Source: a virus. Taken from it: a stretch of DNA of 46,348 bases. The stretch spans positions 1 to 46,348 of the IMG/VR virus record IMGVR_UViG_3300029989_001049; one strand, written 5' to 3'. The notes beneath the pieces are model-generated. The model did not search any database and had not been told where the DNA came from. It worked only from the letters and a program-made list of their open reading frames with translations. A program made the position numbers and the translations under genes. Within the stretch, counting starts at the first letter, position 1. Each line of letters begins with the position of its first letter. Positions 1-46,348 of this stretch are shown here, piece after piece.

Positions 1-64
1 CGCCGCCATACATCACCACCGCAAAACGCACTTCGGCACTGTAGGCTGGGGCTTGAGAGTTCAT
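1..64 (-). CDS. Patatin-like phospholipase, 5' end only (host)
   Basis: Reading the minus strand from the ATG at 62-64 gives MNSQAPAYSAEVRFAVVMYG, then G, and the window ends. The RFAVVMYGG stretch is the typical start of bacterial patatin-like proteins, where it leads into the oxyanion-hole and nucleophile region that lies outside the window. These are putative serine lipid acyl hydrolases with a Ser-Asp dyad. A CTGCGG-CT-CCGCAG dyad (65-78) abuts the start codon. The gene is host DNA, divergent from the DUF2238 gene at 42440 before the prophage inserted. Only 21 codons are visible, so the family call rests on a short but characteristic motif. Confidence 0.6.
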   Translation of the reverse strand, partial: MNSQAPAYSAEVRFAVVMYGG

Positions 65-164
65 CTGCGGCTCCGCAGTGTTGTGACGCCGTGCGCATGA
101 TGCTTCGCTTTGGGCCGGTCGTGACAGCGCCTGCCCGCGCTCTCCCTAGTTTGTCGGAGGCGCC

Positions 165-170
165 CGAGTC
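165..170. repeat. Target-site duplication, left copy (CGAGTC)
   Basis: CGAGTC directly precedes the TG that starts the prophage and is repeated at 42415-42420 directly after the terminal CA. Mu makes a 5-bp duplication; here 6 bp are identical. It marks the exact left host-phage junction. Confidence 0.85.
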
Positions 171-252
171 TGATGCGCCGCGCGATAAATGAGCCTCAGC
201 GCGTGAGATAAATGCGCCGCTTGCGCCTTTCACTGGCTGCAACTAAATGCCG
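171..252. repeat. Left phage end with transposase-binding-type repeats
   Basis: The left end reads TGATGCGCCGCGCGATAAAT. GCGATAAATGAGCC (182-195) and GAGATAAATGCGCC (205-218) are two copies of one motif 23 bp apart, about two helical turns. A weaker third candidate, CAACTAAATGCCGG, is at 239-252. The same GAGATAAA motif occurs in inverted orientation at the right end. Repeated sites at each end are the expected binding sites for a MuA-type transposase. Confidence 0.75.
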
Positions 253-266
253 GTGGGCAAAACAGA

Positions 267-965
267 CTAGAACAGCCCAGAGCCGTCGATGGGCTTCGCG
301 GGCTTAAGTCGGGCGGTCTTTGAGGAACGAGGGGCCAGCGGGGCGGCATATGCGTCGAGGGCTCCCTCCCACCGCTGGAAGAACCTCGGCGCCTCTTCGA
401 CGGAGCAAGAGAGCCAGGCGCCGTAGTCTCGGTCGTTCAGGATCACCACCATGCGCTTCTCATCGTCGGGGCGGTGGAAGCGCTGCATCACCGGGTGGCC
501 GTCAGCGTTGACCGTCAGCATGGCAAAGGTGAAGACCTCCTGGCCATCGAGACCGCGCCAGCTGGTGTAGATACCAGCAATCCCCATCGGGGCCTGGCCA
601 GGCAGCTGGATCGCCCAGCGGACCGCTTTGCCGGTCTCCCAGCACGGCTCGAAGATGCGCTCGGCCGGAATGATGCAACGCTGGCCACGCTTCCAGGCAG
701 TACGGAAGCTGGGCTTTTCAGCCACCGTCTCAGACCGAGCGTTGTAGGTCTTTCGACCATAGGCCAGCTCAGTCGCGAAGTGCGGCAATAGGCCGAAGTG
801 GCCTACCTCACAGATCAAGTTGCCGCTGCCGGGCTCTGCCAACCTGATGAAGGGCGCTCGGCTCGTGGGCCATGTCTCAACTTGCGGAAGGTCGCCATTC
901 GGCTTGGCGCCAAAGTGGGCCAGCAGCCTGTCCAGGCTGGTGACCGCTTCGTAGTTTGAGCACAT
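267..965 (-). CDS. SRAP-domain protein (YedK/HMCES family)
   Basis: This 232-residue protein is a full-length SOS response-associated peptidase-family protein. The family forms a covalent thiazolidine link between the amino-terminal Cys2 and abasic sites in single-stranded DNA, shielding them from cleavage. All key residues are visible: Cys2 (MCSN start, exposed after Met removal), Asn75 in NARSE, Glu106 in IFEP and His164 in RFHRP. The gene is the last on the late strand, ending 96 bp from the left prophage end and separated from the tail genes by a 181-bp gap, so it may have its own promoter. In a phage it may protect abasic DNA during replicative transposition or counter a host glycosylase-based defence; both roles are inference. 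Confidence 0.93.
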   Translation of the reverse strand: MCSNYEAVTSLDRLLAHFGAKPNGDLPQVETWPTSRAPFIRLAEPGSGNLICEVGHFGLLPHFATELAYGRKTYNARSETVAEKPSFRTAWKRGQRCIIPAERIFEPCWETGKAVRWAIQLPGQAPMGIAGIYTSWRGLDGQEVFTFAMLTVNADGHPVMQRFHRPDDEKRMVVILNDRDYGAWLSCSVEEAPRFFQRWEGALDAYAAPLAPRSSKTARLKPAKPIDGSGLF

Positions 966-1146
966 GCCCTAACTGTAGCCGGCCCTGGCTATTGGCTTTC
1001 AGCCGCGCTTGGCTGGCGCGGCAACTGAGTCGTTGGACCCGTGCAGTCAGGTCTGGAGCGATCTACCGCCGTCTCACAGGGCGGATCGTCTCCGCCACCA
1101 CCACAGCCGGAAAGCGCTAGAAGAGTCGCGCAAATGAGCCTGGCAA
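966..1146. other. Intergenic gap with a GC-rich hairpin
   Basis: No convincing gene lies between the tail gene at 1147 and the SRAP gene. A perfect 7-bp stem, GCCGCGC/GCGCGGC (1002-1008 with 1016-1022, 7-nt loop), could end or attenuate the tail transcript, but no T-run follows on the minus strand. AAATGAGCCT at 1132-1141 repeats 187-196 of the left end and could be a chance match or a decayed transposase site. Confidence 0.4.
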
Positions 1147-1674
1147 TCATAGTGATACCTCGTCGAGCTGCTCATACGTTGTTGCGGCCGTCACTGCTGC
1201 ATATTTGGTGCGCAGCGCAGCCAGGTCGGCCTCGGTAGCCTGCAGCCGCTCTACTGCCGTTGTGTTGGGCGTCTGGCCCGCCGCAAGTGCCAGCAGTAGC
1301 TCGCGCAGCGGCCGGCCCTGCTGCTGCGCCTCGATGGCCAGCATCTGCCGCTCCAGCGCGGCCAACAGCGCAGGCTTGCGGCCGGCCACGGTGGGCGAAG
1401 CAATCCAGCGCTTCGATTCAGGATCCCAAGCCCAAGTCTGCAGATCGCTATCAGGCGGCGCGGGCGGCTGGTAGTCCATCAGCCTGGGTTGCTGATCGCC
1501 AAAGTCGTCGGTGAAGAACTCCACGCGCTGACTCAGGTGGTCGAACACGTCGGTGCGTGCAGGCACCATTCCAGGCGGGGTGTTCATCATGGCTTCGCCT
1601 TCAAAGCCGGTGAACGAGATCCCGCAGCCGATGCCCGTCTGCGCGTCGACCAGATGCCAGATTGCACGACTCAT
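1147..1674 (-). CDS. Putative tail-fibre assembly or accessory tail protein
   Basis: The 175-residue product follows the tail-tip gene J with an ATGA overlap (1671-1674), the usual place for a fibre assembly chaperone. Its centre has a proline-rich stretch (YQPPAPPDSD) followed by an aromatic WAWDPESKRW motif, as often seen in short phage proteins that act on fibres or the tail tip. The last 70 residues are helical (ALERQMLAIEAQQQ and ATEADLAALRTKYAAV), like the carboxy ends of tail-fibre assembly proteins. No catalytic motif is visible. The assignment depends mostly on position and layout. Confidence 0.5.
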   Translation of the reverse strand: MSRAIWHLVDAQTGIGCGISFTGFEGEAMMNTPPGMVPARTDVFDHLSQRVEFFTDDFGDQQPRLMDYQPPAPPDSDLQTWAWDPESKRWIASPTVAGRKPALLAALERQMLAIEAQQQGRPLRELLLALAAGQTPNTTAVERLQATEADLAALRTKYAAVTAATTYEQLDEVSL

Positions 1675-4600
1675 CGCTTCATGACCTCAATGCGCATTGT
1701 TCCGCTCATCGCCATCGACTGGCTATAGACGGCCTGCTGTGCTTGAAACTGCACCGTGTAGCTTGTGCCTGCCGTCACATCGAACTGCGTGGTGCGAGCA
1801 AACGACTTCGTGTGAGCGGTGGGGGATGTATCGTTGCCATCTGACCCAAAACTAGCGATCTCTCCCCGCTGCGATCCGACAACAAACCGTGTCCTGCCGC
1901 CCGAGGCATAGGCGCCGCCAAAGCCCCCATTCGATGACGTCCACGTAGCCACGTCATCGGTGGTCACTGAGCACACACCCGCCAACTGGGCTGTGAACGT
2001 CCACGAATGGACGTCGGTCCAAGTGCCAGTCGGCACACCGGATAGCCCGCTCACGCCGACGCCCGATGCGACTGTTGTATAGATGTCGGTCACCGCCCAG
2101 GCCGTCAGTGAACTGCCGGAGATGAAGTTGGTCCAATCGAACCATTGGCTGCTCGGCGGGTACCAAAACTTCGTCGTGGCGAGCCCGCTCGCATCAAGGA
2201 TCGTCACTATGTCGTTGTAGATGGGGCTCGTGCCTGTGCGAGCAAACACCGTTTGCGCAGCAACGACGTCGTTCCAGCCAGCGGAATTGTTGACGTACCA
2301 CCACCCTGCCTGCCGCGTCGACTGCATCCCCGGATCCGAGAACTCACTGCCGGCAATGGTGTCGGTATCGGTGTTGCTGAACGCCGTGGCATTGATGGCC
2401 CATAGATATGAGCCCGTCCCTGCCGGAAATGCCTGCGACCAGCTGCCGAGCGAGCCCGAGAGAACGCCGGTACTGAAGGTGTAGGTCAGCGTGCCCGACG
2501 GCTTGGCCGGCGCTGAGTTGGTGGTGGTGCGCTGGTAAAGCGTGACGGTTGCCGCCGAGCCATTGCCGCCAGGCTGCACGCCGGCCCAATCGCTCCCAAA
2601 GATGACATCGGTCGAACCATATGAGGCTGCCGTGGCCGCCGTGACATAGACCGGCCCGGAGCCGCCGGGAATGGTCTGCGCCCAGCCGGCCAACGATCCA
2701 CCAGAAAGCAGCCCCGTGGCAAAGTTGTAAGTCAGCGTGTCGGTCGGCCTCGCCGGCGCGCCTGACGTCGACCGCTGATAGAGCATGACGACTACAGAGG
2801 ATAGCCCGGGGTCGCCGCCGTCCCCTTTGTCGCCCTTGCCTCCTGCGCGCACCTTGCTCAGCTTGTACTGCCGGTCATAGTTGTTGCCGCCGTAGGTGGC
2901 GCGAAGCGTCGCATAGGCCGTGTCCGCCGTCAGCGTGCTGGCCGTGTAGGCCCCGGTCGAGCTGTCGATCGTCATGTCCACGCCGGACTCAGACGCCACG
3001 CTGTACACCACGCCTGTGGTCAGCTGCGTGGCGCCGCGCCACAGCTGCATTGTGCCGGCGGCCGCGCCATAGCCCACCGTCAGCGTGCCCGCCGCATTGG
3101 CCGCCAGCGCGGCCGACTCGTTCGTCAGGATCGGCGTGAAGGCATCTGCGCCGGCGCGCAACTTGTAGACCGCAACGGTGTCGCTCAGCCCGTCCCATGT
3201 CACCGTCACGCTGGCAACGTCGCCCGTCATGTCCGCCACCGCCAGGCTGCGCGTGCTGCCGCTGCCGGTCAGCGTGCCACCGGTGATGGCAAAGGTCGGA
3301 GCGCCGGCGCAGTTCACCGCCGTGGGCGTGAAGGTGATGCTGCTTGGTGTGGGCGCGCCGGCCGCGTCGAACAAGAAGGCAAGATGGTCTGCCGTCAGCG
3401 CAAGGGTCTTTCGGTCAGCCGGAAGCGAAGTCAGGTCGAGATCCAGCTCGGCAGTCGTGACGGACTCTCGGTCGTTCCTGTCGCGGTGGCGGGCCAGCAG
3501 CGTGTATAGGCCTGCCGCTGGCCACGGCCAGTCGAAGTAGGACGCCGCCCCCGTGAAGATCGGCACAGCGCTGTCCCAATCGCTCCCGACGCGGATCTCG
3601 GTCTCACGGTATAGACGCTCAGCGTTGTTCTGCCAGCTGATGTTGATGCGATCGAGGCCGAGGATGGCCTCCAGCTCGACCACGTCGCCCGGGTGGTCCG
3701 TCCAGCCTAGCAACGCGATCGTCTGCACCACGCGCGCCGAGATGGCGCCGAGTGAATTGATGGTCTGAACCGCAACCTCCAGAGCCCCAGGCTGCAGGCC
3801 GCCAATGTCCAGGCTATTGCTGGACGTGTCCGGCAGCGTGGTCCAGCTACCCAGCCCAAAGCGCCAGCTCACCCGGTAGTGCAAGCCAGGCGCTGGCTCC
3901 TCCCAAGACACGGTTACCTTCACGCGCGGCGTGGCCACGTCGAGCCAGGCCGTCTCGGTCAGCGAGACCGCTGCCACCGCCGGCGCCAGCACCGACAGTC
4001 CCGAAGTCGGCTTCGGCGCCAGCTTCAGCCCGTTTTCGATCGCGTCGAACTTGTCCGGGTCATGCGCAATCCCCAGCACGTCATACTCATTGGATCCGGC
4101 CACCGGCTTCACGCCGAGCACGCGCCACCAGGTGGGCTGGATGTTCGTGGGCTGCAGCACCCACACCGTGGCAGCCAGCGGCGCCACAGTGAAGACCGGC
4201 GACACGTTCAGCACCTGGTGCGATCCCACGGCGTTCGTCACCTGGCGCTTTTCCGTGCGATAGCCCAGTTGCACCGTCTCATCCGGCATGACGACTTCGA
4301 GGAAGTAGGTCTGGCCAGCCTCAATCGCAACGGGCGCATCGAGCGTCACAGCCGCCGTCGTCGCCGCTCGCACTCGCCCGCCAAGCCGCTTGCCGGCCTT
4401 GTTCGGGTCAGAGATCTTGATCACATGGCCAGGCAGCACCGCCACAGCATCCGCACCGGCCCTGAACGAGACGGTGCGACCCATCGACTCGCTCAGTTCT
4501 GCCCAGCGCGCCAGGCGCAACGCCTGCGCGCGCGACGTGCAGCCGATGGGGCTGAAGGTGTCTCGCACCACGCCGAACTGCCGCACCAGGTCCTTACTGA

Positions 4601-5855
4601 CGTACACCAACGGCACGCGTTTGCCCAATTGCGCCAGCTCGTTGTAATAGACCGTCCAGACAGAGTGCCGCGTCTTGCGGCTCACCGACTGATACGAGAA
4701 CTCGCCGACGATATTGGCCTTGGTGAAGCTGCCGCGCGAGTCGGCCGGCGCATCCTGAACGACGCCAATCTGCCCATAGCCTTGGAACGTGATCGCCCTG
4801 AACAGGCCGGCCAGGTCCTCTAGCAGCTTCTTGCCCTGCACCTCGGTCTGCAGGTAGAGGTTGCAGCTGAAACGCGGCTCGGTGCCGCCTTGGCCATCGT
4901 CCACGCGCACATCGCAATAGCGGCCAATCTCATAGAGCTGCCACTTGTCGAAGTGCCCATCCTTGATGTACTTCCCGAGGCCGTAGCGCGGGTGCGTGGC
5001 CACGTCGAAATACACCCAGGCGGGGTTGTTGGTCCAAGCCAGCTTGAACGTGCCATCCCAGATGCCGCTGTAGGTGCCGGCGATCGGGTCATAGTTCGTC
5101 GGCACACGGATCCGCAGGCCCAAGATATCAAAGCCGCGGCCCGGAATCCGGCTGAACTGGCGCGCATTGACCTGGATGCCGGCGACGGCCGAGTTGGGGT
5201 AGCGCAGCGCCACCGACTGGATCTCGGTGAACGAGTCCCAGTTGAAGGCGTTCACGACCGTGCTGCTGGTCGAGTCAGCCGTGATTCGGCGCAGCCTGAT
5301 GTCCCAGGGCGCCGAGCCCGGCAAGTCCAGCCGGATCGAGCGCTTGTAATTGCTGGTGGTCTTGCCCGAGATCGTGCCGGAGTAGGCTTCCACATAGCCG
5401 CCGCCCGAGCTTTGAATATCGATCGCAAACGCAAACGATCCGCCATTGAGGTCGCCGCTGCCCGTGTCCAACGTCGTGAGCGCGGGTACTGAGATCGTGA
5501 TGCGGACAGCATCGACCGATGCACTCAGCACCGTCTGCACCACGGGTGTCGAGTGCCGAACCTCAACGCCTACAGCCCGCTCGCTCTGCACCGTGTCAAA
5601 GCCTGGCAGCGGCGCCTGGCCCTGGGTGCCGGGCAACATTGCGAAATTGAAGCCCTCAAAGTTCAGCGTGCCATCAGCGTTCTGCACCGGCACGCCGTCC
5701 AGGTAGACACTCTTCAGGCCATTCACCAGGCCTTCGATCTCGCCCTCGCTGATCAGGTCGACCAGCTGCGCCGACTGGATGCTGTGCAGCGAGTCAGCCG
5801 CTTCCTTGGCCGAGCTGCCGCCACCCTTCTTGGCACCGCGCAGTTCAATAGCCAT
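1671..5855 (-). CDS. J: Tail tip / host specificity protein J (lambda gpJ-like)
   Basis: At 1,394 residues this is the largest phage protein and matches lambda gpJ in length and position after K and I. It would form the central tail tip that contacts the receptor. The amino-terminal part (about 1-620) has the J-family core, with IQSAQLVDLISEGEIEGLVN near residue 27. Fibronectin-III-like segments follow at about 630-800. From about 820 the protein is Thr/Ser/Gly rich: a short collagen-like GGKGDKGDGGDPG stretch near residue 1000, two imperfect repeats beginning LYQRST and LYQRTT (about 1018 and 1085), and a carboxy-terminal beta-rich domain ending MRIEVMKR. The start ATG at 5853-5855 overlaps gene I by 11 nt. 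The carboxy half is presumably the receptor-binding, fast-evolving part. Confidence 0.92.
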   Translation of the reverse strand: MAIELRGAKKGGGSSAKEAADSLHSIQSAQLVDLISEGEIEGLVNGLKSVYLDGVPVQNADGTLNFEGFNFAMLPGTQGQAPLPGFDTVQSERAVGVEVRHSTPVVQTVLSASVDAVRITISVPALTTLDTGSGDLNGGSFAFAIDIQSSGGGYVEAYSGTISGKTTSNYKRSIRLDLPGSAPWDIRLRRITADSTSSTVVNAFNWDSFTEIQSVALRYPNSAVAGIQVNARQFSRIPGRGFDILGLRIRVPTNYDPIAGTYSGIWDGTFKLAWTNNPAWVYFDVATHPRYGLGKYIKDGHFDKWQLYEIGRYCDVRVDDGQGGTEPRFSCNLYLQTEVQGKKLLEDLAGLFRAITFQGYGQIGVVQDAPADSRGSFTKANIVGEFSYQSVSRKTRHSVWTVYYNELAQLGKRVPLVYVSKDLVRQFGVVRDTFSPIGCTSRAQALRLARWAELSESMGRTVSFRAGADAVAVLPGHVIKISDPNKAGKRLGGRVRAATTAAVTLDAPVAIEAGQTYFLEVVMPDETVQLGYRTEKRQVTNAVGSHQVLNVSPVFTVAPLAATVWVLQPTNIQPTWWRVLGVKPVAGSNEYDVLGIAHDPDKFDAIENGLKLAPKPTSGLSVLAPAVAAVSLTETAWLDVATPRVKVTVSWEEPAPGLHYRVSWRFGLGSWTTLPDTSSNSLDIGGLQPGALEVAVQTINSLGAISARVVQTIALLGWTDHPGDVVELEAILGLDRINISWQNNAERLYRETEIRVGSDWDSAVPIFTGAASYFDWPWPAAGLYTLLARHRDRNDRESVTTAELDLDLTSLPADRKTLALTADHLAFLFDAAGAPTPSSITFTPTAVNCAGAPTFAITGGTLTGSGSTRSLAVADMTGDVASVTVTWDGLSDTVAVYKLRAGADAFTPILTNESAALAANAAGTLTVGYGAAAGTMQLWRGATQLTTGVVYSVASESGVDMTIDSSTGAYTASTLTADTAYATLRATYGGNNYDRQYKLSKVRAGGKGDKGDGGDPGLSSVVVMLYQRSTSGAPARPTDTLTYNFATGLLSGGSLAGWAQTIPGGSGPVYVTAATAASYGSTDVIFGSDWAGVQPGGNGSAATVTLYQRTTTNSAPAKPSGTLTYTFSTGVLSGSLGSWSQAFPAGTGSYLWAINATAFSNTDTDTIAGSEFSDPGMQSTRQAGWWYVNNSAGWNDVVAAQTVFARTGTSPIYNDIVTILDASGLATTKFWYPPSSQWFDWTNFISGSSLTAWAVTDIYTTVASGVGVSGLSGVPTGTWTDVHSWTFTAQLAGVCSVTTDDVATWTSSNGGFGGAYASGGRTRFVVGSQRGEIASFGSDGNDTSPTAHTKSFARTTQFDVTAGTSYTVQFQAQQAVYSQSMAMSGTMRIEVMKR

Positions 5856-6543
5856 AGCGCTCGCTCGCCACCGCGCCAGAGTCGACCACGAAGCGGTCCA
5901 TATGCTCCGGCAGCTCCTTCGGCGTCAGGCCACCGCCGCCACCACTGGGCACGATCTCATCCGTTGAGAGGCCGGCCGAGACCTGGACCGAACCAGCAAT
6001 GACGCGCCCGTAGGCCAGCGGCACCGGCGAGCCCGAGTCCGCCGTGTTCACGGCGCCCGCATCCATGCCGTAGCTCGGGTCATTGGTCACCTTGTCGTCT
6101 GGCTTGCGCTGCGGGCTCAGCATCTGCACAACGCCGCCAATGATCATCAGCGTGCCCGCCTTGATCAGATAGGCCTCGGCCACATACATGCCGTTCAGCC
6201 CCGCGACCATGCCGGCCACGATCAGCGTTGCACCCAGGATCGTCTGGCCCAGCCCCTGCCGCTTCGCACCCGCAATCTCCGGCACAAAGCGGATCGGCGC
6301 GGCAGCGCTCACCAGCTCGTCCTTGCGGCTCTCATCAATGGCTTCGCGCGCATGGCCACGGCCGACGAAAACGTGATACGCCGCGCGCCCATCCGCACCC
6401 AAGAATGCCGCCCTGAAGCCCGGCAGCACCGCGCAGAGTGCGCGGATTGCTTCACCAGGGCTCTGCACGGCCAGGTGGAACACACGCCCGAACTCGGCGC
6501 CCAGGCGGCCATAGAGGCGGATCTCGCGCAGTGCCGTGCTCAT
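5845..6543 (-). CDS. I: Tail assembly protein I (lambda gpI-like)
   Basis: This 232-residue protein lies between K and J, as in lambda, where gpI is needed to assemble the tail tip but is not abundant in the virion. The amino end (MSTALREIRLYGRLGAEFGR) has the beta-grasp style start of the family. A hydrophobic glycine-rich stretch follows at about 105-145 (QTILGATLIVAGMVAG and LIKAGTLMIIGGVVQML). A VPLAYGRVIAGS segment precedes a glycine run (PSGGGGGL). The ATG at 6541-6543 overlaps the stop of K as ATGA; a longer upstream reading in this frame would run into K and is rejected. Confidence 0.85.
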   Translation of the reverse strand: MSTALREIRLYGRLGAEFGRVFHLAVQSPGEAIRALCAVLPGFRAAFLGADGRAAYHVFVGRGHAREAIDESRKDELVSAAAPIRFVPEIAGAKRQGLGQTILGATLIVAGMVAGLNGMYVAEAYLIKAGTLMIIGGVVQMLSPQRKPDDKVTNDPSYGMDAGAVNTADSGSPVPLAYGRVIAGSVQVSAGLSTDEIVPSGGGGGLTPKELPEHMDRFVVDSGAVASERYGY

Positions 6544-7325
6544 GCCGGCGCTCCCACCAGTGCCTGGTGCCGCACCACCCGGCGCGTGCAGCGCTGCCAG
6601 GCGCCGGCATATGGATCGCGGCAGCTCGGGCGGCCGTACAGGTGATGCAGCATCAAGCCGTCGCCCACGTAGACTGCGCCGTGGTTCGTCACATCGCTGG
6701 CCACTTGCATCAAGATCACGTCGTGCAGCTGCGGCTCGCCGGCCACAGCCACAAAGCCCGCCTTGGAAAACCCTTCCAGATAAAGCTCCTGGCCAGGCGC
6801 CCATGTGCCATCGGGCCGCTGCGTCTTCTTCCAGAAGTCGTCTTGCCGGTCGAAGTCTGGCAGCGCGATGCCCAGTACGCGCAGGTAATAGTCCTGGATC
6901 AGCGTGTAGCAGTCCAGCACCCCAAACACGAACTCGCGGCCGATGAGCGGGGCCTCCCAGCCATCCGGCTGCAGCTCCACAATCGCGCCACTGGGCCAGC
7001 CCACAATGAACCACGGCAAGCAGCTGCGCTCGCAGGACAGCCGGTCAGCCATTGAAGGATTCGCACATGCATCCGGGTGGCTGTGCACCACGGCCACCAC
7101 CTCGCCCAGGTCCTCGGCAGTGACAAAGTCATTCGGGTCCAGCATGAACATCTCGCCGGCCCGGCTGGCCGGGGCGATGTTGGCGCAAAAGTGCAGGCCC
7201 AGCGCCTGGCTCTCCCGGTCTCGGACGATCAGACCGCAAAACTCTTTCGGGTAGGCCAACTCGGCGGCCGCGCGCATCGCAGCGCGCAGGGGCTCGGTCA
7301 GTTCTATGTGTGGCAGGTTCGGCAT
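6540..7325 (-). CDS. K: Tail tip peptidase K: JAMM + NlpC/P60 domains
   Basis: The 261-residue protein has the two-domain build of lambda gpK. The amino half is a JAMM/MPN isopeptidase-like fold with Glu28 (KEFCG) and the zinc-binding HSHPD...SMAD motif (His81, His83, Ser91, Asp94). The carboxy half is an NlpC/P60 cysteine peptidase with Cys139 (VLDCYTL) and His215 (TNHGAVYVGDG). Such proteins process the tail tip or cut peptidoglycan stems during DNA entry. The ATG at 7323-7325 lies 43.5 bp downstream of the centre of the late-promoter dyad at 7363-7374, so this gene heads the last late transcription unit with I, J and the downstream gene. Confidence 0.93.
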   Translation of the reverse strand: MPNLPHIELTEPLRAAMRAAAELAYPKEFCGLIVRDRESQALGLHFCANIAPASRAGEMFMLDPNDFVTAEDLGEVVAVVHSHPDACANPSMADRLSCERSCLPWFIVGWPSGAIVELQPDGWEAPLIGREFVFGVLDCYTLIQDYYLRVLGIALPDFDRQDDFWKKTQRPDGTWAPGQELYLEGFSKAGFVAVAGEPQLHDVILMQVASDVTNHGAVYVGDGLMLHHLYGRPSCRDPYAGAWQRCTRRVVRHQALVGAPA

Positions 7326-7374
7326 GCGGCCATGCTGGCGGCCGAACGCGCTGCGCGGTAGCTAAACCGGTTTA
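7323..7374 (-). promoter_or_regulatory. Late promoter module copy 1 (upstream of K)
   Basis: On the minus strand, the perfect palindrome TAAACCGGTTTA (7363-7374) is followed by GCTACC, 22 variable bases, and CATGGCCGCATG, whose second ATG starts gene K. Two more copies (17029-17080 and 27887-27938) have the same order and the same 52-bp total length. Placement before the distal tail genes matches Mu PP. Binding by the Mor/C-like protein is inferred, not shown. Confidence 0.75.
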
Positions 7375-7393
7375 CTTCGCTGCAGCGCCAGGC

Positions 7394-8092
7394 TCAGGCA
7401 GAGCGCGCCAGGCCGGCGCCAGGGAAGCCACCGAAGGGCAGCACCTTGCCAAAGCGCAGCTTGCAGCCGCTGATGAGCAGGCTGCAGTCGTCTTCGGCCA
7501 AGACGGTGGTGGGCGTGTCATCGGCCTTCGCTACTGCACCGCCGGTGTAGCCGCATTCTGCCGACCGATATTGCGAGCCGCACACGAGCGCATCGCAGCG
7601 CCTGGCTGGTGCCGTCACGCCCTCAAGGTCCAGCGGGCTCGACAGCTCCCACTCCACCGCCAGGCCGTCGTCTCGCGACACACGGTCGACCAGGTAGCTG
7701 TCATCGGGGTAGTGCTCGTCCGGGTTGGCTTCCGGGTTCACGCCACCAGCGAAGTTCACAGCGTCCAGGTAGCGCGCATGCGTCACCTTGCGCGTCACCG
7801 TCGCGCCTTCCAGGCCACCGTACTGATCCAGCATCACGCCCACCAAGCCGAAGATGTTGGACACGCGGATCTTCGGCCGCGCCGCCACGCCCTGGGCGCT
7901 CTTCTCAAAGCCATCGGCTTCGATGGGCATCATGGCGTAGGTCTGGCCCTGCCACACCACCGACTGGCTCAGCTTGTTCGTCCCATTGTGAAAGCGCAGC
8001 ACCTCGCCGCCGATCGCCGTGCTGTCGATCACATACATCTCGATCCGCGCGCTAGGCTCCAGGCCGAGCAGCTCCTCGGCGATGGTGGTCAT
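7394..8092 (-). CDS. L: Minor tail protein L (lambda gpL-like)
   Basis: The 232-residue protein fits lambda gpL, a tail-tip component that carries an iron-sulfur cluster. Cysteines in the carboxy half are arranged as in the family: RRCDALVCGS, SAECGYTG, then EDDCSLL and ISGCKLRFG. The amino part contains LRFHNGTNKLSQSVVWQGQTY, an L-family signature. The start ATG lies just inside gene M (8089-8092 ATGA overlap). Downstream there is a gap to K holding the late promoter dyad, so L is likely the last gene of the protease/head/tail unit or reads through into K. Confidence 0.92.
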   Translation of the reverse strand: MTTIAEELLGLEPSARIEMYVIDSTAIGGEVLRFHNGTNKLSQSVVWQGQTYAMMPIEADGFEKSAQGVAARPKIRVSNIFGLVGVMLDQYGGLEGATVTRKVTHARYLDAVNFAGGVNPEANPDEHYPDDSYLVDRVSRDDGLAVEWELSSPLDLEGVTAPARRCDALVCGSQYRSAECGYTGGAVAKADDTPTTVLAEDDCSLLISGCKLRFGKVLPFGGFPGAGLARSA

Positions 8093-8436
8093 GGTTCAAA
8101 TTCCTGTATGAAGGGCGCCGTGATGTCGCTAAACCCGGGCTTCTCGGCCGCCGTGCGGGTCCAGCTGGCGCAGGTGAACAGCAAGGGCTCGGTGTGCCAC
8201 AGCGGCGTGTATTCAAACGCTGTCACCCCATTGCAGCCGCGCAGAAACGCGACGATCTCGTCCGCAATCGCATCATCCACCTCGGCCATGCGCATCTGCC
8301 ATTCCTGCGCCAGTGGGTTCAGCCCGTCAGCCTGGCGCTGTACGTAGCCGTCGCCAAACTGCGTGCGCCGCACGCGTGGCGCCTCGGTCAGCTGAGTCCC
8401 TGACGACTCTGTCCAGATCCATACCGGCCGCGTCAT
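8089..8436 (-). CDS. M: Minor tail protein M (lambda gpM-like)
   Basis: This 115-residue protein has the typical M-family layout: a short strand-rich start (VWIWTESSGTQLTEAPRVRRTQFGDGYVQRQADGLN), a helical middle (AIADEIVAFLRGCNG) and the FEYTPL and FTCASWTRT segments near the end. Lambda gpM acts with L, K, I and J to build the tail tip. It overlaps the tape measure stop by 4 nt (8433-8436) and L by 4 nt, so the three are translationally coupled. Confidence 0.92.
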   Translation of the reverse strand: MTRPVWIWTESSGTQLTEAPRVRRTQFGDGYVQRQADGLNPLAQEWQMRMAEVDDAIADEIVAFLRGCNGVTAFEYTPLWHTEPLLFTCASWTRTAAEKPGFSDITAPFIQEFEP

Positions 8437-11400
8437 CGCGCCCCCCTAGCCAGGATGCCGCCTTCGCGGCTCTCCTCAACAGCCCACGCATTGATGGCGC
8501 CGCGCACCACCTCACCAAGTCGATTCCCTGCGCCCTGCAGGCTGGCCTGGTCGCCCTGCGCGCCATTGACGGCAACGGCTACCTTGATGTCACCCACGCC
8601 GCCAGACCCTGCCTTGAAGTTCTTGACATGGCGAGGGTTGTCCTCGGTGAGCACCTCTTCGCCCTTCTTCAGCACCGACAGTTGCTCGCTGCTAGGGTCA
8701 TAACCTGCGATGCCGCCCGTGTGATATCGCGGCGCCCTGGCTACAGCCCCGGCGAGCGACAGCGCCGACATGCCCAGCGTCCGGCTCGTGCCGCCCGAGC
8801 CCACAACGCCGCCGCTGTGGAACAGGCTGGCCACGAATTTCACGCCGGTCTCAATCAGCCCGCCGCTGCCGCCGCCTTTGGGCAACAGCGAGTTGGCCAA
8901 CTGCTCGCCCAGCCGCTGGCCAATCACGTTCAACGTCGCCTTGGCCACACCGCCGACGAAGTCCATGAACGCTTGCCCAGCTGTCTTGGCGCCACTCGCC
9001 ACGTCGGTAAAGAACGAGGCAAACTCAGATTTGACAGACCCGCGAACAGCGTCGCCCATCGCATCGACTGGCGCCTGCAGATCAACCAGCTTTTGGCGCA
9101 GCGAGTCAATGGCATTGCGATCCTCTTCAGTCAGGCCTGGCAGCTTGCTCATCGCCTCAAGAATGGCATTGAGCTGGGGCACCGCTTTGGACCGAGCTTC
9201 GAATTTGCGTTGCTCGGCCTGCTCGACCGTCAAGGCGCCCTTGGCAACCTGTTGATCCAGTTCGCGTTCCAGCAGCGTCAGCGCCTCGGTCTGCACGGAC
9301 CAGGAAGCGCGGAGCGAGTTGAAGCGTGCCAGATTGCCTTGGTTCTCAATCGACTTGCCGCCCTGCGTCTCCAGCCCATTCAGCTGCTTCTGGAGTTCGG
9401 CCTTCTGCGCGGGATCGATCGTCAGGTCAATGCGGATCTGCACATCGCGCTTCACATCGGCCAGTTGCTGCTTCGCCGTTGCGATGCGGGCTTGCGCCTC
9501 GGCATCGGCCCGAGCGATCGGGTCGGTCAAGCGCGCTGCCGCATATTCGGCGTTCTGGGCCGTAAAGGCGCGTACCTGCGTGGCAGCGGTCTGCCAGGCC
9601 TGCGCCCATTTCTCGGCGTCAGACCGAGCCTCGGTCAACGCAGCGGCATCCACCGCCTCCCGGCCCTTGGCGCTCGCCGTTCGCAACTTGCTCTCCAGGT
9701 CTGCAACTTGCGTGTTGAGCGCCAACAATCGCGCTTCCTGGGCCTTCACCTCAGCCTGGGTGCCGGGTCCGCCAGACTCACCGGCCTCCCCGGGCTTGCG
9801 CTTTGCCTCAAAGTCCCGCAAGCGCTGCGCGTATTCGGCCTGGCGCGTGGCCTCAAAGTCCCGCAGCCGCTGCGCGTTGGCCAACTGCGCTTGAATGCGC
9901 TGCTGCTCAATGGCATTCGTCTTGACCGCATAGTCCGTGGCCGAGAGCAAGCCGCGTGCGTTGGCGCTGTCAATCGCTGCCTGGCGGGCGTCTAGGCCGG
10001 CCGTCACGGTCGACAGCAAGGCCTTGGAGCCTTCTTGCTCAATCGACTGCAGCGCGCCCTGGTAACCCTTGTCCTTGGCCAGGTCGATCTTGTTTTGGTT
10101 CTCCTGCGCATCGGCCGAGGCTTTCGCCGCAGCCTGGCGCTGCTGGTCCACCAAGGCCTGCTGTGCCGCAATGTCCGCCAGCAGCTTCTTTCGCAGGGCC
10201 ACCGCGCCAAAGGCGCCCGCACCCTTGGCGCGCTGCGCGTCCGGGTCATCCAGGTCTGCCAGCTGCCTCTTCAGGTCAGCTAGGCGCTGCTCCGGCAGGG
10301 TCTCGCGCCCAATGCCCTTGAGTGAGTCCCACACCGACGACAAGATGGCGCCGAGCCCGTGATAGGCTTTCTCCAGGGCTCCCACGGCCGGCACGGCGCG
10401 CTGTTCCATCGTGGCCGCCAGCTTGTCCAGCACCTCACGCATGGCCTCCTGCTGGCGCCCAGAGGCCTCCAGGGCGCGCAACTGCTGGTACTCCGCCACC
10501 GTCATGAAGTTGTAGGCCTGGTTCTTCTTGGCGGCCCATTCGGCCACGCCGTTGGCCATGTCATCAAAGCTCTTGATCTCCTCCGCTGCAGTCTGCCCTG
10601 ACAGCTTGGCCAGCGCCACGGCCGCGCGCCCTGCGCTCTCCAATGTGGGGCCCACCAGCTTGCCGGTACCGACGGCCTGTGCCAGCGCCTCGCGCACGTC
10701 GCCGATCGCGGCATGCTGAGACTTCGCAATGCTGGTTGCCGAGCGCTCCAGCGACGAGGCCGTTTGCCCGGCCGCGTTGCCATTCAGCGCCAGCGCCTTG
10801 TTCAGCGCATCGCTTTCCTTGGCGCCCTGGTAGGCCGCCGTGGCCAGCGCAACAAAGCCAGCAGTCAAGCCGCCCACCAAAACGCGGCCAACGGTGAAGA
10901 TCGACATCAGCGCCTTGAAGGCGCCGCCCACGCTGCCGAAAATGTCGCGCAGCTGCCCGCCCTGCTGCAGCAGCACCATGAATAGGCTCTGGCCCGTGGC
11001 CAGGCCCACCGCAATGTCGGTGACCTGCGGCCCGAGCATGCGGTTCTGGTTGCGCTCGAAGTTGGCAGCCTTCTGTGCCGCTCGCTCCTCGTCCAGCGCC
11101 TTGCGCCTGGCCGCGCGCTCAAAGTCGGCAGCCTCCTTGGCCAGCCGTTTCTCTTCGGCCAGCTGGGCGCGCTTGATGCGCAGTGCCTCGTCGGCTGCAG
11201 CCTTGGCGGCAGCGGCGGCCTCTGCAGCTGCCGCCTTCTCAGCCGTGGTGCCTTCTTGGGCCGCATCCTTCTGGGCGGCAGCCACCTTGCGGACCTTGGT
11301 CTCGGTGGCGTCCAAGCCCTTGTTCAGCCCGTCCGTCGCCCCCACAGGGCCGCGCACATCCTCTAGTCCTTGCTTGAAGGCGCGCAAGGCCCGCATCGCA

Positions 11401-11450
11401 TCGTCCAGCAGCAGGTCGATGCGATAGGTGGCTTTGAGTTGGTCCGTCAT
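8433..11450 (-). CDS. H: Tail tape measure protein (lambda gpH-like)
   Basis: The 1,005-residue protein is alanine- and glutamine-rich and mostly predicted coiled coil (for example about residues 55-130, 390-480 and 520-720), as expected of the protein that sets siphovirus tail length. Hydrophobic segments near residues 180-210 (MSIFTVGRVLVGGLTAGFVALATA) could be the membrane-active part released during DNA injection. The carboxy end (about 860-1005) has the globular LANSLLPKGGGSGG region and GIAGYDPSSEQLSVLKKGEEVL, common in phage tape measures. If tail length scales with it at about 1.5 angstroms per residue, the tail would be roughly 150 nm. The gene starts immediately after the GT frameshift product ends. 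Confidence 0.95.
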   Translation of the reverse strand: MTDQLKATYRIDLLLDDAMRALRAFKQGLEDVRGPVGATDGLNKGLDATETKVRKVAAAQKDAAQEGTTAEKAAAAEAAAAAKAAADEALRIKRAQLAEEKRLAKEAADFERAARRKALDEERAAQKAANFERNQNRMLGPQVTDIAVGLATGQSLFMVLLQQGGQLRDIFGSVGGAFKALMSIFTVGRVLVGGLTAGFVALATAAYQGAKESDALNKALALNGNAAGQTASSLERSATSIAKSQHAAIGDVREALAQAVGTGKLVGPTLESAGRAAVALAKLSGQTAAEEIKSFDDMANGVAEWAAKKNQAYNFMTVAEYQQLRALEASGRQQEAMREVLDKLAATMEQRAVPAVGALEKAYHGLGAILSSVWDSLKGIGRETLPEQRLADLKRQLADLDDPDAQRAKGAGAFGAVALRKKLLADIAAQQALVDQQRQAAAKASADAQENQNKIDLAKDKGYQGALQSIEQEGSKALLSTVTAGLDARQAAIDSANARGLLSATDYAVKTNAIEQQRIQAQLANAQRLRDFEATRQAEYAQRLRDFEAKRKPGEAGESGGPGTQAEVKAQEARLLALNTQVADLESKLRTASAKGREAVDAAALTEARSDAEKWAQAWQTAATQVRAFTAQNAEYAAARLTDPIARADAEAQARIATAKQQLADVKRDVQIRIDLTIDPAQKAELQKQLNGLETQGGKSIENQGNLARFNSLRASWSVQTEALTLLERELDQQVAKGALTVEQAEQRKFEARSKAVPQLNAILEAMSKLPGLTEEDRNAIDSLRQKLVDLQAPVDAMGDAVRGSVKSEFASFFTDVASGAKTAGQAFMDFVGGVAKATLNVIGQRLGEQLANSLLPKGGGSGGLIETGVKFVASLFHSGGVVGSGGTSRTLGMSALSLAGAVARAPRYHTGGIAGYDPSSEQLSVLKKGEEVLTEDNPRHVKNFKAGSGGVGDIKVAVAVNGAQGDQASLQGAGNRLGEVVRGAINAWAVEESREGGILARGAR

Positions 11451-11451
11451 G

Positions 11452-12122
11452 TCAGGGTTCCAGGTCCTTCAGCGCGTCCGTCAGGGCGGAGCCTTGGGCT
11501 TGCGCCAACCCTGCTGCTATGAGCTGCCAGCGGCGCTCCTGGCGCTCGCGCTGGTAGGTCAAGTCCAGATAGCGCCTGAACTGGGCCAGCCGATAGCGGC
11601 GGATCTCGCTGTGGGCGTGGCCGTGGGCGATCAGCTGTTCGAAGGCGCTGGGCCAGTCGATGCCGGCGCCGCCGCTGGTGCTGCCACCGGCCCGACGCCT
11701 GGCAGCTCCAGGCCTGCGAACAGCGTTTGCAGCGGTCCGAGCATCCTCGAAAAAAAATCCGCATTCACCTCCAGCGCCAGCAGCAGCAGCGCCACAAAGC
11801 GATCCGGCAGCAGCTTGCCCACCCAGGCCGGGTCTTGCTTGGTGCAGATGGCCACAATCGCTTTGACCGCCTCGCGGTGGCGAGAGATCAGGCCGAGCAG
11901 CCAGGTCACCATTGCTGCCTTCTCCAACGGATCCAGGTCGTAACCCTGGATCGCATCGCGCACGGCACCAGGTGCGGCAGCCAGCTCGCCCTGCAGCGGC
12001 TCGGTGTGGGCCACCAGCGCCAGGATCTGATCCATGTCCGCCGTGGCCAGCACGATCTCAACGCCATCCACGACGATCTCGCGGACAGCAGCATCAATGA
12101 AGGTCAGCTCGACGCGGCTCAT
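11452..12122 (-). CDS. Tail assembly chaperone GT, made by -1 frameshift
   Basis: Lambda-like phages make a short chaperone G and a longer GT by a -1 ribosomal slip just before the tape measure gene. Here frame 0 (12122 to 11751, 124 codons) runs into eight T residues on the minus strand (complement of 11750-11757), read GA-T-TTT-TTT-TCG, a T TTT TTT slippery heptamer. Slipping back one base enters an open frame of 99 codons (FEDARTAANA...) that ends at 11452. The T part contains GIDWPSAFEQLIAHGHAHSE and RRYRLAQFRRYLDLTYQRER, which look like real protein, unlike the other alternative frame. The product would be 223 residues, bind the tape measure and recruit tube subunits. The tape measure ATG overlaps its end. 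Confidence 0.8.
11631..12122 (-). CDS. Tail assembly chaperone G (unshifted form)
   Basis: Without frameshifting, translation gives a 163-residue protein. The amino 120 residues (MSRVELTFIDAAVREIVVDG start, helical middle with DPLEKAAMVTWLLGLISRHR) are shared with GT; residues after the slip site are Pro/Ala rich (GVGPVAAPAAAPASTG). Lambda gpG is made in large excess over gpGT and both are absent from the finished tail. It starts within the tube gene stop (12119-12122 ATGA). Confidence 0.85.
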   Translation of the reverse strand: MSRVELTFIDAAVREIVVDGVEIVLATADMDQILALVAHTEPLQGELAAAPGAVRDAIQGYDLDPLEKAAMVTWLLGLISRHREAVKAIVAICTKQDPAWVGKLLPDRFVALLLLALEVNADFFSRMLGPLQTLFAGLELPGVGPVAAPAAAPASTGPAPSNS

Positions 12123-12886
12123 GCTGCTGCCATCGTGAACGACCAGAACTGGCCATCTGCCGATGCGGCCGAGCGCGTCAGGTCTGCCAGGATCATGCCT
12201 TCCAGATCGAAATCCAGATAGTCATTGCTGATCAGGTCCATCGCTTTTGCGGGGTCAAAGCGCACGCGGAACACATCACAAATGCCCCGCTTGTTGTTGT
12301 CGTCAGTGTTCACGCCATCCAGGCGCAAAAAGTACTCTGCGGCGTTGGACTTGAATGCGCCGATCACATCCACCGCGCCTGGCGTGAAGTCCGCCTTCAG
12401 AGGTTGCACCACAGCACCACCAGTGGTGAGATTCAAGATCTTGATGCTGCCGGGCAGCGCATCCAGCGAATAGTGCGTGTCGAGGGTCAGCACCTTCGGC
12501 GAGCCAGAAGCGCTGTCTTTGATTGCAACAGCCGAAACATTCTTTGCTGGCAGCGCCAGCACGTCACCCACCTTCACGCCAGCAGGCAGCACAAAGCCGG
12601 CAACCGGGTCACTGGCAGCAACGGCCGTGGCCACGCCAAGCGTGGCGAGCGCAAAGTTCTCTTTGTTGAACTCATCGCCCATGATCTGCAGCTTGCCGCC
12701 TTGCGAGCGCGTCATGCGGCGCAGAGGCAGTCGCGCGCCGGTGCGCGATTCATTGCGCTCAACGGTATCAACCGATTGAGTGATCTTGAACACCGACGCG
12801 TTGCCGAAATCACGAAAGATGCCCGGCAGGCCGGAGGCCAAACGGGGGGCGATATAGGCGATGCCTTGTCCTGAGAATCCTGGCAT
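12119..12886 (-). CDS. Major tail tube protein
   Basis: The 255-residue protein sits between the tail terminator-type protein and the chaperone, the place of the tail tube gene in siphoviruses. It begins MPGFSGQGIAYIAPRLASGL and has the beta-rich, Thr/Val/Asp-rich composition of tube proteins, with an inserted segment (about 90-150, VGDVLALPAKNVSAVAIKDS) that could form a surface-exposed domain. Segments such as DAVDVIGAFKSNAAEYFLRL and NKRGICDVFRVRFDPAKAMD fit tube families of transposable siphoviruses. The product should be the most abundant tail protein. Confidence 0.85.
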   Translation of the reverse strand: MPGFSGQGIAYIAPRLASGLPGIFRDFGNASVFKITQSVDTVERNESRTGARLPLRRMTRSQGGKLQIMGDEFNKENFALATLGVATAVAASDPVAGFVLPAGVKVGDVLALPAKNVSAVAIKDSASGSPKVLTLDTHYSLDALPGSIKILNLTTGGAVVQPLKADFTPGAVDVIGAFKSNAAEYFLRLDGVNTDDNNKRGICDVFRVRFDPAKAMDLISNDYLDFDLEGMILADLTRSAASADGQFWSFTMAAA

Positions 12887-12895
12887 GTTGTGCTC

Positions 12896-13345
12896 CTAAA
12901 GCGTGAGTTGAATCGCGAAACCCAGCGGATAGAGGCTGGTCTTGGTGTAGTTCGGTGCCAGGTTGCCGGAGCGCACGAAGGCGCGAGACACGCCCTCGGG
13001 CGACCAACCGGCAATGGCCTTGTGGATCTGCGACAGCAGACTGCCGGCTTCCTTGTGGCGCGCGGCCTTGTCGACCTGGCTGACGTTGCGGATCCGCAGC
13101 GCCACCATCCAGCGCTGGCGCACCATCTGGCTCGCACCGCGCTGGGCCCGGCCCGCGTCGCTGTCATCGAAGGCATCGCCAGCCCACATCACGTAAACCA
13201 CTTTGGGCCGCTGATCGGTCTCGCCGACCTGGGCCAGCTCCTCGATGCCCTCGATAGGCAGCTCAGCGCCCAACACGGCACGCAGGCGCTGCTCGATGAG
13301 CGGCTGCAGGAACAGGTAGTTTTCGAGGATGGCGACGGTGCTCAT
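12896..13345 (-). CDS. Mu gp37-like tail completion/terminator protein
   Basis: The 149-residue protein starts MSTVAILENYLFLQPLIEQR and contains PKVVYVMWAGDAFDDSD and RQRWMVALRIRN, fitting the Gp37/tail-terminator group that follows Mu gp36. These proteins cap the tail tube so that it can join the head. The start overlaps the stop of the gp36-like gene by 4 nt (13342-13345), and it precedes the tube gene, as expected. Confidence 0.8.
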   Translation of the reverse strand: MSTVAILENYLFLQPLIEQRLRAVLGAELPIEGIEELAQVGETDQRPKVVYVMWAGDAFDDSDAGRAQRGASQMVRQRWMVALRIRNVSQVDKAARHKEAGSLLSQIHKAIAGWSPEGVSRAFVRSGNLAPNYTKTSLYPLGFAIQLTL

Positions 13346-13752
13346 TGCTCGCGTCCCATCACTTTTGAGCCCGGATCAAACAGCACCGGCCCAATGCCCA
13401 CCACAGCCGGCACGTCGGCCGGCGCCTGCAGAGCGCACTTGCCGTCAGCCACTCTGGCCAGAAATGCCAGTGCGCTCTTGTAGGCCTCGGCCGTCACGTC
13501 ATCGGCACCAGAGCCCAACAGCCGGTAGTGGGCGATGGTGCAGCAATGCACCCGCAAGATCGCGGGCGGCGACGCCAGCGGCAGCGCCATGCGGCCCACC
13601 AGGTAGCCGTCGATCTCGTCCGATGCATCGGTCAAGGCGCGATCAAGCACCACCGAGACCACAGCGCCCGTCATCGGCGTGTTGATGTCGGTGAGCTGCA
13701 CCAGCCTCGGCGTGCCGAGGCGGTCGATCATGTCTTGAGCAGTAGCGTACAT
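13342..13752 (-). CDS. DUF1320 head-tail adaptor protein (Mu gp36-like)
   Basis: The 136-residue protein begins MYATAQDMIDRLGTPRLVQL, the hallmark start of DUF1320/Mu gp36, and continues with a helical bundle (DASDEIDGYLVGRMALPL and CCTIAHYRLLG). Proteins of this fold act as head-tail connectors that dock on the portal ring. The gene lies between the capsid group and the gp37-like gene, as in Mu. Confidence 0.9.
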   Translation of the reverse strand: MYATAQDMIDRLGTPRLVQLTDINTPMTGAVVSVVLDRALTDASDEIDGYLVGRMALPLASPPAILRVHCCTIAHYRLLGSGADDVTAEAYKSALAFLARVADGKCALQAPADVPAVVGIGPVLFDPGSKVMGREQ

Positions 13753-13761
13753 GGCTAGCGG

Positions 13762-14019
13762 TCAGGCGGGTTCGGGTTCGGCTTCGGCCGCTGCCTTCAC
13801 CTTGATGAAGTCAACGTAGTACTCGGCGCCAGGCTCGAAGTGCGCCGAGGCTTCAGCGTTCAGGATGCCGAGCGAGATCGAGCCGCCAGGCGAAGCCGCG
13901 AAGAACTTGTCGTTCTCGGGGCTGCCGCCAGTGACGGCATGCATCGAAACGCTCTTCAGCGTCTCGCCGGAAATGCTGGCGACCTTGAACTTCGCGCGAA
14001 CAACGGTAGTGCCGGTCAT
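13762..14019 (-). CDS. Conserved small phage protein, probably virion-associated
   Basis: The 85-residue protein (MTGTTVVRAKFKVASISGET start) is beta-rich and contains KFFAASPGGSISLGI and HFEPGAEYYVDF, which recur in unnamed phage proteins next to capsid genes. The ATG at 14017-14019 is chosen because GGAAA lies 9 nt upstream; a longer reading from 14055 would include hairpin sequence. A role as a decoration or connector protein is possible, but no family function is recognised. Confidence 0.7.
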   Translation of the reverse strand: MTGTTVVRAKFKVASISGETLKSVSMHAVTGGSPENDKFFAASPGGSISLGILNAEASAHFEPGAEYYVDFIKVKAAAEAEPEPA

Positions 14020-14274
14020 AGTGGGGTTTCCTTGTTTGAACAAAGGCCGGGGCATTCCTATTGATCGCGGCCGCCCCGGCGAGGCGTGTGCTCTCTCAGG
14101 CGCGCGGCGTCCACGAAGTCAACGCTGCTTGCCGACTGGAATTCGAAGGCCGGGGCCCAACCATCTCGACCGTTATCCGCCCCGGCGTGGGTTGGCAGTC
14201 AAAGTGACATCACAGGGCTCCCGCATGCAGCCGACGCACAGGCCGCAGCGATCAACGCCCGCTCGGGGTGGGTG
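14020..14274 (-). ncRNA. Structured RNA candidate: tandem hairpins downstream of capsid gene
   Basis: This 255-nt gap has no convincing gene. On the minus strand two hairpins have the identical 8-bp stem GCCGGGGC/GCCCCGGC: the first pairs 14179-14186 with 14149-14156 (22-nt loop), the second 14073-14080 with 14046-14053 (19-nt loop). Both stems continue into shared flanking bases (GG after the 5' arm, CTT after the 3' arm). A reported candidate RNA class named Mu-gpT-down lies downstream of gpT genes in Mu-like phages; membership here is untested. Tiny ORFs of 17 and 22 codons exist inside but lack clear ribosome sites. Confidence 0.5.
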
Positions 14275-14487
14275 TCAGGTTTCCGGTGTCGGATCGATAT
14301 CGACCTCTTGCACCACCAGCATCGGCTCGCCGTTGAGCGCCTTGAACTGGTCGTCGGTCAGCTCCGACAGCGGGATGGTGGTTGGCTCGCCGGTGAACTG
14401 GCGGCCCGCGCGGCAGAAGCTCTTGGGGCGCGAAGTGATCTTCAGGCCCTTGGTGGCTAGGCCGGCGGCTTTGGGTTTCGTGGCCAT
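14275..14487 (-). CDS. Small Mu gp35 / HI1506-like protein
   Basis: The 70-residue protein directly follows the capsid gene. It has a basic amino end (MATKPKAAGLATKGLKITSR), then SFCRAGRQFTGEPTTIPLSEL and DDQFKALNGEPMLVVQEVD. The FCRAGRxFT.EPT.I.LSEL..DQ...L..EP.L.V pattern is characteristic of small Mu gp35-type proteins next to gpT. Function is unknown; a minor head or chaperone role is a guess from position. Confidence 0.75.
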   Translation of the reverse strand: MATKPKAAGLATKGLKITSRPKSFCRAGRQFTGEPTTIPLSELTDDQFKALNGEPMLVVQEVDIDPTPET

Positions 14488-14531
14488 AGGCCCTCCGAAT
14501 CGGTGGTGGTGGATCAGTTAATCAGCGGCGG

Positions 14532-15428
14532 TCAGGACAGCCAGGGCACAACCATCAGCTCGGCCGTGCCTGCCATCACGTTGTCGGCGCCGGCTGCATT
14601 GCGCTGGGCTTTGATCACCTCCGCGCCCGCCTTCTCCAGGCTCGGTGGCACCACCAGCAGACTGCCGTTGGTGGCAAGGGGCAGGCCCGAACGGCTGGCC
14701 TTGAAGCTGCCCATCGCAGCCCGCGCGGCAGCGTAGTTGGTGGCGTCCAGCGTCTGCTTGCTGGCGTAGCCCATCTGCGGCAGGCCGTAGCCCACGTTCA
14801 CGCGGGCATCAACGCCCCAGCGGTACTTCTTGCGCATGAAGACCGACTCGTCCTCTTCGCCGATCATGGCGCGCGGCGTGTAGTCCTGGCGATTCTGGAA
14901 GATGATCGGCTTGATGGGGCGGCGCACATCCAGCAGGAACCACGGCGTGCCGCTGCCGCCTTGGAAGTTGCTGTAGGTGCTGACAGAGCCGTCCGGCAGC
15001 TCGATCGGATGGTCGGTGTCGAAGAAGTACTGGCCGTCATAGCAAAGCGTCGTGAAGCCAGCAGCCAGGGCGCCAAACACCAGTTGGTCAGGGTGCGTCC
15101 GCGCCTGGTCGCCCAGCATCTGCACCATCGGCTTGTAGATGCCGATCTTGTCGTCCGCCAGGTTGTCGCGGTCGACCTCGATGGTGTTCTCGTACGGCAG
15201 GTTCTTGATCGTGTAGTCGCTGGCCGACAGGCTCTGCAGCACGCGATCGCCAATCCACTGCCGGAAGCCAGGCAGCGAGTTGAGCCAGCCGTAATGCTCT
15301 TCGCTGGTCTCGCTCGGCACCTCGGTCGCAATGCGCAAGTACTGCGATGGTGCAGCGTCCCAGGCGCCCTGGAAGATGACGTTGAGGCCACGAAAGAAGT
15401 CGGCCAAAGTGGTTTGATTGATCAGCAT
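14532..15428 (-). CDS. T: Major capsid protein (Mu gpT-like)
   Basis: The 298-residue protein starts MLINQTTLADFFRGLNVIFQ, typical of Mu gpT, and carries the gpT-type YGWLNSLPGFRQWIGDRVLQ and NTIEVDRDNLADDKIGIYKP segments of the HK97-fold shell protein. The length is close to Mu gpT (305). It would form the icosahedral shell around the scaffold and be matured by the upstream protease. Gene order protease-cement-T-gp35 is as in Mu relatives. Confidence 0.95.
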   Translation of the reverse strand: MLINQTTLADFFRGLNVIFQGAWDAAPSQYLRIATEVPSETSEEHYGWLNSLPGFRQWIGDRVLQSLSASDYTIKNLPYENTIEVDRDNLADDKIGIYKPMVQMLGDQARTHPDQLVFGALAAGFTTLCYDGQYFFDTDHPIELPDGSVSTYSNFQGGSGTPWFLLDVRRPIKPIIFQNRQDYTPRAMIGEEDESVFMRKKYRWGVDARVNVGYGLPQMGYASKQTLDATNYAAARAAMGSFKASRSGLPLATNGSLLVVPPSLEKAGAEVIKAQRNAAGADNVMAGTAELMVVPWLS

Positions 15429-15500
15429 GGGGTGCTCCAGCTCGGCCTAGTGGCCGCGAGGTTGAGGAAGGTGTGGACGGCGCGGGCGAAGGCGGGTGGC

Positions 15501-15914
15501 TTACGGGAACTCGACCCACACCGCGCCGCTGGCATCGACGTCGGCCACGGTGCCGGCCACGCTGCGCGTGGCGCCGCCGTTGGTCTTGGCCACCGTCTGG
15601 TCATCGACGATGTAGCAATTGGCGCCAATGTCGGCGCGCGTGATCTGGTCGGTCGACGCGCTGTTGAGCATCTGCCATGCACCGCGCCGAACGGGCACAC
15701 TCAGCGCACCATCGATGCCGCTGGTGTTGTCAACGGTGGCCTGCGCCACGCCGATGCCGCGCAGCGTAGTGGCCACGGCGCCCTTGGTGGCAAAACCGGT
15801 TGCATTGATGGCCACCATCGCGCCCTGGAAGATCTTGGCGTTGGCAGCAACCGGCAACAGGCGTTCATGCACCACGCGATGGTTGGTGGTGCGGGGTGCG
15901 GTCAAAGCGGTCAT
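15501..15914 (-). CDS. Capsid cement/decoration protein
   Basis: The 137-residue protein lies between the scaffold and gpT. It contains a hydrophobic strand-rich pattern, HERLLPVAANAKIFQGAMVA followed by GIGVAQATVDNTSGIDGALS and VPVRRGAWQMLNS, ending in VDASGAVWVEFP. This alternation resembles head-decoration proteins that trimerise on the shell like lambda gpD. It probably stabilises the capsid against DNA pressure. The family call is by pattern and position. Confidence 0.75.
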   Translation of the reverse strand: MTALTAPRTTNHRVVHERLLPVAANAKIFQGAMVAINATGFATKGAVATTLRGIGVAQATVDNTSGIDGALSVPVRRGAWQMLNSASTDQITRADIGANCYIVDDQTVAKTNGGATRSVAGTVADVDASGAVWVEFP

Positions 15915-15954
15915 GTGGTTCTCCTGGCGTGGTTCGGGCTGTGCAGCTCAGCGG

Positions 15955-16497
15955 TCAGGCCGGCTGCAGCGTCTTCAGATAGTCCTCATTGCTGATGCCC
16001 AGCTTCTGAGCGATCAGCACCTGATTGGCAGACAGGGCCGTGACAGGCACCTTCTTATCGAGCTGCTCACCGGCGCCGGCAGCCTGGCCGAGCAATCCCG
16101 GGATGACGGCCGTCTTGTCGATCACCGCAGACAGCGCCGCAAAGTCCGTGCGGCCCTGGTTGAGCAGCATGTCGCGATGGGCCGGGCCGAACTTGCCAGC
16201 CGCGATCGCGCCGTCCACCAGCGTGGTCAGCTTGCCTTCATTGAGCTGGGTGGTCAGCGCGGCGACCTGGGTCGTCAACTGCGACACGGCATCCAGCGTC
16301 TGTGCGCTGCCGGTCCGCAGGCTCTGCACGGCGCTGAGCGCAGCTGTTTCGTCGGCAGTGGCCGGCAGGCCCAGGGCGGTGACCAGGGCGCCTGGGATAC
16401 CGGGCTTGGCACGCAGGGCCGTGATGGCATTGGTGATGTCAGCATCGGTGGCAGTGGCCGCCAGGCCGAGCAGGGCAATGAGTTGGGTGCGATCCAT
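15955..16497 (-). CDS. Internal-start scaffold protein (Mu gpZ-like)
   Basis: In Mu the scaffold Z is made from an in-frame start inside I. Here Met at 16495-16497 (MDRTQLIALLGLAATATDAD) is preceded by GGAGAAG about 6 nt upstream, a far better ribosome site than at the full-length start. The 180-residue product is alanine-rich and helical with predicted coiled coil around its middle (LDAVSQLTTQVAALTTQLNE). It would copolymerise with gpT as the procapsid core. Confidence 0.65.
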   Translation of the reverse strand: MDRTQLIALLGLAATATDADITNAITALRAKPGIPGALVTALGLPATADETAALSAVQSLRTGSAQTLDAVSQLTTQVAALTTQLNEGKLTTLVDGAIAAGKFGPAHRDMLLNQGRTDFAALSAVIDKTAVIPGLLGQAAGAGEQLDKKVPVTALSANQVLIAQKLGISNEDYLKTLQPA

Positions 16498-17031
16498 GAG
16501 GTTCTTCTCCGGTTGGGTGAGCGTGGCTGCAAAGGCGTTGAGCGCCGAGACCACCTTGGCCTCGTCCATGCCCAGCAGGCCGGGGAAATTGGTGAGCGCG
16601 GCGAACGCCACCCCAGTGACCTCGTCGGTGTTCGGATCACTCGTGATCACTGGGCTGATGTAGCGCAGCTCTTTGTTGTCAATCGAGGCCTTGGCCTTGG
16701 GCGTCCAGTCCACGTCCGAGAACAGGCCCTGGCCGTTCAACCACTCAAAGCGGTTCATCCAGCCCGCAGCGGGCGCGATCTCGCCCTTCGGCACGGCGAT
16801 CAATGTGGCGTGCTCGTAGTCAATGACGATGGGCGTCTGCGCCGCAATGGCATTCAGCGCAGTGGCAATCTTCAAGCCTTGTGCATCGGTGAGCCTCCAT
16901 TTGCGGCCAGGGCCAGGGCGACCATCGCGCGATGCGAACTCCCCAAACGGCAGCAGCTGAATGCGGCCCACCGATTCGGCGGCCGCGTTCAGTGCGAAGG
17001 TGCTTGCGAGGAGAGAGAGCAGGAAGCGCAT
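15955..17031 (-). CDS. Head maturation protease with scaffold (Mu gpI-like)
   Basis: The 358-residue protein has the Mu I layout: an amino-terminal protease domain (about 1-160) with WVQLLP-type motif here read GRIQLLPFGEF, GRDGR-like SRDGRPGP, and IVIDYEHATL, followed by an alanine-rich helical scaffold part (about 180-340). It would cleave the scaffold and itself during head maturation. The ATG at 17029-17031 is 43.5 bp from the centre of the dyad at 17069-17080. The first residues (MRFLLSLLASTFALNAAAE) mimic a signal peptide but are usual for this family, where the start is often hydrophobic. Confidence 0.9.
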   Translation of the reverse strand: MRFLLSLLASTFALNAAAESVGRIQLLPFGEFASRDGRPGPGRKWRLTDAQGLKIATALNAIAAQTPIVIDYEHATLIAVPKGEIAPAAGWMNRFEWLNGQGLFSDVDWTPKAKASIDNKELRYISPVITSDPNTDEVTGVAFAALTNFPGLLGMDEAKVVSALNAFAATLTQPEKNLMDRTQLIALLGLAATATDADITNAITALRAKPGIPGALVTALGLPATADETAALSAVQSLRTGSAQTLDAVSQLTTQVAALTTQLNEGKLTTLVDGAIAAGKFGPAHRDMLLNQGRTDFAALSAVIDKTAVIPGLLGQAAGAGEQLDKKVPVTALSANQVLIAQKLGISNEDYLKTLQPA

Positions 17032-17080
17032 GCCGGCATGTTGCTCACCCGCCTCCCGGCAGGGTAGCTAAACCGGTTTA
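17029..17080 (-). promoter_or_regulatory. Late promoter module copy 2 (upstream of protease)
   Basis: TAAACCGGTTTA (17069-17080) is followed by GCTACC and, at the same spacing as in the other copies, the perfect 12-bp palindrome CATGCCGGCATG whose last ATG starts the protease gene. The position corresponds to Mu PI. A GGGAGG ribosome-like sequence lies in the variable segment only in this copy. Confidence 0.75.
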
Positions 17081-17082
17081 CT

Positions 17083-17610
17083 TCAAGTGCCCAGCAAGCC
17101 TGCCATGAAGTCGTTGATCTCGTCCTGCAGGTCCTGCGCGTCTTCGGCGCCCAGCGTTCCGCGTTCGGGGTCTCCCGTCAGCAGGCCACGGCGCGGCATG
17201 TAGGGCTTGTCGTTCCGCTCGGTCCCAGTCTCGTGATAGATCGCATAGGGCCTGCCGAAACCCCATTCAGCCCAGGTATCGCCGCTGTTGGGCGAGAGGC
17301 TTTGCATCATGAGATTGGTCCGCTGCAGCAGCGAGCCAGGCATAGGCGGGATGATGGTCTCGCCATCAGCGCCCACCTTTGCCGTCTTGTGTACCGATGC
17401 ATAGATCATCGGCGTCAGCTCGCTGATCTGCGGCCAGGGCTGGCCGTTCGGATCGCGCTTGCTGCTGAAGCGCAGATTGACGTTGCGAACCTCAATGGCC
17501 GCGATGTTCTGCATCAGCTCGGACGGCCGCGCCAGGCCGGCAATGGCCACGTCAAGCTGCGCAATCAGCGCGCTGTCGCCGTCCAGCTCAATGACAAGAC
17601 GGTCGGTCAT
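17083..17610 (-). CDS. G: Virion morphogenesis protein (Mu gpG-like)
   Basis: The 175-residue protein has the Mu gpG signature: an amino-terminal regulatory helix, then FSSKRDPNGQPWPQIS and SLLQRTNLMMQSLSP, GFGRPYAIYHETGTERND and KPYMPRRGLLTGD. The YAIYHETGT and MPRRxxLG motifs are conserved in the family. Mu gpG is a minor head component needed for joining. It follows gene F after a 129-bp structured gap and ends 2 bp before the protease promoter dyad. Confidence 0.92.
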   Translation of the reverse strand: MTDRLVIELDGDSALIAQLDVAIAGLARPSELMQNIAAIEVRNVNLRFSSKRDPNGQPWPQISELTPMIYASVHKTAKVGADGETIIPPMPGSLLQRTNLMMQSLSPNSGDTWAEWGFGRPYAIYHETGTERNDKPYMPRRGLLTGDPERGTLGAEDAQDLQDEINDFMAGLLGT

Positions 17611-17626
17611 GGCCTAAACTCAGCCC

Positions 17627-17734
17627 GTGTTGGTTGTGAAGTCCTGGAATGTCGCGACAGGACGGGTGGTGTCTGACAGCTTTGCTCCCTCGGTCCACCG
17701 TATGCCGGCGATTCGCGCACCGGCCAACCAACAC
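17627..17734 (-). ncRNA. Structured RNA candidate between genes F and G
   Basis: A perfect 10-bp outer stem pairs GTGTTGGTTG with CAACCAACAC (17627-17636 with 17725-17734). Inside are GTCCTG/CAGGAC (17641-17646 with 17658-17663), a G-rich/C-rich stem with one bulge (about 17664-17669 with 17695-17700), and GCCGG/CCGGC (17704-17708 with 17720-17724) directly stacked on the outer stem. On the minus strand the last extends by a U:G and a G:C pair. The result is a four-way-junction RNA. It could control F/G translation or packaging, or be an independent noncoding RNA. No ORF of note lies in the gap. Confidence 0.6.
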
Positions 17735-17739
17735 CTCGC

Positions 17740-19092
17740 TCATACACGCCCCCAGATCAACTGGTACCGGCTTCTGTCCTGCAGCGCGTTTGGATCGATC
17801 ACCGTCACAGTGCGCACCAGGTTCAGCGGCACAGAGGTTTTCACATCCTCCAGCCGCATGCGTACCCGGTATTCCAGGCTGATGACCAGCTTGGCCACCG
17901 TGCCATCCTCGGCCACCAGGTCAACGACATAAAGCAGTGCCGGCGGCGTGGTGCTTGAGTCCAGGAGCACCGCATGCGCGCGCTGTAGCAGCTCCGGCAA
18001 GCGCCTGTAGACGCTGATGGCCACCTTGGCGCCGATATCCTTGGCATCGCGAAACGTATGCAGCACATCCTCATCGCGAACTGCAACGACCGGGCTGGCC
18101 AGCTCGATGTTTTGGATCTGCAACGCACGCACCGCCTGCGGGGCCAAGGTGCCAATGTAGCGAATGTCGCCGCGCGCCTGGCCGATGGGCTTGCCCTTTG
18201 CATCGACCAGCTGGTCGACGAACTTGCCAAAGCGCCGCGTGGCGCTGGCCACAAACGCCGGCATATCGGCCTGGGCCTGGGCCAGCGCTGTGGCCGAGGC
18301 GAGAGGCGATGAGCCCAGCGCCTTGCGCAGCGAGGCCTCATAGAGCGCTTCGTCTCGGGCCTTGCCAGGGTTGTATGCAAAGCCTGGGTCAATGCCACGC
18401 GGCACGGGCACCACTTCGCCTGTGCGCGGGTTGACGTAGGTGACCCAGTCAATGGCAGGCGCCTCGGTCTGGATCTTCACGCCAGCCTTGCGCAGCCGGT
18501 CGATACCCTTCTGGTCGATGGCGTAGGCGTAGCAGCGGCAGTTCCAGCCGTTTGGCGGGTAGTGCGTGTCCCAGAACGGGTGGTCCACAGGCAGCACCAG
18601 CGCATTCCAGCGGCGGTGCGAGGCGCGCACATGCTCGTCCTGCATCGTGAAGTACACGAGGAAGGGCAAGCGCGCCTTGGTCTTCTGGGTCTCGGCCCAC
18701 CGGCCTGCGGCATAGGCCTGGCGCACGTTGGTGTCATAGATCAGCTTCAGCCGGCGGTCATCGAATCGGGTGATTCGCGTCTCGCCCGTTGCGGCGTCCT
18801 TGACCTCAATGTCCCCCCACCAGCCCTTGGCCGTGAGCTTGGGCAGGATCGAATCGCGGAAGTCCTTCAAGCTGCCGCCGTTGTTGACGGCCGCTTCGCT
18901 TTCATCGAAGAAAATTTGCAATATGTCCAGGCGCTGCACGCCAGCCACGGCGTAGCCGCGCGAGTGCTCGTCCTGGAACACGTCTTGCCAGGCATAGCTC
19001 GGGGCCAGCAGCCGGCGTGCCTGGAACGCCGCGATCGCGGCCTTGGGTTCGACCAGGCCAACCTTGAGCCCAGCAGGAATGGGGATAGGCAT
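17740..19092 (-). CDS. F: Head morphogenesis protein F with carboxy-terminal nuclease-like domain
   Basis: The 450-residue protein belongs to the Mu F/SPP1 gp7 minor head family. Family motifs include DFRDSILPKLTAKGWWG, YDTNVRQAYAAGRWAETQ, LPFLVYFTMQDEHVRASHRR and FWDTHYPPNGWNCRCYAYAI. After about residue 310 it has an extra domain (RDEDVLHTFRDAKDIGAKVA, then LLYVVDLVAEDGTVAKLVIS and VIDPNALQDRSRYQLIW) resembling the PBECR-type (Barnase-EndoU-ColicinE5/D-RelE fold) domains often fused to such proteins. The start MPIPIPAG at 19090-19092 is preferred over an upstream in-frame start inside the portal gene. It likely sits at the portal vertex and may be injected. Confidence 0.9.
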   Translation of the reverse strand: MPIPIPAGLKVGLVEPKAAIAAFQARRLLAPSYAWQDVFQDEHSRGYAVAGVQRLDILQIFFDESEAAVNNGGSLKDFRDSILPKLTAKGWWGDIEVKDAATGETRITRFDDRRLKLIYDTNVRQAYAAGRWAETQKTKARLPFLVYFTMQDEHVRASHRRWNALVLPVDHPFWDTHYPPNGWNCRCYAYAIDQKGIDRLRKAGVKIQTEAPAIDWVTYVNPRTGEVVPVPRGIDPGFAYNPGKARDEALYEASLRKALGSSPLASATALAQAQADMPAFVASATRRFGKFVDQLVDAKGKPIGQARGDIRYIGTLAPQAVRALQIQNIELASPVVAVRDEDVLHTFRDAKDIGAKVAISVYRRLPELLQRAHAVLLDSSTTPPALLYVVDLVAEDGTVAKLVISLEYRVRMRLEDVKTSVPLNLVRTVTVIDPNALQDRSRYQLIWGRV

Positions 19093-19096
19093 GGCG

Positions 19097-20776
19097 TCAG
19101 CTGTGCTCGCCAGGCAGATCCAGATCCGCCTCACCTGCCAGCCGCCCGATGAAGCTGGCACGCGCCAGGCTTTCACCCAGCGGGCGCGAGTCCATGCGCT
19201 CGATCAGTTGCGGCAGCCGGGCCCGGAAGTCCTCCAGCGACTCGCCGGCATCTGCGGCCGCATTCAGCGCCTGCACCAGCGGGTCAATCATCGGCGCCAA
19301 CAGCGGGCGCCAGTCACCCAGCGCATCCGCCACCACATCGTCCAGCATGTCATGCGGGCCCGAGCCGGTGGTTTGAACATCCGTCGGCACTGCGTTCAGC
19401 GCCGTCTTCTTATCCTTTGGGCTCGGCTGTTGTGGCTGCAATTTCGCGGCCGGGCCTGCGGCGGGGTCTGCCACCGGATCGCTGCCAGTCAGCAGATCTT
19501 CGCCCTCGGCCGGCTCCGGGATGCGCAGCTTGTCGTGCACCCACTTCTTGCCGATGCGCAATCCCGCCTTGGCCAGCTTTGGCAGGTTGGTCGCGTAGAG
19601 CTCCAGGTCTTCGGGTTCGCTGGTGTCGAGCTTGAACAGCGGCAGGCGCAGCTTGGCGGCGCCTGGTCGGTTGAGCAGGGCCATTGGCTTGATCAACTGC
19701 TGGCTGACCGTGCCTTCGATCTTGCGCGCATCGGCGTCGCGGATGTCCATGCGCACGCCGTCATGCACCTTGCCCAGCGCCTGCGTGCCATGCTGGCCTT
19801 CGCTGGCGGTCAGCGTCTGGCCGAGGATGGCCTTGGACTCGACGGCATCCAGCCGATCCCACATCGCCACAAAAGGCACCTCGGTGCCGGCAGCAGCAGC
19901 CTCAAATTCCAGCTCCATGCCGGCCGGAATGATGCCCGCTGCGTTGTGCCCGATCTGCACCACAGCCTGCAGCAGGCGGCGCTTCTCTTCATCGCTGGCG
20001 CCGCTCGGATATTTGCCCAGCCGCAATGGCAAGCCGTAGATCTCAAGGAACTCGGCCAGGTCGCGCACCGCATAGTTCTTGAACAGGTACGGCCAGAACA
20101 GCACGCGCGCCAGCGACATGCGCGACACGTAGCCCGCCTTGGCTGGATGCATGTGCATCAGCCAGCTCAGCGGCAGCAGCTCTTCACCCATCACTGATGG
20201 AAGGTCAGCCGTGCCCTCGGTTGCATCGCGGCTGCGCAGCAGCAAGTGCCGCCGGTCGGCGCTGGGGCAGAACCAGCGCTGAGGCTGTGCGGTGAGCTTG
20301 GGGATGCGCACGCCATCGATCAGCTGCCACACCATTTCTTGGGGTGCAAATCCCTTGAGGATGGCGTCGGTCATCGTCCACACCATCAGGTCGATACCGC
20401 CAGTCACGCCATTGGCCTCGACCTGGATCTGGCCGAACCAGGCGCGCATGTCTTCAGCCAAGGCCTTCTCTTCGGCGCTCGCGTTCTCAGGCGCTTCGAT
20501 GCTCCAGCTCAGCTGAGTGAGGGCGCCGCGCCGTTTGCTCATCTCGGCAAACAGATGCCCGTCGCGCTCCTCCATGTCTTCGGCCAGTTCGAGCTGGCCG
20601 ATCAGGTCGCCCATCTCGGCATTGACCATGATGTCGTGCAGCCGCGCCGGCGTGAGGCCGCGTGCCGGATGCCGGTCGAACTCGCGCTGCAGGTAGCCCA
20701 CGCGTGCCGACTGCGGCACGGTGCTGGCCTCCACGTTGAAGGGCTGGCCGTTGGCGTCAAGGATGTTGGAAATCAT
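19097..20776 (-). CDS. Portal protein (Mu gp29-like, DUF935)
   Basis: The 559-residue protein matches DUF935 portals: VGYLQREFDRHPARGLTPAR, ILRDAEMGDLIGQ-like IMVNAEMGDLIGQLEL, HLFAEMSKRRGALTQLSWSI and PAKAGYVSRMSLARVLFWPY. It would form the dodecameric ring for DNA passage and the docking base for terminase and connectors. The start at 20774-20776 (MISNILDANGQPF) is chosen because the longer open frame upstream crosses a structured gap and is not protein-like. The carboxy end is Pro/Gln rich, then helical. Confidence 0.92.
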   Translation of the reverse strand: MISNILDANGQPFNVEASTVPQSARVGYLQREFDRHPARGLTPARLHDIMVNAEMGDLIGQLELAEDMEERDGHLFAEMSKRRGALTQLSWSIEAPENASAEEKALAEDMRAWFGQIQVEANGVTGGIDLMVWTMTDAILKGFAPQEMVWQLIDGVRIPKLTAQPQRWFCPSADRRHLLLRSRDATEGTADLPSVMGEELLPLSWLMHMHPAKAGYVSRMSLARVLFWPYLFKNYAVRDLAEFLEIYGLPLRLGKYPSGASDEEKRRLLQAVVQIGHNAAGIIPAGMELEFEAAAAGTEVPFVAMWDRLDAVESKAILGQTLTASEGQHGTQALGKVHDGVRMDIRDADARKIEGTVSQQLIKPMALLNRPGAAKLRLPLFKLDTSEPEDLELYATNLPKLAKAGLRIGKKWVHDKLRIPEPAEGEDLLTGSDPVADPAAGPAAKLQPQQPSPKDKKTALNAVPTDVQTTGSGPHDMLDDVVADALGDWRPLLAPMIDPLVQALNAAADAGESLEDFRARLPQLIERMDSRPLGESLARASFIGRLAGEADLDLPGEHS

Positions 20777-20939
20777 GCTGCAAGCCCTTTTCTGAAATCG
20801 GGCCCTGGAGCCGTTAAAACACCCCCGGTGCCTGTGCTGGTAGCCGGGTGGTGCCGATCGGGGCTCCCAGGGCCGTTTTGAACGTTCATGAACGGCAAGG
20901 CGGCTGCAAGGGAGACTGCCGGATGACGGACTGATGGCA
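20777..20939 (-). ncRNA. Structured leader-like gap between terminase and portal genes
   Basis: The 163-bp gap lacks a gene. On the minus strand GGCCCTGGGAGCC pairs with GGCTCCAGGGCC (about 12 bp, one bulged G; arms near 20863-20875 and 20801-20812). Inside is a second stem, CACCACCCGG/CCGGGGGTG, with one mismatch and about 15 nt of loop. The overlapping palindromes GTTCATGAAC and TGAACGTTCA (about 20880-20894) lie on the terminase side. It could be a translation-control leader for the portal or a processing site. Confidence 0.4.
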
Positions 20940-22706
20940 TCAGAAGCCCCCGTCCTTGCCGAAGTCGAAGCCGCCGGCCGGGCCGTCATCGGCCGGCGCG
21001 CGCATCCGAAAGCCGCTGCTCATGTCGTGACGCTCAGACAATCGCGCTCGCGCCGGCACCGTCTGAAAGTCGATCTCGCCGGCTTCGCGGAACCAGGCGT
21101 AGTTGCACAGAAACAAGCTGATGGCGAAGTCACCGTGCCGTTTGAGCTTCTCGCCACCCTCGGCCGCAGCGGCCTTGGCGGCGGCGCTCTGCGAACTGTC
21201 GCCCCGCCGCAGTTTTGGAATGCCGTCGATCAGCTCGATGGCGCGCAAGTCATCCCGCAGCTGCGCGTCGCGCGGAATGTCGGTCAACGTGCCGTCTTCC
21301 AGGCCCGCCTTCAGCTTGGGCATGTGGTCGAGATAGAACGCATTGCTGAGCATCACGCGCTCGACCATCTGCGTGCCATAGCGCTGGGCCGTCTTCTCGG
21401 CGAGCGCTGAGCCATTGCCGCCAGCATCCATCGCGCCACCTCGGAAGCGCGGCAGGCGGTCGATGATGTAGAACAGGATCTGCTCCTGGCAGGTGAACGG
21501 GCAATTGAACAGCTCCAGCTGCAGCTTCACGCGCCGAGTCAGATCGAGGTCTTCTTCCGCCACCGTGATCGAAGACAAGTTTCGATTGCGCGCGAAGTCT
21601 TCGCCGAACACATGGCGGCGAGCCTTGTTCAGGCCGGCCAGCACCGGGTCGATGTTCTCGCGCAGCCAGCCGTCAATGGCATGGCGGCGCACGTCTTCGG
21701 GCAGCCAGGCGAAATCATCCTTCCAGAAGCCGCGCACGAGCGCCGGTCCAGCTGGATGCACCGCGCTGGTCATGCGCTGCTCAATCAGCGCCAGGCTGAG
21801 ATAGCGCCCGCCGCCCTGGCTCGGGATCGCGTCCAGTTCCTCGGCAGAGTCATTGCCATAGAAGGCATAGGTGTCGGCCACCCACTTGTCCTCGGCCTCC
21901 TGAGTCCATTCGCGGCCCTTGCGCAGGCACACGCGGCGATACAGGCCGTCTGCTACGGCATCTTTGAAGCGGATCGTGTGCACCGTGGCATCGCCACGCT
22001 TGCCCGCGCGCACTTCGTCGATCAGTTGGGCAAACGCGTTCTCGACGCCATCGTGGGTGCTGATGATGCGCACTTTGTCGCCCCACATCAGCATAGCCAT
22101 CGCCGCCTTGATCAGGCCGGCCAGGTCGGGCGCAAAAGCGGCTTCGTCGATCACGATCACGCCCTGCTTGCCGCGCAGATTGGTCGGGCGGCTGCTGAGC
22201 GCCAGGATCCGCTTGCCCGTGGCTGGGAAGCTGATCTCGTAGGTCTTGATGTTCTTCTTCTCGCCAGCGGGGCCTTCGTCTTCGTAGATGCCCTCGCCGA
22301 TCTCGCTGGCCACGTAGTTGAAAGCCCGCGCCCACATGGCACAGGCCTCGATGTACTCGCGGGCCATGTCCTGCGTGGCCGAGATGTAGAAGACATTGCT
22401 GCCGCCCTCGCTGGCGGCGATCAGCACGTCGTCTGCGGCCTCGGCCCAGGTCAGGCCGATGCGTCGGCCCTTCTCTGCGATCTTGAGCTGCGCCTGGTCA
22501 GCGACCCAGCGTTGCTGGTAGCCCAGCAAGACCGGCGGCGGTGCGGCGTCGGCAGCGACGGGAGTCAGGAATGCCAGCGGGTCCTGATCCAGCGCCGGAG
22601 ACGCCGCCAGTGCCAAGGCGCCTGCAGCCGTCAGCGAGACGACAGCGGCGCGCGCGGCCTTCGCGATCTTGCGGGCCGGGCCCGACTTGCGCTTCTGTTC
22701 AGTCAT
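20940..22706 (-). CDS. Terminase large subunit (Mu gp28-like)
   Basis: The 588-residue protein is the packaging motor ATPase and headful nuclease. After an unusual Ala-rich amino end (KAARAAVVSLTAAGALALAA, about 16-40), the ATPase has YQQRWVADQAQLKIAEKGRR with the adenine/Walker A equivalent GRRIGLTWAEA, and the Walker B strand GVIVIDEAAFAPD. RIISTHDG is the coupling motif. The nuclease half follows (FGEDFARNRNLSSI with acidic residues, AMDAGGNGSALAEKT and HGDFAISLFLC). The Ala-rich start could be an extension or a wrong start, but no better-supported start is seen. Confidence 0.94.
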   Translation of the reverse strand: MTEQKRKSGPARKIAKAARAAVVSLTAAGALALAASPALDQDPLAFLTPVAADAAPPPVLLGYQQRWVADQAQLKIAEKGRRIGLTWAEAADDVLIAASEGGSNVFYISATQDMAREYIEACAMWARAFNYVASEIGEGIYEDEGPAGEKKNIKTYEISFPATGKRILALSSRPTNLRGKQGVIVIDEAAFAPDLAGLIKAAMAMLMWGDKVRIISTHDGVENAFAQLIDEVRAGKRGDATVHTIRFKDAVADGLYRRVCLRKGREWTQEAEDKWVADTYAFYGNDSAEELDAIPSQGGGRYLSLALIEQRMTSAVHPAGPALVRGFWKDDFAWLPEDVRRHAIDGWLRENIDPVLAGLNKARRHVFGEDFARNRNLSSITVAEEDLDLTRRVKLQLELFNCPFTCQEQILFYIIDRLPRFRGGAMDAGGNGSALAEKTAQRYGTQMVERVMLSNAFYLDHMPKLKAGLEDGTLTDIPRDAQLRDDLRAIELIDGIPKLRRGDSSQSAAAKAAAAEGGEKLKRHGDFAISLFLCNYAWFREAGEIDFQTVPARARLSERHDMSSGFRMRAPADDGPAGGFDFGKDGGF

Positions 22707-22972
22707 GGCTGTGGCTCCAATGGACCACTGACCGTGAAGAAGAAGCTGGGTTCAAACGCCGGATTGACCCAGCTGGCCAAGTCCCCCAACAGCAGATACA
22801 GCGACATGACCAGGTCAAACCACAATTCGGGTACACCGTTTCGCTCAGCAAAAAGCGGCGCCGACGATTCCGGGGCTCCGATATAGACGGGGATCAGGCC
22901 GATAAGCCACCCGCGATGAGTGAATGTCGTGCCGAGCTGGCTTGGCGGGATGCGGCCGAAGAAGAGGCTCAT
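22703..22972 (-). CDS. Unknown 89-residue protein between gp27 and terminase
   Basis: I do not recognise this protein. It overlaps both neighbours by ATGA (22969-22972 and 22703-22706), strongly suggesting real, coupled translation. It has a hydrophobic segment RGWLIGLIPVYIGAP and a second LWFDLVMSLYLLLGDLASWV, so it may be membrane-associated. Base composition is lower in GC than the flanking genes. It is not part of the standard Mu order and may be an insertion (moron). Confidence 0.65.
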   Translation of the reverse strand: MSLFFGRIPPSQLGTTFTHRGWLIGLIPVYIGAPESSAPLFAERNGVPELWFDLVMSLYLLLGDLASWVNPAFEPSFFFTVSGPLEPQP

Positions 22973-23556
22973 GCGGCACCGCCAGGCGCGGGCTCTCGCT
23001 TCACGATGCCCAAAATGTTGGAGCGGATCTCGGCGACTTGCGTGGCCGTCAGCCCGCCCTTCTTGGCCAGCTTCGAGACCTTGTCTGCTGCCGCCTTGGC
23101 GCGCACGTCCAGTTCATCGGCCCAGCGGGCCTGATTGACCCGAGCGCGAGACAAGCGGCTCAGGCCCAACGCGGCCTCGTTCATCACGGCCAGGCGCGCG
23201 ATCGGATCTTCCTCAGAGTCAGACTCGCGGATCTTGAGCAGTGTCTCGAACACCTCGGCCTGCACGATCGCCATCGCCGCCGCGCTGCGGTTGTCGCCCG
23301 GGTCGGCTGAGCTATCAGCGATGACCTTCGCCGCCTCTGTGGTGGCGCGGATCGCCTCTTGTGCGCGCTTGACGCGCAGGCTCTCGGCACCCACCGCGCT
23401 CTTGCCGATAGAGATGGCCACGCCAGCCTCTTTCATCAGCGCGTTCAGCTCTTCAGTGACGCCCTCGATGTCGCCAAAGGCGCGCTGCACGAACGTCTTG
23501 TGCAGCCACTCGCGCAGATCTGCAGGCAGCAGCGCGATCTTGCTCACCGGAGGCAT
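22969..23556 (-). CDS. DUF3486 protein (Mu gp27-like, small terminase type)
   Basis: The 195-residue protein begins MPPVSKIALLPADLREWLHK, the DUF3486 signature, with a helix-turn-helix-like start followed by long helices. Mu gp27 sits before the large terminase and is thought to act as the small subunit that recognises phage DNA for packaging. Start ATG 23554-23556 lies just after the stop of the gp26-like gene. The last part (SKLAKKGGLTATQVAEIRSN) is basic. Confidence 0.9.
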   Translation of the reverse strand: MPPVSKIALLPADLREWLHKTFVQRAFGDIEGVTEELNALMKEAGVAISIGKSAVGAESLRVKRAQEAIRATTEAAKVIADSSADPGDNRSAAAMAIVQAEVFETLLKIRESDSEEDPIARLAVMNEAALGLSRLSRARVNQARWADELDVRAKAAADKVSKLAKKGGLTATQVAEIRSNILGIVKREPAPGGAA

Positions 23557-23557
23557 A

Positions 23558-23854
23558 TCAGCCTCCCGGTGCGGGTTGCTGTACGCCGGGCGTCTTGGCG
23601 CGGCCGGTGGCCACGTCCAGCCCACGTTCGGTCAAGGTGGCCACGCTGACGCCCTGGGCCTTCTCCAGCGCGATCAAGCTCTGCTCCGCCAGCCAGGCCA
23701 GGTCTTGCTCGATGCGATCGGCGCTGACCACGTGCCCGAGGCTGTCGCAATAGCGGCGGAGCAAGTAGGCATTGGCGCGATATTGGACGGCGTTCTCCAA
23801 GGCCTTCAGTAGCACCAGGCGGCGATCGGCAGTTTGATAGTCACTGAAGCTCAT
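23558..23854 (-). CDS. Mu gp26-like small winged-helix-type protein
   Basis: The 98-residue protein has the order and motif pattern of Mu gp26: RLVLLKALENAVQYRANAYL, LRRYCDSLGHVVSADRIEQD, LAWLAEQSLIALEKA and TLTERGLDVATGR. The helix-turn-helix followed by TERGxDVAxG is typical of the ArsR-like fold in this family. It lies in the conserved gp25-gp26-gp27 block before terminase. Its role in Mu is unclear. Confidence 0.85.
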   Translation of the reverse strand: MSFSDYQTADRRLVLLKALENAVQYRANAYLLRRYCDSLGHVVSADRIEQDLAWLAEQSLIALEKAQGVSVATLTERGLDVATGRAKTPGVQQPAPGG

Positions 23855-23860
23855 ATGGGC

Positions 23861-24196
23861 TCACTTAGTGTTCAGCAGATAGTTTTCGATGCGGGTGAGC
23901 GTGGCCGATGTCGAGCGCGAGCTCTCGGCCATCTGCAGGGTTCGCTCATTGATCTGCTTTACCGTGCCAGCCAGATCGGCGAGATCCTCTTTGGTGGCGG
24001 TGTGCTCCAGCTGGGTCTGGATCTGCGTGACGTCGTTACGCACGTCCGCGATCTCGCGGCCGTGCGCCGTGCGCAGGTCGGCCACGGCCTGGCCGGCGTC
24101 CTCGCCGGGCTTGCGCAGCCAGAGGGCAATCGTGAGCAGCACGTTCCAGAGCCCAAGCGCCACTGTCGACCAGGTTTTGATTTCGTCGGGGTTCAT
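23861..24196 (-). CDS. DUF2730 protein (Mu gp25-like), membrane-anchored coiled coil
   Basis: This 111-residue protein has one amino-terminal membrane helix (TWSTVALGLWNVLLTIALWL), then a coiled coil with DVTQIQTQLEHTATKEDLAD. This is the DUF2730/Mu gp25 layout. The first coding bases overlap the region that would hold a promoter for the divergent gene at 24263. Confidence 0.88.
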   Translation of the reverse strand: MNPDEIKTWSTVALGLWNVLLTIALWLRKPGEDAGQAVADLRTAHGREIADVRNDVTQIQTQLEHTATKEDLADLAGTVKQINERTLQMAESSRSTSATLTRIENYLLNTK

Positions 24197-24262
24197 TGAA
24201 TGTGTACCGGCAGGGGCTTAGAAATGGGGTAGTGATAATGGGCGATTGGCGGAGTCACGTTG

Positions 24263-24925
24263 ATGAGCAAATTGGGATCGTTCTTGCATATCAAAACTGG
24301 GCAAGAGCTGAATGTGGAGCTGACTGAGAAGTTGGATGAGCTTCAGACACTTGGCGCCTCCTATGACGCTGGCAAGATTTGGCAAGCGAAATACCTTGCT
24401 GCTGCGGTTTTTCAGCTGATGTCTCATGAAGGGAACGTCCCTATCCTTCAGCAACTCAAGATTCGAAAGACGCTTGCATACGTCGACAGCCGTCATCCAA
24501 TGATGTTCACTAAGTACTCCACCTTTATGGCGCCACTTACTGCCTTCAGAATGGGCGACGGCGACATCAGCGTTGTTCCTATGTGCAGTCTCGCCATCAC
24601 CCCCGACTGGCTGCGCACCGTGAAGTTGAACGATTGGTGGAATGGCGACATCCTCGAAACAAGCCGCGGCAAGCGAATCACCAGGCGGAACTTGATAAAG
24701 CTGGTTCGCAATAAAGACGGTGGAGGTCATTTCGATCCAAAGATTGACGACGCTGACTACCAGGACACCAAAACAGATTTCGACCCACATATCCGCATCT
24801 CGTCCCCCGCTGGGCCGAAGCCTCTGCAGGGTGTGCACCTGGCAACGGTCCGCCAGATTGCATGGGAACTTGAACAGACGCTTATGCCGGTCATTGCCAA
24901 CGGGGTGCCTCTTGGACCTCAGTAG
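24263..24925 (+). CDS. Unknown cargo (moron) gene inserted against the late operon
   Basis: I do not recognise this 220-residue protein. It is on the opposite strand to all neighbours, between the lysis and packaging genes, and has clearly lower GC, which fits a moron expressed from the prophage. The ATG at 24263 follows GGAG by 8 nt; a TTG one codon upstream is less likely. A GATAAT -10-like hexamer is at 24234-24239 without a good -35. The protein is soluble, has FRMGDGDISVVPMCSLAITP and a basic GKRITRRNLIKLVRNKDGGG, and DPKIDDADYQDTKTDFDPHI rich in Asp. Its end overlaps the SGNH gene by 7 nt. A role in superinfection immunity or host change is only a guess. Confidence 0.75.
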   Translation: MSKLGSFLHIKTGQELNVELTEKLDELQTLGASYDAGKIWQAKYLAAAVFQLMSHEGNVPILQQLKIRKTLAYVDSRHPMMFTKYSTFMAPLTAFRMGDGDISVVPMCSLAITPDWLRTVKLNDWWNGDILETSRGKRITRRNLIKLVRNKDGGGHFDPKIDDADYQDTKTDFDPHIRISSPAGPKPLQGVHLATVRQIAWELEQTLMPVIANGVPLGPQ

Positions 24926-26154
24926 CTCATGATGATGTCGGCCAGGTCATAGCCGATCTGGGCATAGCCAGCCTGCGATGGGTGCAGACCATCGCTGTAG
25001 TAGCCCAATGGGCTGCTATAGGCATACGAGACAAACCGCTTTGATTTGTCATACACCAAGCAGCCATATTGATCGGCCACAGCATCGATTGCAGCTCGAT
25101 ACGCATCCATGTTCGCTTGCGTAAGGGTAGCGCTATACCCTATTTGCGAGGGTACTGGTTTGCAAAGGATAACCTCTGCACCCAAGCCAATTAATGTCGA
25201 AACGGTATTGGACAATACCGTTTGATAATTCACATCTGTGGTGCCAAGAGTTAGCAAGCGCCAGTTGTTGATGCCGATGTCGATGAAGACAAGGGAGGGC
25301 ACATCTGTTACCCACCTGCGAACCACCGGACCCAGCAGGAAATCCCCATTAGCACCAGAGCTAACGTCTATATCTGCCGATGAGTATGAGCCAGCTGCAG
25401 CATTAAAGATTTCGATGTGTTTTGTGGCGGCTACGCGGGGAGCTATGCCCACAATCTGTGTGTAGGTGCCAGTATTTACACGTTTGATATTGATGACACC
25501 CGTCGCTGCTGCTGCACCAGTTGGCACGGTAGTGATTCGCAAAGAGCGGCCGAGATTGTTATCCACTGCGGCCAGCTGTGCGCCGCCGATATCAGTTGTG
25601 AAGCTGGCGTATCCACCAAGATTTACGCTGTACAGATCGTAGGAGTCAAATGCGTATGCAGCTGAGGTAGTAGGATCTGTAGGACTGAATTTCAGTGTTT
25701 CCGTCGTGGTGGAATTTGCCATTGCCCATCCACCAACTGTCGAATTAACACCTACAGTGGCCCAGGCCGTTCCAGCAGTCGTCCAACGTGGATCAAATGA
25801 CGTGAGCACCGCGCCACCCTGCCTCGTCTGGTCCCCCCAAACAGAGTTGTAATTGACCGGCAGCCCCATAGCCTTGAGAGCGCGTGCCATCACAGCCGTT
25901 GGGCTAAATGCCCACTTGCTGTTGGCAATCACACTCGAAAGCCCCGCACCCGTGCTATCTCCTAGCTTGATGATCCGAAAATCTGCAATACCAGCGAGCG
26001 CAGCTGCTATTCGCAGCCGTGTTTTTGGGAGTGCTGGCCCGCCCAACAACGATGCGGGCACGCGGACGGCAGACCCAAGCATCCCAGCCCCTGACACCAG
26101 TGCTTTGAGTGCTGCCCGCTCCTTCGCCGACATGCCGCTAAATTTGGACCCCAT
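24919..26154 (-). CDS. SGNH/GDSL-type hydrolase in the lysis module
   Basis: The 411-residue protein carries the SGNH blocks: nucleophile Ser67 in KLGDSTGAG, block III GINN (Asn296) and the catalytic DxxH in DGLHPS (Asp388, His391). Family members hydrolyse esters, often O-acetyl or acyl groups on sugars. A hydrophobic Ala/Leu-rich start (about 15-58) may be an export or virion-binding segment. The gene has lower GC than its neighbours, suggesting recent gain. Lying downstream of the spanin genes, the product could deacetylate cell-wall or capsule sugars to help lysis or adsorption. A longer upstream reading exists, but MGSKFSGMSAKERAA is a better start, just after the preceding stop. Confidence 0.88.
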   Translation of the reverse strand: MGSKFSGMSAKERAALKALVSGAGMLGSAVRVPASLLGGPALPKTRLRIAAALAGIADFRIIKLGDSTGAGLSSVIANSKWAFSPTAVMARALKAMGLPVNYNSVWGDQTRQGGAVLTSFDPRWTTAGTAWATVGVNSTVGGWAMANSTTTETLKFSPTDPTTSAAYAFDSYDLYSVNLGGYASFTTDIGGAQLAAVDNNLGRSLRITTVPTGAAAATGVINIKRVNTGTYTQIVGIAPRVAATKHIEIFNAAAGSYSSADIDVSSGANGDFLLGPVVRRWVTDVPSLVFIDIGINNWRLLTLGTTDVNYQTVLSNTVSTLIGLGAEVILCKPVPSQIGYSATLTQANMDAYRAAIDAVADQYGCLVYDKSKRFVSYAYSSPLGYYSDGLHPSQAGYAQIGYDLADIIMSY

Positions 26155-26155
26155 G

Positions 26156-26461
26156 TCAGGCTCCCTCGCCCAGATGCACCACGAGCGATGTTGCCCCGTC
26201 GCCAATCACTGCAACGTGCGTCGCATTCCCCTTGCCATAGATGCCAATCGACCCCGCAGGGATGCGCAGCCCCGTGGCCTTGGTTACCGTCACGTCAGGG
26301 CCGCCGAACTTGATGAATGAGTCATAGTCCCCACGCCCATCGATCAGTGCGTCGGCGGCCTGGCGCGCCAGGTCGGTTTCGGTGCCCAGCGGCAGCGTGT
26401 TCGCTGCAGTGGTGACCGGGATGGGAATGCCATCTCGCGTGGCCGGAAAGTTCTTGCTCAT
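26156..26461 (-). CDS. Unknown 101-residue protein in lysis operon
   Basis: It overlaps the Rz-like gene by ATGA at 26458-26461 and the next gene begins just after its stop, so it belongs to the operon. The sequence (FPATRDGIPIPVTTAANTLP then ITGRGDYDS-like DGRGDYDSFIKFGGPDVTVT and RIPAGSIGIYGKGNATHVAV) looks like a small beta-rich domain. No family is recognised; a fibre or surface-binding accessory to the SGNH hydrolase is possible. Confidence 0.7.
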   Translation of the reverse strand: MSKNFPATRDGIPIPVTTAANTLPLGTETDLARQAADALIDGRGDYDSFIKFGGPDVTVTKATGLRIPAGSIGIYGKGNATHVAVIGDGATSLVVHLGEGA

Positions 26462-27159
26462 GGCTGTTGCCCTTGTTCGATAGATTGCCGGCGCTGCACC
26501 AGGCCGATGAGTTCAGTGAGCTGGCTGCGGTCTTGCCCGCAGAGGCTCGCGTTCAGGTTGTGATTGGCCCAGAGCTCGGCGAGGACGCGGCCGGCTCCAG
26601 CGGCACAGGCGGGTGCGGCGGGGTCATCAGCCGGGCAGGCACCGGCGGCAACGGGGTGCCCAAGTAGGGCGCTGTTCCACAACCGCAAAGCGCCAAGAGT
26701 GAGCTCCAGGTCAGCAGCGCCAAGTAGAGGCGGGCCTTCCACGGCCGCAGCAGTGGCGGGTGCTTGCGGCATGGCACCGATGACGGGCTCGGCAGGCGGG
26801 CCACCAGCAGCCACAGGCGGATGAGCCAACACGCCAGCACCAGCAGCTCGGCCAGGGCCAGCAACCGCCACATTGCGGCAGGCGGGGAGTCGAACCAGAG
26901 CCACTTGTCCATGCTTGATCTCCTGATCGATTGCGAATTGGTTGGCCGTGCGCGATGCAGCGGTGGCCTGCACCGCTGCGACTGCGCTGGCGCCTGCATC
27001 CACGGCTTGCACCGCCTGTTGCTGACCTTTCGCCACCCGAGCGAGCTGGCCGGCCTTGAAGTGGTCGCCGCTGATCTGCGCGCCGATGGCGATGCCCAGC
27101 ACGAAGCCGATGAGATGCAGCGAGAGCCGCACCACCAGTGCCTGCAGGTTCGGGCTCAT
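26458..27159 (-). CDS. Rz: Rz-like inner-membrane spanin (i-spanin)
   Basis: The 233-residue product has one amino-terminal membrane helix (ALVVRLSLHLIGFVLGIAIG) and a periplasmic helical part (GQLARVAKGQQQAVQAVDAG), the layout of Rz. Its carboxy half is Ala/Pro rich, then has a cysteine-containing end. The ATG at 27157-27159 overlaps the holin stop by ATGA. An Rz1-type lipoprotein is encoded in another frame inside it. The pair would fuse inner and outer membranes as the last lysis step. The protein is longer than typical Rz (about 150). Confidence 0.7.
   Translation of the reverse strand: MSPNLQALVVRLSLHLIGFVLGIAIGAQISGDHFKAGQLARVAKGQQQAVQAVDAGASAVAAVQATAASRTANQFAIDQEIKHGQVALVRLPACRNVAVAGPGRAAGAGVLAHPPVAAGGPPAEPVIGAMPQAPATAAAVEGPPLLGAADLELTLGALRLWNSALLGHPVAAGACPADDPAAPACAAGAGRVLAELWANHNLNASLCGQDRSQLTELIGLVQRRQSIEQGQQP
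26553..26777 (-). CDS. Rz1: Rz1-like outer-membrane lipoprotein spanin nested in Rz
   Basis: In a second frame within Rz lies a basic start and hydrophobic segment (RPWKARLYLALLTWSSLLAL) followed by the lipobox LALC-G and a proline-rich tail (GTPLPPVPARLMTPPHPPVP). This is the hallmark of Rz1: a short lipidated, proline-rich o-spanin. The likely start is GTG at 26775-26777, giving 74 residues with two lysines/arginines before the hydrophobic core; the open frame reaches further upstream, so the start is uncertain. It ends inside Rz. Confidence 0.75.
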   Translation of the reverse strand: MPCRKHPPLLRPWKARLYLALLTWSSLLALCGCGTAPYLGTPLPPVPARLMTPPHPPVPLEPAASSPSSGPITT

Positions 27160-27425
27160 GGCTGGTCTCCGGCTGGCGCCGCTGCTGGGGCCTGCAGCTG
27201 GATGCTGGTGCTCGTGGCAAATCGCAGGCCGGCGTTCAGCACTGGCAGAACGAACGCAATCAGGGCATAGACGTTGACGGGCAGCAGCGGCTGCAGCACG
27301 CTGACCTGGCTCTCGGCCGCCGCGAGCATCAGCACGGCAGCATTGAGCAGCAGCACACGGCTGCGCCACCAGGCCTTGGGCTGCGGCCGGGTGACGATGA
27401 CATTGGGCAGGCCGTCTGGCATCAC
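27156..27425 (-). CDS. Holin-like small membrane protein
   Basis: The 89-residue protein has two membrane segments (SRVLLLNAAVLMLAAAES, about 22-40, and NVYALIAFVLPVLNAGLRFA, about 51-70), matching small class II-type holins. It overlaps the endolysin stop (27422-27425) and the Rz start (27156-27159), and would form the lesion that releases the endolysin. Met1 or Met2 could be the start. The assignment rests on topology and on its place between endolysin and spanin genes. Confidence 0.75.
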   Translation of the reverse strand: MMPDGLPNVIVTRPQPKAWWRSRVLLLNAAVLMLAAAESQVSVLQPLLPVNVYALIAFVLPVLNAGLRFATSTSIQLQAPAAAPAGDQP

Positions 27426-27889
27426 ACCAGCCCCTGCAGGTATTGCGGGCGCAAGCCCTTGACGAACACGGCCGTGAGAACCTCCTGCCGCACCGGGGCC
27501 GTGGTGAGCGCCAGGCCGACGTGCACCCAGCGTCCGCCCTCCTGGATGAGCTGGTCGAACGCCAGGCCCGAGGCGATGAGCCGCTCGCAGATCTGGCGAG
27601 GCGTGCCGAAGGCGGGGCAGATGATGTCGGCCGCCAGGCCCTGCAGGTGCGCCGACTTGTCGGCACCACCCACCAGCTTGTTGACGGCCGGCGAGCGGAA
27701 TCCGCTCAGCACCGTGATGGGCTTGTCGCCCAGGGCCATGCGCACCGCCTCCAGCGTGATGGCCAGGCGCTTCAGGTTCTTCAGGTGCGGCGGCAGCGGC
27801 TCATTGCGCAAGCCAGCGCGTTCGCCCTCGGCCGAGACCGTCAGCTCGGAGAGGTGGAAGTGGGGGCTGAGTGCGGTGTCAGATGGCAT
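27422..27889 (-). CDS. Endolysin, peptidase M15 family
   Basis: The 155-residue protein is an M15A-type zinc D,D- or L,D-peptidase that cuts peptidoglycan cross-links. The zinc motif SxHxxGxAxD is intact (Ser79, His81, Gly84, Asp88 in SAHLQGLAADI) and His123 (RWVHVGL) is the third ligand. ITVLSGFRSPAVN precedes it as usual. There is no signal peptide, so release depends on the holin. The ATG at 27887-27889 is 43.5 bp from the centre of the dyad at 27927-27938, so this is the first gene of the lysis/packaging unit, equivalent to Mu lys. Confidence 0.93.
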   Translation of the reverse strand: MPSDTALSPHFHLSELTVSAEGERAGLRNEPLPPHLKNLKRLAITLEAVRMALGDKPITVLSGFRSPAVNKLVGGADKSAHLQGLAADIICPAFGTPRQICERLIASGLAFDQLIQEGGRWVHVGLALTTAPVRQEVLTAVFVKGLRPQYLQGLV

Positions 27890-27938
27890 GCGGGCATGGT
27901 CGCCCGCGCGCGGAACTTGAGGTAGCTAAACCGGTTTA
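27887..27938 (-). promoter_or_regulatory. Late promoter module copy 3 (upstream of endolysin)
   Basis: The minus strand reads TAAACCGGTTTA (27927-27938), GCTACC, a variable segment, then CATGCCCGCATG containing the endolysin start, with total length identical to the other two modules. The position corresponds to Mu Plys. The preceding gene ends at 27949, so the site is intergenic. Confidence 0.75.
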
Positions 27939-27948
27939 CTTGTGATCA

Positions 27949-28191
27949 CTATCGGCCGAGTACGCGCTTGATCTCTTTCAGCAATGTTGAAAAATCGTCT
28001 GCGGCCAAGCGGACTGCGCTAGGGCTCACGACCTGCAGGCCTGTATGGTCAGGAGACGCGCGCGGCGGTATGGCATGAATGATGTCCTGCTTGGTGGCAG
28101 GCCGCCCGATCATGGCCGCCTGAAGCTCGTCCATGCGTCGCTTCAGCTCCAATTGCAACGCTTCGATGGTGCTCGCGCGCTCAAGGCTCAC
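27949..28191 (-). CDS. Unknown 80-residue helical protein
   Basis: Translation likely starts at GTG 28189-28191, overlapping the stop of the small ORF upstream (GTGA), so the two are coupled. The protein has a heptad-like helical start (IEALQLELKRRMDELQAAMI) and ends in SFTLLKEIKRVLGR-like DDFSTLLKEIKRVLGR. No family recognised. It ends 11 bp before the late-promoter dyad. Confidence 0.65.
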   Translation of the reverse strand: MSLERASTIEALQLELKRRMDELQAAMIGRPATKQDIIHAIPPRASPDHTGLQVVSPSAVRLAADDFSTLLKEIKRVLGR

Positions 28192-28286
28192 GCCTGTAGC
28201 TCCATCGCTGACGGTTCCTTGCTTGCACCACCTACCGCCTGGCTGGTTTGCGTGCTGCTGGGTGTCTCAGGTTTCTCGGTTGCCAT
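28188..28286 (-). CDS. Small 32-residue ORF coupled to downstream gene
   Basis: The ATG at 28284-28286 follows GGGAG by 5 nt and the ORF (MATEKPETPSSTQTSQAVGG...) ends with a TGA that overlaps the next GTG start. It is Thr/Ser rich and unstructured. It may be a leader ORF or small protein; no homology is recognised. Confidence 0.5.
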   Translation of the reverse strand: MATEKPETPSSTQTSQAVGGASKEPSAMELQA

Positions 28287-28304
28287 CCCTACTCCCTTTC
28301 ATCA

Positions 28305-28907
28305 CTAGACGCCATCGATCTTCACCGCCTTCACGACGGCCATCGCATTTTCAAGTAAGCGACGACATTCCGGATGGCTCATGCGCTCCAGCGCGTGTTC
28401 TAGTTCAGCAAGAGCCTTTAGCAAATACCGCTTCTTCGTTTCAGGTTTGACGAACCGATTCGCGGCGCTAAGGTGCTTCATGGCCTCATCGCTTGCGTTG
28501 TATGCAATGACTTTCTGACCACATAGATCGACTTCTGCTTCGATATCCGCAATGGTCTCGGCACTGAAGTTCCCCCATAGATCCTCATTGAGGCGAGCCA
28601 TTGCTGATGCAATAGTCTCAAGCCTTGAATTGCGGGTCTTGCCGTTGCTGCTCGCATCGATGATGCGTATCGAATCAGCAATGATCTGGACATTCCGTAC
28701 CGACTGGTCTCTGAGATCAGAACCATAGAGCGCTTGGGGGTTGCCCCTAAACATCTCCCGAACCAGTTGCGCCAGTACATCAGGACTTGGCTCGTCATCC
28801 CTATCAGGATCTAGTGCTGAACTAGTCTTTGAAGATGCCTTCTTGTTGGGTATAGCCATGAACAAAATGGCCAGCACCAGAAGAAAGATGACTCCGAAAG
28901 TGCCCAT
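28305..28907 (-). CDS. Unknown membrane-anchored protein in lysogeny block
   Basis: The 200-residue protein has an amino-terminal membrane helix (VIFLLVLAILFMAIP, about 6-20), then a cytoplasmic helical domain with PDVLAQLVREMFRGNPQALY, SVRNVQIIADSIRI and KRYLLKALAELEHALERMSH. It is lower in GC than late genes and lies on the repressor transcript, so it may be expressed in lysogens. A superinfection-exclusion or defence role is possible but only inferred from place and membrane anchor. Confidence 0.7.
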   Translation of the reverse strand: MGTFGVIFLLVLAILFMAIPNKKASSKTSSALDPDRDDEPSPDVLAQLVREMFRGNPQALYGSDLRDQSVRNVQIIADSIRIIDASSNGKTRNSRLETIASAMARLNEDLWGNFSAETIADIEAEVDLCGQKVIAYNASDEAMKHLSAANRFVKPETKKRYLLKALAELEHALERMSHPECRRLLENAMAVVKAVKIDGV

Positions 28908-28912
28908 CGCAA

Positions 28913-29527
28913 CTACGCCTTCTTCGCCATGATGTACGCATACGTCTTCTGCAGCTCATCCGTCGCCAGCTCAGTCAATGAGGCTGCTTTGAAGTTCCTG
29001 GCGATGTAGGCCTTGTAGGCATCGGGTGTGCCGAGCTGATTGTTACAGCGCGCCTTGATTGCGCCAATGCGCTTGGAGCGCCACTCCAGATCCTTGGCTG
29101 GCGCAGACCCCATGTTCCGCAGCATCGCCATCTCGCGGCGTATGTACGCGCACGTTGTGTCGAAGCACTCTCGCCGAATGTAGTGGTAAGAGCGGCTTCC
29201 AGCCGCCTTGTTGACGCGGCTCCAAGCCGATGCATAGGTCAGCTTGTTGCGCTTGATGGCGTTGTGCAAATCGACCCATTCCTTGCACAGATCCTGCAGC
29301 GTGCGCTTCTGATCTTCGCCAATGTGCTCTGGCCCCGGCGGCGGCAGATTGGGCCGCGCACGCGCCCTTGGCGGGGCCCCAATTGAGACATGCACGTCAC
29401 CGTGGATGCCAAAGATATTGGTTCCACCGCTGATCGCGCTGACGGCGACCTCTGGTGCGGTTCTGACCTGCATGTCACGCCCTGCTGCGTGGCCCTGCGG
29501 GCTTTCTACCGTTAGCTTTTTTCTCAC
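28913..29527 (-). CDS. ORF6C-like protein with repressor-like AAGRDM motif
   Basis: The likely start is GTG 29525-29527, seven bases after AAGGAG, inside the end of the repressor gene (53-bp overlap). The amino part contains VESPQGHAAGRDMQVRTAPE, closely matching TADGGYAAGRDMTLRGNP of the repressor. Residues about 70-140 (KRTLQDLCKEWVDLHNAIKR, WSRVNKAAGSRSYHYIRREC) resemble the ORF6C domain of phage antirepressor-type proteins, with sY..I-R..fd....YIR. It could partner with, compete with or modify the repressor. Confidence 0.65.
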   Translation of the reverse strand: MRKKLTVESPQGHAAGRDMQVRTAPEVAVSAISGGTNIFGIHGDVHVSIGAPPRARARPNLPPPGPEHIGEDQKRTLQDLCKEWVDLHNAIKRNKLTYASAWSRVNKAAGSRSYHYIRRECFDTTCAYIRREMAMLRNMGSAPAKDLEWRSKRIGAIKARCNNQLGTPDAYKAYIARNFKAASLTELATDELQKTYAYIMAKKA

Positions 29528-29954
29528 TCCCCAACTCCTTTGGATTTCCCCTCAAAGTCATGTCGCGCCCTGCTGCGTAGCCTCCGTCGGCAGTGACAGT
29601 TACCTTGGAGCGGGCTGGCTTTTTACTTGTTGGCGGTGCAACCCCTGCGGCAAGAAGTACCGCCGTTTGAAGTAGGTTCTGGCGGGCTTCAGATGGGCAT
29701 GAGCGGTAGCTGTCGATCAGGACGCGTTCGCTTGCACCAAGCGCAGGCACGCCATCGTCCCGACGCCCGGTTAAGACGTAAACAACGTCGACACCGATTT
29801 CCGCAATGGCCGCCAAGTAACTGGCGTCCGGCATGCGCTCACCCTTCTCGTAGTGGATCTGAGCGCGCTTCAGAACCCCACCTGCTGCACTGAACTTTTC
29901 CTGGCTGAAGCCAAGTCGATCGCGCTCTTCTCTGAGTCTTTCGAAAAGTTCCAT
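29475..29954 (-). CDS. XRE-family lysogeny repressor
   Basis: The 159-residue protein begins MELFERLREERDRLGFSQEK and has a Cro/CI-type helix-turn-helix (about 5-65: LGFSQEKFSAAGGVLKRAQI, YEKGERMPDASYLAAIAEIG). A C-terminal TVTADGGYAAGRDMTLRGNP tail may mediate oligomerisation. No Ser-Lys autoproteolysis (LexA-type) domain is visible, so induction may not depend on RecA cleavage. It starts inside the operator region; an upstream in-frame start exists but would read through the operators. It is divergent from the Ner-like gene and should repress the early promoter at 29973-30001. Confidence 0.88.
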   Translation of the reverse strand: MELFERLREERDRLGFSQEKFSAAGGVLKRAQIHYEKGERMPDASYLAAIAEIGVDVVYVLTGRRDDGVPALGASERVLIDSYRSCPSEARQNLLQTAVLLAAGVAPPTSKKPARSKVTVTADGGYAAGRDMTLRGNPKELGSEKKANGRKPAGPRSRA

Positions 29955-29955
29955 G

Positions 29956-30001
29956 TGAACACCAATAAGTTGTTGACTAGTGTCCAAATGAACACCATAA
30001 T
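29956..30001 (+). promoter_or_regulatory. Early promoter with overlapping repressor operators
   Basis: TTGACT (29973-29978) and CATAAT (29996-30001) are 17 bp apart, a near-consensus sigma-70 promoter facing the early genes. Between them lies the imperfect palindrome GTGTCCAAATGAACAC (29980-29995). TGAACACCA occurs at 29956-29964 and again at 29989-29997, 33 bp apart. Repressor bound here would block RNA polymerase. By analogy with Mu, it may also help transposition as an enhancer (inference). Confidence 0.75.
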
Positions 30002-30060
30002 TCACCGCAAGCAATGCCGCACTAAGCGCAGCTAACTATTTAGGCGAAAGGGTAACAGAC

Positions 30061-30303
30061 ATGCATCCTGAAGAGATCAAGGCCGCCATGCGAATGAGGG
30101 GTGTCACCCCCACGGCACTGGCTGACGAGCTGAAGGTCGCCAACTCCTCGGTGTCTCAAGTCATCAGTGGCCGGACGGTCTCTGACCGCATCCAGAAGCG
30201 CATCGCCGGAATCATCGGCAAGCCCGTGGCCACGATCTGGCCACCCAAGGAGCGGCCGCTGCTGCGCCGCACCAAGGCTGCGATGGCAAGAGGCGAGGCA
30301 TGA
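30061..30303 (+). CDS. ner: Ner-like early regulator (HTH)
   Basis: The 80-residue protein (MHPEEIKAAMRMRGVTPTAL, then KVANSSVSQVISGRTVSDRI and IAGIIGKPVATIWPP) is a Ner/Nlp-type helix-turn-helix protein. The IKAAxRMRGxTPxALA and GKPVxTxWP motifs are typical. In Mu, Ner damps early and repressor transcription during lytic growth. It is the first early gene, about 60 bp downstream of the promoter. Confidence 0.9.
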   Translation: MHPEEIKAAMRMRGVTPTALADELKVANSSVSQVISGRTVSDRIQKRIAGIIGKPVATIWPPKERPLLRRTKAAMARGEA

Positions 30304-30593
30304 ACGCGGCACTGGAATCCCTCGGCCTGCAAGCCGGGCGGCAGACCTATCTGCCGCGCTCGCATCCATCAGGCCTGGGCGGCCGGTTGATCTATTGCCC
30401 GATCAGTGCGGCGCGCCAAGCGCGACTTGCTTCGCGGCTGCAAGGGATCGGCATAGCACCGGTATCAGGTCTTCCAGCATCGCAATGCCTTGCGAGTCTT
30501 CCAGATCAAGCCCCAAGCGGATGTCCCCGTTGGCAACGAATGCTGCAGCGAGCTGCACAGCTTGTTCAAACACCTTTTCGTCAATCACGTTGA
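30300..30593 (+). CDS. Doubtful 97-codon ORF after ner
   Basis: It overlaps the ner stop as ATGA, which argues for translation, and its first 35 residues (MNAALESLGLQAGRQTYLPR) lie outside other genes. Past about 30403 it is antisense to the better-supported minus-strand ORF. Composition of the second half is not protein-like. It may be a short gene that ends differently in relatives. Confidence 0.25.
   Translation: MNAALESLGLQAGRQTYLPRSHPSGLGGRLIYCPISAARQARLASRLQGIGIAPVSGLPASQCLASLPDQAPSGCPRWQRMLQRAAQLVQTPFRQSR
30403..30588 (-). CDS. Small 61-residue protein divergent from gp16-like gene
   Basis: The start GTG (30586-30588) follows AAGGGGG by about 6 nt. The product, VIDEKVFEQAVQLAAAFVAN then GDIRLGLDLEDSQGIAMLED, is acidic and helical and looks protein-like. 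It opposes the early genes, suggesting expression in the lysogen, and shares a 57-bp divergent regulatory region with the gene at 30646. Function unknown. Confidence 0.6.
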   Translation of the reverse strand: MIDEKVFEQAVQLAAAFVANGDIRLGLDLEDSQGIAMLEDLIPVLCRSLAAAKQVALGAPH

Positions 30594-30606
30594 CCCCCTT
30601 TCGATA

Positions 30607-30618
30607 CGCACTTGTGCG
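30607..30618. promoter_or_regulatory. Possible operator in divergent gap
   Basis: CGCAC-TT-GTGCG (5-bp arms) lies between the divergent genes starting at 30588 and 30646; the overlapping GTGCGCAC (30614-30621) is a perfect 8-bp palindrome. The helix-turn-helix protein at 30646 is a natural candidate to bind here. Confidence 0.35.
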
Positions 30619-30645
30619 CACCCATTCACACCATTTTTGCACGCC

Positions 30646-30855
30646 ATGAGCAAGCCGCCCACCCTGAAGACCCCCGCCCAGGCACGCGCTGAGTTCGATC
30701 GGCGTGGCCAGTCGATCTCGGCCTGGGCGCGCCAGCACAAGGTCGGCCGCTCTTTGGTCTACGAGATCCTCGCCGGCCGCAAGAAGTGCAAGCGCGGCGC
30801 CAGCCACAAGGTAGCCGTGCTGCTGGGCTTGAAGCTCGGCGAGATCGTCGAGTGA
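30646..30855 (+). CDS. BcepMu gp16-family DNA-binding protein
   Basis: The 69-residue protein reads MSKPPTLKTPAQARAEFDRR then GQSISAWARQHKVGRSLVYE and ILAGRKKCKRGASHKVAVLL. This is the BcepMu gp16 pattern: xTPxxARxEFxRxGxSIxxWA, HTH, LAGR, RGxSHKIAVLLGLKxGxI. It is a short helix-turn-helix regulator found near the centre of Burkholderia transposable phages. The ATG at 30646-30648 gives the conserved start. Confidence 0.9.
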   Translation: MSKPPTLKTPAQARAEFDRRGQSISAWARQHKVGRSLVYEILAGRKKCKRGASHKVAVLLGLKLGEIVE

Positions 30856-30889
30856 GCCCGTTTCCAACCACCAACCGAAGGAGCACCCA

Positions 30890-31099
30890 GTGATCAGAAA
30901 CCAGACCTACATGCGCCGCCGCACTGACCGCCTGCGCCGCGAAGAAGCCCAGCGCGCCCACGCCGCAGCCCACGCCGCCTTCATGGACCAGGTGCGCCGC
31001 GCGCAGATGGAGGGCGTGGCCCAGGCCATTGCCAACGCCGTTGTTCACACGCCCGCGATGCCGTCCGATGCGGCGGCATCAGGCTCCATTACGCACTGA
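30890..31099 (+). CDS. Unknown small basic protein (69 residues)
   Basis: GTG at 30890-30892 follows AAGGAG by 6 nt. The product begins IRNQTYMRRRTDRLRREEAQ and is Arg/Ala rich and helical, then Ala/Pro rich. It could bind DNA or RNA through its basic helix. No family recognised. Confidence 0.6.
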   Translation: MIRNQTYMRRRTDRLRREEAQRAHAAAHAAFMDQVRRAQMEGVAQAIANAVVHTPAMPSDAAASGSITH

Positions 31100-31112
31100 C
31101 GGAGCCGGCAGC

Positions 31113-31511
31113 ATGGGACTCCTCAACTTTCGCCGAGGCCCGGCGGTGCTGTACCGGGCATGCGTCAGCTCTCGCTTGCACAACTGCGAGCTGATCGTGT
31201 TCTTTGAAGCTGCACGCGACGACCGCCGCAAGACGCTGGACCACTTGCTCCACACCGCCTGGGGCGTCGACGTCGAGGCCGACATCGAGGCCTACAACGT
31301 GATCAGCGAGCACGAGCTGCTCAACAGTTGGTGCGTGGGTCCCGTTGGCGATGCACGCTTGTTCGAAACCAGCGCCGGGCCCGATGGCATTGGCTACGTG
31401 CCGCCCTGGCGCGTGCAGTTCCTGGTGAGCCCGCCCACGCTGGGCCGGCTGCTGGTGGCGCAGGCGAACCTGCCCCTGCCGGCAGAACGCAGCGCGGAGG
31501 TGCCGGGATGA
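31113..31511 (+). CDS. Unknown early protein (132 residues)
   Basis: The ATG at 31113-31115 lies just after a GGAGC sequence. The product (MGLLNFRRGPAVLYRACVSS) contains RKTLDHLLHTAWGVDVEADI and GYVPPWRVQFLVSPPTLGRL. No domain is recognised. It overlaps the next gene by ATGA at 31508-31511. Confidence 0.65.
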   Translation: MGLLNFRRGPAVLYRACVSSRLHNCELIVFFEAARDDRRKTLDHLLHTAWGVDVEADIEAYNVISEHELLNSWCVGPVGDARLFETSAGPDGIGYVPPWRVQFLVSPPTLGRLLVAQANLPLPAERSAEVPG

Positions 31512-31828
31512 GCGCCACCGACCGCAACCTCGACCAGTACGCCCATGACGGCCAGCAGCGGCTGCTGAAGCTGATCACGCTGCTGGCTGGACACGAGATC
31601 ACTGGCATGGCGCCCAGCGACATTGCGCGCCAGCAGGGCTGCTCTGCCAGCGTGGTGACTCGCGACCTAGCCAACCTGCAGATTGCCGGCTTTGGTGAGC
31701 AGGTGCCCGAAACGGGCCGCTGGCGCCTGAGCCCGCAGATCGTGCAGATCGCGCTCAAGCACATGCAGGCGCTTGACCGCGCCGAGCAGCGCCTAGCCGA
31801 TGTCCGCAGCCGCTTCAGCCGCACCTAG
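31508..31828 (+). CDS. Winged-helix (IclR-type HTH) early protein
   Basis: The 106-residue protein contains a winged helix: LLKLITLLAGHEITGMAPSD, IARQQGCSASVVTRDLANLQ and FGEQVPETGRWRLSPQIVQI. The fold resembles the amino-terminal DNA-binding half of IclR-type regulators, common in early regions of Mu-like phages. It is coupled to the preceding gene by an ATGA overlap. Confidence 0.75.
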   Translation: MSATDRNLDQYAHDGQQRLLKLITLLAGHEITGMAPSDIARQQGCSASVVTRDLANLQIAGFGEQVPETGRWRLSPQIVQIALKHMQALDRAEQRLADVRSRFSRT

Positions 31829-31837
31829 GAGCCCGAC

Positions 31838-32080
31838 ATGGATGCACACATCGATGCCGAGATGAACCCGAGGTTCCTGGCCGTGGAGCTGCTGGTCTGC
31901 TGCGAGCCGACCTGCGGCCTGGTCAAGCGGTTGATTGCCCGCCACGGCGACCGCGACCTGGCGCTGCAGGCGCTGAACGAGGCGCACGACGCCGTCGACC
32001 AACTGCTGGCCGGCGTGGCCCTGGCGCTGCGCACCGACTCCCATTCCATCACCACCAAGGCCTATCCACCATGCCAATGA
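31838..32080 (+). CDS. Unknown early protein (80 residues)
   Basis: The helical product (FLAVELLVCCEPTCGLVKRL, IARHGDRDLALQALNEAHDA) starts 9 bp after the HTH gene and overlaps the next ORF by 10 bp. Three cysteines in CCEPTC might bind metal. Function unknown. Confidence 0.6.
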   Translation: MDAHIDAEMNPRFLAVELLVCCEPTCGLVKRLIARHGDRDLALQALNEAHDAVDQLLAGVALALRTDSHSITTKAYPPCQ

Positions 32081-32343
32081 AGGGATCTGACTTCCTGGAT
32101 CAGCTGCGCGCTGAGCCAGACAGCCACAAGAACACCGCCGTCGTGCTGGGCCTGCTGGCACAGCTGGCCGACGGCAAGACCGACGCCGAAATTGCGCAGG
32201 TGTTGGCCGATCTGTTCGAGACGCCACAACAAGCGGTCGAGAGCGTCCGCGCCTGGATGGACGCCATCAATTGGCTGCTGCGCTCATGGGTTGTGCTCGC
32301 AGCGCTTGAACTCAAAGAACGAAATCTCAGCAAGGAAGACTGA
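32071..32343 (+). CDS. Unknown early protein (90 residues)
   Basis: The start is within the preceding gene. The protein is helical, with DSHKNTAVVLGLLAQLADGK and TDAEIAQVLADLFETPQQAV followed by WMDAINWLLRSWVVLAALEL. The middle might form an HTH-like fold. It ends 1 bp before the next ATG. Confidence 0.6.
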   Translation: MPMKGSDFLDQLRAEPDSHKNTAVVLGLLAQLADGKTDAEIAQVLADLFETPQQAVESVRAWMDAINWLLRSWVVLAALELKERNLSKED

Positions 32344-32344
32344 C

Positions 32345-33307
32345 ATGCCCCGCAAACCCACTCCCTCGGCAGAACCCATGCACGCCGAACTCGATCACGC
32401 CGCGCTGGCATCTTCGGCCCAATCGGGCGATACGTTGACCCAGCTGGCTGAAGGCTACGGCGCTGAGCGCGACCTGCTGAACCAACTACTCGGGCAGGCA
32501 CAGATGGCTGAGGCCTTCGGTAAATTTTCCCAAACGGTTTGGAGTTCAAAGCTCGCCTTCGTCAAGGAAAACAAGCTGTATCAACAACTTTCCGGGCGCC
32601 GTATGCCAAACGGTTTGGAGTTGCGCGGCACCTGGGAGGAATTCTGCAGGCTGCTGGGCGTGTCGGACGAAAAGGCCAATCAGGACATTGCCAACCTGCG
32701 CACGTTCGGCGAAGAGGCCCTCGAATCCATGTCCCAAATGGGCATCGGCTACCGCGAACTACGCCAGTTCCGACGCCTGCCTGACGATCATAAGCAAGCC
32801 TTGATCGAAGTCTCGAAGACCGGCGACAAGGAAGCCGTCCTCGAACTGGCCGAAACGCTGATCGAACGGGCCCACAAAGAGAAGCAAGAGCTGGCGGCCA
32901 AGCTGCAGGATGCAGAAGAGGCCAAGGCCGCCAAGGATGCGGTCATCGCCAAAGACAGCGCCACGATCACCGAGCTTCGCGAGAAGCTCGCGCGCCCCTT
33001 CAAGCCCAAGAAGACCGACCCGGCCAAGACGGCTGAAGACGCCGCTGCCCTTGAAGAGCTCTTTCAGCGCGTGTTGGCGACGAATCTGGAAGTGAGCCGC
33101 CTGGCTGTGGTGGTGCGCGACCTGCAGGGCCACGAACGCGAGCCGATGCGCGAGCGAGCGCTGGAGGCGATGCGCCACATTGTGATGAGCCTGCGCGAGA
33201 TTGTGGACGAGCACGGCCTCGACGTGGACACCAGCGCTGATTCCGTAGGCGGCCGGCCGAGCTGGCTGGACATGAATGCGATTGCCGCCGCCGGCAAGAA
33301 GGCCTGA
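32345..33307 (+). CDS. Coiled-coil, possibly DNA-binding early protein upstream of transposase
   Basis: The 320-residue protein is soluble. The amino half has NGLELRGTWEEFCRLLGVSD then EKANQDIANLRTFGEEALES, a possible helix-turn-helix-like region. The middle (about 165-225) is a charged coiled coil (ERAHKEKQELAAKLQDAEEA, KDSATITELREKLARPFKPK). A conserved carboxy part follows (SRLAVVVRDLQGHEREPMRE, GGRPSWLDMNAIAAA). The build recalls phage proteins that organise DNA, but no family name is certain. The gene holds two copies of a 17-bp dyad sequence in different frames (see repeats). Confidence 0.75.
   Translation: MPRKPTPSAEPMHAELDHAALASSAQSGDTLTQLAEGYGAERDLLNQLLGQAQMAEAFGKFSQTVWSSKLAFVKENKLYQQLSGRRMPNGLELRGTWEEFCRLLGVSDEKANQDIANLRTFGEEALESMSQMGIGYRELRQFRRLPDDHKQALIEVSKTGDKEAVLELAETLIERAHKEKQELAAKLQDAEEAKAAKDAVIAKDSATITELREKLARPFKPKKTDPAKTAEDAAALEELFQRVLATNLEVSRLAVVVRDLQGHEREPMRERALEAMRHIVMSLREIVDEHGLDVDTSADSVGGRPSWLDMNAIAAAGKKA
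32530..32546 (+). repeat. 17-bp repeat with dyad, copy 1
   Basis: CCAAACGGTTTGGAGTT. Its first 13 bases form the dyad CCAAAC-G-GTTTGG. Here it encodes Gln-Thr-Val-Trp-Ser. The identical 17 bp recur 76 bp downstream in another reading frame. Confidence 0.8.
32606..32622 (+). repeat. 17-bp repeat with dyad, copy 2
   Basis: Identical to 32530-32546 but read as Pro-Asn-Gly-Leu-Glu, one base out of phase, so the DNA and not the protein sequence is what is repeated. Confidence 0.8.
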
Positions 33308-33334
33308 CCGCAACCGCACGCACAGCACGCCACC

Positions 33335-35155
33335 ATGAATCACCTCAAGAGCGAAGTGCTACGGCAGGCCGCACGCGAGCTGGCCGATGCGCCACACGGC
33401 GATAAGACCGCCATCGTGGACAAGGCTGCCGCCCTGCTGGGCCTGAGCCGGCAGCGCACCTATAGCCTGATCAAGGCTGCGGCGGCCGGCATAGAGACGG
33501 CAGAGCGCAAGCGCCGCGCCGATGCCAACACCACAGCCATCACCGATGCCGAACTGCTGCAGGTGGCGGGCGTGCTGGCCGAGGGCCGGCGCGCCAACGG
33601 CAAGGCCATGTGGTCGATTGAACGCGCCATCGATGTGCTCTACGCCGATGGCAAGCTCGCGGTGAAGCTGAGCGCCAGCCGGGTGAGCGCGCTGATGCGT
33701 GAGCGGGGCATGCATCCCGACCAGGTCAACGCACCCAGCCCGGCAAGCCGCATGCGCTCTGAGCACCCCAACGCGGCTTGGCAGGCCGATGCCTCGGTGT
33801 GCGTGCTGTACCGCACGCCCAAGGGCGAAGTCGCGCTCATGGAGCGCGAGGCGTTCTACAAGAACAAGCTGCACAACGTCGCCAAGGTGATGAACGACCT
33901 GGTCGTGCGCTATGTCGGCACCGACCACTGCTCTGGCGCCATTGCCGTGCGCTTCTATACGGGCGGCGAGACGACTGAGAACGCGCTGGAACACCTGATC
34001 TGGCTGATGCAGCAGCGCATGGGCCCGGACGGCCATGCCGCACCCTTCTACGGCGTGCCGCACATGCTCTACACCGACCAGGGCTCGCCCTTCAAATCAG
34101 GCGCCTTCGTCAACTTCTGCGACCAGCTCGACATCAAGCTGCAGCATCACAAGCCACGCAACTCGCGCGCCACTGGCCAGGTTGAGAACAGCCAGAACAT
34201 TGTGGAGCGCGGCCTGGAAGGAACGCTGCGCTTTCTGGATCCAGAAACCATCACGATGGCATCGCTGAATGCGCTGGCCGACGTATGGATGCACTGGTTC
34301 AACGGCACGCGCAAGCACGGCCGCCACGGCATGACGAGGTACAGCGCCTGGTCGATGATCACGGCCGAGCAGCTGCGCATGCCGCCCAATGAAGAGCTGT
34401 TGCGTGCGCTGCCGTCCAGCGCGCCCGAGCGGCGCCGCGTCAGCAACGACATGCTGGTGAGCTTTGCCGTCAAGGGCTACGGATCGCACGACTATGACGT
34501 GCGCTATGTGCGTGGCGCGGCTCCTAGTGAAAAGCTTCTTGTCGCGGTCAACCCGTTTGAGGCCCCGGCCGTCAAGGTGGCCTCGGTCGATCAAGACACG
34601 GGCGAGCTGGTGTGGCAGACCGTGCAGCCGCTGGTGCGTGATCAGTTCGGCTTTGATGCCGGCGCGCCCATCCTCGGCCAGAGCTATCGGGCCATGCCGC
34701 TGACGGTCATTGATGAAAACCGCAACGCAATCTCGCGCCAGGCCTTTGCCACGGAAGCCGGGCCCGCCACGCTTGAAGAGGCCGACAAGGCCCGCAGGAA
34801 CAAGGCTGCACCGTACCTCGGTCAGTTTGACCCAACGGCAGATCTGAAGGCCGCGCAGGTGCCGGTCTATATGCCCCGCCGTGGCACTGAGCATCCGGTC
34901 CAGGCACGCCAGGCAGAAGTGCCGCGCCTGAATCCGGTCGAAGCCTGCAAGCGCCTCAAAGCCCTGCTGGGCGAGGCCTACAGCCCGAAGGTCTATGCCT
35001 GGGTCAACCAGCGCTTTGGCGCCGAAGGCGTGCCCGAAGACCAGCTCGATGCGCTGGCCGCTCAGTTCGGCCTGGTGGTCAAGGCGCCCGACGCTGACCA
35101 GGCTGCAGGCCTGCAGCTCGTGCAACCGCTGCGCGCAGCAGGAGGAGACGCATGA
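33335..35155 (+). CDS. A: Transposase A (MuA-type DDE recombinase)
   Basis: The 606-residue protein is a MuA-type retroviral-integrase-fold transposase that joins phage ends to target DNA for integration and replicative transposition. The DDE triad is Asp152 (AWQADASVCVL), Asp248 (MLYTDQGSPF) and Glu284 (RATGQVENSQNIVE), with the second Asp and Glu 35 residues apart as in the DDE core. The amino part (1-130) is helical with likely end-binding helix-turn-helix domains (KAAALLGLSRQRTYSLIKAA). The domain after 380 is beta-barrel-like and the carboxy end has conserved helical NPVEACKRLKALLGEAYSPK, probably the region contacting B. It overlaps gene B by ATGA (35152-35155). Confidence 0.97.
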   Translation: MNHLKSEVLRQAARELADAPHGDKTAIVDKAAALLGLSRQRTYSLIKAAAAGIETAERKRRADANTTAITDAELLQVAGVLAEGRRANGKAMWSIERAIDVLYADGKLAVKLSASRVSALMRERGMHPDQVNAPSPASRMRSEHPNAAWQADASVCVLYRTPKGEVALMEREAFYKNKLHNVAKVMNDLVVRYVGTDHCSGAIAVRFYTGGETTENALEHLIWLMQQRMGPDGHAAPFYGVPHMLYTDQGSPFKSGAFVNFCDQLDIKLQHHKPRNSRATGQVENSQNIVERGLEGTLRFLDPETITMASLNALADVWMHWFNGTRKHGRHGMTRYSAWSMITAEQLRMPPNEELLRALPSSAPERRRVSNDMLVSFAVKGYGSHDYDVRYVRGAAPSEKLLVAVNPFEAPAVKVASVDQDTGELVWQTVQPLVRDQFGFDAGAPILGQSYRAMPLTVIDENRNAISRQAFATEAGPATLEEADKARRNKAAPYLGQFDPTADLKAAQVPVYMPRRGTEHPVQARQAEVPRLNPVEACKRLKALLGEAYSPKVYAWVNQRFGAEGVPEDQLDALAAQFGLVVKAPDADQAAGLQLVQPLRAAGGDA

Positions 35156-36414
35156 CAGTCCAGGTCGCTCGCAACATCGGCCCCATTGCCAAACCAGGCA
35201 AGGCACTGGAGCTTGGCCGCACAGCATTGCGTTACGGCCTCTCGCTGAATGACATGGGCGATGCAGCCGGCATCAGCAAGACGGCGATGTGGCAGATCAC
35301 CGGCAGCAACGTCTGGCCGAAGACGACGCCCGAGCACGAGATCCGCATGGCGATCGAAGCACTGTTCGTCGCTCGCGGCGCAACTGCCGACGAGTTAGCG
35401 GGGTTGTGGTGGTCAGCCGGTGCACGCCGGCAAGGCACGCAGCCGGTCGACGCATATGGCCGCGATCGCAATCGCAGCCCCATCCCATCAAAACCTGAAG
35501 AAAGGGCCACCGATATGTTGCTTGCAAAACAGAGCCTCACATACGAGGCAAGCAAGGCGTTTGCGCTGTTCACCAATCCGTACGACGGTGAGGTGACATC
35601 AGCAGCGGAGCTGTTCCAGAACGGCGAGCTGCGCTTCGTCCGCGAGGCCATGTGGCAAGCGGGCAAGAACGGCCGCTTCGTGGCGATCGTCGGCGAGAGT
35701 GGATCCGGCAAGACGACGCTGCTGGGCGATCTGGAAGACCGCATCCAGCACGACCGGGCACCGGTCGTGATCGTGCGGCCGAGCGTGCTCAGCATGACCG
35801 AGACGATCAGCGCTGGCCGGCTGCTGAAAGCCGGCGACATCATCGCCGCGATCATCCTGACCATTGACCCGCAGACGACGCTGCCCGCTTCGCATGAGGC
35901 CCGCACCCGAAAGATGCTGCGCATGGTGGAAGAGAGCGCCAAGGTTGGCAACAGCCACCTGCTGGTCATCGAGGAGGCGCATGCGCTGCCGGTGGCCACG
36001 GCCAAGGCGCTGAAGCGGCTGCATGAGGTGTGCCGCATCGGGCGCAAGCCGGCGCTGGGCATCCTGCTGCTGGGCCAACCCGAGCTGCGCAGCAAGCTCA
36101 GCGAACGCAGGGCGGATATGCGCGAAGTGGTCCAGCGCTGCGAGGTCGTTGAGCTGCCGCCGCTGGATGGCGACCTGCGCAGCTACCTGGCGCACCGCGC
36201 CAAGGCTGTTGGCCGCGACCTGGCCGAGCTCATCAATGAGCAGGGTGTCGAAGAGATCCGCGCGCGCCTGACGATCAGCAGCCACGACAAGCATGCCGCG
36301 CCGATCTCGCTGCTGTACCCGCTGGCGATCAACAACCTGATGACCGCTGCGCTGAATGCTGCAGCGGCGATTGGTGTGCCCGTTGTCGATCGCGACGTTG
36401 TTCGCGCTGTCTGA
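35152..36414 (+). CDS. B: Transposition ATPase B (MuB-type AAA+)
   Basis: The 420-residue protein has an amino-terminal helix-turn-helix (LSLNDMGDAAGISKTAMWQI) and an AAA+ domain with Walker A GESGSGKTT (181-189) and Walker B LLVIEEAH (Glu274, Glu275). Sensor-1-like LGILLLGQPELRSKLS follows. Like MuB, it would polymerise on target DNA, activate A, and enforce target immunity. It is longer than MuB (312), with a longer amino part and a linker before Walker A (about 95-130, YGRDRNRSPIPSKPEE). Confidence 0.95.
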   Translation: MTVQVARNIGPIAKPGKALELGRTALRYGLSLNDMGDAAGISKTAMWQITGSNVWPKTTPEHEIRMAIEALFVARGATADELAGLWWSAGARRQGTQPVDAYGRDRNRSPIPSKPEERATDMLLAKQSLTYEASKAFALFTNPYDGEVTSAAELFQNGELRFVREAMWQAGKNGRFVAIVGESGSGKTTLLGDLEDRIQHDRAPVVIVRPSVLSMTETISAGRLLKAGDIIAAIILTIDPQTTLPASHEARTRKMLRMVEESAKVGNSHLLVIEEAHALPVATAKALKRLHEVCRIGRKPALGILLLGQPELRSKLSERRADMREVVQRCEVVELPPLDGDLRSYLAHRAKAVGRDLAELINEQGVEEIRARLTISSHDKHAAPISLLYPLAINNLMTAALNAAAAIGVPVVDRDVVRAV

Positions 36415-36435
36415 ACCACCCTGGAGGCCCATCAC

Positions 36436-36732
36436 ATGAATGCTCGACAAATTGCGCGCGCTACGGTGCCGCAGGTGATCCCCACAGCGCGGCCCCGCCG
36501 CCGCTATCTGGTGCTGGCCGCCGTGCTGCTGCTGAGCCTGGCCAGCGCCGCCATGCTGATGAGCGCGCTCAGCACCAAGGCACTGGCCGACACGGCGCTG
36601 ACTGAAGCCGAGCAGCTCGCGTTCGATGCCGGCCTACAGGTGGGCCGCGAAGAGATGGCCCAGCTGGCCGCTGCAGCCTATGAGCGTGGTCGCTCGGATG
36701 CGCTGGCACAACTGGCACGGGTGCAACCATGA
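36436..36732 (+). CDS. Small single-pass membrane protein
   Basis: The 98-residue protein has basic MNARQIARATVPQVIPTARP then RRRYLVLAAVLLLSLASAAM, a membrane helix at about 23-43, and a soluble tail (LAFDAGLQVGREEMAQLAAA). It overlaps the next gene by ATGA. Role unknown; possibly links replication to the membrane or excludes other phages. Confidence 0.7.
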   Translation: MNARQIARATVPQVIPTARPRRRYLVLAAVLLLSLASAAMLMSALSTKALADTALTEAEQLAFDAGLQVGREEMAQLAAAAYERGRSDALAQLARVQP

Positions 36733-37403
36733 GGGCCGCACCCGGGCAAGACCGCATCTGGCACTTCGTCCGCGATGCTGGCCCCGTCGGCCTGCACGCT
36801 TCCGCAATCGCCAAGCTGGCGCCGGACCTGACCGACAAGGCCATCGGCAATCGGCTCTTTTCACTCAAGCTGGCCGGCTTCATCAAACATGAGGGGCGTG
36901 GCAAGCCCTACATCGTCGATGCCGACTGCCAGGTGCCCAAGGGCGAGAGCCTCAAGCCTCAGGTGCAAGTCGACGTGGTTGCCGAAGAATCCAGATCGAC
37001 ACGCCAGCCACAGCAAGCCGCCGCCGCGCTGCCACGCGTTCCCAGCATCTTTGCGCTCGGCGCAGCGCTGCAGGGCGAGCTGCCGCCTGCCGCTGCCACG
37101 CCGCCGCGCCGCGATGATGCAGCGCCCCGGCCGGCGACGGCCCTCGTCGCATCGGCCTGGCCGTTCAGGGACTTCCCTGTGCCCGATGCGCCTGCCGCTG
37201 CGCCTGCTGCTGCACCTGCAGCCGATGCACCGGCGCCCAGTACTTTCCGTGCAGCGCTGTCGAGCGACGCGACGCTGAGCCTTGAGCTTCGGGGCGGTGT
37301 CCGCGTTGACCTCGACGCCGACGAAACGCGCGCCCTGTTCCAGTTCCTGGATCGGCTCGGCGGTGCGGCTGATCTGCCCTCGATGTTGGTAGCAACAGCA
37401 TGA
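36729..37403 (+). CDS. Winged-helix protein with low-complexity linker
   Basis: The 224-residue protein has an amino-terminal winged helix (WHFVRDAGPVGLHASAIAKL, DKAIGNRLFSLKLAGFIKHE), then an Ala/Pro-rich linker (about 85-165) and a small acidic domain (VRVDLDADETRALFQFLDRL). It is probably a DNA-binding early factor. Overlaps flank it on both sides (ATGA). Confidence 0.75.
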   Translation: MRAAPGQDRIWHFVRDAGPVGLHASAIAKLAPDLTDKAIGNRLFSLKLAGFIKHEGRGKPYIVDADCQVPKGESLKPQVQVDVVAEESRSTRQPQQAAAALPRVPSIFALGAALQGELPPAAATPPRRDDAAPRPATALVASAWPFRDFPVPDAPAAAPAAAPAADAPAPSTFRAALSSDATLSLELRGGVRVDLDADETRALFQFLDRLGGAADLPSMLVATA

Positions 37404-37729
37404 ACACCACCGCGCTGATCAGCGCGCTATCGCGCCATCAAGGCCAGGCCAACGGCATCAGCGCTGAAGCGCTGGCGCGCGAGATCGGCCTGGTCGACGG
37501 CAATGGCGCCAGGCGGCTGCGCAAGCTGATCAGCGCGCTGCGCGAGGAGGGCTATGCCATCTGCGCCAAGCCCACCACGGGCTATTTCGTCCCCGTGACG
37601 CCCGAAGAGCTCTCAGAGAGCTGCGCTTTCCTTGAGCACCGCGCCCTTCATTCCTTGCGCCTGCTGTCGCGCATGAAGAACGTCGCACTCCCTGAGCTGC
37701 TGGGCCAACTGAAGCTGAACCAAGCATGA
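37400..37729 (+). CDS. Winged-helix early regulatory protein
   Basis: The 109-residue protein has the pattern GISAEALAREIGLVDGNGAR, RLRKLISALREEGYAICAKP, TTGYFVPVTPEELSESCAFL, which is a typical phage winged-helix that helps set early or middle transcription. It overlaps its neighbours by ATGA. Confidence 0.8.
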   Translation: MNTTALISALSRHQGQANGISAEALAREIGLVDGNGARRLRKLISALREEGYAICAKPTTGYFVPVTPEELSESCAFLEHRALHSLRLLSRMKNVALPELLGQLKLNQA

Positions 37730-37986
37730 ACTCTGACACCCACATCTGCGCCGTCTGCAGCGTCCACATCAAGCCAGGCCTGCTCATGTGCGCCAAGCAT
37801 TGGCGCCTGGTGCCCAAGGGCCAACAGCGCGCGGTGCTGGTGACCTATGGCCACTGGCAGCGCCACAAGGGATCTGCAGCCGACGCACTGCTGCTGATCA
37901 AGACCTACCGAGAAGCTCGCGATGCTGCAGTGGCCAGCGCTCGCGAGGCCGTTGCTCAACAAGCCACTGCTGGAGATTTGCTATGA
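37726..37986 (+). CDS. Zinc-ribbon-like small protein
   Basis: The 86-residue protein has CAVCSVHIKPGLLMCAKHWR near the start, with cysteines and histidines spaced for one zinc. It continues VPKGQQRAVLVTYGHWQRHK and a helical tail. It is probably a small nucleic-acid-binding protein. Confidence 0.65.
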   Translation: MNSDTHICAVCSVHIKPGLLMCAKHWRLVPKGQQRAVLVTYGHWQRHKGSAADALLLIKTYREARDAAVASAREAVAQQATAGDLL

Positions 37987-38618
37987 ACCCGAGTCAGGCG
38001 CCACAAGCGCAACCGGCGCCCGAAGGCCACATGCGCGACGCGCAGGGCCGCCTGGTGCCCATTGAGATGGTCAAGCCGCTGGACTTGCTGCGCGACCAGC
38101 TCGTGCAAGACCTGGTGCTGCAGGCACGCGACGTGAATGCCGTCATCGGCCACTTCAAGAAGAACGCGTTTGCCGATATCGCAGCCTTCGTGCAGACCTC
38201 GGCCGAGACCTACGAGGTGAAGCTCGGCGGCGACAAGGGCAATGTGACGCTCTACTCGTTCGATGGCCGCTACAAGCTCATCCGCCAGGTGCAGGAAACG
38301 TTGCGCTTTGACGAGCGCCTGCAGGCGGCGAAGGCCCTGATCGATGCGTGCATCACCGATTGGTCAGCGGGCGCGCGGCCTGAGATTCAAGTGCTGGTCA
38401 ACGATGCGTTCCAGGTCAACAAAGAAGGCGCCGTCCAGACGGACCGCGTGCTGGGCCTGCGCCGCCTGAACATCACCGACGAAAAGTGGCTGCGTGCGAT
38501 GGACGCCATCAGCGAGAGCCTGCAGATCGTGGGCAGCCGCAGCTATATCCGCGTCTACGAGCGCATCGGGGACACGGATCAATACAAGGCGATCGCGCTG
38601 GACGTGGCCTCCGCTTGA
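37983..38618 (+). CDS. DUF3164 protein
   Basis: The 211-residue protein carries the DUF3164 signature: MRDAQGRLVPIEMVKPLDLL, RDQLVQDLVLQARDVNAVIG and GGDKGNVTLYSFDGRYKLIR. The family is conserved in the semi-essential early region of Mu-like phages near A and B; function is not settled (DNA or replication-related). It overlaps its neighbour by ATGA. Confidence 0.9.
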   Translation: MNPSQAPQAQPAPEGHMRDAQGRLVPIEMVKPLDLLRDQLVQDLVLQARDVNAVIGHFKKNAFADIAAFVQTSAETYEVKLGGDKGNVTLYSFDGRYKLIRQVQETLRFDERLQAAKALIDACITDWSAGARPEIQVLVNDAFQVNKEGAVQTDRVLGLRRLNITDEKWLRAMDAISESLQIVGSRSYIRVYERIGDTDQYKAIALDVASA

Positions 38619-38871
38619 TGTGAACCACGCGCAGCTGGCCGCCCTGGGGCGCGATAGGCCGGCGAGACGTTAGCAGTGTGTGGTCTCGGGAGAGCTGGAA
38701 CGCCAACAGCTCGCAGTTCCCAAATAACTACTGCAGGGCAGAGCACGGCGCTGGTGGGCTTGACGCACCAAACCAGCGGTTCCGTCTCCTTTCGCGGATC
38801 GCGCGTCTGCCCCGGTTTCCGGTGTCCGCAACACCGGCCCTTATCCCTCACCTACATGGAGCACTTGAAGC
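38619..38871 (+). other. Gap with formylglycine-enzyme-like remnant and hairpin
   Basis: No gene with a clear start is seen. One plus frame (38624-38875) is open and encodes ESWNANSSQFPNNYCRAEHG then GLDAPNQRFRLL, a motif like the end of formylglycine-type (C-type lectin fold) domains, sometimes diversified by retroelements. A GAGCTG/CAGCTC stem is nearby. A perfect 7-bp hairpin CCGGTGT-CCGCA-ACACCGG (38819-38837) lies downstream. No reverse transcriptase is in the window. Confidence 0.35.
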
Positions 38872-39144
38872 ATGAACAGATCTGAACTCATTGAACACGT
38901 GGCCGGCGAAACCGAGCTTTCCAAGGCCGCAGCAGGCCGCGCGCTCGACGCCGTGCTGGGCGGCATCCAGCAGGCCCTGAAGGCGGGCGACAGCGTGTCG
39001 CTGGTCGGCTTCGGCAACTTCTCGATCGCCAAACGCGCCGCCCGCGTCGGCCGCAATCCGTCCAACGGCGAGCCCGTAAAGATCAAGGCCAAGAAGGTGC
39101 CGAAGTTCGCCTTCAGCTCGGTGGTCAAGAAGGCGCTGGCCTGA
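38872..39144 (+). CDS. HU-like DNA-binding protein
   Basis: The 90-residue protein is a standard HU/IHF-family histone-like protein: MNRSELIEHVAGETELSKAA, then VSLVGFGNFSIAKRAARVGR and NPSNGEPVKIKAKKVPKFAF. The DNA-bending arm has RNPSNGE (Pro present). Mu transposition uses host HU; a phage-encoded copy could assist transpososome assembly or compact DNA. It is the first gene after a 253-bp gap. Confidence 0.95.
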   Translation: MNRSELIEHVAGETELSKAAAGRALDAVLGGIQQALKAGDSVSLVGFGNFSIAKRAARVGRNPSNGEPVKIKAKKVPKFAFSSVVKKALA

Positions 39145-39162
39145 CGGTCGGCGGTTTTCGGT

Positions 39163-39208
39163 AGCCCTCGCGCGAGCCGTGCGAGGGCTGCTCGAAAGCC
39201 ATGTGGCT
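39163..39208 (+). terminator. Hairpins after the HU-like gene (possible attenuator)
   Basis: AGCCCTCGC (39163-39171) pairs perfectly with GCGAGGGCT (39181-39189), a 9-bp stem. A smaller AGCCA-TG-TGGCT stem follows (39197-39208). Only a weak T-run follows, so this may be an attenuator or mRNA-stabilising structure rather than a strong terminator. Confidence 0.5.
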
Positions 39209-39229
39209 TTGCTCAAACGAGATACAACG

Positions 39230-39418
39230 ATGAGCCTCACTGACAAACAGATCGCCGGCCACCAGCGCCGCACCTTGCGCACGATGCGCGAGAAGCTGCT
39301 GCGCATGGCCGATGAATGGGAAGGCGTGGATGAGTACTACCGCACTCAGCTGACCGAGCTGGCCGACAAGGCCAAAGAGGTGGCGGTTGCGATCACGCCG
39401 GAAGGACTCGGCGTATGA
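39230..39418 (+). CDS. Unknown small early protein (62 residues)
   Basis: The ATG at 39230 opens MSLTDKQIAGHQRRTLRTMR, a charged helical protein ending in PEGLGV. It overlaps the next gene by ATGA. No family recognised. Confidence 0.6.
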   Translation: MSLTDKQIAGHQRRTLRTMREKLLRMADEWEGVDEYYRTQLTELADKAKEVAVAITPEGLGV

Positions 39419-39768
39419 GCCACACCATCAGCACCGTCCATGAAGCCCTGGCCGAGGTCAGCTTCCCGGGCTATACCTTCGAGGTCGGTGGCGAGGGCCA
39501 GCTGTGGATCCGTGCCAGCTTCCTGGAGCATTGCGCGTTCAGCCAGGCGCCCAAGGTCCAGTACACCCGCAAGTGGTTCCTAAGCCACCACGCCTGCCAC
39601 AGCGAGATCGTCCAGACCGCCCTCAAGTGCGTGCTGACCTCAGTTGAGCACGAAGCCCGCGAGAAGTTCTTGTATCGCGATAAGCCGATCTTCGGCCCGC
39701 ACTTCGATGTTGATGCGTTGCATCGGATCTGCGCGGGCGGCGAGCTGGACTACAGGGGCAAGCAATGA
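39415..39768 (+). CDS. Unknown early protein (117 residues)
   Basis: The product contains QYTRKWFLSHHACHSEIVQT and FGPHFDVDALHRICAGGELD, with several His/Cys residues that could bind metal. FEVGGEGQLWIRASFLE suggests a mixed alpha/beta domain. No known family is assigned. It overlaps its neighbours by ATGA. Confidence 0.65.
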   Translation: MSHTISTVHEALAEVSFPGYTFEVGGEGQLWIRASFLEHCAFSQAPKVQYTRKWFLSHHACHSEIVQTALKCVLTSVEHEAREKFLYRDKPIFGPHFDVDALHRICAGGELDYRGKQ

Positions 39769-40019
39769 GCCAACCTGCATCCCTTCTTGATCGCCTGGCC
39801 ACCGAGGCCGATCTCTGTCGAAATGAAGGCGCAGAAGACATCGCCGGGCTTCTCGACGAGGCCGTTGCAGCTCTTCGGTCGACGCTGGTTGGATTCGTGC
39901 ACGCGGGCGATCTCGCGCAAATGCAGAAGTTCGGCGGCGGCTGCCTGCTGTGGTCCGACCAAACTGAAGATGGCTATGTGCCGGTCTATTCAGCGGGAAA
40001 GGACGGGCGTGATGTGTGA
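39765..40019 (+). CDS. Unknown early protein (84 residues)
   Basis: A helical amino half (LLDRLATEADLCRNEGAEDI) precedes GGGCLLWSDQTEDGYVPVYS. It overlaps the preceding gene by ATGA and the next by 8 bp. Confidence 0.6.
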   Translation: MSQPASLLDRLATEADLCRNEGAEDIAGLLDEAVAALRSTLVGFVHAGDLAQMQKFGGGCLLWSDQTEDGYVPVYSAGKDGRDV

Positions 40020-40269
40020 ATGCATCAAGCAGATGGATGACGCCCTGGAAGCCCACAACGGGAAGCTCTCTGTTGGGTTTGGCGTCACTCAGGACATGGG
40101 CCTGGTGATGCGGCTGATGATCGGCACCGAGAAGATCGACAAGACCAAGCGCAAGCCCGTGCCATATGTGTATGCAGCCTTCTGCCCATTCTGCGGCGAG
40201 TCGATGACCAGCGACAAGCGCCTGCCGCACGTCGTCACTCCATCAGCGGAAACAGGATCTGCAACATGA
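40012..40269 (+). CDS. Zinc-ribbon-like early protein (85 residues)
   Basis: MCECIKQMDDALEAHNGKLS starts with Cys2/Cys4, and FCPFCGESMTSDK gives a second CxxC, so the four cysteines could hold one zinc. The VPYVYAAFCPFCGE strand-then-knuckle is typical of small zinc ribbons. It overlaps its neighbours. Confidence 0.65.
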   Translation: MCECIKQMDDALEAHNGKLSVGFGVTQDMGLVMRLMIGTEKIDKTKRKPVPYVYAAFCPFCGESMTSDKRLPHVVTPSAETGSAT

Positions 40270-40700
40270 GCATCCCCGTTCAATGCACCCGATGCCGGAA
40301 TCGGCACGAAGAATCAGATCGCATCCCCAAACGCCTCGACAAGCACATGAGTGAGCTGGTCTGCCCGCGTTGTGGCTGCAAGAGCTACTACGACCTCCGC
40401 CCGCAAGTTGCGTGGTGCTGGGCCTCTGGCCTGATCGAGATCGGCGACTCCATGCCTGCCGACTTTGCGAACGGCGGTGGCGCCATCGAGATTGCCAATG
40501 GCCCCAAGGCATTCCTGAAGAGTCGCCTCGATGTGCTGGCGCGGCATGGCATCGGCGCAAGCGCCGGCTGCCTGATCGTGCCCGGTGTACCTGAGGCTGA
40601 CGGCCAGAAGGCCAAAGCCGATGCCCTTGGGGCCTGGCTGAAGTGGTGCGGCGCCAGGTCGAGTCGCGACAGTGTGAACTTCTCGTGGATGAAGCCATGA
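40266..40700 (+). CDS. Zinc-ribbon early protein (144 residues)
   Basis: IPVQCTRCRNRHEESDRI and LVCPRCGCKSYYDL form a clear two-knuckle zinc ribbon (CxxC ... CxxCxC) in the first 45 residues. A Cys/Trp-containing remainder follows (WCWASGLIEIGDSMPADFAN, KSRLDVLARHGIGASAGCLI). Probably a nucleic-acid-binding protein of the early region. Confidence 0.7.
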   Translation: MSIPVQCTRCRNRHEESDRIPKRLDKHMSELVCPRCGCKSYYDLRPQVAWCWASGLIEIGDSMPADFANGGGAIEIANGPKAFLKSRLDVLARHGIGASAGCLIVPGVPEADGQKAKADALGAWLKWCGARSSRDSVNFSWMKP

Positions 40701-40945
40701 TCAGGCCTTGCACCTTGGCCATCAACAACAGCGGCTCTTGGAAGACCTTGGGCAAGTTCGATGCGTCATACGAGCACCAAGCTGTGCAGATCATGGAAGC
40801 CGCAGCAATGCTGCTGGTGAATCTGAACGCTGGTAAGCCTCCGAAGCAGTGGCCCACGCTGCGCATCTGCGACGACAACGCCGGTGGCGCTGTCCAGATG
40901 TACTGGTCGCGCGAGCGCGGCTGGTACAACAACCCGCGCGCTTGA
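40697..40945 (+). CDS. Unknown early protein (82 residues)
   Basis: Start ATG 40697 overlaps the preceding stop (ATGA). The protein has TLAINNSGSWKTLGKFDASY, a helical middle and VQMYWSRERGWYNNPRA at the end. No known family. Confidence 0.6.
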   Translation: MIRPCTLAINNSGSWKTLGKFDASYEHQAVQIMEAAAMLLVNLNAGKPPKQWPTLRICDDNAGGAVQMYWSRERGWYNNPRA

Positions 40946-40954
40946 GGTCCAGCC

Positions 40955-41419
40955 ATGCCTATCACCGCTGAAAACCGCGCCCGCTATCCAAGGAACTGGC
41001 CCGCGATCTCGGCTTCGATCCGCGAGCGCGCCCAGGACCGATGCGAGTGGCCTGGCTGCGGTGCCATGCAGTACGCCGTAGGTCATTGGGATCTGCGCGG
41101 CGGCATATGGCAATGGTTGCCGATGTGCGGCAGTGGTCCGGCTGATGCCGCTGGCCAGGGCCTGCGCTGGCCTGACTACCAGCGGTGGACATACAGCGAG
41201 GCCCGCCAATACGCGGCAGAGATGTACTGCGGTGAGGGCCAGCCCGCCATCGTGATTGTGTTGACCGTCGCCCACCTCGATCACCAGCCCGAGAACTGCG
41301 ATCCCGCCAATCTCAAGTGCTGGTGCCAGCGCCATCACTTGGCCTATGACGCCGATTTGCACCGAGCCTCCAGCTTCTGGAGCCGCCGGGCCCGGCGCGC
41401 CAACTTGGAACTGTTCTGA
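40955..41419 (+). CDS. HNH-nuclease-like protein
   Basis: The 154-residue protein contains RERAQDRCEWPGCGAMQYAV, with CxxxxC zinc ligands, and VAHLDHQPENCDPANLKCWC then QRHHLAYDA. The arrangement (cysteine knuckle, H-LDHQPENCDPANL, CQRHH) is the HNH fold with a structural zinc. It may nick DNA in replication or packaging, or attack host or competing DNA. It lies between unknown early genes and gemA. Confidence 0.85.
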   Translation: MPITAENRARYPRNWPAISASIRERAQDRCEWPGCGAMQYAVGHWDLRGGIWQWLPMCGSGPADAAGQGLRWPDYQRWTYSEARQYAAEMYCGEGQPAIVIVLTVAHLDHQPENCDPANLKCWCQRHHLAYDADLHRASSFWSRRARRANLELF

Positions 41420-41420
41420 T

Positions 41421-41873
41421 ATGCCCGCAGCCGCCGTCATCGATACCAACAAGGCCCGCCAGGCCGACCTGGCCAAGATCCACATGGCCAAGAAGGCGCT
41501 GGGCATGGCTGACGACGCTTATCGCGACCTCCTTTGGACCGTCTGCCAGGTCAAATCGAGCGCCGATCTCGATTTCGCAGGCCGCAAGCGCTTCCTGGCG
41601 CATCTGGCCAAGTGCGGCTGGGCCGAGGGGCGCAAGGCCTCTGCAGGCCCATCCAGGCCCGTTCGCAAGGCCCTCACGGCGCCTCAGAAGAAGATGTGGA
41701 GCCTCTGGCAGCAGTTGGCCGATGCCGACCTGGTCAATAACCGCAAGATGCCAGCGCTGCTCGCCTACGTCCAGCGCCAGACTCAGGTGGACCGACTCGA
41801 ATGGCTCAAGCCTGCGCAGGAAGACCTGGTGATCGAGTCGATGAAGCGCTGGCTCGAACGGAGGGATGCGTAA
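41421..41873 (+). CDS. gemA: GemA-like regulatory protein (Mu gp16/DUF1018)
   Basis: The 150-residue protein carries the GemA/Mu gp16 pattern: LAKIHMAKKALGMADDAYRD, LLWTVCQVKSSADLDFAGRK and FLAHLAKCGWAEGRKA, then LTAPQKKMWSLWQQLADADL. In Mu, GemA affects host gene expression and gyrase-related functions. It is just before the activator gene, as in Mu; the stop codon TAA shares its last A with the next ATG. Confidence 0.92.
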   Translation: MPAAAVIDTNKARQADLAKIHMAKKALGMADDAYRDLLWTVCQVKSSADLDFAGRKRFLAHLAKCGWAEGRKASAGPSRPVRKALTAPQKKMWSLWQQLADADLVNNRKMPALLAYVQRQTQVDRLEWLKPAQEDLVIESMKRWLERRDA

Positions 41874-42277
41874 TGTCAGGTCGCCGTGGCCGCAAAAGGC
41901 CCTATCAGCTGGTGGATGACATGATCACGATTGGCTCACGCGAGCTGATGGAGCAGCTCGGCGTGGCCGAAGAGCAGGCCAAAGAGGTCATGCGCCAGAT
42001 CGCCCACCAGGTGTGTTTTCTGAACGCTCGCTGCGTGATCTACGTGCCGGCCGCGCTGGACTTTGAGCTCAGCAACCGCGACCAGCTCATCTGGGATGCC
42101 TATCAGGTCGACGGCCCGGCCCCCACATGCTCCCGCAAGTTCAGCGCCGCTCGTGTCGATGAGCTGGCCGCCGAGCACGCGCTGACAGCCGTCCAGATCT
42201 ACAACATCATCAGGTTGATGAAGGCCCGCGAGATCGCCGGCCGCCAGGGTCAACTGCCTGGCCTGGATCCGGCCTGA
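41873..42277 (+). CDS. Mor/C-family late transcription activator
   Basis: The 134-residue protein fits the Mor/C family: a dimerisation part (MITIGSRELMEQLGVAEEQA, KEVMRQIAHQVCFLNARCVI), the strand VCFLNARCVIYVPAALDFEL with RDQLIWDAYQV, and a carboxy-terminal helix-turn-helix (SAARVDELAAEHALTAVQIY then NIIRLMKAREI). Mu has two such proteins, Mor (middle) and C (late). Only one is seen here, last in the early region, so it may activate the three late promoters directly. The ATG at 41873 is the proper start; a longer upstream reading lies inside gemA. Confidence 0.92.
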   Translation: MSGRRGRKRPYQLVDDMITIGSRELMEQLGVAEEQAKEVMRQIAHQVCFLNARCVIYVPAALDFELSNRDQLIWDAYQVDGPAPTCSRKFSAARVDELAAEHALTAVQIYNIIRLMKAREIAGRQGQLPGLDPA

Positions 42278-42295
42278 GCACATAGAAATATGTGC
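42278..42295 (+). terminator. Stem-loop right after the activator gene
   Basis: GCACATA-GAAA-TATGTGC (42278-42295) is a perfect 7-bp stem with a GAAA tetraloop starting one base after the stop codon. No T-run follows, so it may end transcription with Rho or protect the early mRNA. Confidence 0.55.
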
Positions 42296-42367
42296 GGCGC
42301 AGACTTTCTGCCACCGCAACATCCTTTCTTCCATCCGAGATCCACCTGAGTTGTCCCGGTTCTTCCG

Positions 42368-42414
42368 GGCCAATTTATCTCGCGGCTCACCCTGGTTTAT
42401 CTCACTCCCCTTCA
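42368..42414. repeat. Right phage end with inverted transposase-binding-type repeats
   Basis: Read inward from 42414 on the minus strand, the end is TGAAGGGGAGTGAGATAAAC. It carries GAGATAAACCAGGG (42390-42403) and GAGATAAATTGGCC (42368-42381), 22 bp apart. The first 19 bases match the left end at 13 positions. CCCGG-TTCTT-CCGGG (42355-42369) is a small stem just inside. Confidence 0.75.
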
Positions 42415-42420
42415 CGAGTC
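42415..42420. repeat. Target-site duplication, right copy (CGAGTC)
   Basis: Matches 165-170 exactly and directly follows the terminal CA of the prophage. Confidence 0.85.
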
Positions 42421-42439
42421 ACTCCAGGCCCGCGCGAGA

Positions 42440-43123
42440 ATGCGCCGCATGACACCGAACTCCCGCACCGCACCCCTGGCCCTTGCTTCGCTGCTGCTGC
42501 TCGCGCTGCTGGCGTATTCGGGCCTACACCCCTTCGACCCCGCGACCTGGCTGATGGAAGTGTTCCCGGTCTTCGTCGTGCTGCCGCTGCTGTGGGCCAG
42601 CTACCGGCGTTTTCCCCTGACGAATCTCCTGTATGTGCTGATCTTCGTCCACGCCCTGGTGCTGATGCTGGGCGGCGCCTACAGCTATGCGCGCGTGCCG
42701 CTGGGCTTCCAGATCGCTGAAGTGCTGGGCCTGCATCGCAACCCCTACGACAAGATCGGCCACTTCTTCCAGGGCTTTGTGCCAGCCCTGGTGGCGCGCG
42801 AGATCCTGATCCGCGGCGCGCATGTGCAGGGCCGCAAGATGCTGGCCTTCATCGTCGTGTGCATCGTGCTGGCCGTCAGCGCCTGCTACGAGTTCATCGA
42901 ATGGGGCGCGGCGCTGTGGCTGGGCCAGGGCGCCGACGAGTTTCTCGGCACCCAGGGCGACCCCTGGGACACGCAGTCCGATATGTTCTCGGCGCTGATC
43001 GGCGCCATCAGCGCCCTGCTGCTGCTCTCGGGCCTGCATGACCGCCAGATCCGGCAGGTCCAAGAGATCCAAGGACTGACCGCAGATCGCCTCAAGCCGG
43101 CAGCAGCGGCAGCCGGAGGGTGA
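42440..43123 (+). CDS. DUF2238 (YjdF-like) inner membrane protein (host)
   Basis: The 227-residue protein has about six membrane helices (for example LALASLLLLALLAYSGLHPF and FVVLPLLWASYRRF, LAFIVVCIVLAVSACYEFIE) with the DUF2238 signatures YDKIGHFFQGFVPALVAREI, YEFIEWGAALWLG and FLGTQGDPWDTQSDM. Family function is unknown. Starts at 42440 or 42449 are both possible; GAGA is the only weak ribosome site. The gene starts 19 bp after the target duplication, so the prophage replaced its upstream region and probably cut it off from its promoter. Confidence 0.9.
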   Translation: MRRMTPNSRTAPLALASLLLLALLAYSGLHPFDPATWLMEVFPVFVVLPLLWASYRRFPLTNLLYVLIFVHALVLMLGGAYSYARVPLGFQIAEVLGLHRNPYDKIGHFFQGFVPALVAREILIRGAHVQGRKMLAFIVVCIVLAVSACYEFIEWGAALWLGQGADEFLGTQGDPWDTQSDMFSALIGAISALLLLSGLHDRQIRQVQEIQGLTADRLKPAAAAAGG

Positions 43124-44372
43124 CCACCGTCCCGGCGGACGAGCTGTCAAGCCAGACGCGCCCGCCGTGCGCGCGTGCCACCAGGCTGGCAAGCACCAGG
43201 CCCAGGCCGGCCAGGCCGCCATGCTCGGGATCGGCCAGCCCCTCGCGCAGGCGTTGCAGCGTTTCGGCGTCAATGCCCGAACCATCGTCGATGATGCTGA
43301 TCTCCGCTCCGGACGCGTCGCCTACCGAGCGCATCGCGATGTGAGCAGCCCCGTGGCGCACGGCGTTGTCCACCAGGTTGCTCAGCGCGGCCACCAGCAG
43401 ATTGGCGTCGGCCACCAGCGGCCCGGTCTGGGTCACGATGTACTCCACGCCCAGGGCCGGCAGCTGTGCGACCAGGGTGGCGAGTTCCAGCGGCTGCAGG
43501 TCCAGCCTGCCGGTGGAGCGGAACATGCTCAGCAGCGCGCTCACCACACGCCCGAGCCGCTGCACGCCGGCACGCGTGAGGCGCAGGCGCTGCGCGATCT
43601 CGGGCGGGGCCTCGCGAGCCGAGATCGCCAGCTGTGCATCCATGCCCGCCAGCGGTGTGCGCAAGGCATGGGCGGCATGGCCGGCAAAGGCGCGCTCCTG
43701 CTCGATCAGCCGGGCGGTTTTGCGGCCCAGCTCCTCGATCGAGCGCTGCACCGGCACCAGCTCGGCCCGCGTGGTCGGCGGCAAGGCCTTGCCGTCCAGC
43801 GGGTCGTAGGCCTGCACCGCCCGCGAGAGCCGCTCCAGCGGCTGCAGCTCAACGCGTACGCGCCGGCCCAGCCACAGGGCGCTGAGCGCTCCGATCAACC
43901 AGCTCACGCCAATGATGGCCACCAGGGCCTGCCATTCGTGCAGCTCGCGCTCGCCGGTGCGCTGCGCCACGAACAGGAATTTGCCGTTCACGCCCAGCGG
44001 CATTGAGCGCACGCGCCAGCCCAGCGGGCTGTCCGTGAAGCCATCGATCGGCGCGGCCAGCAGTGGCTCGGGCGGCGCACGCAGCGAGCGCGCCACCAGA
44101 GGCATGCCCGCGCCCTGGGCAATCTGCCAGATCAACCGTTCCTCATGCGGCGATTGCGGCATGACCAGGGTGTCCACGTCGATACGGCTGGCAATCGGCT
44201 GCACCAGTCCATAGAGGATCTCGGCCGACTCCTGCAAAGTGCTGTCCATCAGATCGCGCACCGCGAAGCGGGTGACGTAACCCACCATCAACGCCGTCAG
44301 CAGCGAGCCGGCCAGCGAGATCAGCAGCACCGTCTTCGACAGCCGCGCCTGGATCGAGGGCCTGACCGTCAT
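43092..44372 (-). CDS. Sensor histidine kinase (host)
   Basis: The 426-residue protein has two membrane helices (LLISLAGSLLTALMVGYVTR, about 17-36, and ALVAIIGVSWLIGALSALWL, about 149-168) around a periplasmic sensor of about 110 residues. A HAMP-like linker follows, then the HisKA H-box FAGHAAHALRTPLAG with His235, and a HATPase domain with NLVDNAVRHG, DDGSGID and GLAGLGLVLASLV. The residue after the phosphorylated His is Ala where Glu/Asp is usual. It is coupled to the regulator by ATGA (44369-44372) and converges on the DUF2238 gene (32-bp overlap). The TctE/QseC type is most similar in build; its signal is unknown, perhaps metal. Confidence 0.9.
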   Translation of the reverse strand: MTVRPSIQARLSKTVLLISLAGSLLTALMVGYVTRFAVRDLMDSTLQESAEILYGLVQPIASRIDVDTLVMPQSPHEERLIWQIAQGAGMPLVARSLRAPPEPLLAAPIDGFTDSPLGWRVRSMPLGVNGKFLFVAQRTGERELHEWQALVAIIGVSWLIGALSALWLGRRVRVELQPLERLSRAVQAYDPLDGKALPPTTRAELVPVQRSIEELGRKTARLIEQERAFAGHAAHALRTPLAGMDAQLAISAREAPPEIAQRLRLTRAGVQRLGRVVSALLSMFRSTGRLDLQPLELATLVAQLPALGVEYIVTQTGPLVADANLLVAALSNLVDNAVRHGAAHIAMRSVGDASGAEISIIDDGSGIDAETLQRLREGLADPEHGGLAGLGLVLASLVARAHGGRVWLDSSSAGTVVTLRLPLLPA

Positions 44373-45022
44373 GTGCGCAGCCGATAGCCCAGGCCGCGCA
44401 TGGTTTCGACAATATCCTTGCCGAGCTTGCGACGCAGGTTGTAGAGATGGACCTCGACCGCATTGCTGCTGATCTCGGCGTCCATACCGACGATGATGGC
44501 CTCCAGATCGGCACGCGACACCGCGCGTCCGCCGCGCAACGCCAGTGCCTCCAGCACCGACCACTCGCGCGCCGTCAGCGCAACCCGGATGCCGTGCTGG
44601 TGCACGGTCCGCCGCGACAGATCGATCTCCACATCGCCCAGCGTCAGCAACTGGCTGCCCAGGCCCGCCGCACGCCGGGTGGCGGCACGCACGCGCGCCG
44701 ACAGCTCTTCGGGCGCGAAGGGCTTGACCAGGTAGTCATCGGCCCCGGCGTCCAGCCCATGGATGCGGTCGGACAGCAGGTCGCGCGCGGTGATCATCAG
44801 AATGGGCGTCTGCACGCTCTGGCGGCGCAAATGGCGCACCCAGTCCATACCCGAGCCGTCGGGCAGCTGCCAGTCCACCAGCAGCGCGTCCCAGGGCTCG
44901 TCAACCAGCAGCCGGGCATCGCTCAAGCGTTTGCACCATTCGACCACATGGCCTTCCGAGCGCAGGAACGCCGCCAGCCCGTCGCCCAGCAACTCGTCGT
45001 TCTCCAGCAGCAGCAGGCGCAT
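44369..45022 (-). CDS. OmpR-family response regulator (host)
   Basis: The 217-residue protein (MRLLLLENDELLGDGLAAFL) has a receiver with Asp50 (LLVDWQLPDGSGMD) as phosphorylation site, ITARD and YLVKPFAPEEL (Lys about 100). The winged-helix effector (about 125-217) includes LTAREWSVLEALALRGGRAV, VEVHLYNLRRKLG and RGLGYRLRT. It pairs with the kinase downstream and is divergent from the efflux adaptor gene, so it probably controls it. Confidence 0.94.
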   Translation of the reverse strand: MRLLLLENDELLGDGLAAFLRSEGHVVEWCKRLSDARLLVDEPWDALLVDWQLPDGSGMDWVRHLRRQSVQTPILMITARDLLSDRIHGLDAGADDYLVKPFAPEELSARVRAATRRAAGLGSQLLTLGDVEIDLSRRTVHQHGIRVALTAREWSVLEALALRGGRAVSRADLEAIIVGMDAEISSNAVEVHLYNLRRKLGKDIVETMRGLGYRLRT

Positions 45023-45139
45023 GGCGTCACTCGGTCCCCATCTCGGCAGGAACGATAGCACCGCACCCCCGCCGCCATCTTCAGCTTCGCTTCATCTGGC
45101 TTAAGGGCCGCTTCACCCCGGCTTTCTAGAGTCGGCGCC
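45023..45139. promoter_or_regulatory. Divergent control region with GCTT repeats
   Basis: Between the regulator and the adaptor gene, GCTT occurs at 45084, 45089, 45099 and 45110, the last three 10-11 bp apart (one helical turn), as in direct-repeat sites of OmpR-type regulators. A TAGAGT hexamer near 45128 could be the adaptor -10. Binding is inferred. Confidence 0.45.
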
Positions 45140-46342
45140 ATGCACAAGAACCCGATGGCGAAGACTGCGATGAAACGTGAATGGCTGGCATTGCTGCTGC
45201 TGGCAGGCGGCGCGCTGGCACAGGCCGCCGAGCCCGGGCCTGAGCGTCTGCTGCGCTTGAGCACGGCGCAGCAGCGTCTGGGTGGCATTGCCCTGGCCCC
45301 AGCCAGGGCCGCCCGTGCCGACCCGAGCGCCCAGGCCGGCATGGCGCTGAGCCTGCAGGGCAGCGCGGTGCTGACGCCGCAGTCCAGCGCGGTGATCAGC
45401 GCGCCGCTGGGCGGCTATGTGCAGAGCATTCAGGTCAACACCGGTCAGCGCCTGGCCAGTGGCCAGACGGTCGCCGTGCTGTTCAGCAGCCAGCTGTTGG
45501 AGATGCAGCGCGAGCTGGTCAACGCCGAAGTGCAACTCAGGCAGGCGGGTGAACGCCTGCAGCGCGATGAACAGATGGCGGCCGAAGGCATCGTCGCCGA
45601 CTCGCGGGTGCGCGATGCGCGCCATGCCCAGGTTCAAGCCAAGGTCGCCTTCGAGGAACGCCAGGCCGCGCTGCAACTGGCCGGAATGAGCCCGGCGCAG
45701 CTCGCGCAGCTGAGCGCGCATGCCAAGGTGAGACCCGCGCTGGCGGTGCAATCCAGCGCCGCCGGCACGGTGATCGAGGTCACGGCGGCAGCCGGCCAGC
45801 GCGTCGAGGCGGGCGCGCCGCTGCTGCGGCTTGCCCGACCTGGCCCGATGACGCTGGAGCTGCAGGCGACCATGGCGCAGAGCGCGCAGATCAAACCGGG
45901 GGCCAGCATCAGGGTCGAGGGCTGCCGCAGCCCCGGCCGTGTGCTGGCGATGGCGCCCACCGTGCGCGAGAGCAACCAGTCGGTCACCGTGCTGGCCCTG
46001 CTGCCGGATGGCAGCGCCTGCCTGCGTGCCAACCAGGCCGTGCTGGCCCAGGTGGCCACCGGCGCCGCAGCGGCCACGGCCGTGACGGTGCCCAGCAGTG
46101 CGCTGCTGCGCCACGAGGGCAAGGACTTTGTGTTCGTCAGCGAGGGCGGTGGCTATCGCGCGGTGCCGGTGCAGGTGGCCGCGCAGGACGGCAAGCTTGC
46201 CACGCTGAGCCGCGGGCCGGCGCCGGGCACGCCGGTCGTGGTGGCGGGCGTGACCGCCCTGAAGGGCGCCTGGCTGGGCCTGGGTGAGCAGGCCGCCACA
46301 ACGGACACCACAAACGCCGCCACGAACGCCAAGGTGAAATGA
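45140..46342 (+). CDS. RND efflux periplasmic adaptor (HlyD/CusB type, host)
   Basis: The 400-residue protein has a signal peptide (REWLALLLLAGGALAQAAEP, cut after AQA), then the membrane-fusion protein layout: beta-barrel/lipoyl part (VISAPLGGYVQSIQVNTGQR with lipoyl motif), a helical hairpin (about 115-200, LEMQRELVNAEVQLRQAGER), the second lipoyl half (SSAAGTVIEVTAAAGQRVEA) and the carboxy membrane-proximal domain (VPSSALLRHEGKDFVFVSEG). It links the inner-membrane RND pump to an outer-membrane channel. The next gene overlaps its stop. A metal-type (Cus/Czc) role fits the two-component neighbour but is not proved; no His/Met-rich metal motif is seen. Confidence 0.9.
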   Translation: MHKNPMAKTAMKREWLALLLLAGGALAQAAEPGPERLLRLSTAQQRLGGIALAPARAARADPSAQAGMALSLQGSAVLTPQSSAVISAPLGGYVQSIQVNTGQRLASGQTVAVLFSSQLLEMQRELVNAEVQLRQAGERLQRDEQMAAEGIVADSRVRDARHAQVQAKVAFEERQAALQLAGMSPAQLAQLSAHAKVRPALAVQSSAAGTVIEVTAAAGQRVEAGAPLLRLARPGPMTLELQATMAQSAQIKPGASIRVEGCRSPGRVLAMAPTVRESNQSVTVLALLPDGSACLRANQAVLAQVATGAAAATAVTVPSSALLRHEGKDFVFVSEGGGYRAVPVQVAAQDGKLATLSRGPAPGTPVVVAGVTALKGAWLGLGEQAATTDTTNAATNAKVK

Positions 46343-46348
46343 TGCTGA
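46339..46348 (+). CDS. Start of the next gene, probably the RND pump (partial)
   Basis: ATGATGCTGA begins inside the adaptor stop codon (ATGA overlap at 46339-46342). In such operons the inner-membrane RND transporter usually follows. Only three codons are visible, so the product is inferred from context. Confidence 0.4.

Follow-up and report, generated by a model that had tools for sequence, protein, structure and literature searches.

A conserved structured RNA with a predicted kink-turn at the gp35-gp36 junction of Mu-like phages

In phage Mu, the Com/mom leader forms a structure upstream of the start of a late gene, whose translation is controlled by way of a factor. Like this leader, the RNA described here is a structure lying ahead of the start of a late phage gene, and it differs from the leader in the gene concerned and in the structure itself. 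Another example, likewise situated near the gpT gene in Mu-like phages, is the structured RNA Mu-gpT-DE (RF03012), which spans 53 model positions and, in its printed alignment, forms a short stem whose 3' strand carries AGGAG before an AUG; unlike it, the present RNA is about 120 nt long and combines a hairpin with a predicted kink-turn and a hairpin with a conserved loop. Structured RNAs among prophage genes also include the hammerhead and twister-type ribozymes near genes of Mu-like phages, from which the present RNA differs in that no Rfam ribozyme model matched in the window (the whole stretch analysed, a 46,348-base virus record) or in the members of the class.

In the window, the genes flanking the gap in which this RNA lies are all encoded on the minus strand, in the order gpT, 70-aa gp35-like gene, gap, 85-aa ORF and gp36:

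15428-14532, minus strand: gpT, major head protein (PF10124, E 2e-115)
14487-14275, minus strand: gp35-like gene of 70 aa, matching PHROG families of unknown function
14019-13762, minus strand: 85-aa ORF, matching the C-terminal end of phrog_6978 (unknown function)
13752-13342, minus strand: gp36, head-tail adaptor gene (PF07030, E 3e-32; phrog_195, head-tail adaptor)

The gp35-like homologue in L193 matches Pfam FluMu_N, homologues of the 85-aa ORF in L163 and L164 are located in other contexts, and gp36 starts 9 nt past the stop of the 85-aa ORF. A sequence-only reading of this DNA had placed two hairpins downstream of the capsid gene, which is right as to direction, with the 70-aa gene intervening between gpT and the gap. 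Since the flanking genes are on the minus strand, the RNA is to be read on that strand. A coding gap was considered and rejected, as the only minus-strand ORF of at least 20 aa within it has 22 aa and the relatives show indels in linker and loop.

Comparison among related loci shows a conserved structured RNA of about 120 nt on the minus strand, which would be carried in the late mRNA and is composed of a first hairpin (P1), a linker and a second hairpin (P2):

14264-14148, minus strand: conserved structured RNA of 117 nt (P1, linker and P2), from the R1 score (90 bits), homologues and covariation
14260-14215, minus strand: P1 hairpin with a predicted kink-turn, from the computed fold and the layout of the members
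14214-14187, minus strand: linker, with CCAACC at 14195-14190, where relatives mostly have AACCUC (alignments A2, A4 and A6)
14186-14149, minus strand: P2, which is hairpin A, the upstream one of the two; pairs 84-91/125-133 of the covariation analysis; perfect GCCGGGGC/GCCCCGGC arms at 14149-14156/14179-14186 with 22 nt between them

R1 is an RNA model made from 8 sequences, and its 90 bits in the window are to be read with the window being one of those 8. The RNA begins 10 nt past the gp35-like stop codon. Throughout the class, P2 keeps a near-constant, GC-rich stem of 8 bp and a conserved loop start, UGGAUA; the 22-nt loop in the window starts GGAUAAC, the class consensus being UGGAUAaCGGGaA..., and P1 is reduced or lost in five loci (L038, L077, L104, L188 and L201). 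A pseudoknot between CCAACC and GGUUGG, which would have 6 bp in the window, was discarded, since the mean longest complement across members is 4.48 vs 4.38 when shuffled.

The RNA is carried by about 30 related loci behind a small gp35-like gene, usually directly ahead of the Mu gp36 gene. It emerged as the common element on aligning the gp35-gp36 intervals of L039, L081, L001, L069, L119 and L132; the alignment of this gap in related phages that the sequence-only reading had proposed thus did reveal conserved pairing. In another viral contig, L162, the gap is 100% identical to that of the window, while L082, whose gpT is 86% identical, keeps hairpin A and the gap preceding it, is without the 85-aa gene and hairpin B, and has gp36 directly after hairpin A. 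At L082 580-666, the gp35-like gene has its start in the opposite orientation to its own end and to gpT, reflecting an inversion or an assembly chimaera. Outside its building set, R1 matched L173 (E 9e-18), L086 and near-copies (2e-10) and L020 (1.6e-8), and most other members came from R1 together with two pattern scans of viral contigs. When a second model, R2, was run across 401 genomes of one family, 10 matched, 7 of them new; all seven new loci lie 10-18 nt past a small gene, gp35-like or similar. In five of them gp36 follows (directly in four, after an inserted ORF in one), and in two other genes do. The element starts 9-18 nt past the gp35-like stop codon in nearly all members and ends, in most, 13-30 nt ahead of the next start codon, usually that of gp36. 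With strict filters, R1 matched G001 itself alone among 399 genomes of G001's order, and blastn did not find the element in the isolated phages of the phage collection.

In alignment A6, which holds 28 distinct rows, 94.6% of the cells are paired, both sides have changed in 16 of the 22 pairs, and the covariation score is 0.480 vs 0.141 for shuffled controls and no more than 0.098 with slid partners, none of five measures being reached by any shuffle (0/500); both A6 and A4 had been fitted to the structure of the model, a procedure that works in that structure's favour. In the MAFFT alignment A2 with a hand-specified structure, covariation was 0.310 vs 0.113. The folding energy of the gap is unremarkable for such GC-rich sequence (z about -0.2), and the case for the predicted structure is comparative, not energetic.

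Judged from these alignments, P1 is predicted to contain a kink-turn. In the Kt-7 layout, a C-stem is followed by a 3-nt bulge, tandem G.A/A.G pairs and an NC stem (PMC12746442), and P1 shares each of these parts with Kt-7-type kink-turns, from which it differs in lying in a phage mRNA and in a variable 3b.3n position (U.G, C.C or A.G). In the window, the C-stem is formed by 14260-14257/14218-14215, the bulge is GUU (14256-14254), GA at 14253-14252 faces GA at 14220-14219, and the 3b.3n pair, U.G (14251.14221), leads into an NC stem with one bulged U, giving the string GGGC-GUU-GA-U...G-GA-GCCC. The same signature (C-stem, 3-nt bulge, GA facing GA, NC stem) was found by script in 21 of the 22 full-length members aligned, a count from which L200, whose 5' end is cut off, is excluded; the exception is L197, with CA. 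Read by eye, the layout also appears in seven of the seven loci later found by the RNA model alone. In A6, G12 is kept in 27 of 28 rows and A13, G47 and A48 in all 28, and the helix beyond them covaries.

The conserved RNA is undescribed, in that it is absent from the RNA library searched, Rfam 15. This library gave no match at gathering score in the window, and at E up to 10 only two chance-level matches in the element, to COG2827 and radC (E about 3), which were dismissed. Among the members, the single Rfam match is a C4 antisense RNA in L020 (RF01695, 60.7 bits, 673-760, minus strand), which lies away from the element, on the flank of a Thauera prophage. Mu-gpT-DE, which from its name is taken to be the 'Mu-gpT-down' class that the sequence-only reading had suggested, has a gathering score of 49 bits. 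Its model, searched without a positive control, matched neither 13700-14560 of the window at E up to 10, nor G001-G004, nor 42 further genomes or records, the tested records including those of L086, L119, L132, L173, L182, L193 and L196. On this failure in the gap and in the tested members, membership of Mu-gpT-DE was rejected; of the earlier proposal, the presence of a structured RNA downstream of gpT stands, borne out by conserved pairing among relatives, and its class does not. The best RF03012 hit anywhere in the window is a sub-threshold one of 20.6 bits (cut-off 49) at 15912-15960 on the minus strand, a short stem with AGGAG ahead of an ORF start at 15914.

The sequence-only reading had rested on hairpin A together with a second hairpin:

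14046-14053/14073-14080, minus strand: hairpin B, with the same GCCGGGGC/GCCCCGGC arms, 19 nt between them and a different loop

Coordinates and shuffles bear out this pair of hairpins with identical 8-bp stems, differing loops and a spacing of about 103 nt: corresponding arms are 103 and 106 nt apart, and A and B are the sole same-arm pair within 500 nt across the 46-kb window. When the 259-nt gap was shuffled 20,000 times with its dinucleotides preserved, a same-arm pair of 8-bp hairpins arose once, and some 8-bp hairpin in 3,687 shuffles. Alternative pairing between the hairpins, by which they would act as a switch, is permitted by their interchangeable arms; it is nevertheless a very improbable reading, as the conserved element has one hairpin only and the relatives (L082, L173, L001 and others) are single-copy. 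Moreover, the sequence of the P2 arm hardly varies within the family, so that any copy is expected to have identical arms, which is enough to explain them. Nor does hairpin B score as a strand-specific element: its match to R1 is 11.9 bits (E 0.0019 in 248 nt) vs 10.5 bits on the opposite strand, and it was rejected as a clear second copy since the match rests on the stem and is nearly equal on the other strand. The flanks of B partly match those of A: read on the minus strand, both have CC-C ahead of the 5' arm, GG behind it and CTT behind the 3' arm. The ATG of the 85-aa ORF follows B at a distance of 26 nt, within the range usual for the element. We take hairpin B for a probable copy of the conserved RNA, degenerate or incomplete, that lies ahead of an inserted 85-aa gene.

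The start of gp36 differs strongly between loci with and without the RNA. Where the RNA is present, the median anti-Shine-Dalgarno (anti-SD) energy of gp36 is -1.1 kcal/mol, with 2 of 19 at -4 or better, and gp36 lies a median of 126 nt from the upstream stop; where it is absent, the corresponding values are -5.2, 66% and 6 nt. The raw difference in SD has a p of 1.5e-7, and in the RNA-bearing loci the SD is retained by gp35 (100%) and gpT (94%). Despite this difference, a role of the RNA in replacing the SD is weakened, because independent, kinship-controlled pairs show no association between RNA presence and SD loss. In the RNA-free relatives L138, L143, L031 and L022, gp36 is also without an SD, 11-21 nt from the gp35 stop, while L020, L200, L216, L217 and L218 have the element ahead of SD-bearing or unrelated genes; a further RNA found at this junction in alphaproteobacterial phages (below) accompanies SD-bearing gp36 genes, which also speaks against an SD link. 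SD loss is a lineage trait. Given the SD-less RNA-free relatives and no tree-controlled link, what remains is that close coupling of gp36 is lost where the RNA is present. Termination-reinitiation is reported to be all but lost at a distance of about 20 nt (PMC10666635), and in a study mentioned there coupling tolerated long gaps (cited in PMC10666635).

Since gp36 in these loci is mostly SD-less and too far from the gp35 stop to be coupled in the usual way, the element would either aid initiation or keep gp36 low. The reading tentatively preferred, which we hold to be plausible though short of probable, is that of a cis-acting mRNA element setting gp36 expression relative to the capsid genes. 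In this model, the element would stay folded in the interval between a ribosome that terminates and one that initiates, a putative factor would recognise the kinked P1 and the P2 loop, and its binding would set the frequency of initiation on the gp36 cistron in comparison with the abundant capsid genes. In the window phage, an insertion of the 85-aa gene together with hairpin B would have separated the element from gp36. The leader following P2, which is rich in U and poor in G, also speaks for this reading.

In the first 15 nt past P2 the U content is 30% vs 18% overall, and 7 of 25 cases have at least 5 U in 10, as would suit a transcription attenuator or weak intrinsic terminator in which P2 and this U-enriched stretch cut read-through into gp36. 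Such a role is unlikely, however, as the longest U run within 14 nt past P2 is 0-4 and often 1-2, the loop, at about 25 nt, is longer than expected of a terminator, and a terminator scan of the gap was negative; at P2, the stem plus U tract of an intrinsic terminator was not found.

Other RNAs occupy the same junction region elsewhere. In alphaproteobacterial Mu-like phages, an unlisted, multi-branched RNA that is unrelated to the kink-turn RNA lies at or near the gp35-gp36 junction, and tRNA-Met genes were found downstream of gpT:

L105 4480-4585; L066 1607-1712; L041 4555-4675: multi-branched RNA
L059 4547-4650; L058 4540-4628; L049 4242-4355: multi-branched RNA
L041 4475-4549; L036 4586-4660; L079 4714-4791: tRNA-Met (CAT), downstream of gpT

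In the multi-branched RNA, 14 of the 27 predicted pairs show a two-sided change in one or more of seven sequences. A copy at L093 6748-6852 lies further downstream, and the tRNA-Met gene of L041 lies inside the gp35-gp36 interval.

These unrelated RNAs of other lineages bear on the main rival to a setting of gp36 expression, namely an mRNA insulator or processing site, at which the element is cut or blocks nucleases so that the capsid and the connector/tail parts of the transcript get different lifetimes. The tRNA-Met genes would require excision from the transcript. As for ribozymes, hammerheads are found flanking prophage genes (PMC3088659), and near genes of Mu-like phages both hammerheads and twisters are enriched (PMC10085705). 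It is because of such RNAs at the junction and such ribozymes that this rival ranks first, and it is a possibility, if a fairly doubtful one, given that a mere barrier has no need of a conserved kink-turn, linker and loop. A position typical of ribozymes in Mu-like phages (PMC10085705, PMC3088659) and an unpaired core conserved in the linker and the P2 loop would also suit a self-cleaving ribozyme of an undescribed class; as against this, no Rfam family, ribozymes included, matches the element, kink-turns are not known to serve as a catalytic core, and the small variants L038, L077 and L104 are without a large P1, which makes such a ribozyme somewhat less likely still than an attenuator. A broader proposal, in which the gp35-gp36 junction is a recurrent site of unrelated functional RNAs and the kink-turn RNA either is itself catalytic or binds a phage factor, thereby splitting or timing the late transcript between capsid and connector and possibly representing a new class of self-cleaving ribozyme, stands at the same low level as the attenuator.

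To our knowledge, phage structural mRNAs have seldom been searched for cis-elements. The late operon of Mu-like phages thereby gains a well-supported structured RNA with a kink-turn signature, placed at the boundary between genes that are needed in very unequal amounts. On the gp36 tree, the RNA has at least six supported gains or losses, and this repeated gain and loss, together with the other RNAs at the junction, makes control of the capsid-to-connector ratio directly testable.

Follow-up and report, generated by a model that had tools for sequence, protein, structure and literature searches.

Why should the head genes F and G of a Mu-type phage be separated by a stretch of DNA that can fold into a four-way junction, and from which strand would such an RNA be made? 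The window analysed here is the whole of an IMG/VR virus record (IMGVR_UViG_3300029989_001049; 46,348 nucleotides), and its Mu-type head genes, encoding gp27-like, terminase, portal, F, G, protease I and major head protein gpT products, lie on the minus strand. Upstream of the head genes, on the same strand, is an ORF with an SGNH/GDSL-type hydrolase domain (24919-26205; PF13472, E 1e-13). The gap between F and G spans positions 17611-17739 and contains the junction. An earlier note, made from the sequence without database searches, had placed the structure between these two genes, and domain matches bear out that assignment. The genes and the parts of the structure are as follows.

17083..17610, minus strand: gene G (virion morphogenesis; PF05069), overlapped at its start region by the promoter predicted for the RNA
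17627..17734, plus strand: predicted small RNA, a four-way junction opposite to the head operon, with covariation in seven phages and a score of 105.9 bits with covariance model R3, of which the window is a member
17627..17636, plus strand: P1 outer stem, 5ʹ strand, pairing with 17725-17734
17641..17663, plus strand: P4 hairpin, 17641-17646 pairing with 17658-17663
17665..17699, plus strand: P3 hairpin, 17665-17669 pairing with 17695-17699, loop length variable
17704..17724, plus strand: P2 hairpin, 17704-17708 pairing with 17720-17724
17725..17734, plus strand: P1 outer stem, 3ʹ strand, pairing with 17627-17636
17740..19176, minus strand: gene F (Mu F-like minor head protein; PF04233), with 5 nt between its end and the RNA

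The perfect 10-bp outer stem around three hairpins is present as the earlier note described it. Its remark that nearly no bases are unpaired is apt for the junctions (0, 4, 1 and 4 nt) and not for the hairpin loops, which measure 11-25 nt. Likewise, the gap lacks an ORF on the minus strand as stated, whereas the plus strand has an open frame from 17627 to 17932. This frame does not appear to be conserved coding sequence because the homologous RNAs are 91-108 nt long and carry stops in various frames. A small protein gene in the gap was rejected, given that reading frames and lengths differ between members. In one relative (L051:3835-4000, plus strand), a short hydrophobic open frame (MKSLVLVAAGFCAGAGHLFPALMFWIIAMSLNAG...) occupies the interval between F and the RNA and runs into the P4 region, where it stops.

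Whether the structure is conserved can be judged from homologous gaps. The phage with the nearest F gene (L002, approximately 67% identity) has an outer stem, TCTGCCAG/CTGGCAGA, that differs almost wholly in sequence from that of the window, GTGTTGGTTG/CAACCAACAC, and yet its pairing is kept; the other three stems of this phage also pair. A model built from these two sequences (R1) matched L026 and L027, and then L048, L049 and L051, in every case within the F-G gap. For the resulting set of seven Mu-like phages, the model-fitted alignment has 92.7% of its stem cells paired and 15 pairs changed on both sides, compared with 35-47% and 0-5 pairs when the alignment is slid. A structure-blind MAFFT alignment of the same seven sequences gives 89.5% of cells paired and 14 pairs changed on both sides, and RNAalifold recovers the same junction from it without prior structure. 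Across alignments, 89-94% of cells are paired (35-54% in slid controls), both sides have changed in 13-15 of the 26 pairs, and the covariation score was reached by none of 500 shuffles. On the plus strand, all cells of P1 and P2 are paired (100%), with both sides changed in 7 of 10 and 3 of 5 pairs, respectively. The earlier note had proposed that homologous gaps failing to keep the pairing by compensatory changes would speak against a functional RNA; this comparison has now been made, and its outcome strongly supports one. We conclude from these alignments that the four-way junction at 17627-17734 is a real, conserved structured RNA. Kissing of the P2 and P4 loops within one molecule was also considered and rejected, as 4 of 24 permutations were equally good after loops were swapped between members.

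The earlier note assumed that this RNA is read from the head-operon (minus) strand and works within the head transcript, and the first of these assumptions is probably wrong. A Watson-Crick pair looks identical from either strand, whereas a wobble pair does not. When the structure-blind alignment is read as head mRNA, A-C mismatches outnumber G-U pairs (9 cells versus 3), whereas on the plus strand G-U pairs outnumber A-C mismatches (9 versus 2), a bias carried by some 6 alignment columns against 3. For example, the second pair of P3 on the plus strand is G-U in four members and G-C in three, and in four members it becomes an A-C mismatch on the mRNA strand. Folding energy was dropped as strand evidence: the values are -45.8 kcal/mol for the minus strand (z -2.83, with 1 of 200 shuffles equalling it) and -44.1 kcal/mol for the plus strand (z -1.85), but plus-strand shuffles also fold better, and the z-scores do not separate the strands.

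Two further plus-strand features precede the RNA.

17591..17596, plus strand: -35-like hexamer ATGACA, with a spacer of 18 to the next element; weak or absent in most relatives
17615..17620, plus strand: -10-like hexamer TAAACT, found by promoter scan and separated by 6 nt from the start of the RNA

The consensus promoter scan thus predicts a promoter at 17591-17620 in the window. In each of the seven members of the covariation set, exactly 6 nt separate the end of a TATAAT-like hexamer from the outer stem. The hexamers found in members are TAAACT, TACACT, CATAAT, TAAATT or GATAAT, and one is located at exactly -12 in each of the nine members tested, where the chance of so good a match at a single position is 0.0094. 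None of 20,000 random-offset draws attained the observed mean of the -10-like match. The fixed spacing strongly suggests that transcription of the RNA would begin at the first base of the outer stem, presumably from a promoter of the sigma-70 type, although the proximity of the conserved -10 stretch to the ribosome-binding site of G, like the weak -35, counts against this reading. No intrinsic terminator was found near 17734, where the flanks differ between members.

A plus-strand covariance model built from the seven members, with the -10 columns included (R3), matched three sequences outside its training set: L136, on a Rhizobium lusitanum plasmid (E 1e-6), L138 in genome G737 (E 1e-4) and L158 in genome G1043 (E 5e-5). 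Each adjoins F on the opposite strand and has a -10-like hexamer with equal spacing, which is not fully independent evidence because R3 contains the -10 columns. The wobble polarity, the constant spacing of the -10-like hexamer and these three matches argue that the RNA is probably read from the plus strand, opposite to the head operon, and make action as part of the head transcript doubtful.

Beyond these ten members, which we regard as secure, the remaining candidates are likely or possible relatives. A Rhodospira MAG (L014) and L067 score weakly, but each has the complete junction fold and a TATAGT at equal spacing. F-G gaps of 66-141 nt were found in L078, L142, L147, Rhodobacter phage RC1 and Pseudomonas phage B3, and all but B3 carry a -10-like hexamer at the member spacing. 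B3 is plausibly among the weaker relatives: its P4 hairpin matches that of L138, its stem includes two G-U pairs, and its antisense strand folds at -53.2 kcal/mol compared with -34.6 kcal/mol for the sense strand (z -2.75 versus +0.18). However, B3 does not reach significance with the model, its minimum-energy fold departs from the complete junction, and 11 nt rather than 6 nt separate its TATAGT from the stem. The hypothetical B3ORF34 (L128:1381-1479) overlies the candidate antisense RNA and may be no protein gene. One match in genome G768 (L154, E 0.006) was set aside because neither F nor G was recognised nearby. Searching for the exact pattern of the outer stem by itself gave five matches, all unrelated, and a search with the P4-loop pattern returned, beyond members, chance coding matches such as the tail sheath 'VATFQDF' in L013. 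A covariance-model search of 399 Burkholderiales genomes gave no match, although this search was insensitive, as a later run missed the known G737 site.

In all loci examined, the RNA is located at the F-G junction, and IMG/VR pattern scans of limited sensitivity found it nowhere else. Over approximately 70 mapped F-G pairs (duplicates counted), the gap length is bimodal: nearly all gaps measure either -11 to +32 nt or approximately 66-160 nt with the RNA or a likely relative, and two outliers exceed 1 kb. Phages without the RNA usually have overlapping or abutting F and G genes; in phage Mu itself, the two overlap. Among the Beetreviruses, B3 has the gap, but JBD18 and JBD67 do not. On a tree of F, the gapless L053 and L058 are sisters of L048, and the trait needs at least eight changes, or four if the secure members alone are counted. 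This scattered pattern implies either an old element that has been repeatedly lost or one repeatedly gained at a single site. As a separate observation, the G-I gap of B3 (L128:2068-2257) folds at -75.5 kcal/mol antisense versus -54.6 kcal/mol sense and shares motifs, judged by eye, with that of JBD18 (L131:2700-2917), and so it may hold a second structured antisense RNA. In Mu, the strong gyrase site lies within the G-I interval.

What might this RNA do? We propose that these phages encode an independently transcribed small RNA of approximately 95-110 nt. A sigma-70-type promoter would drive its synthesis antisense to the late head operon, its first base would be that of the outer stem, and it would fold as a compact four-way junction. 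This RNA would be produced while the late operon is silent, during lysogeny or early infection, and its variable hairpin loops could pair with the mirror-image structure of the F-G late message through kissing-loop contacts. Expression at the F-G junction would then be held down until late transcription overruns the small RNA. Antisense kissing-loop systems have compensated stems around diverging loops in an RNA that is complementary to its message. Control at the F-G junction is favoured here because the stems are compensated, the P2 and P3 loops diverge and the RNA is complementary to the late message. The transcription, timing and target of the small RNA are what we infer, and its fold, conservation, fixed place, strand bias and -10 spacing are supported by the sequences. 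The best explanation as a whole, an independent plus-strand antisense RNA that governs F-G through kissing loops, has in our estimation about an even chance of being correct, and the control step considered on its own is favoured at somewhat less than that. Translation control of F and G, which the earlier note had suggested, is possible in the form of such antisense control.

Against the antisense reading stand the lack of an identified terminator and the distance of about 16 nt that separates the RNA from the start codon of G. The unpaired junction bases UGR and CGUA also count against it, as they would be unnecessary for simple antisense pairing. Their conservation across distant phages instead argues for a shape-dependent role in trans. 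The same plus-strand small RNA could be an ‘RNA moron’ that is expressed in lysogeny and parked harmlessly between F and G, with its shape binding a host or phage protein or its loops targeting other mRNAs. Its own promoter-like element, its presence in B3 and absence from the close relatives JBD18 and JBD67, and the scattered distribution on the F tree all agree with such a unit. However, a trans-acting unit could sit anywhere, whereas this RNA is found at the F-G junction only, in so far as the limited search outside that site can tell. We hold this possibility tentatively and consider it nearly as likely as antisense control of F-G. A sense-strand element in the late mRNA, setting G translation or mRNA stability at the F-G boundary, would suit the equally foldable minus strand, the location about 16 nt ahead of the G start codon and, for the window, 5 nt beyond the F stop codon, and the fact that the structure stands in place of the usual overlapping stop-start of the two genes. 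We judge it unlikely, given the 9-to-3 excess of A-C mismatches over G-U pairs on that strand, a fixed-spacing -10-like hexamer that it leaves unexplained, and the overlap of the RNA with the end of F in L136.

The compact junction and its conserved unpaired bases could also bring to mind a new self-cleaving ribozyme, particularly given the enrichment of hammerhead and twister ribozymes in the vicinity of Mu-like phage genes (PMC10085705), but the RNA matches no known ribozyme family and no cleavage site is identifiable from the sequence, and so we consider this quite improbable. Still less credible is a degenerate antisense tRNA or tRNA mimic. The plus-strand arms do follow the order of a tRNA, with junctions of 4, 1, 4 and 0 nt, and at the P2 position L142 has a T-arm-like hairpin (GTGGG-TTCAAGT-CCCAC). 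However, no tRNA was predicted by ARAGORN with default settings, permissive thresholds gave no RF00005 match either, and conservation in the P2 (‘T’) loop is among the lowest of the molecule. The motif of L142, a canonical tRNA T-arm sequence that lies in the F-G gap of a G669 prophage (L142:1354-1476, plus strand) and is antisense to both genes, occurs once in its genome.

Taken together, the loci fairly probably define a new family of structured F-G small RNAs with their own promoter, antisense to the head operon. Its carriers would be Mu-like phages of Alphaproteobacteria and of one or more further proteobacterial lineages, plausibly the laboratory phage B3 among them, and the RNA would be an ancient element, lost time and again, that regulates either the switch from lysogeny to late expression or the host. 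If so, a small antisense RNA within the head operon would constitute a new control point in the classic Mu-like group of phages, for which relatives naturally devoid of the RNA offer a comparison. Such an RNA would be missed by gene annotation because annotation looks at the coding strand, and in B3 part of it is annotated as ORF34. No publication describing an RNA in the F-G gap was found in the literature searched.

The Rfam search that the earlier note recommended gave no match of release 15 families to the window, with none in the gap at E values up to 10 or in the relatives at E values up to 5, and the same limits apply to the C4 antisense RNA model (RF01695). OOP RNA of lambda, sar RNA of P22 and CopA/RNAI are short antisense RNAs encoded opposite a phage or plasmid message. 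The F-G RNA resembles them in that stems are kept while loops diverge, and differs from them in being a four-way junction between head genes F and G. The Mu-like gpT downstream element RNA motif (Mu-gpT-DE) is, judged by its name, a structured RNA of the Mu-like head operon. Unlike the F-G RNA, it sits downstream of gpT, and the window has no Rfam match to it. The cloverleaf order of the plus-strand arms recalls tRNAs, but the F-G RNA has no T-loop or D-loop consensus, has a long variable third arm, and is matched by neither ARAGORN nor RF00005. Hammerhead and twister ribozymes are likewise structured RNAs tied to Mu-like phage genes, whereas the F-G RNA matches no known family. The C4 antisense RNA of phages P1 and P7 acts in immunity, combines a conserved scaffold with variable target loops, and is a molecule of approximately 77 nt with three stem-loops that RNase P cuts from a longer transcript (PMC5320573). 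Both C4 and the F-G RNA are small structured phage RNAs, with an antisense function in C4 and a proposed one in the F-G RNA, but the latter is enclosed by a stem and carries a promoter-like element at its 5ʹ end.
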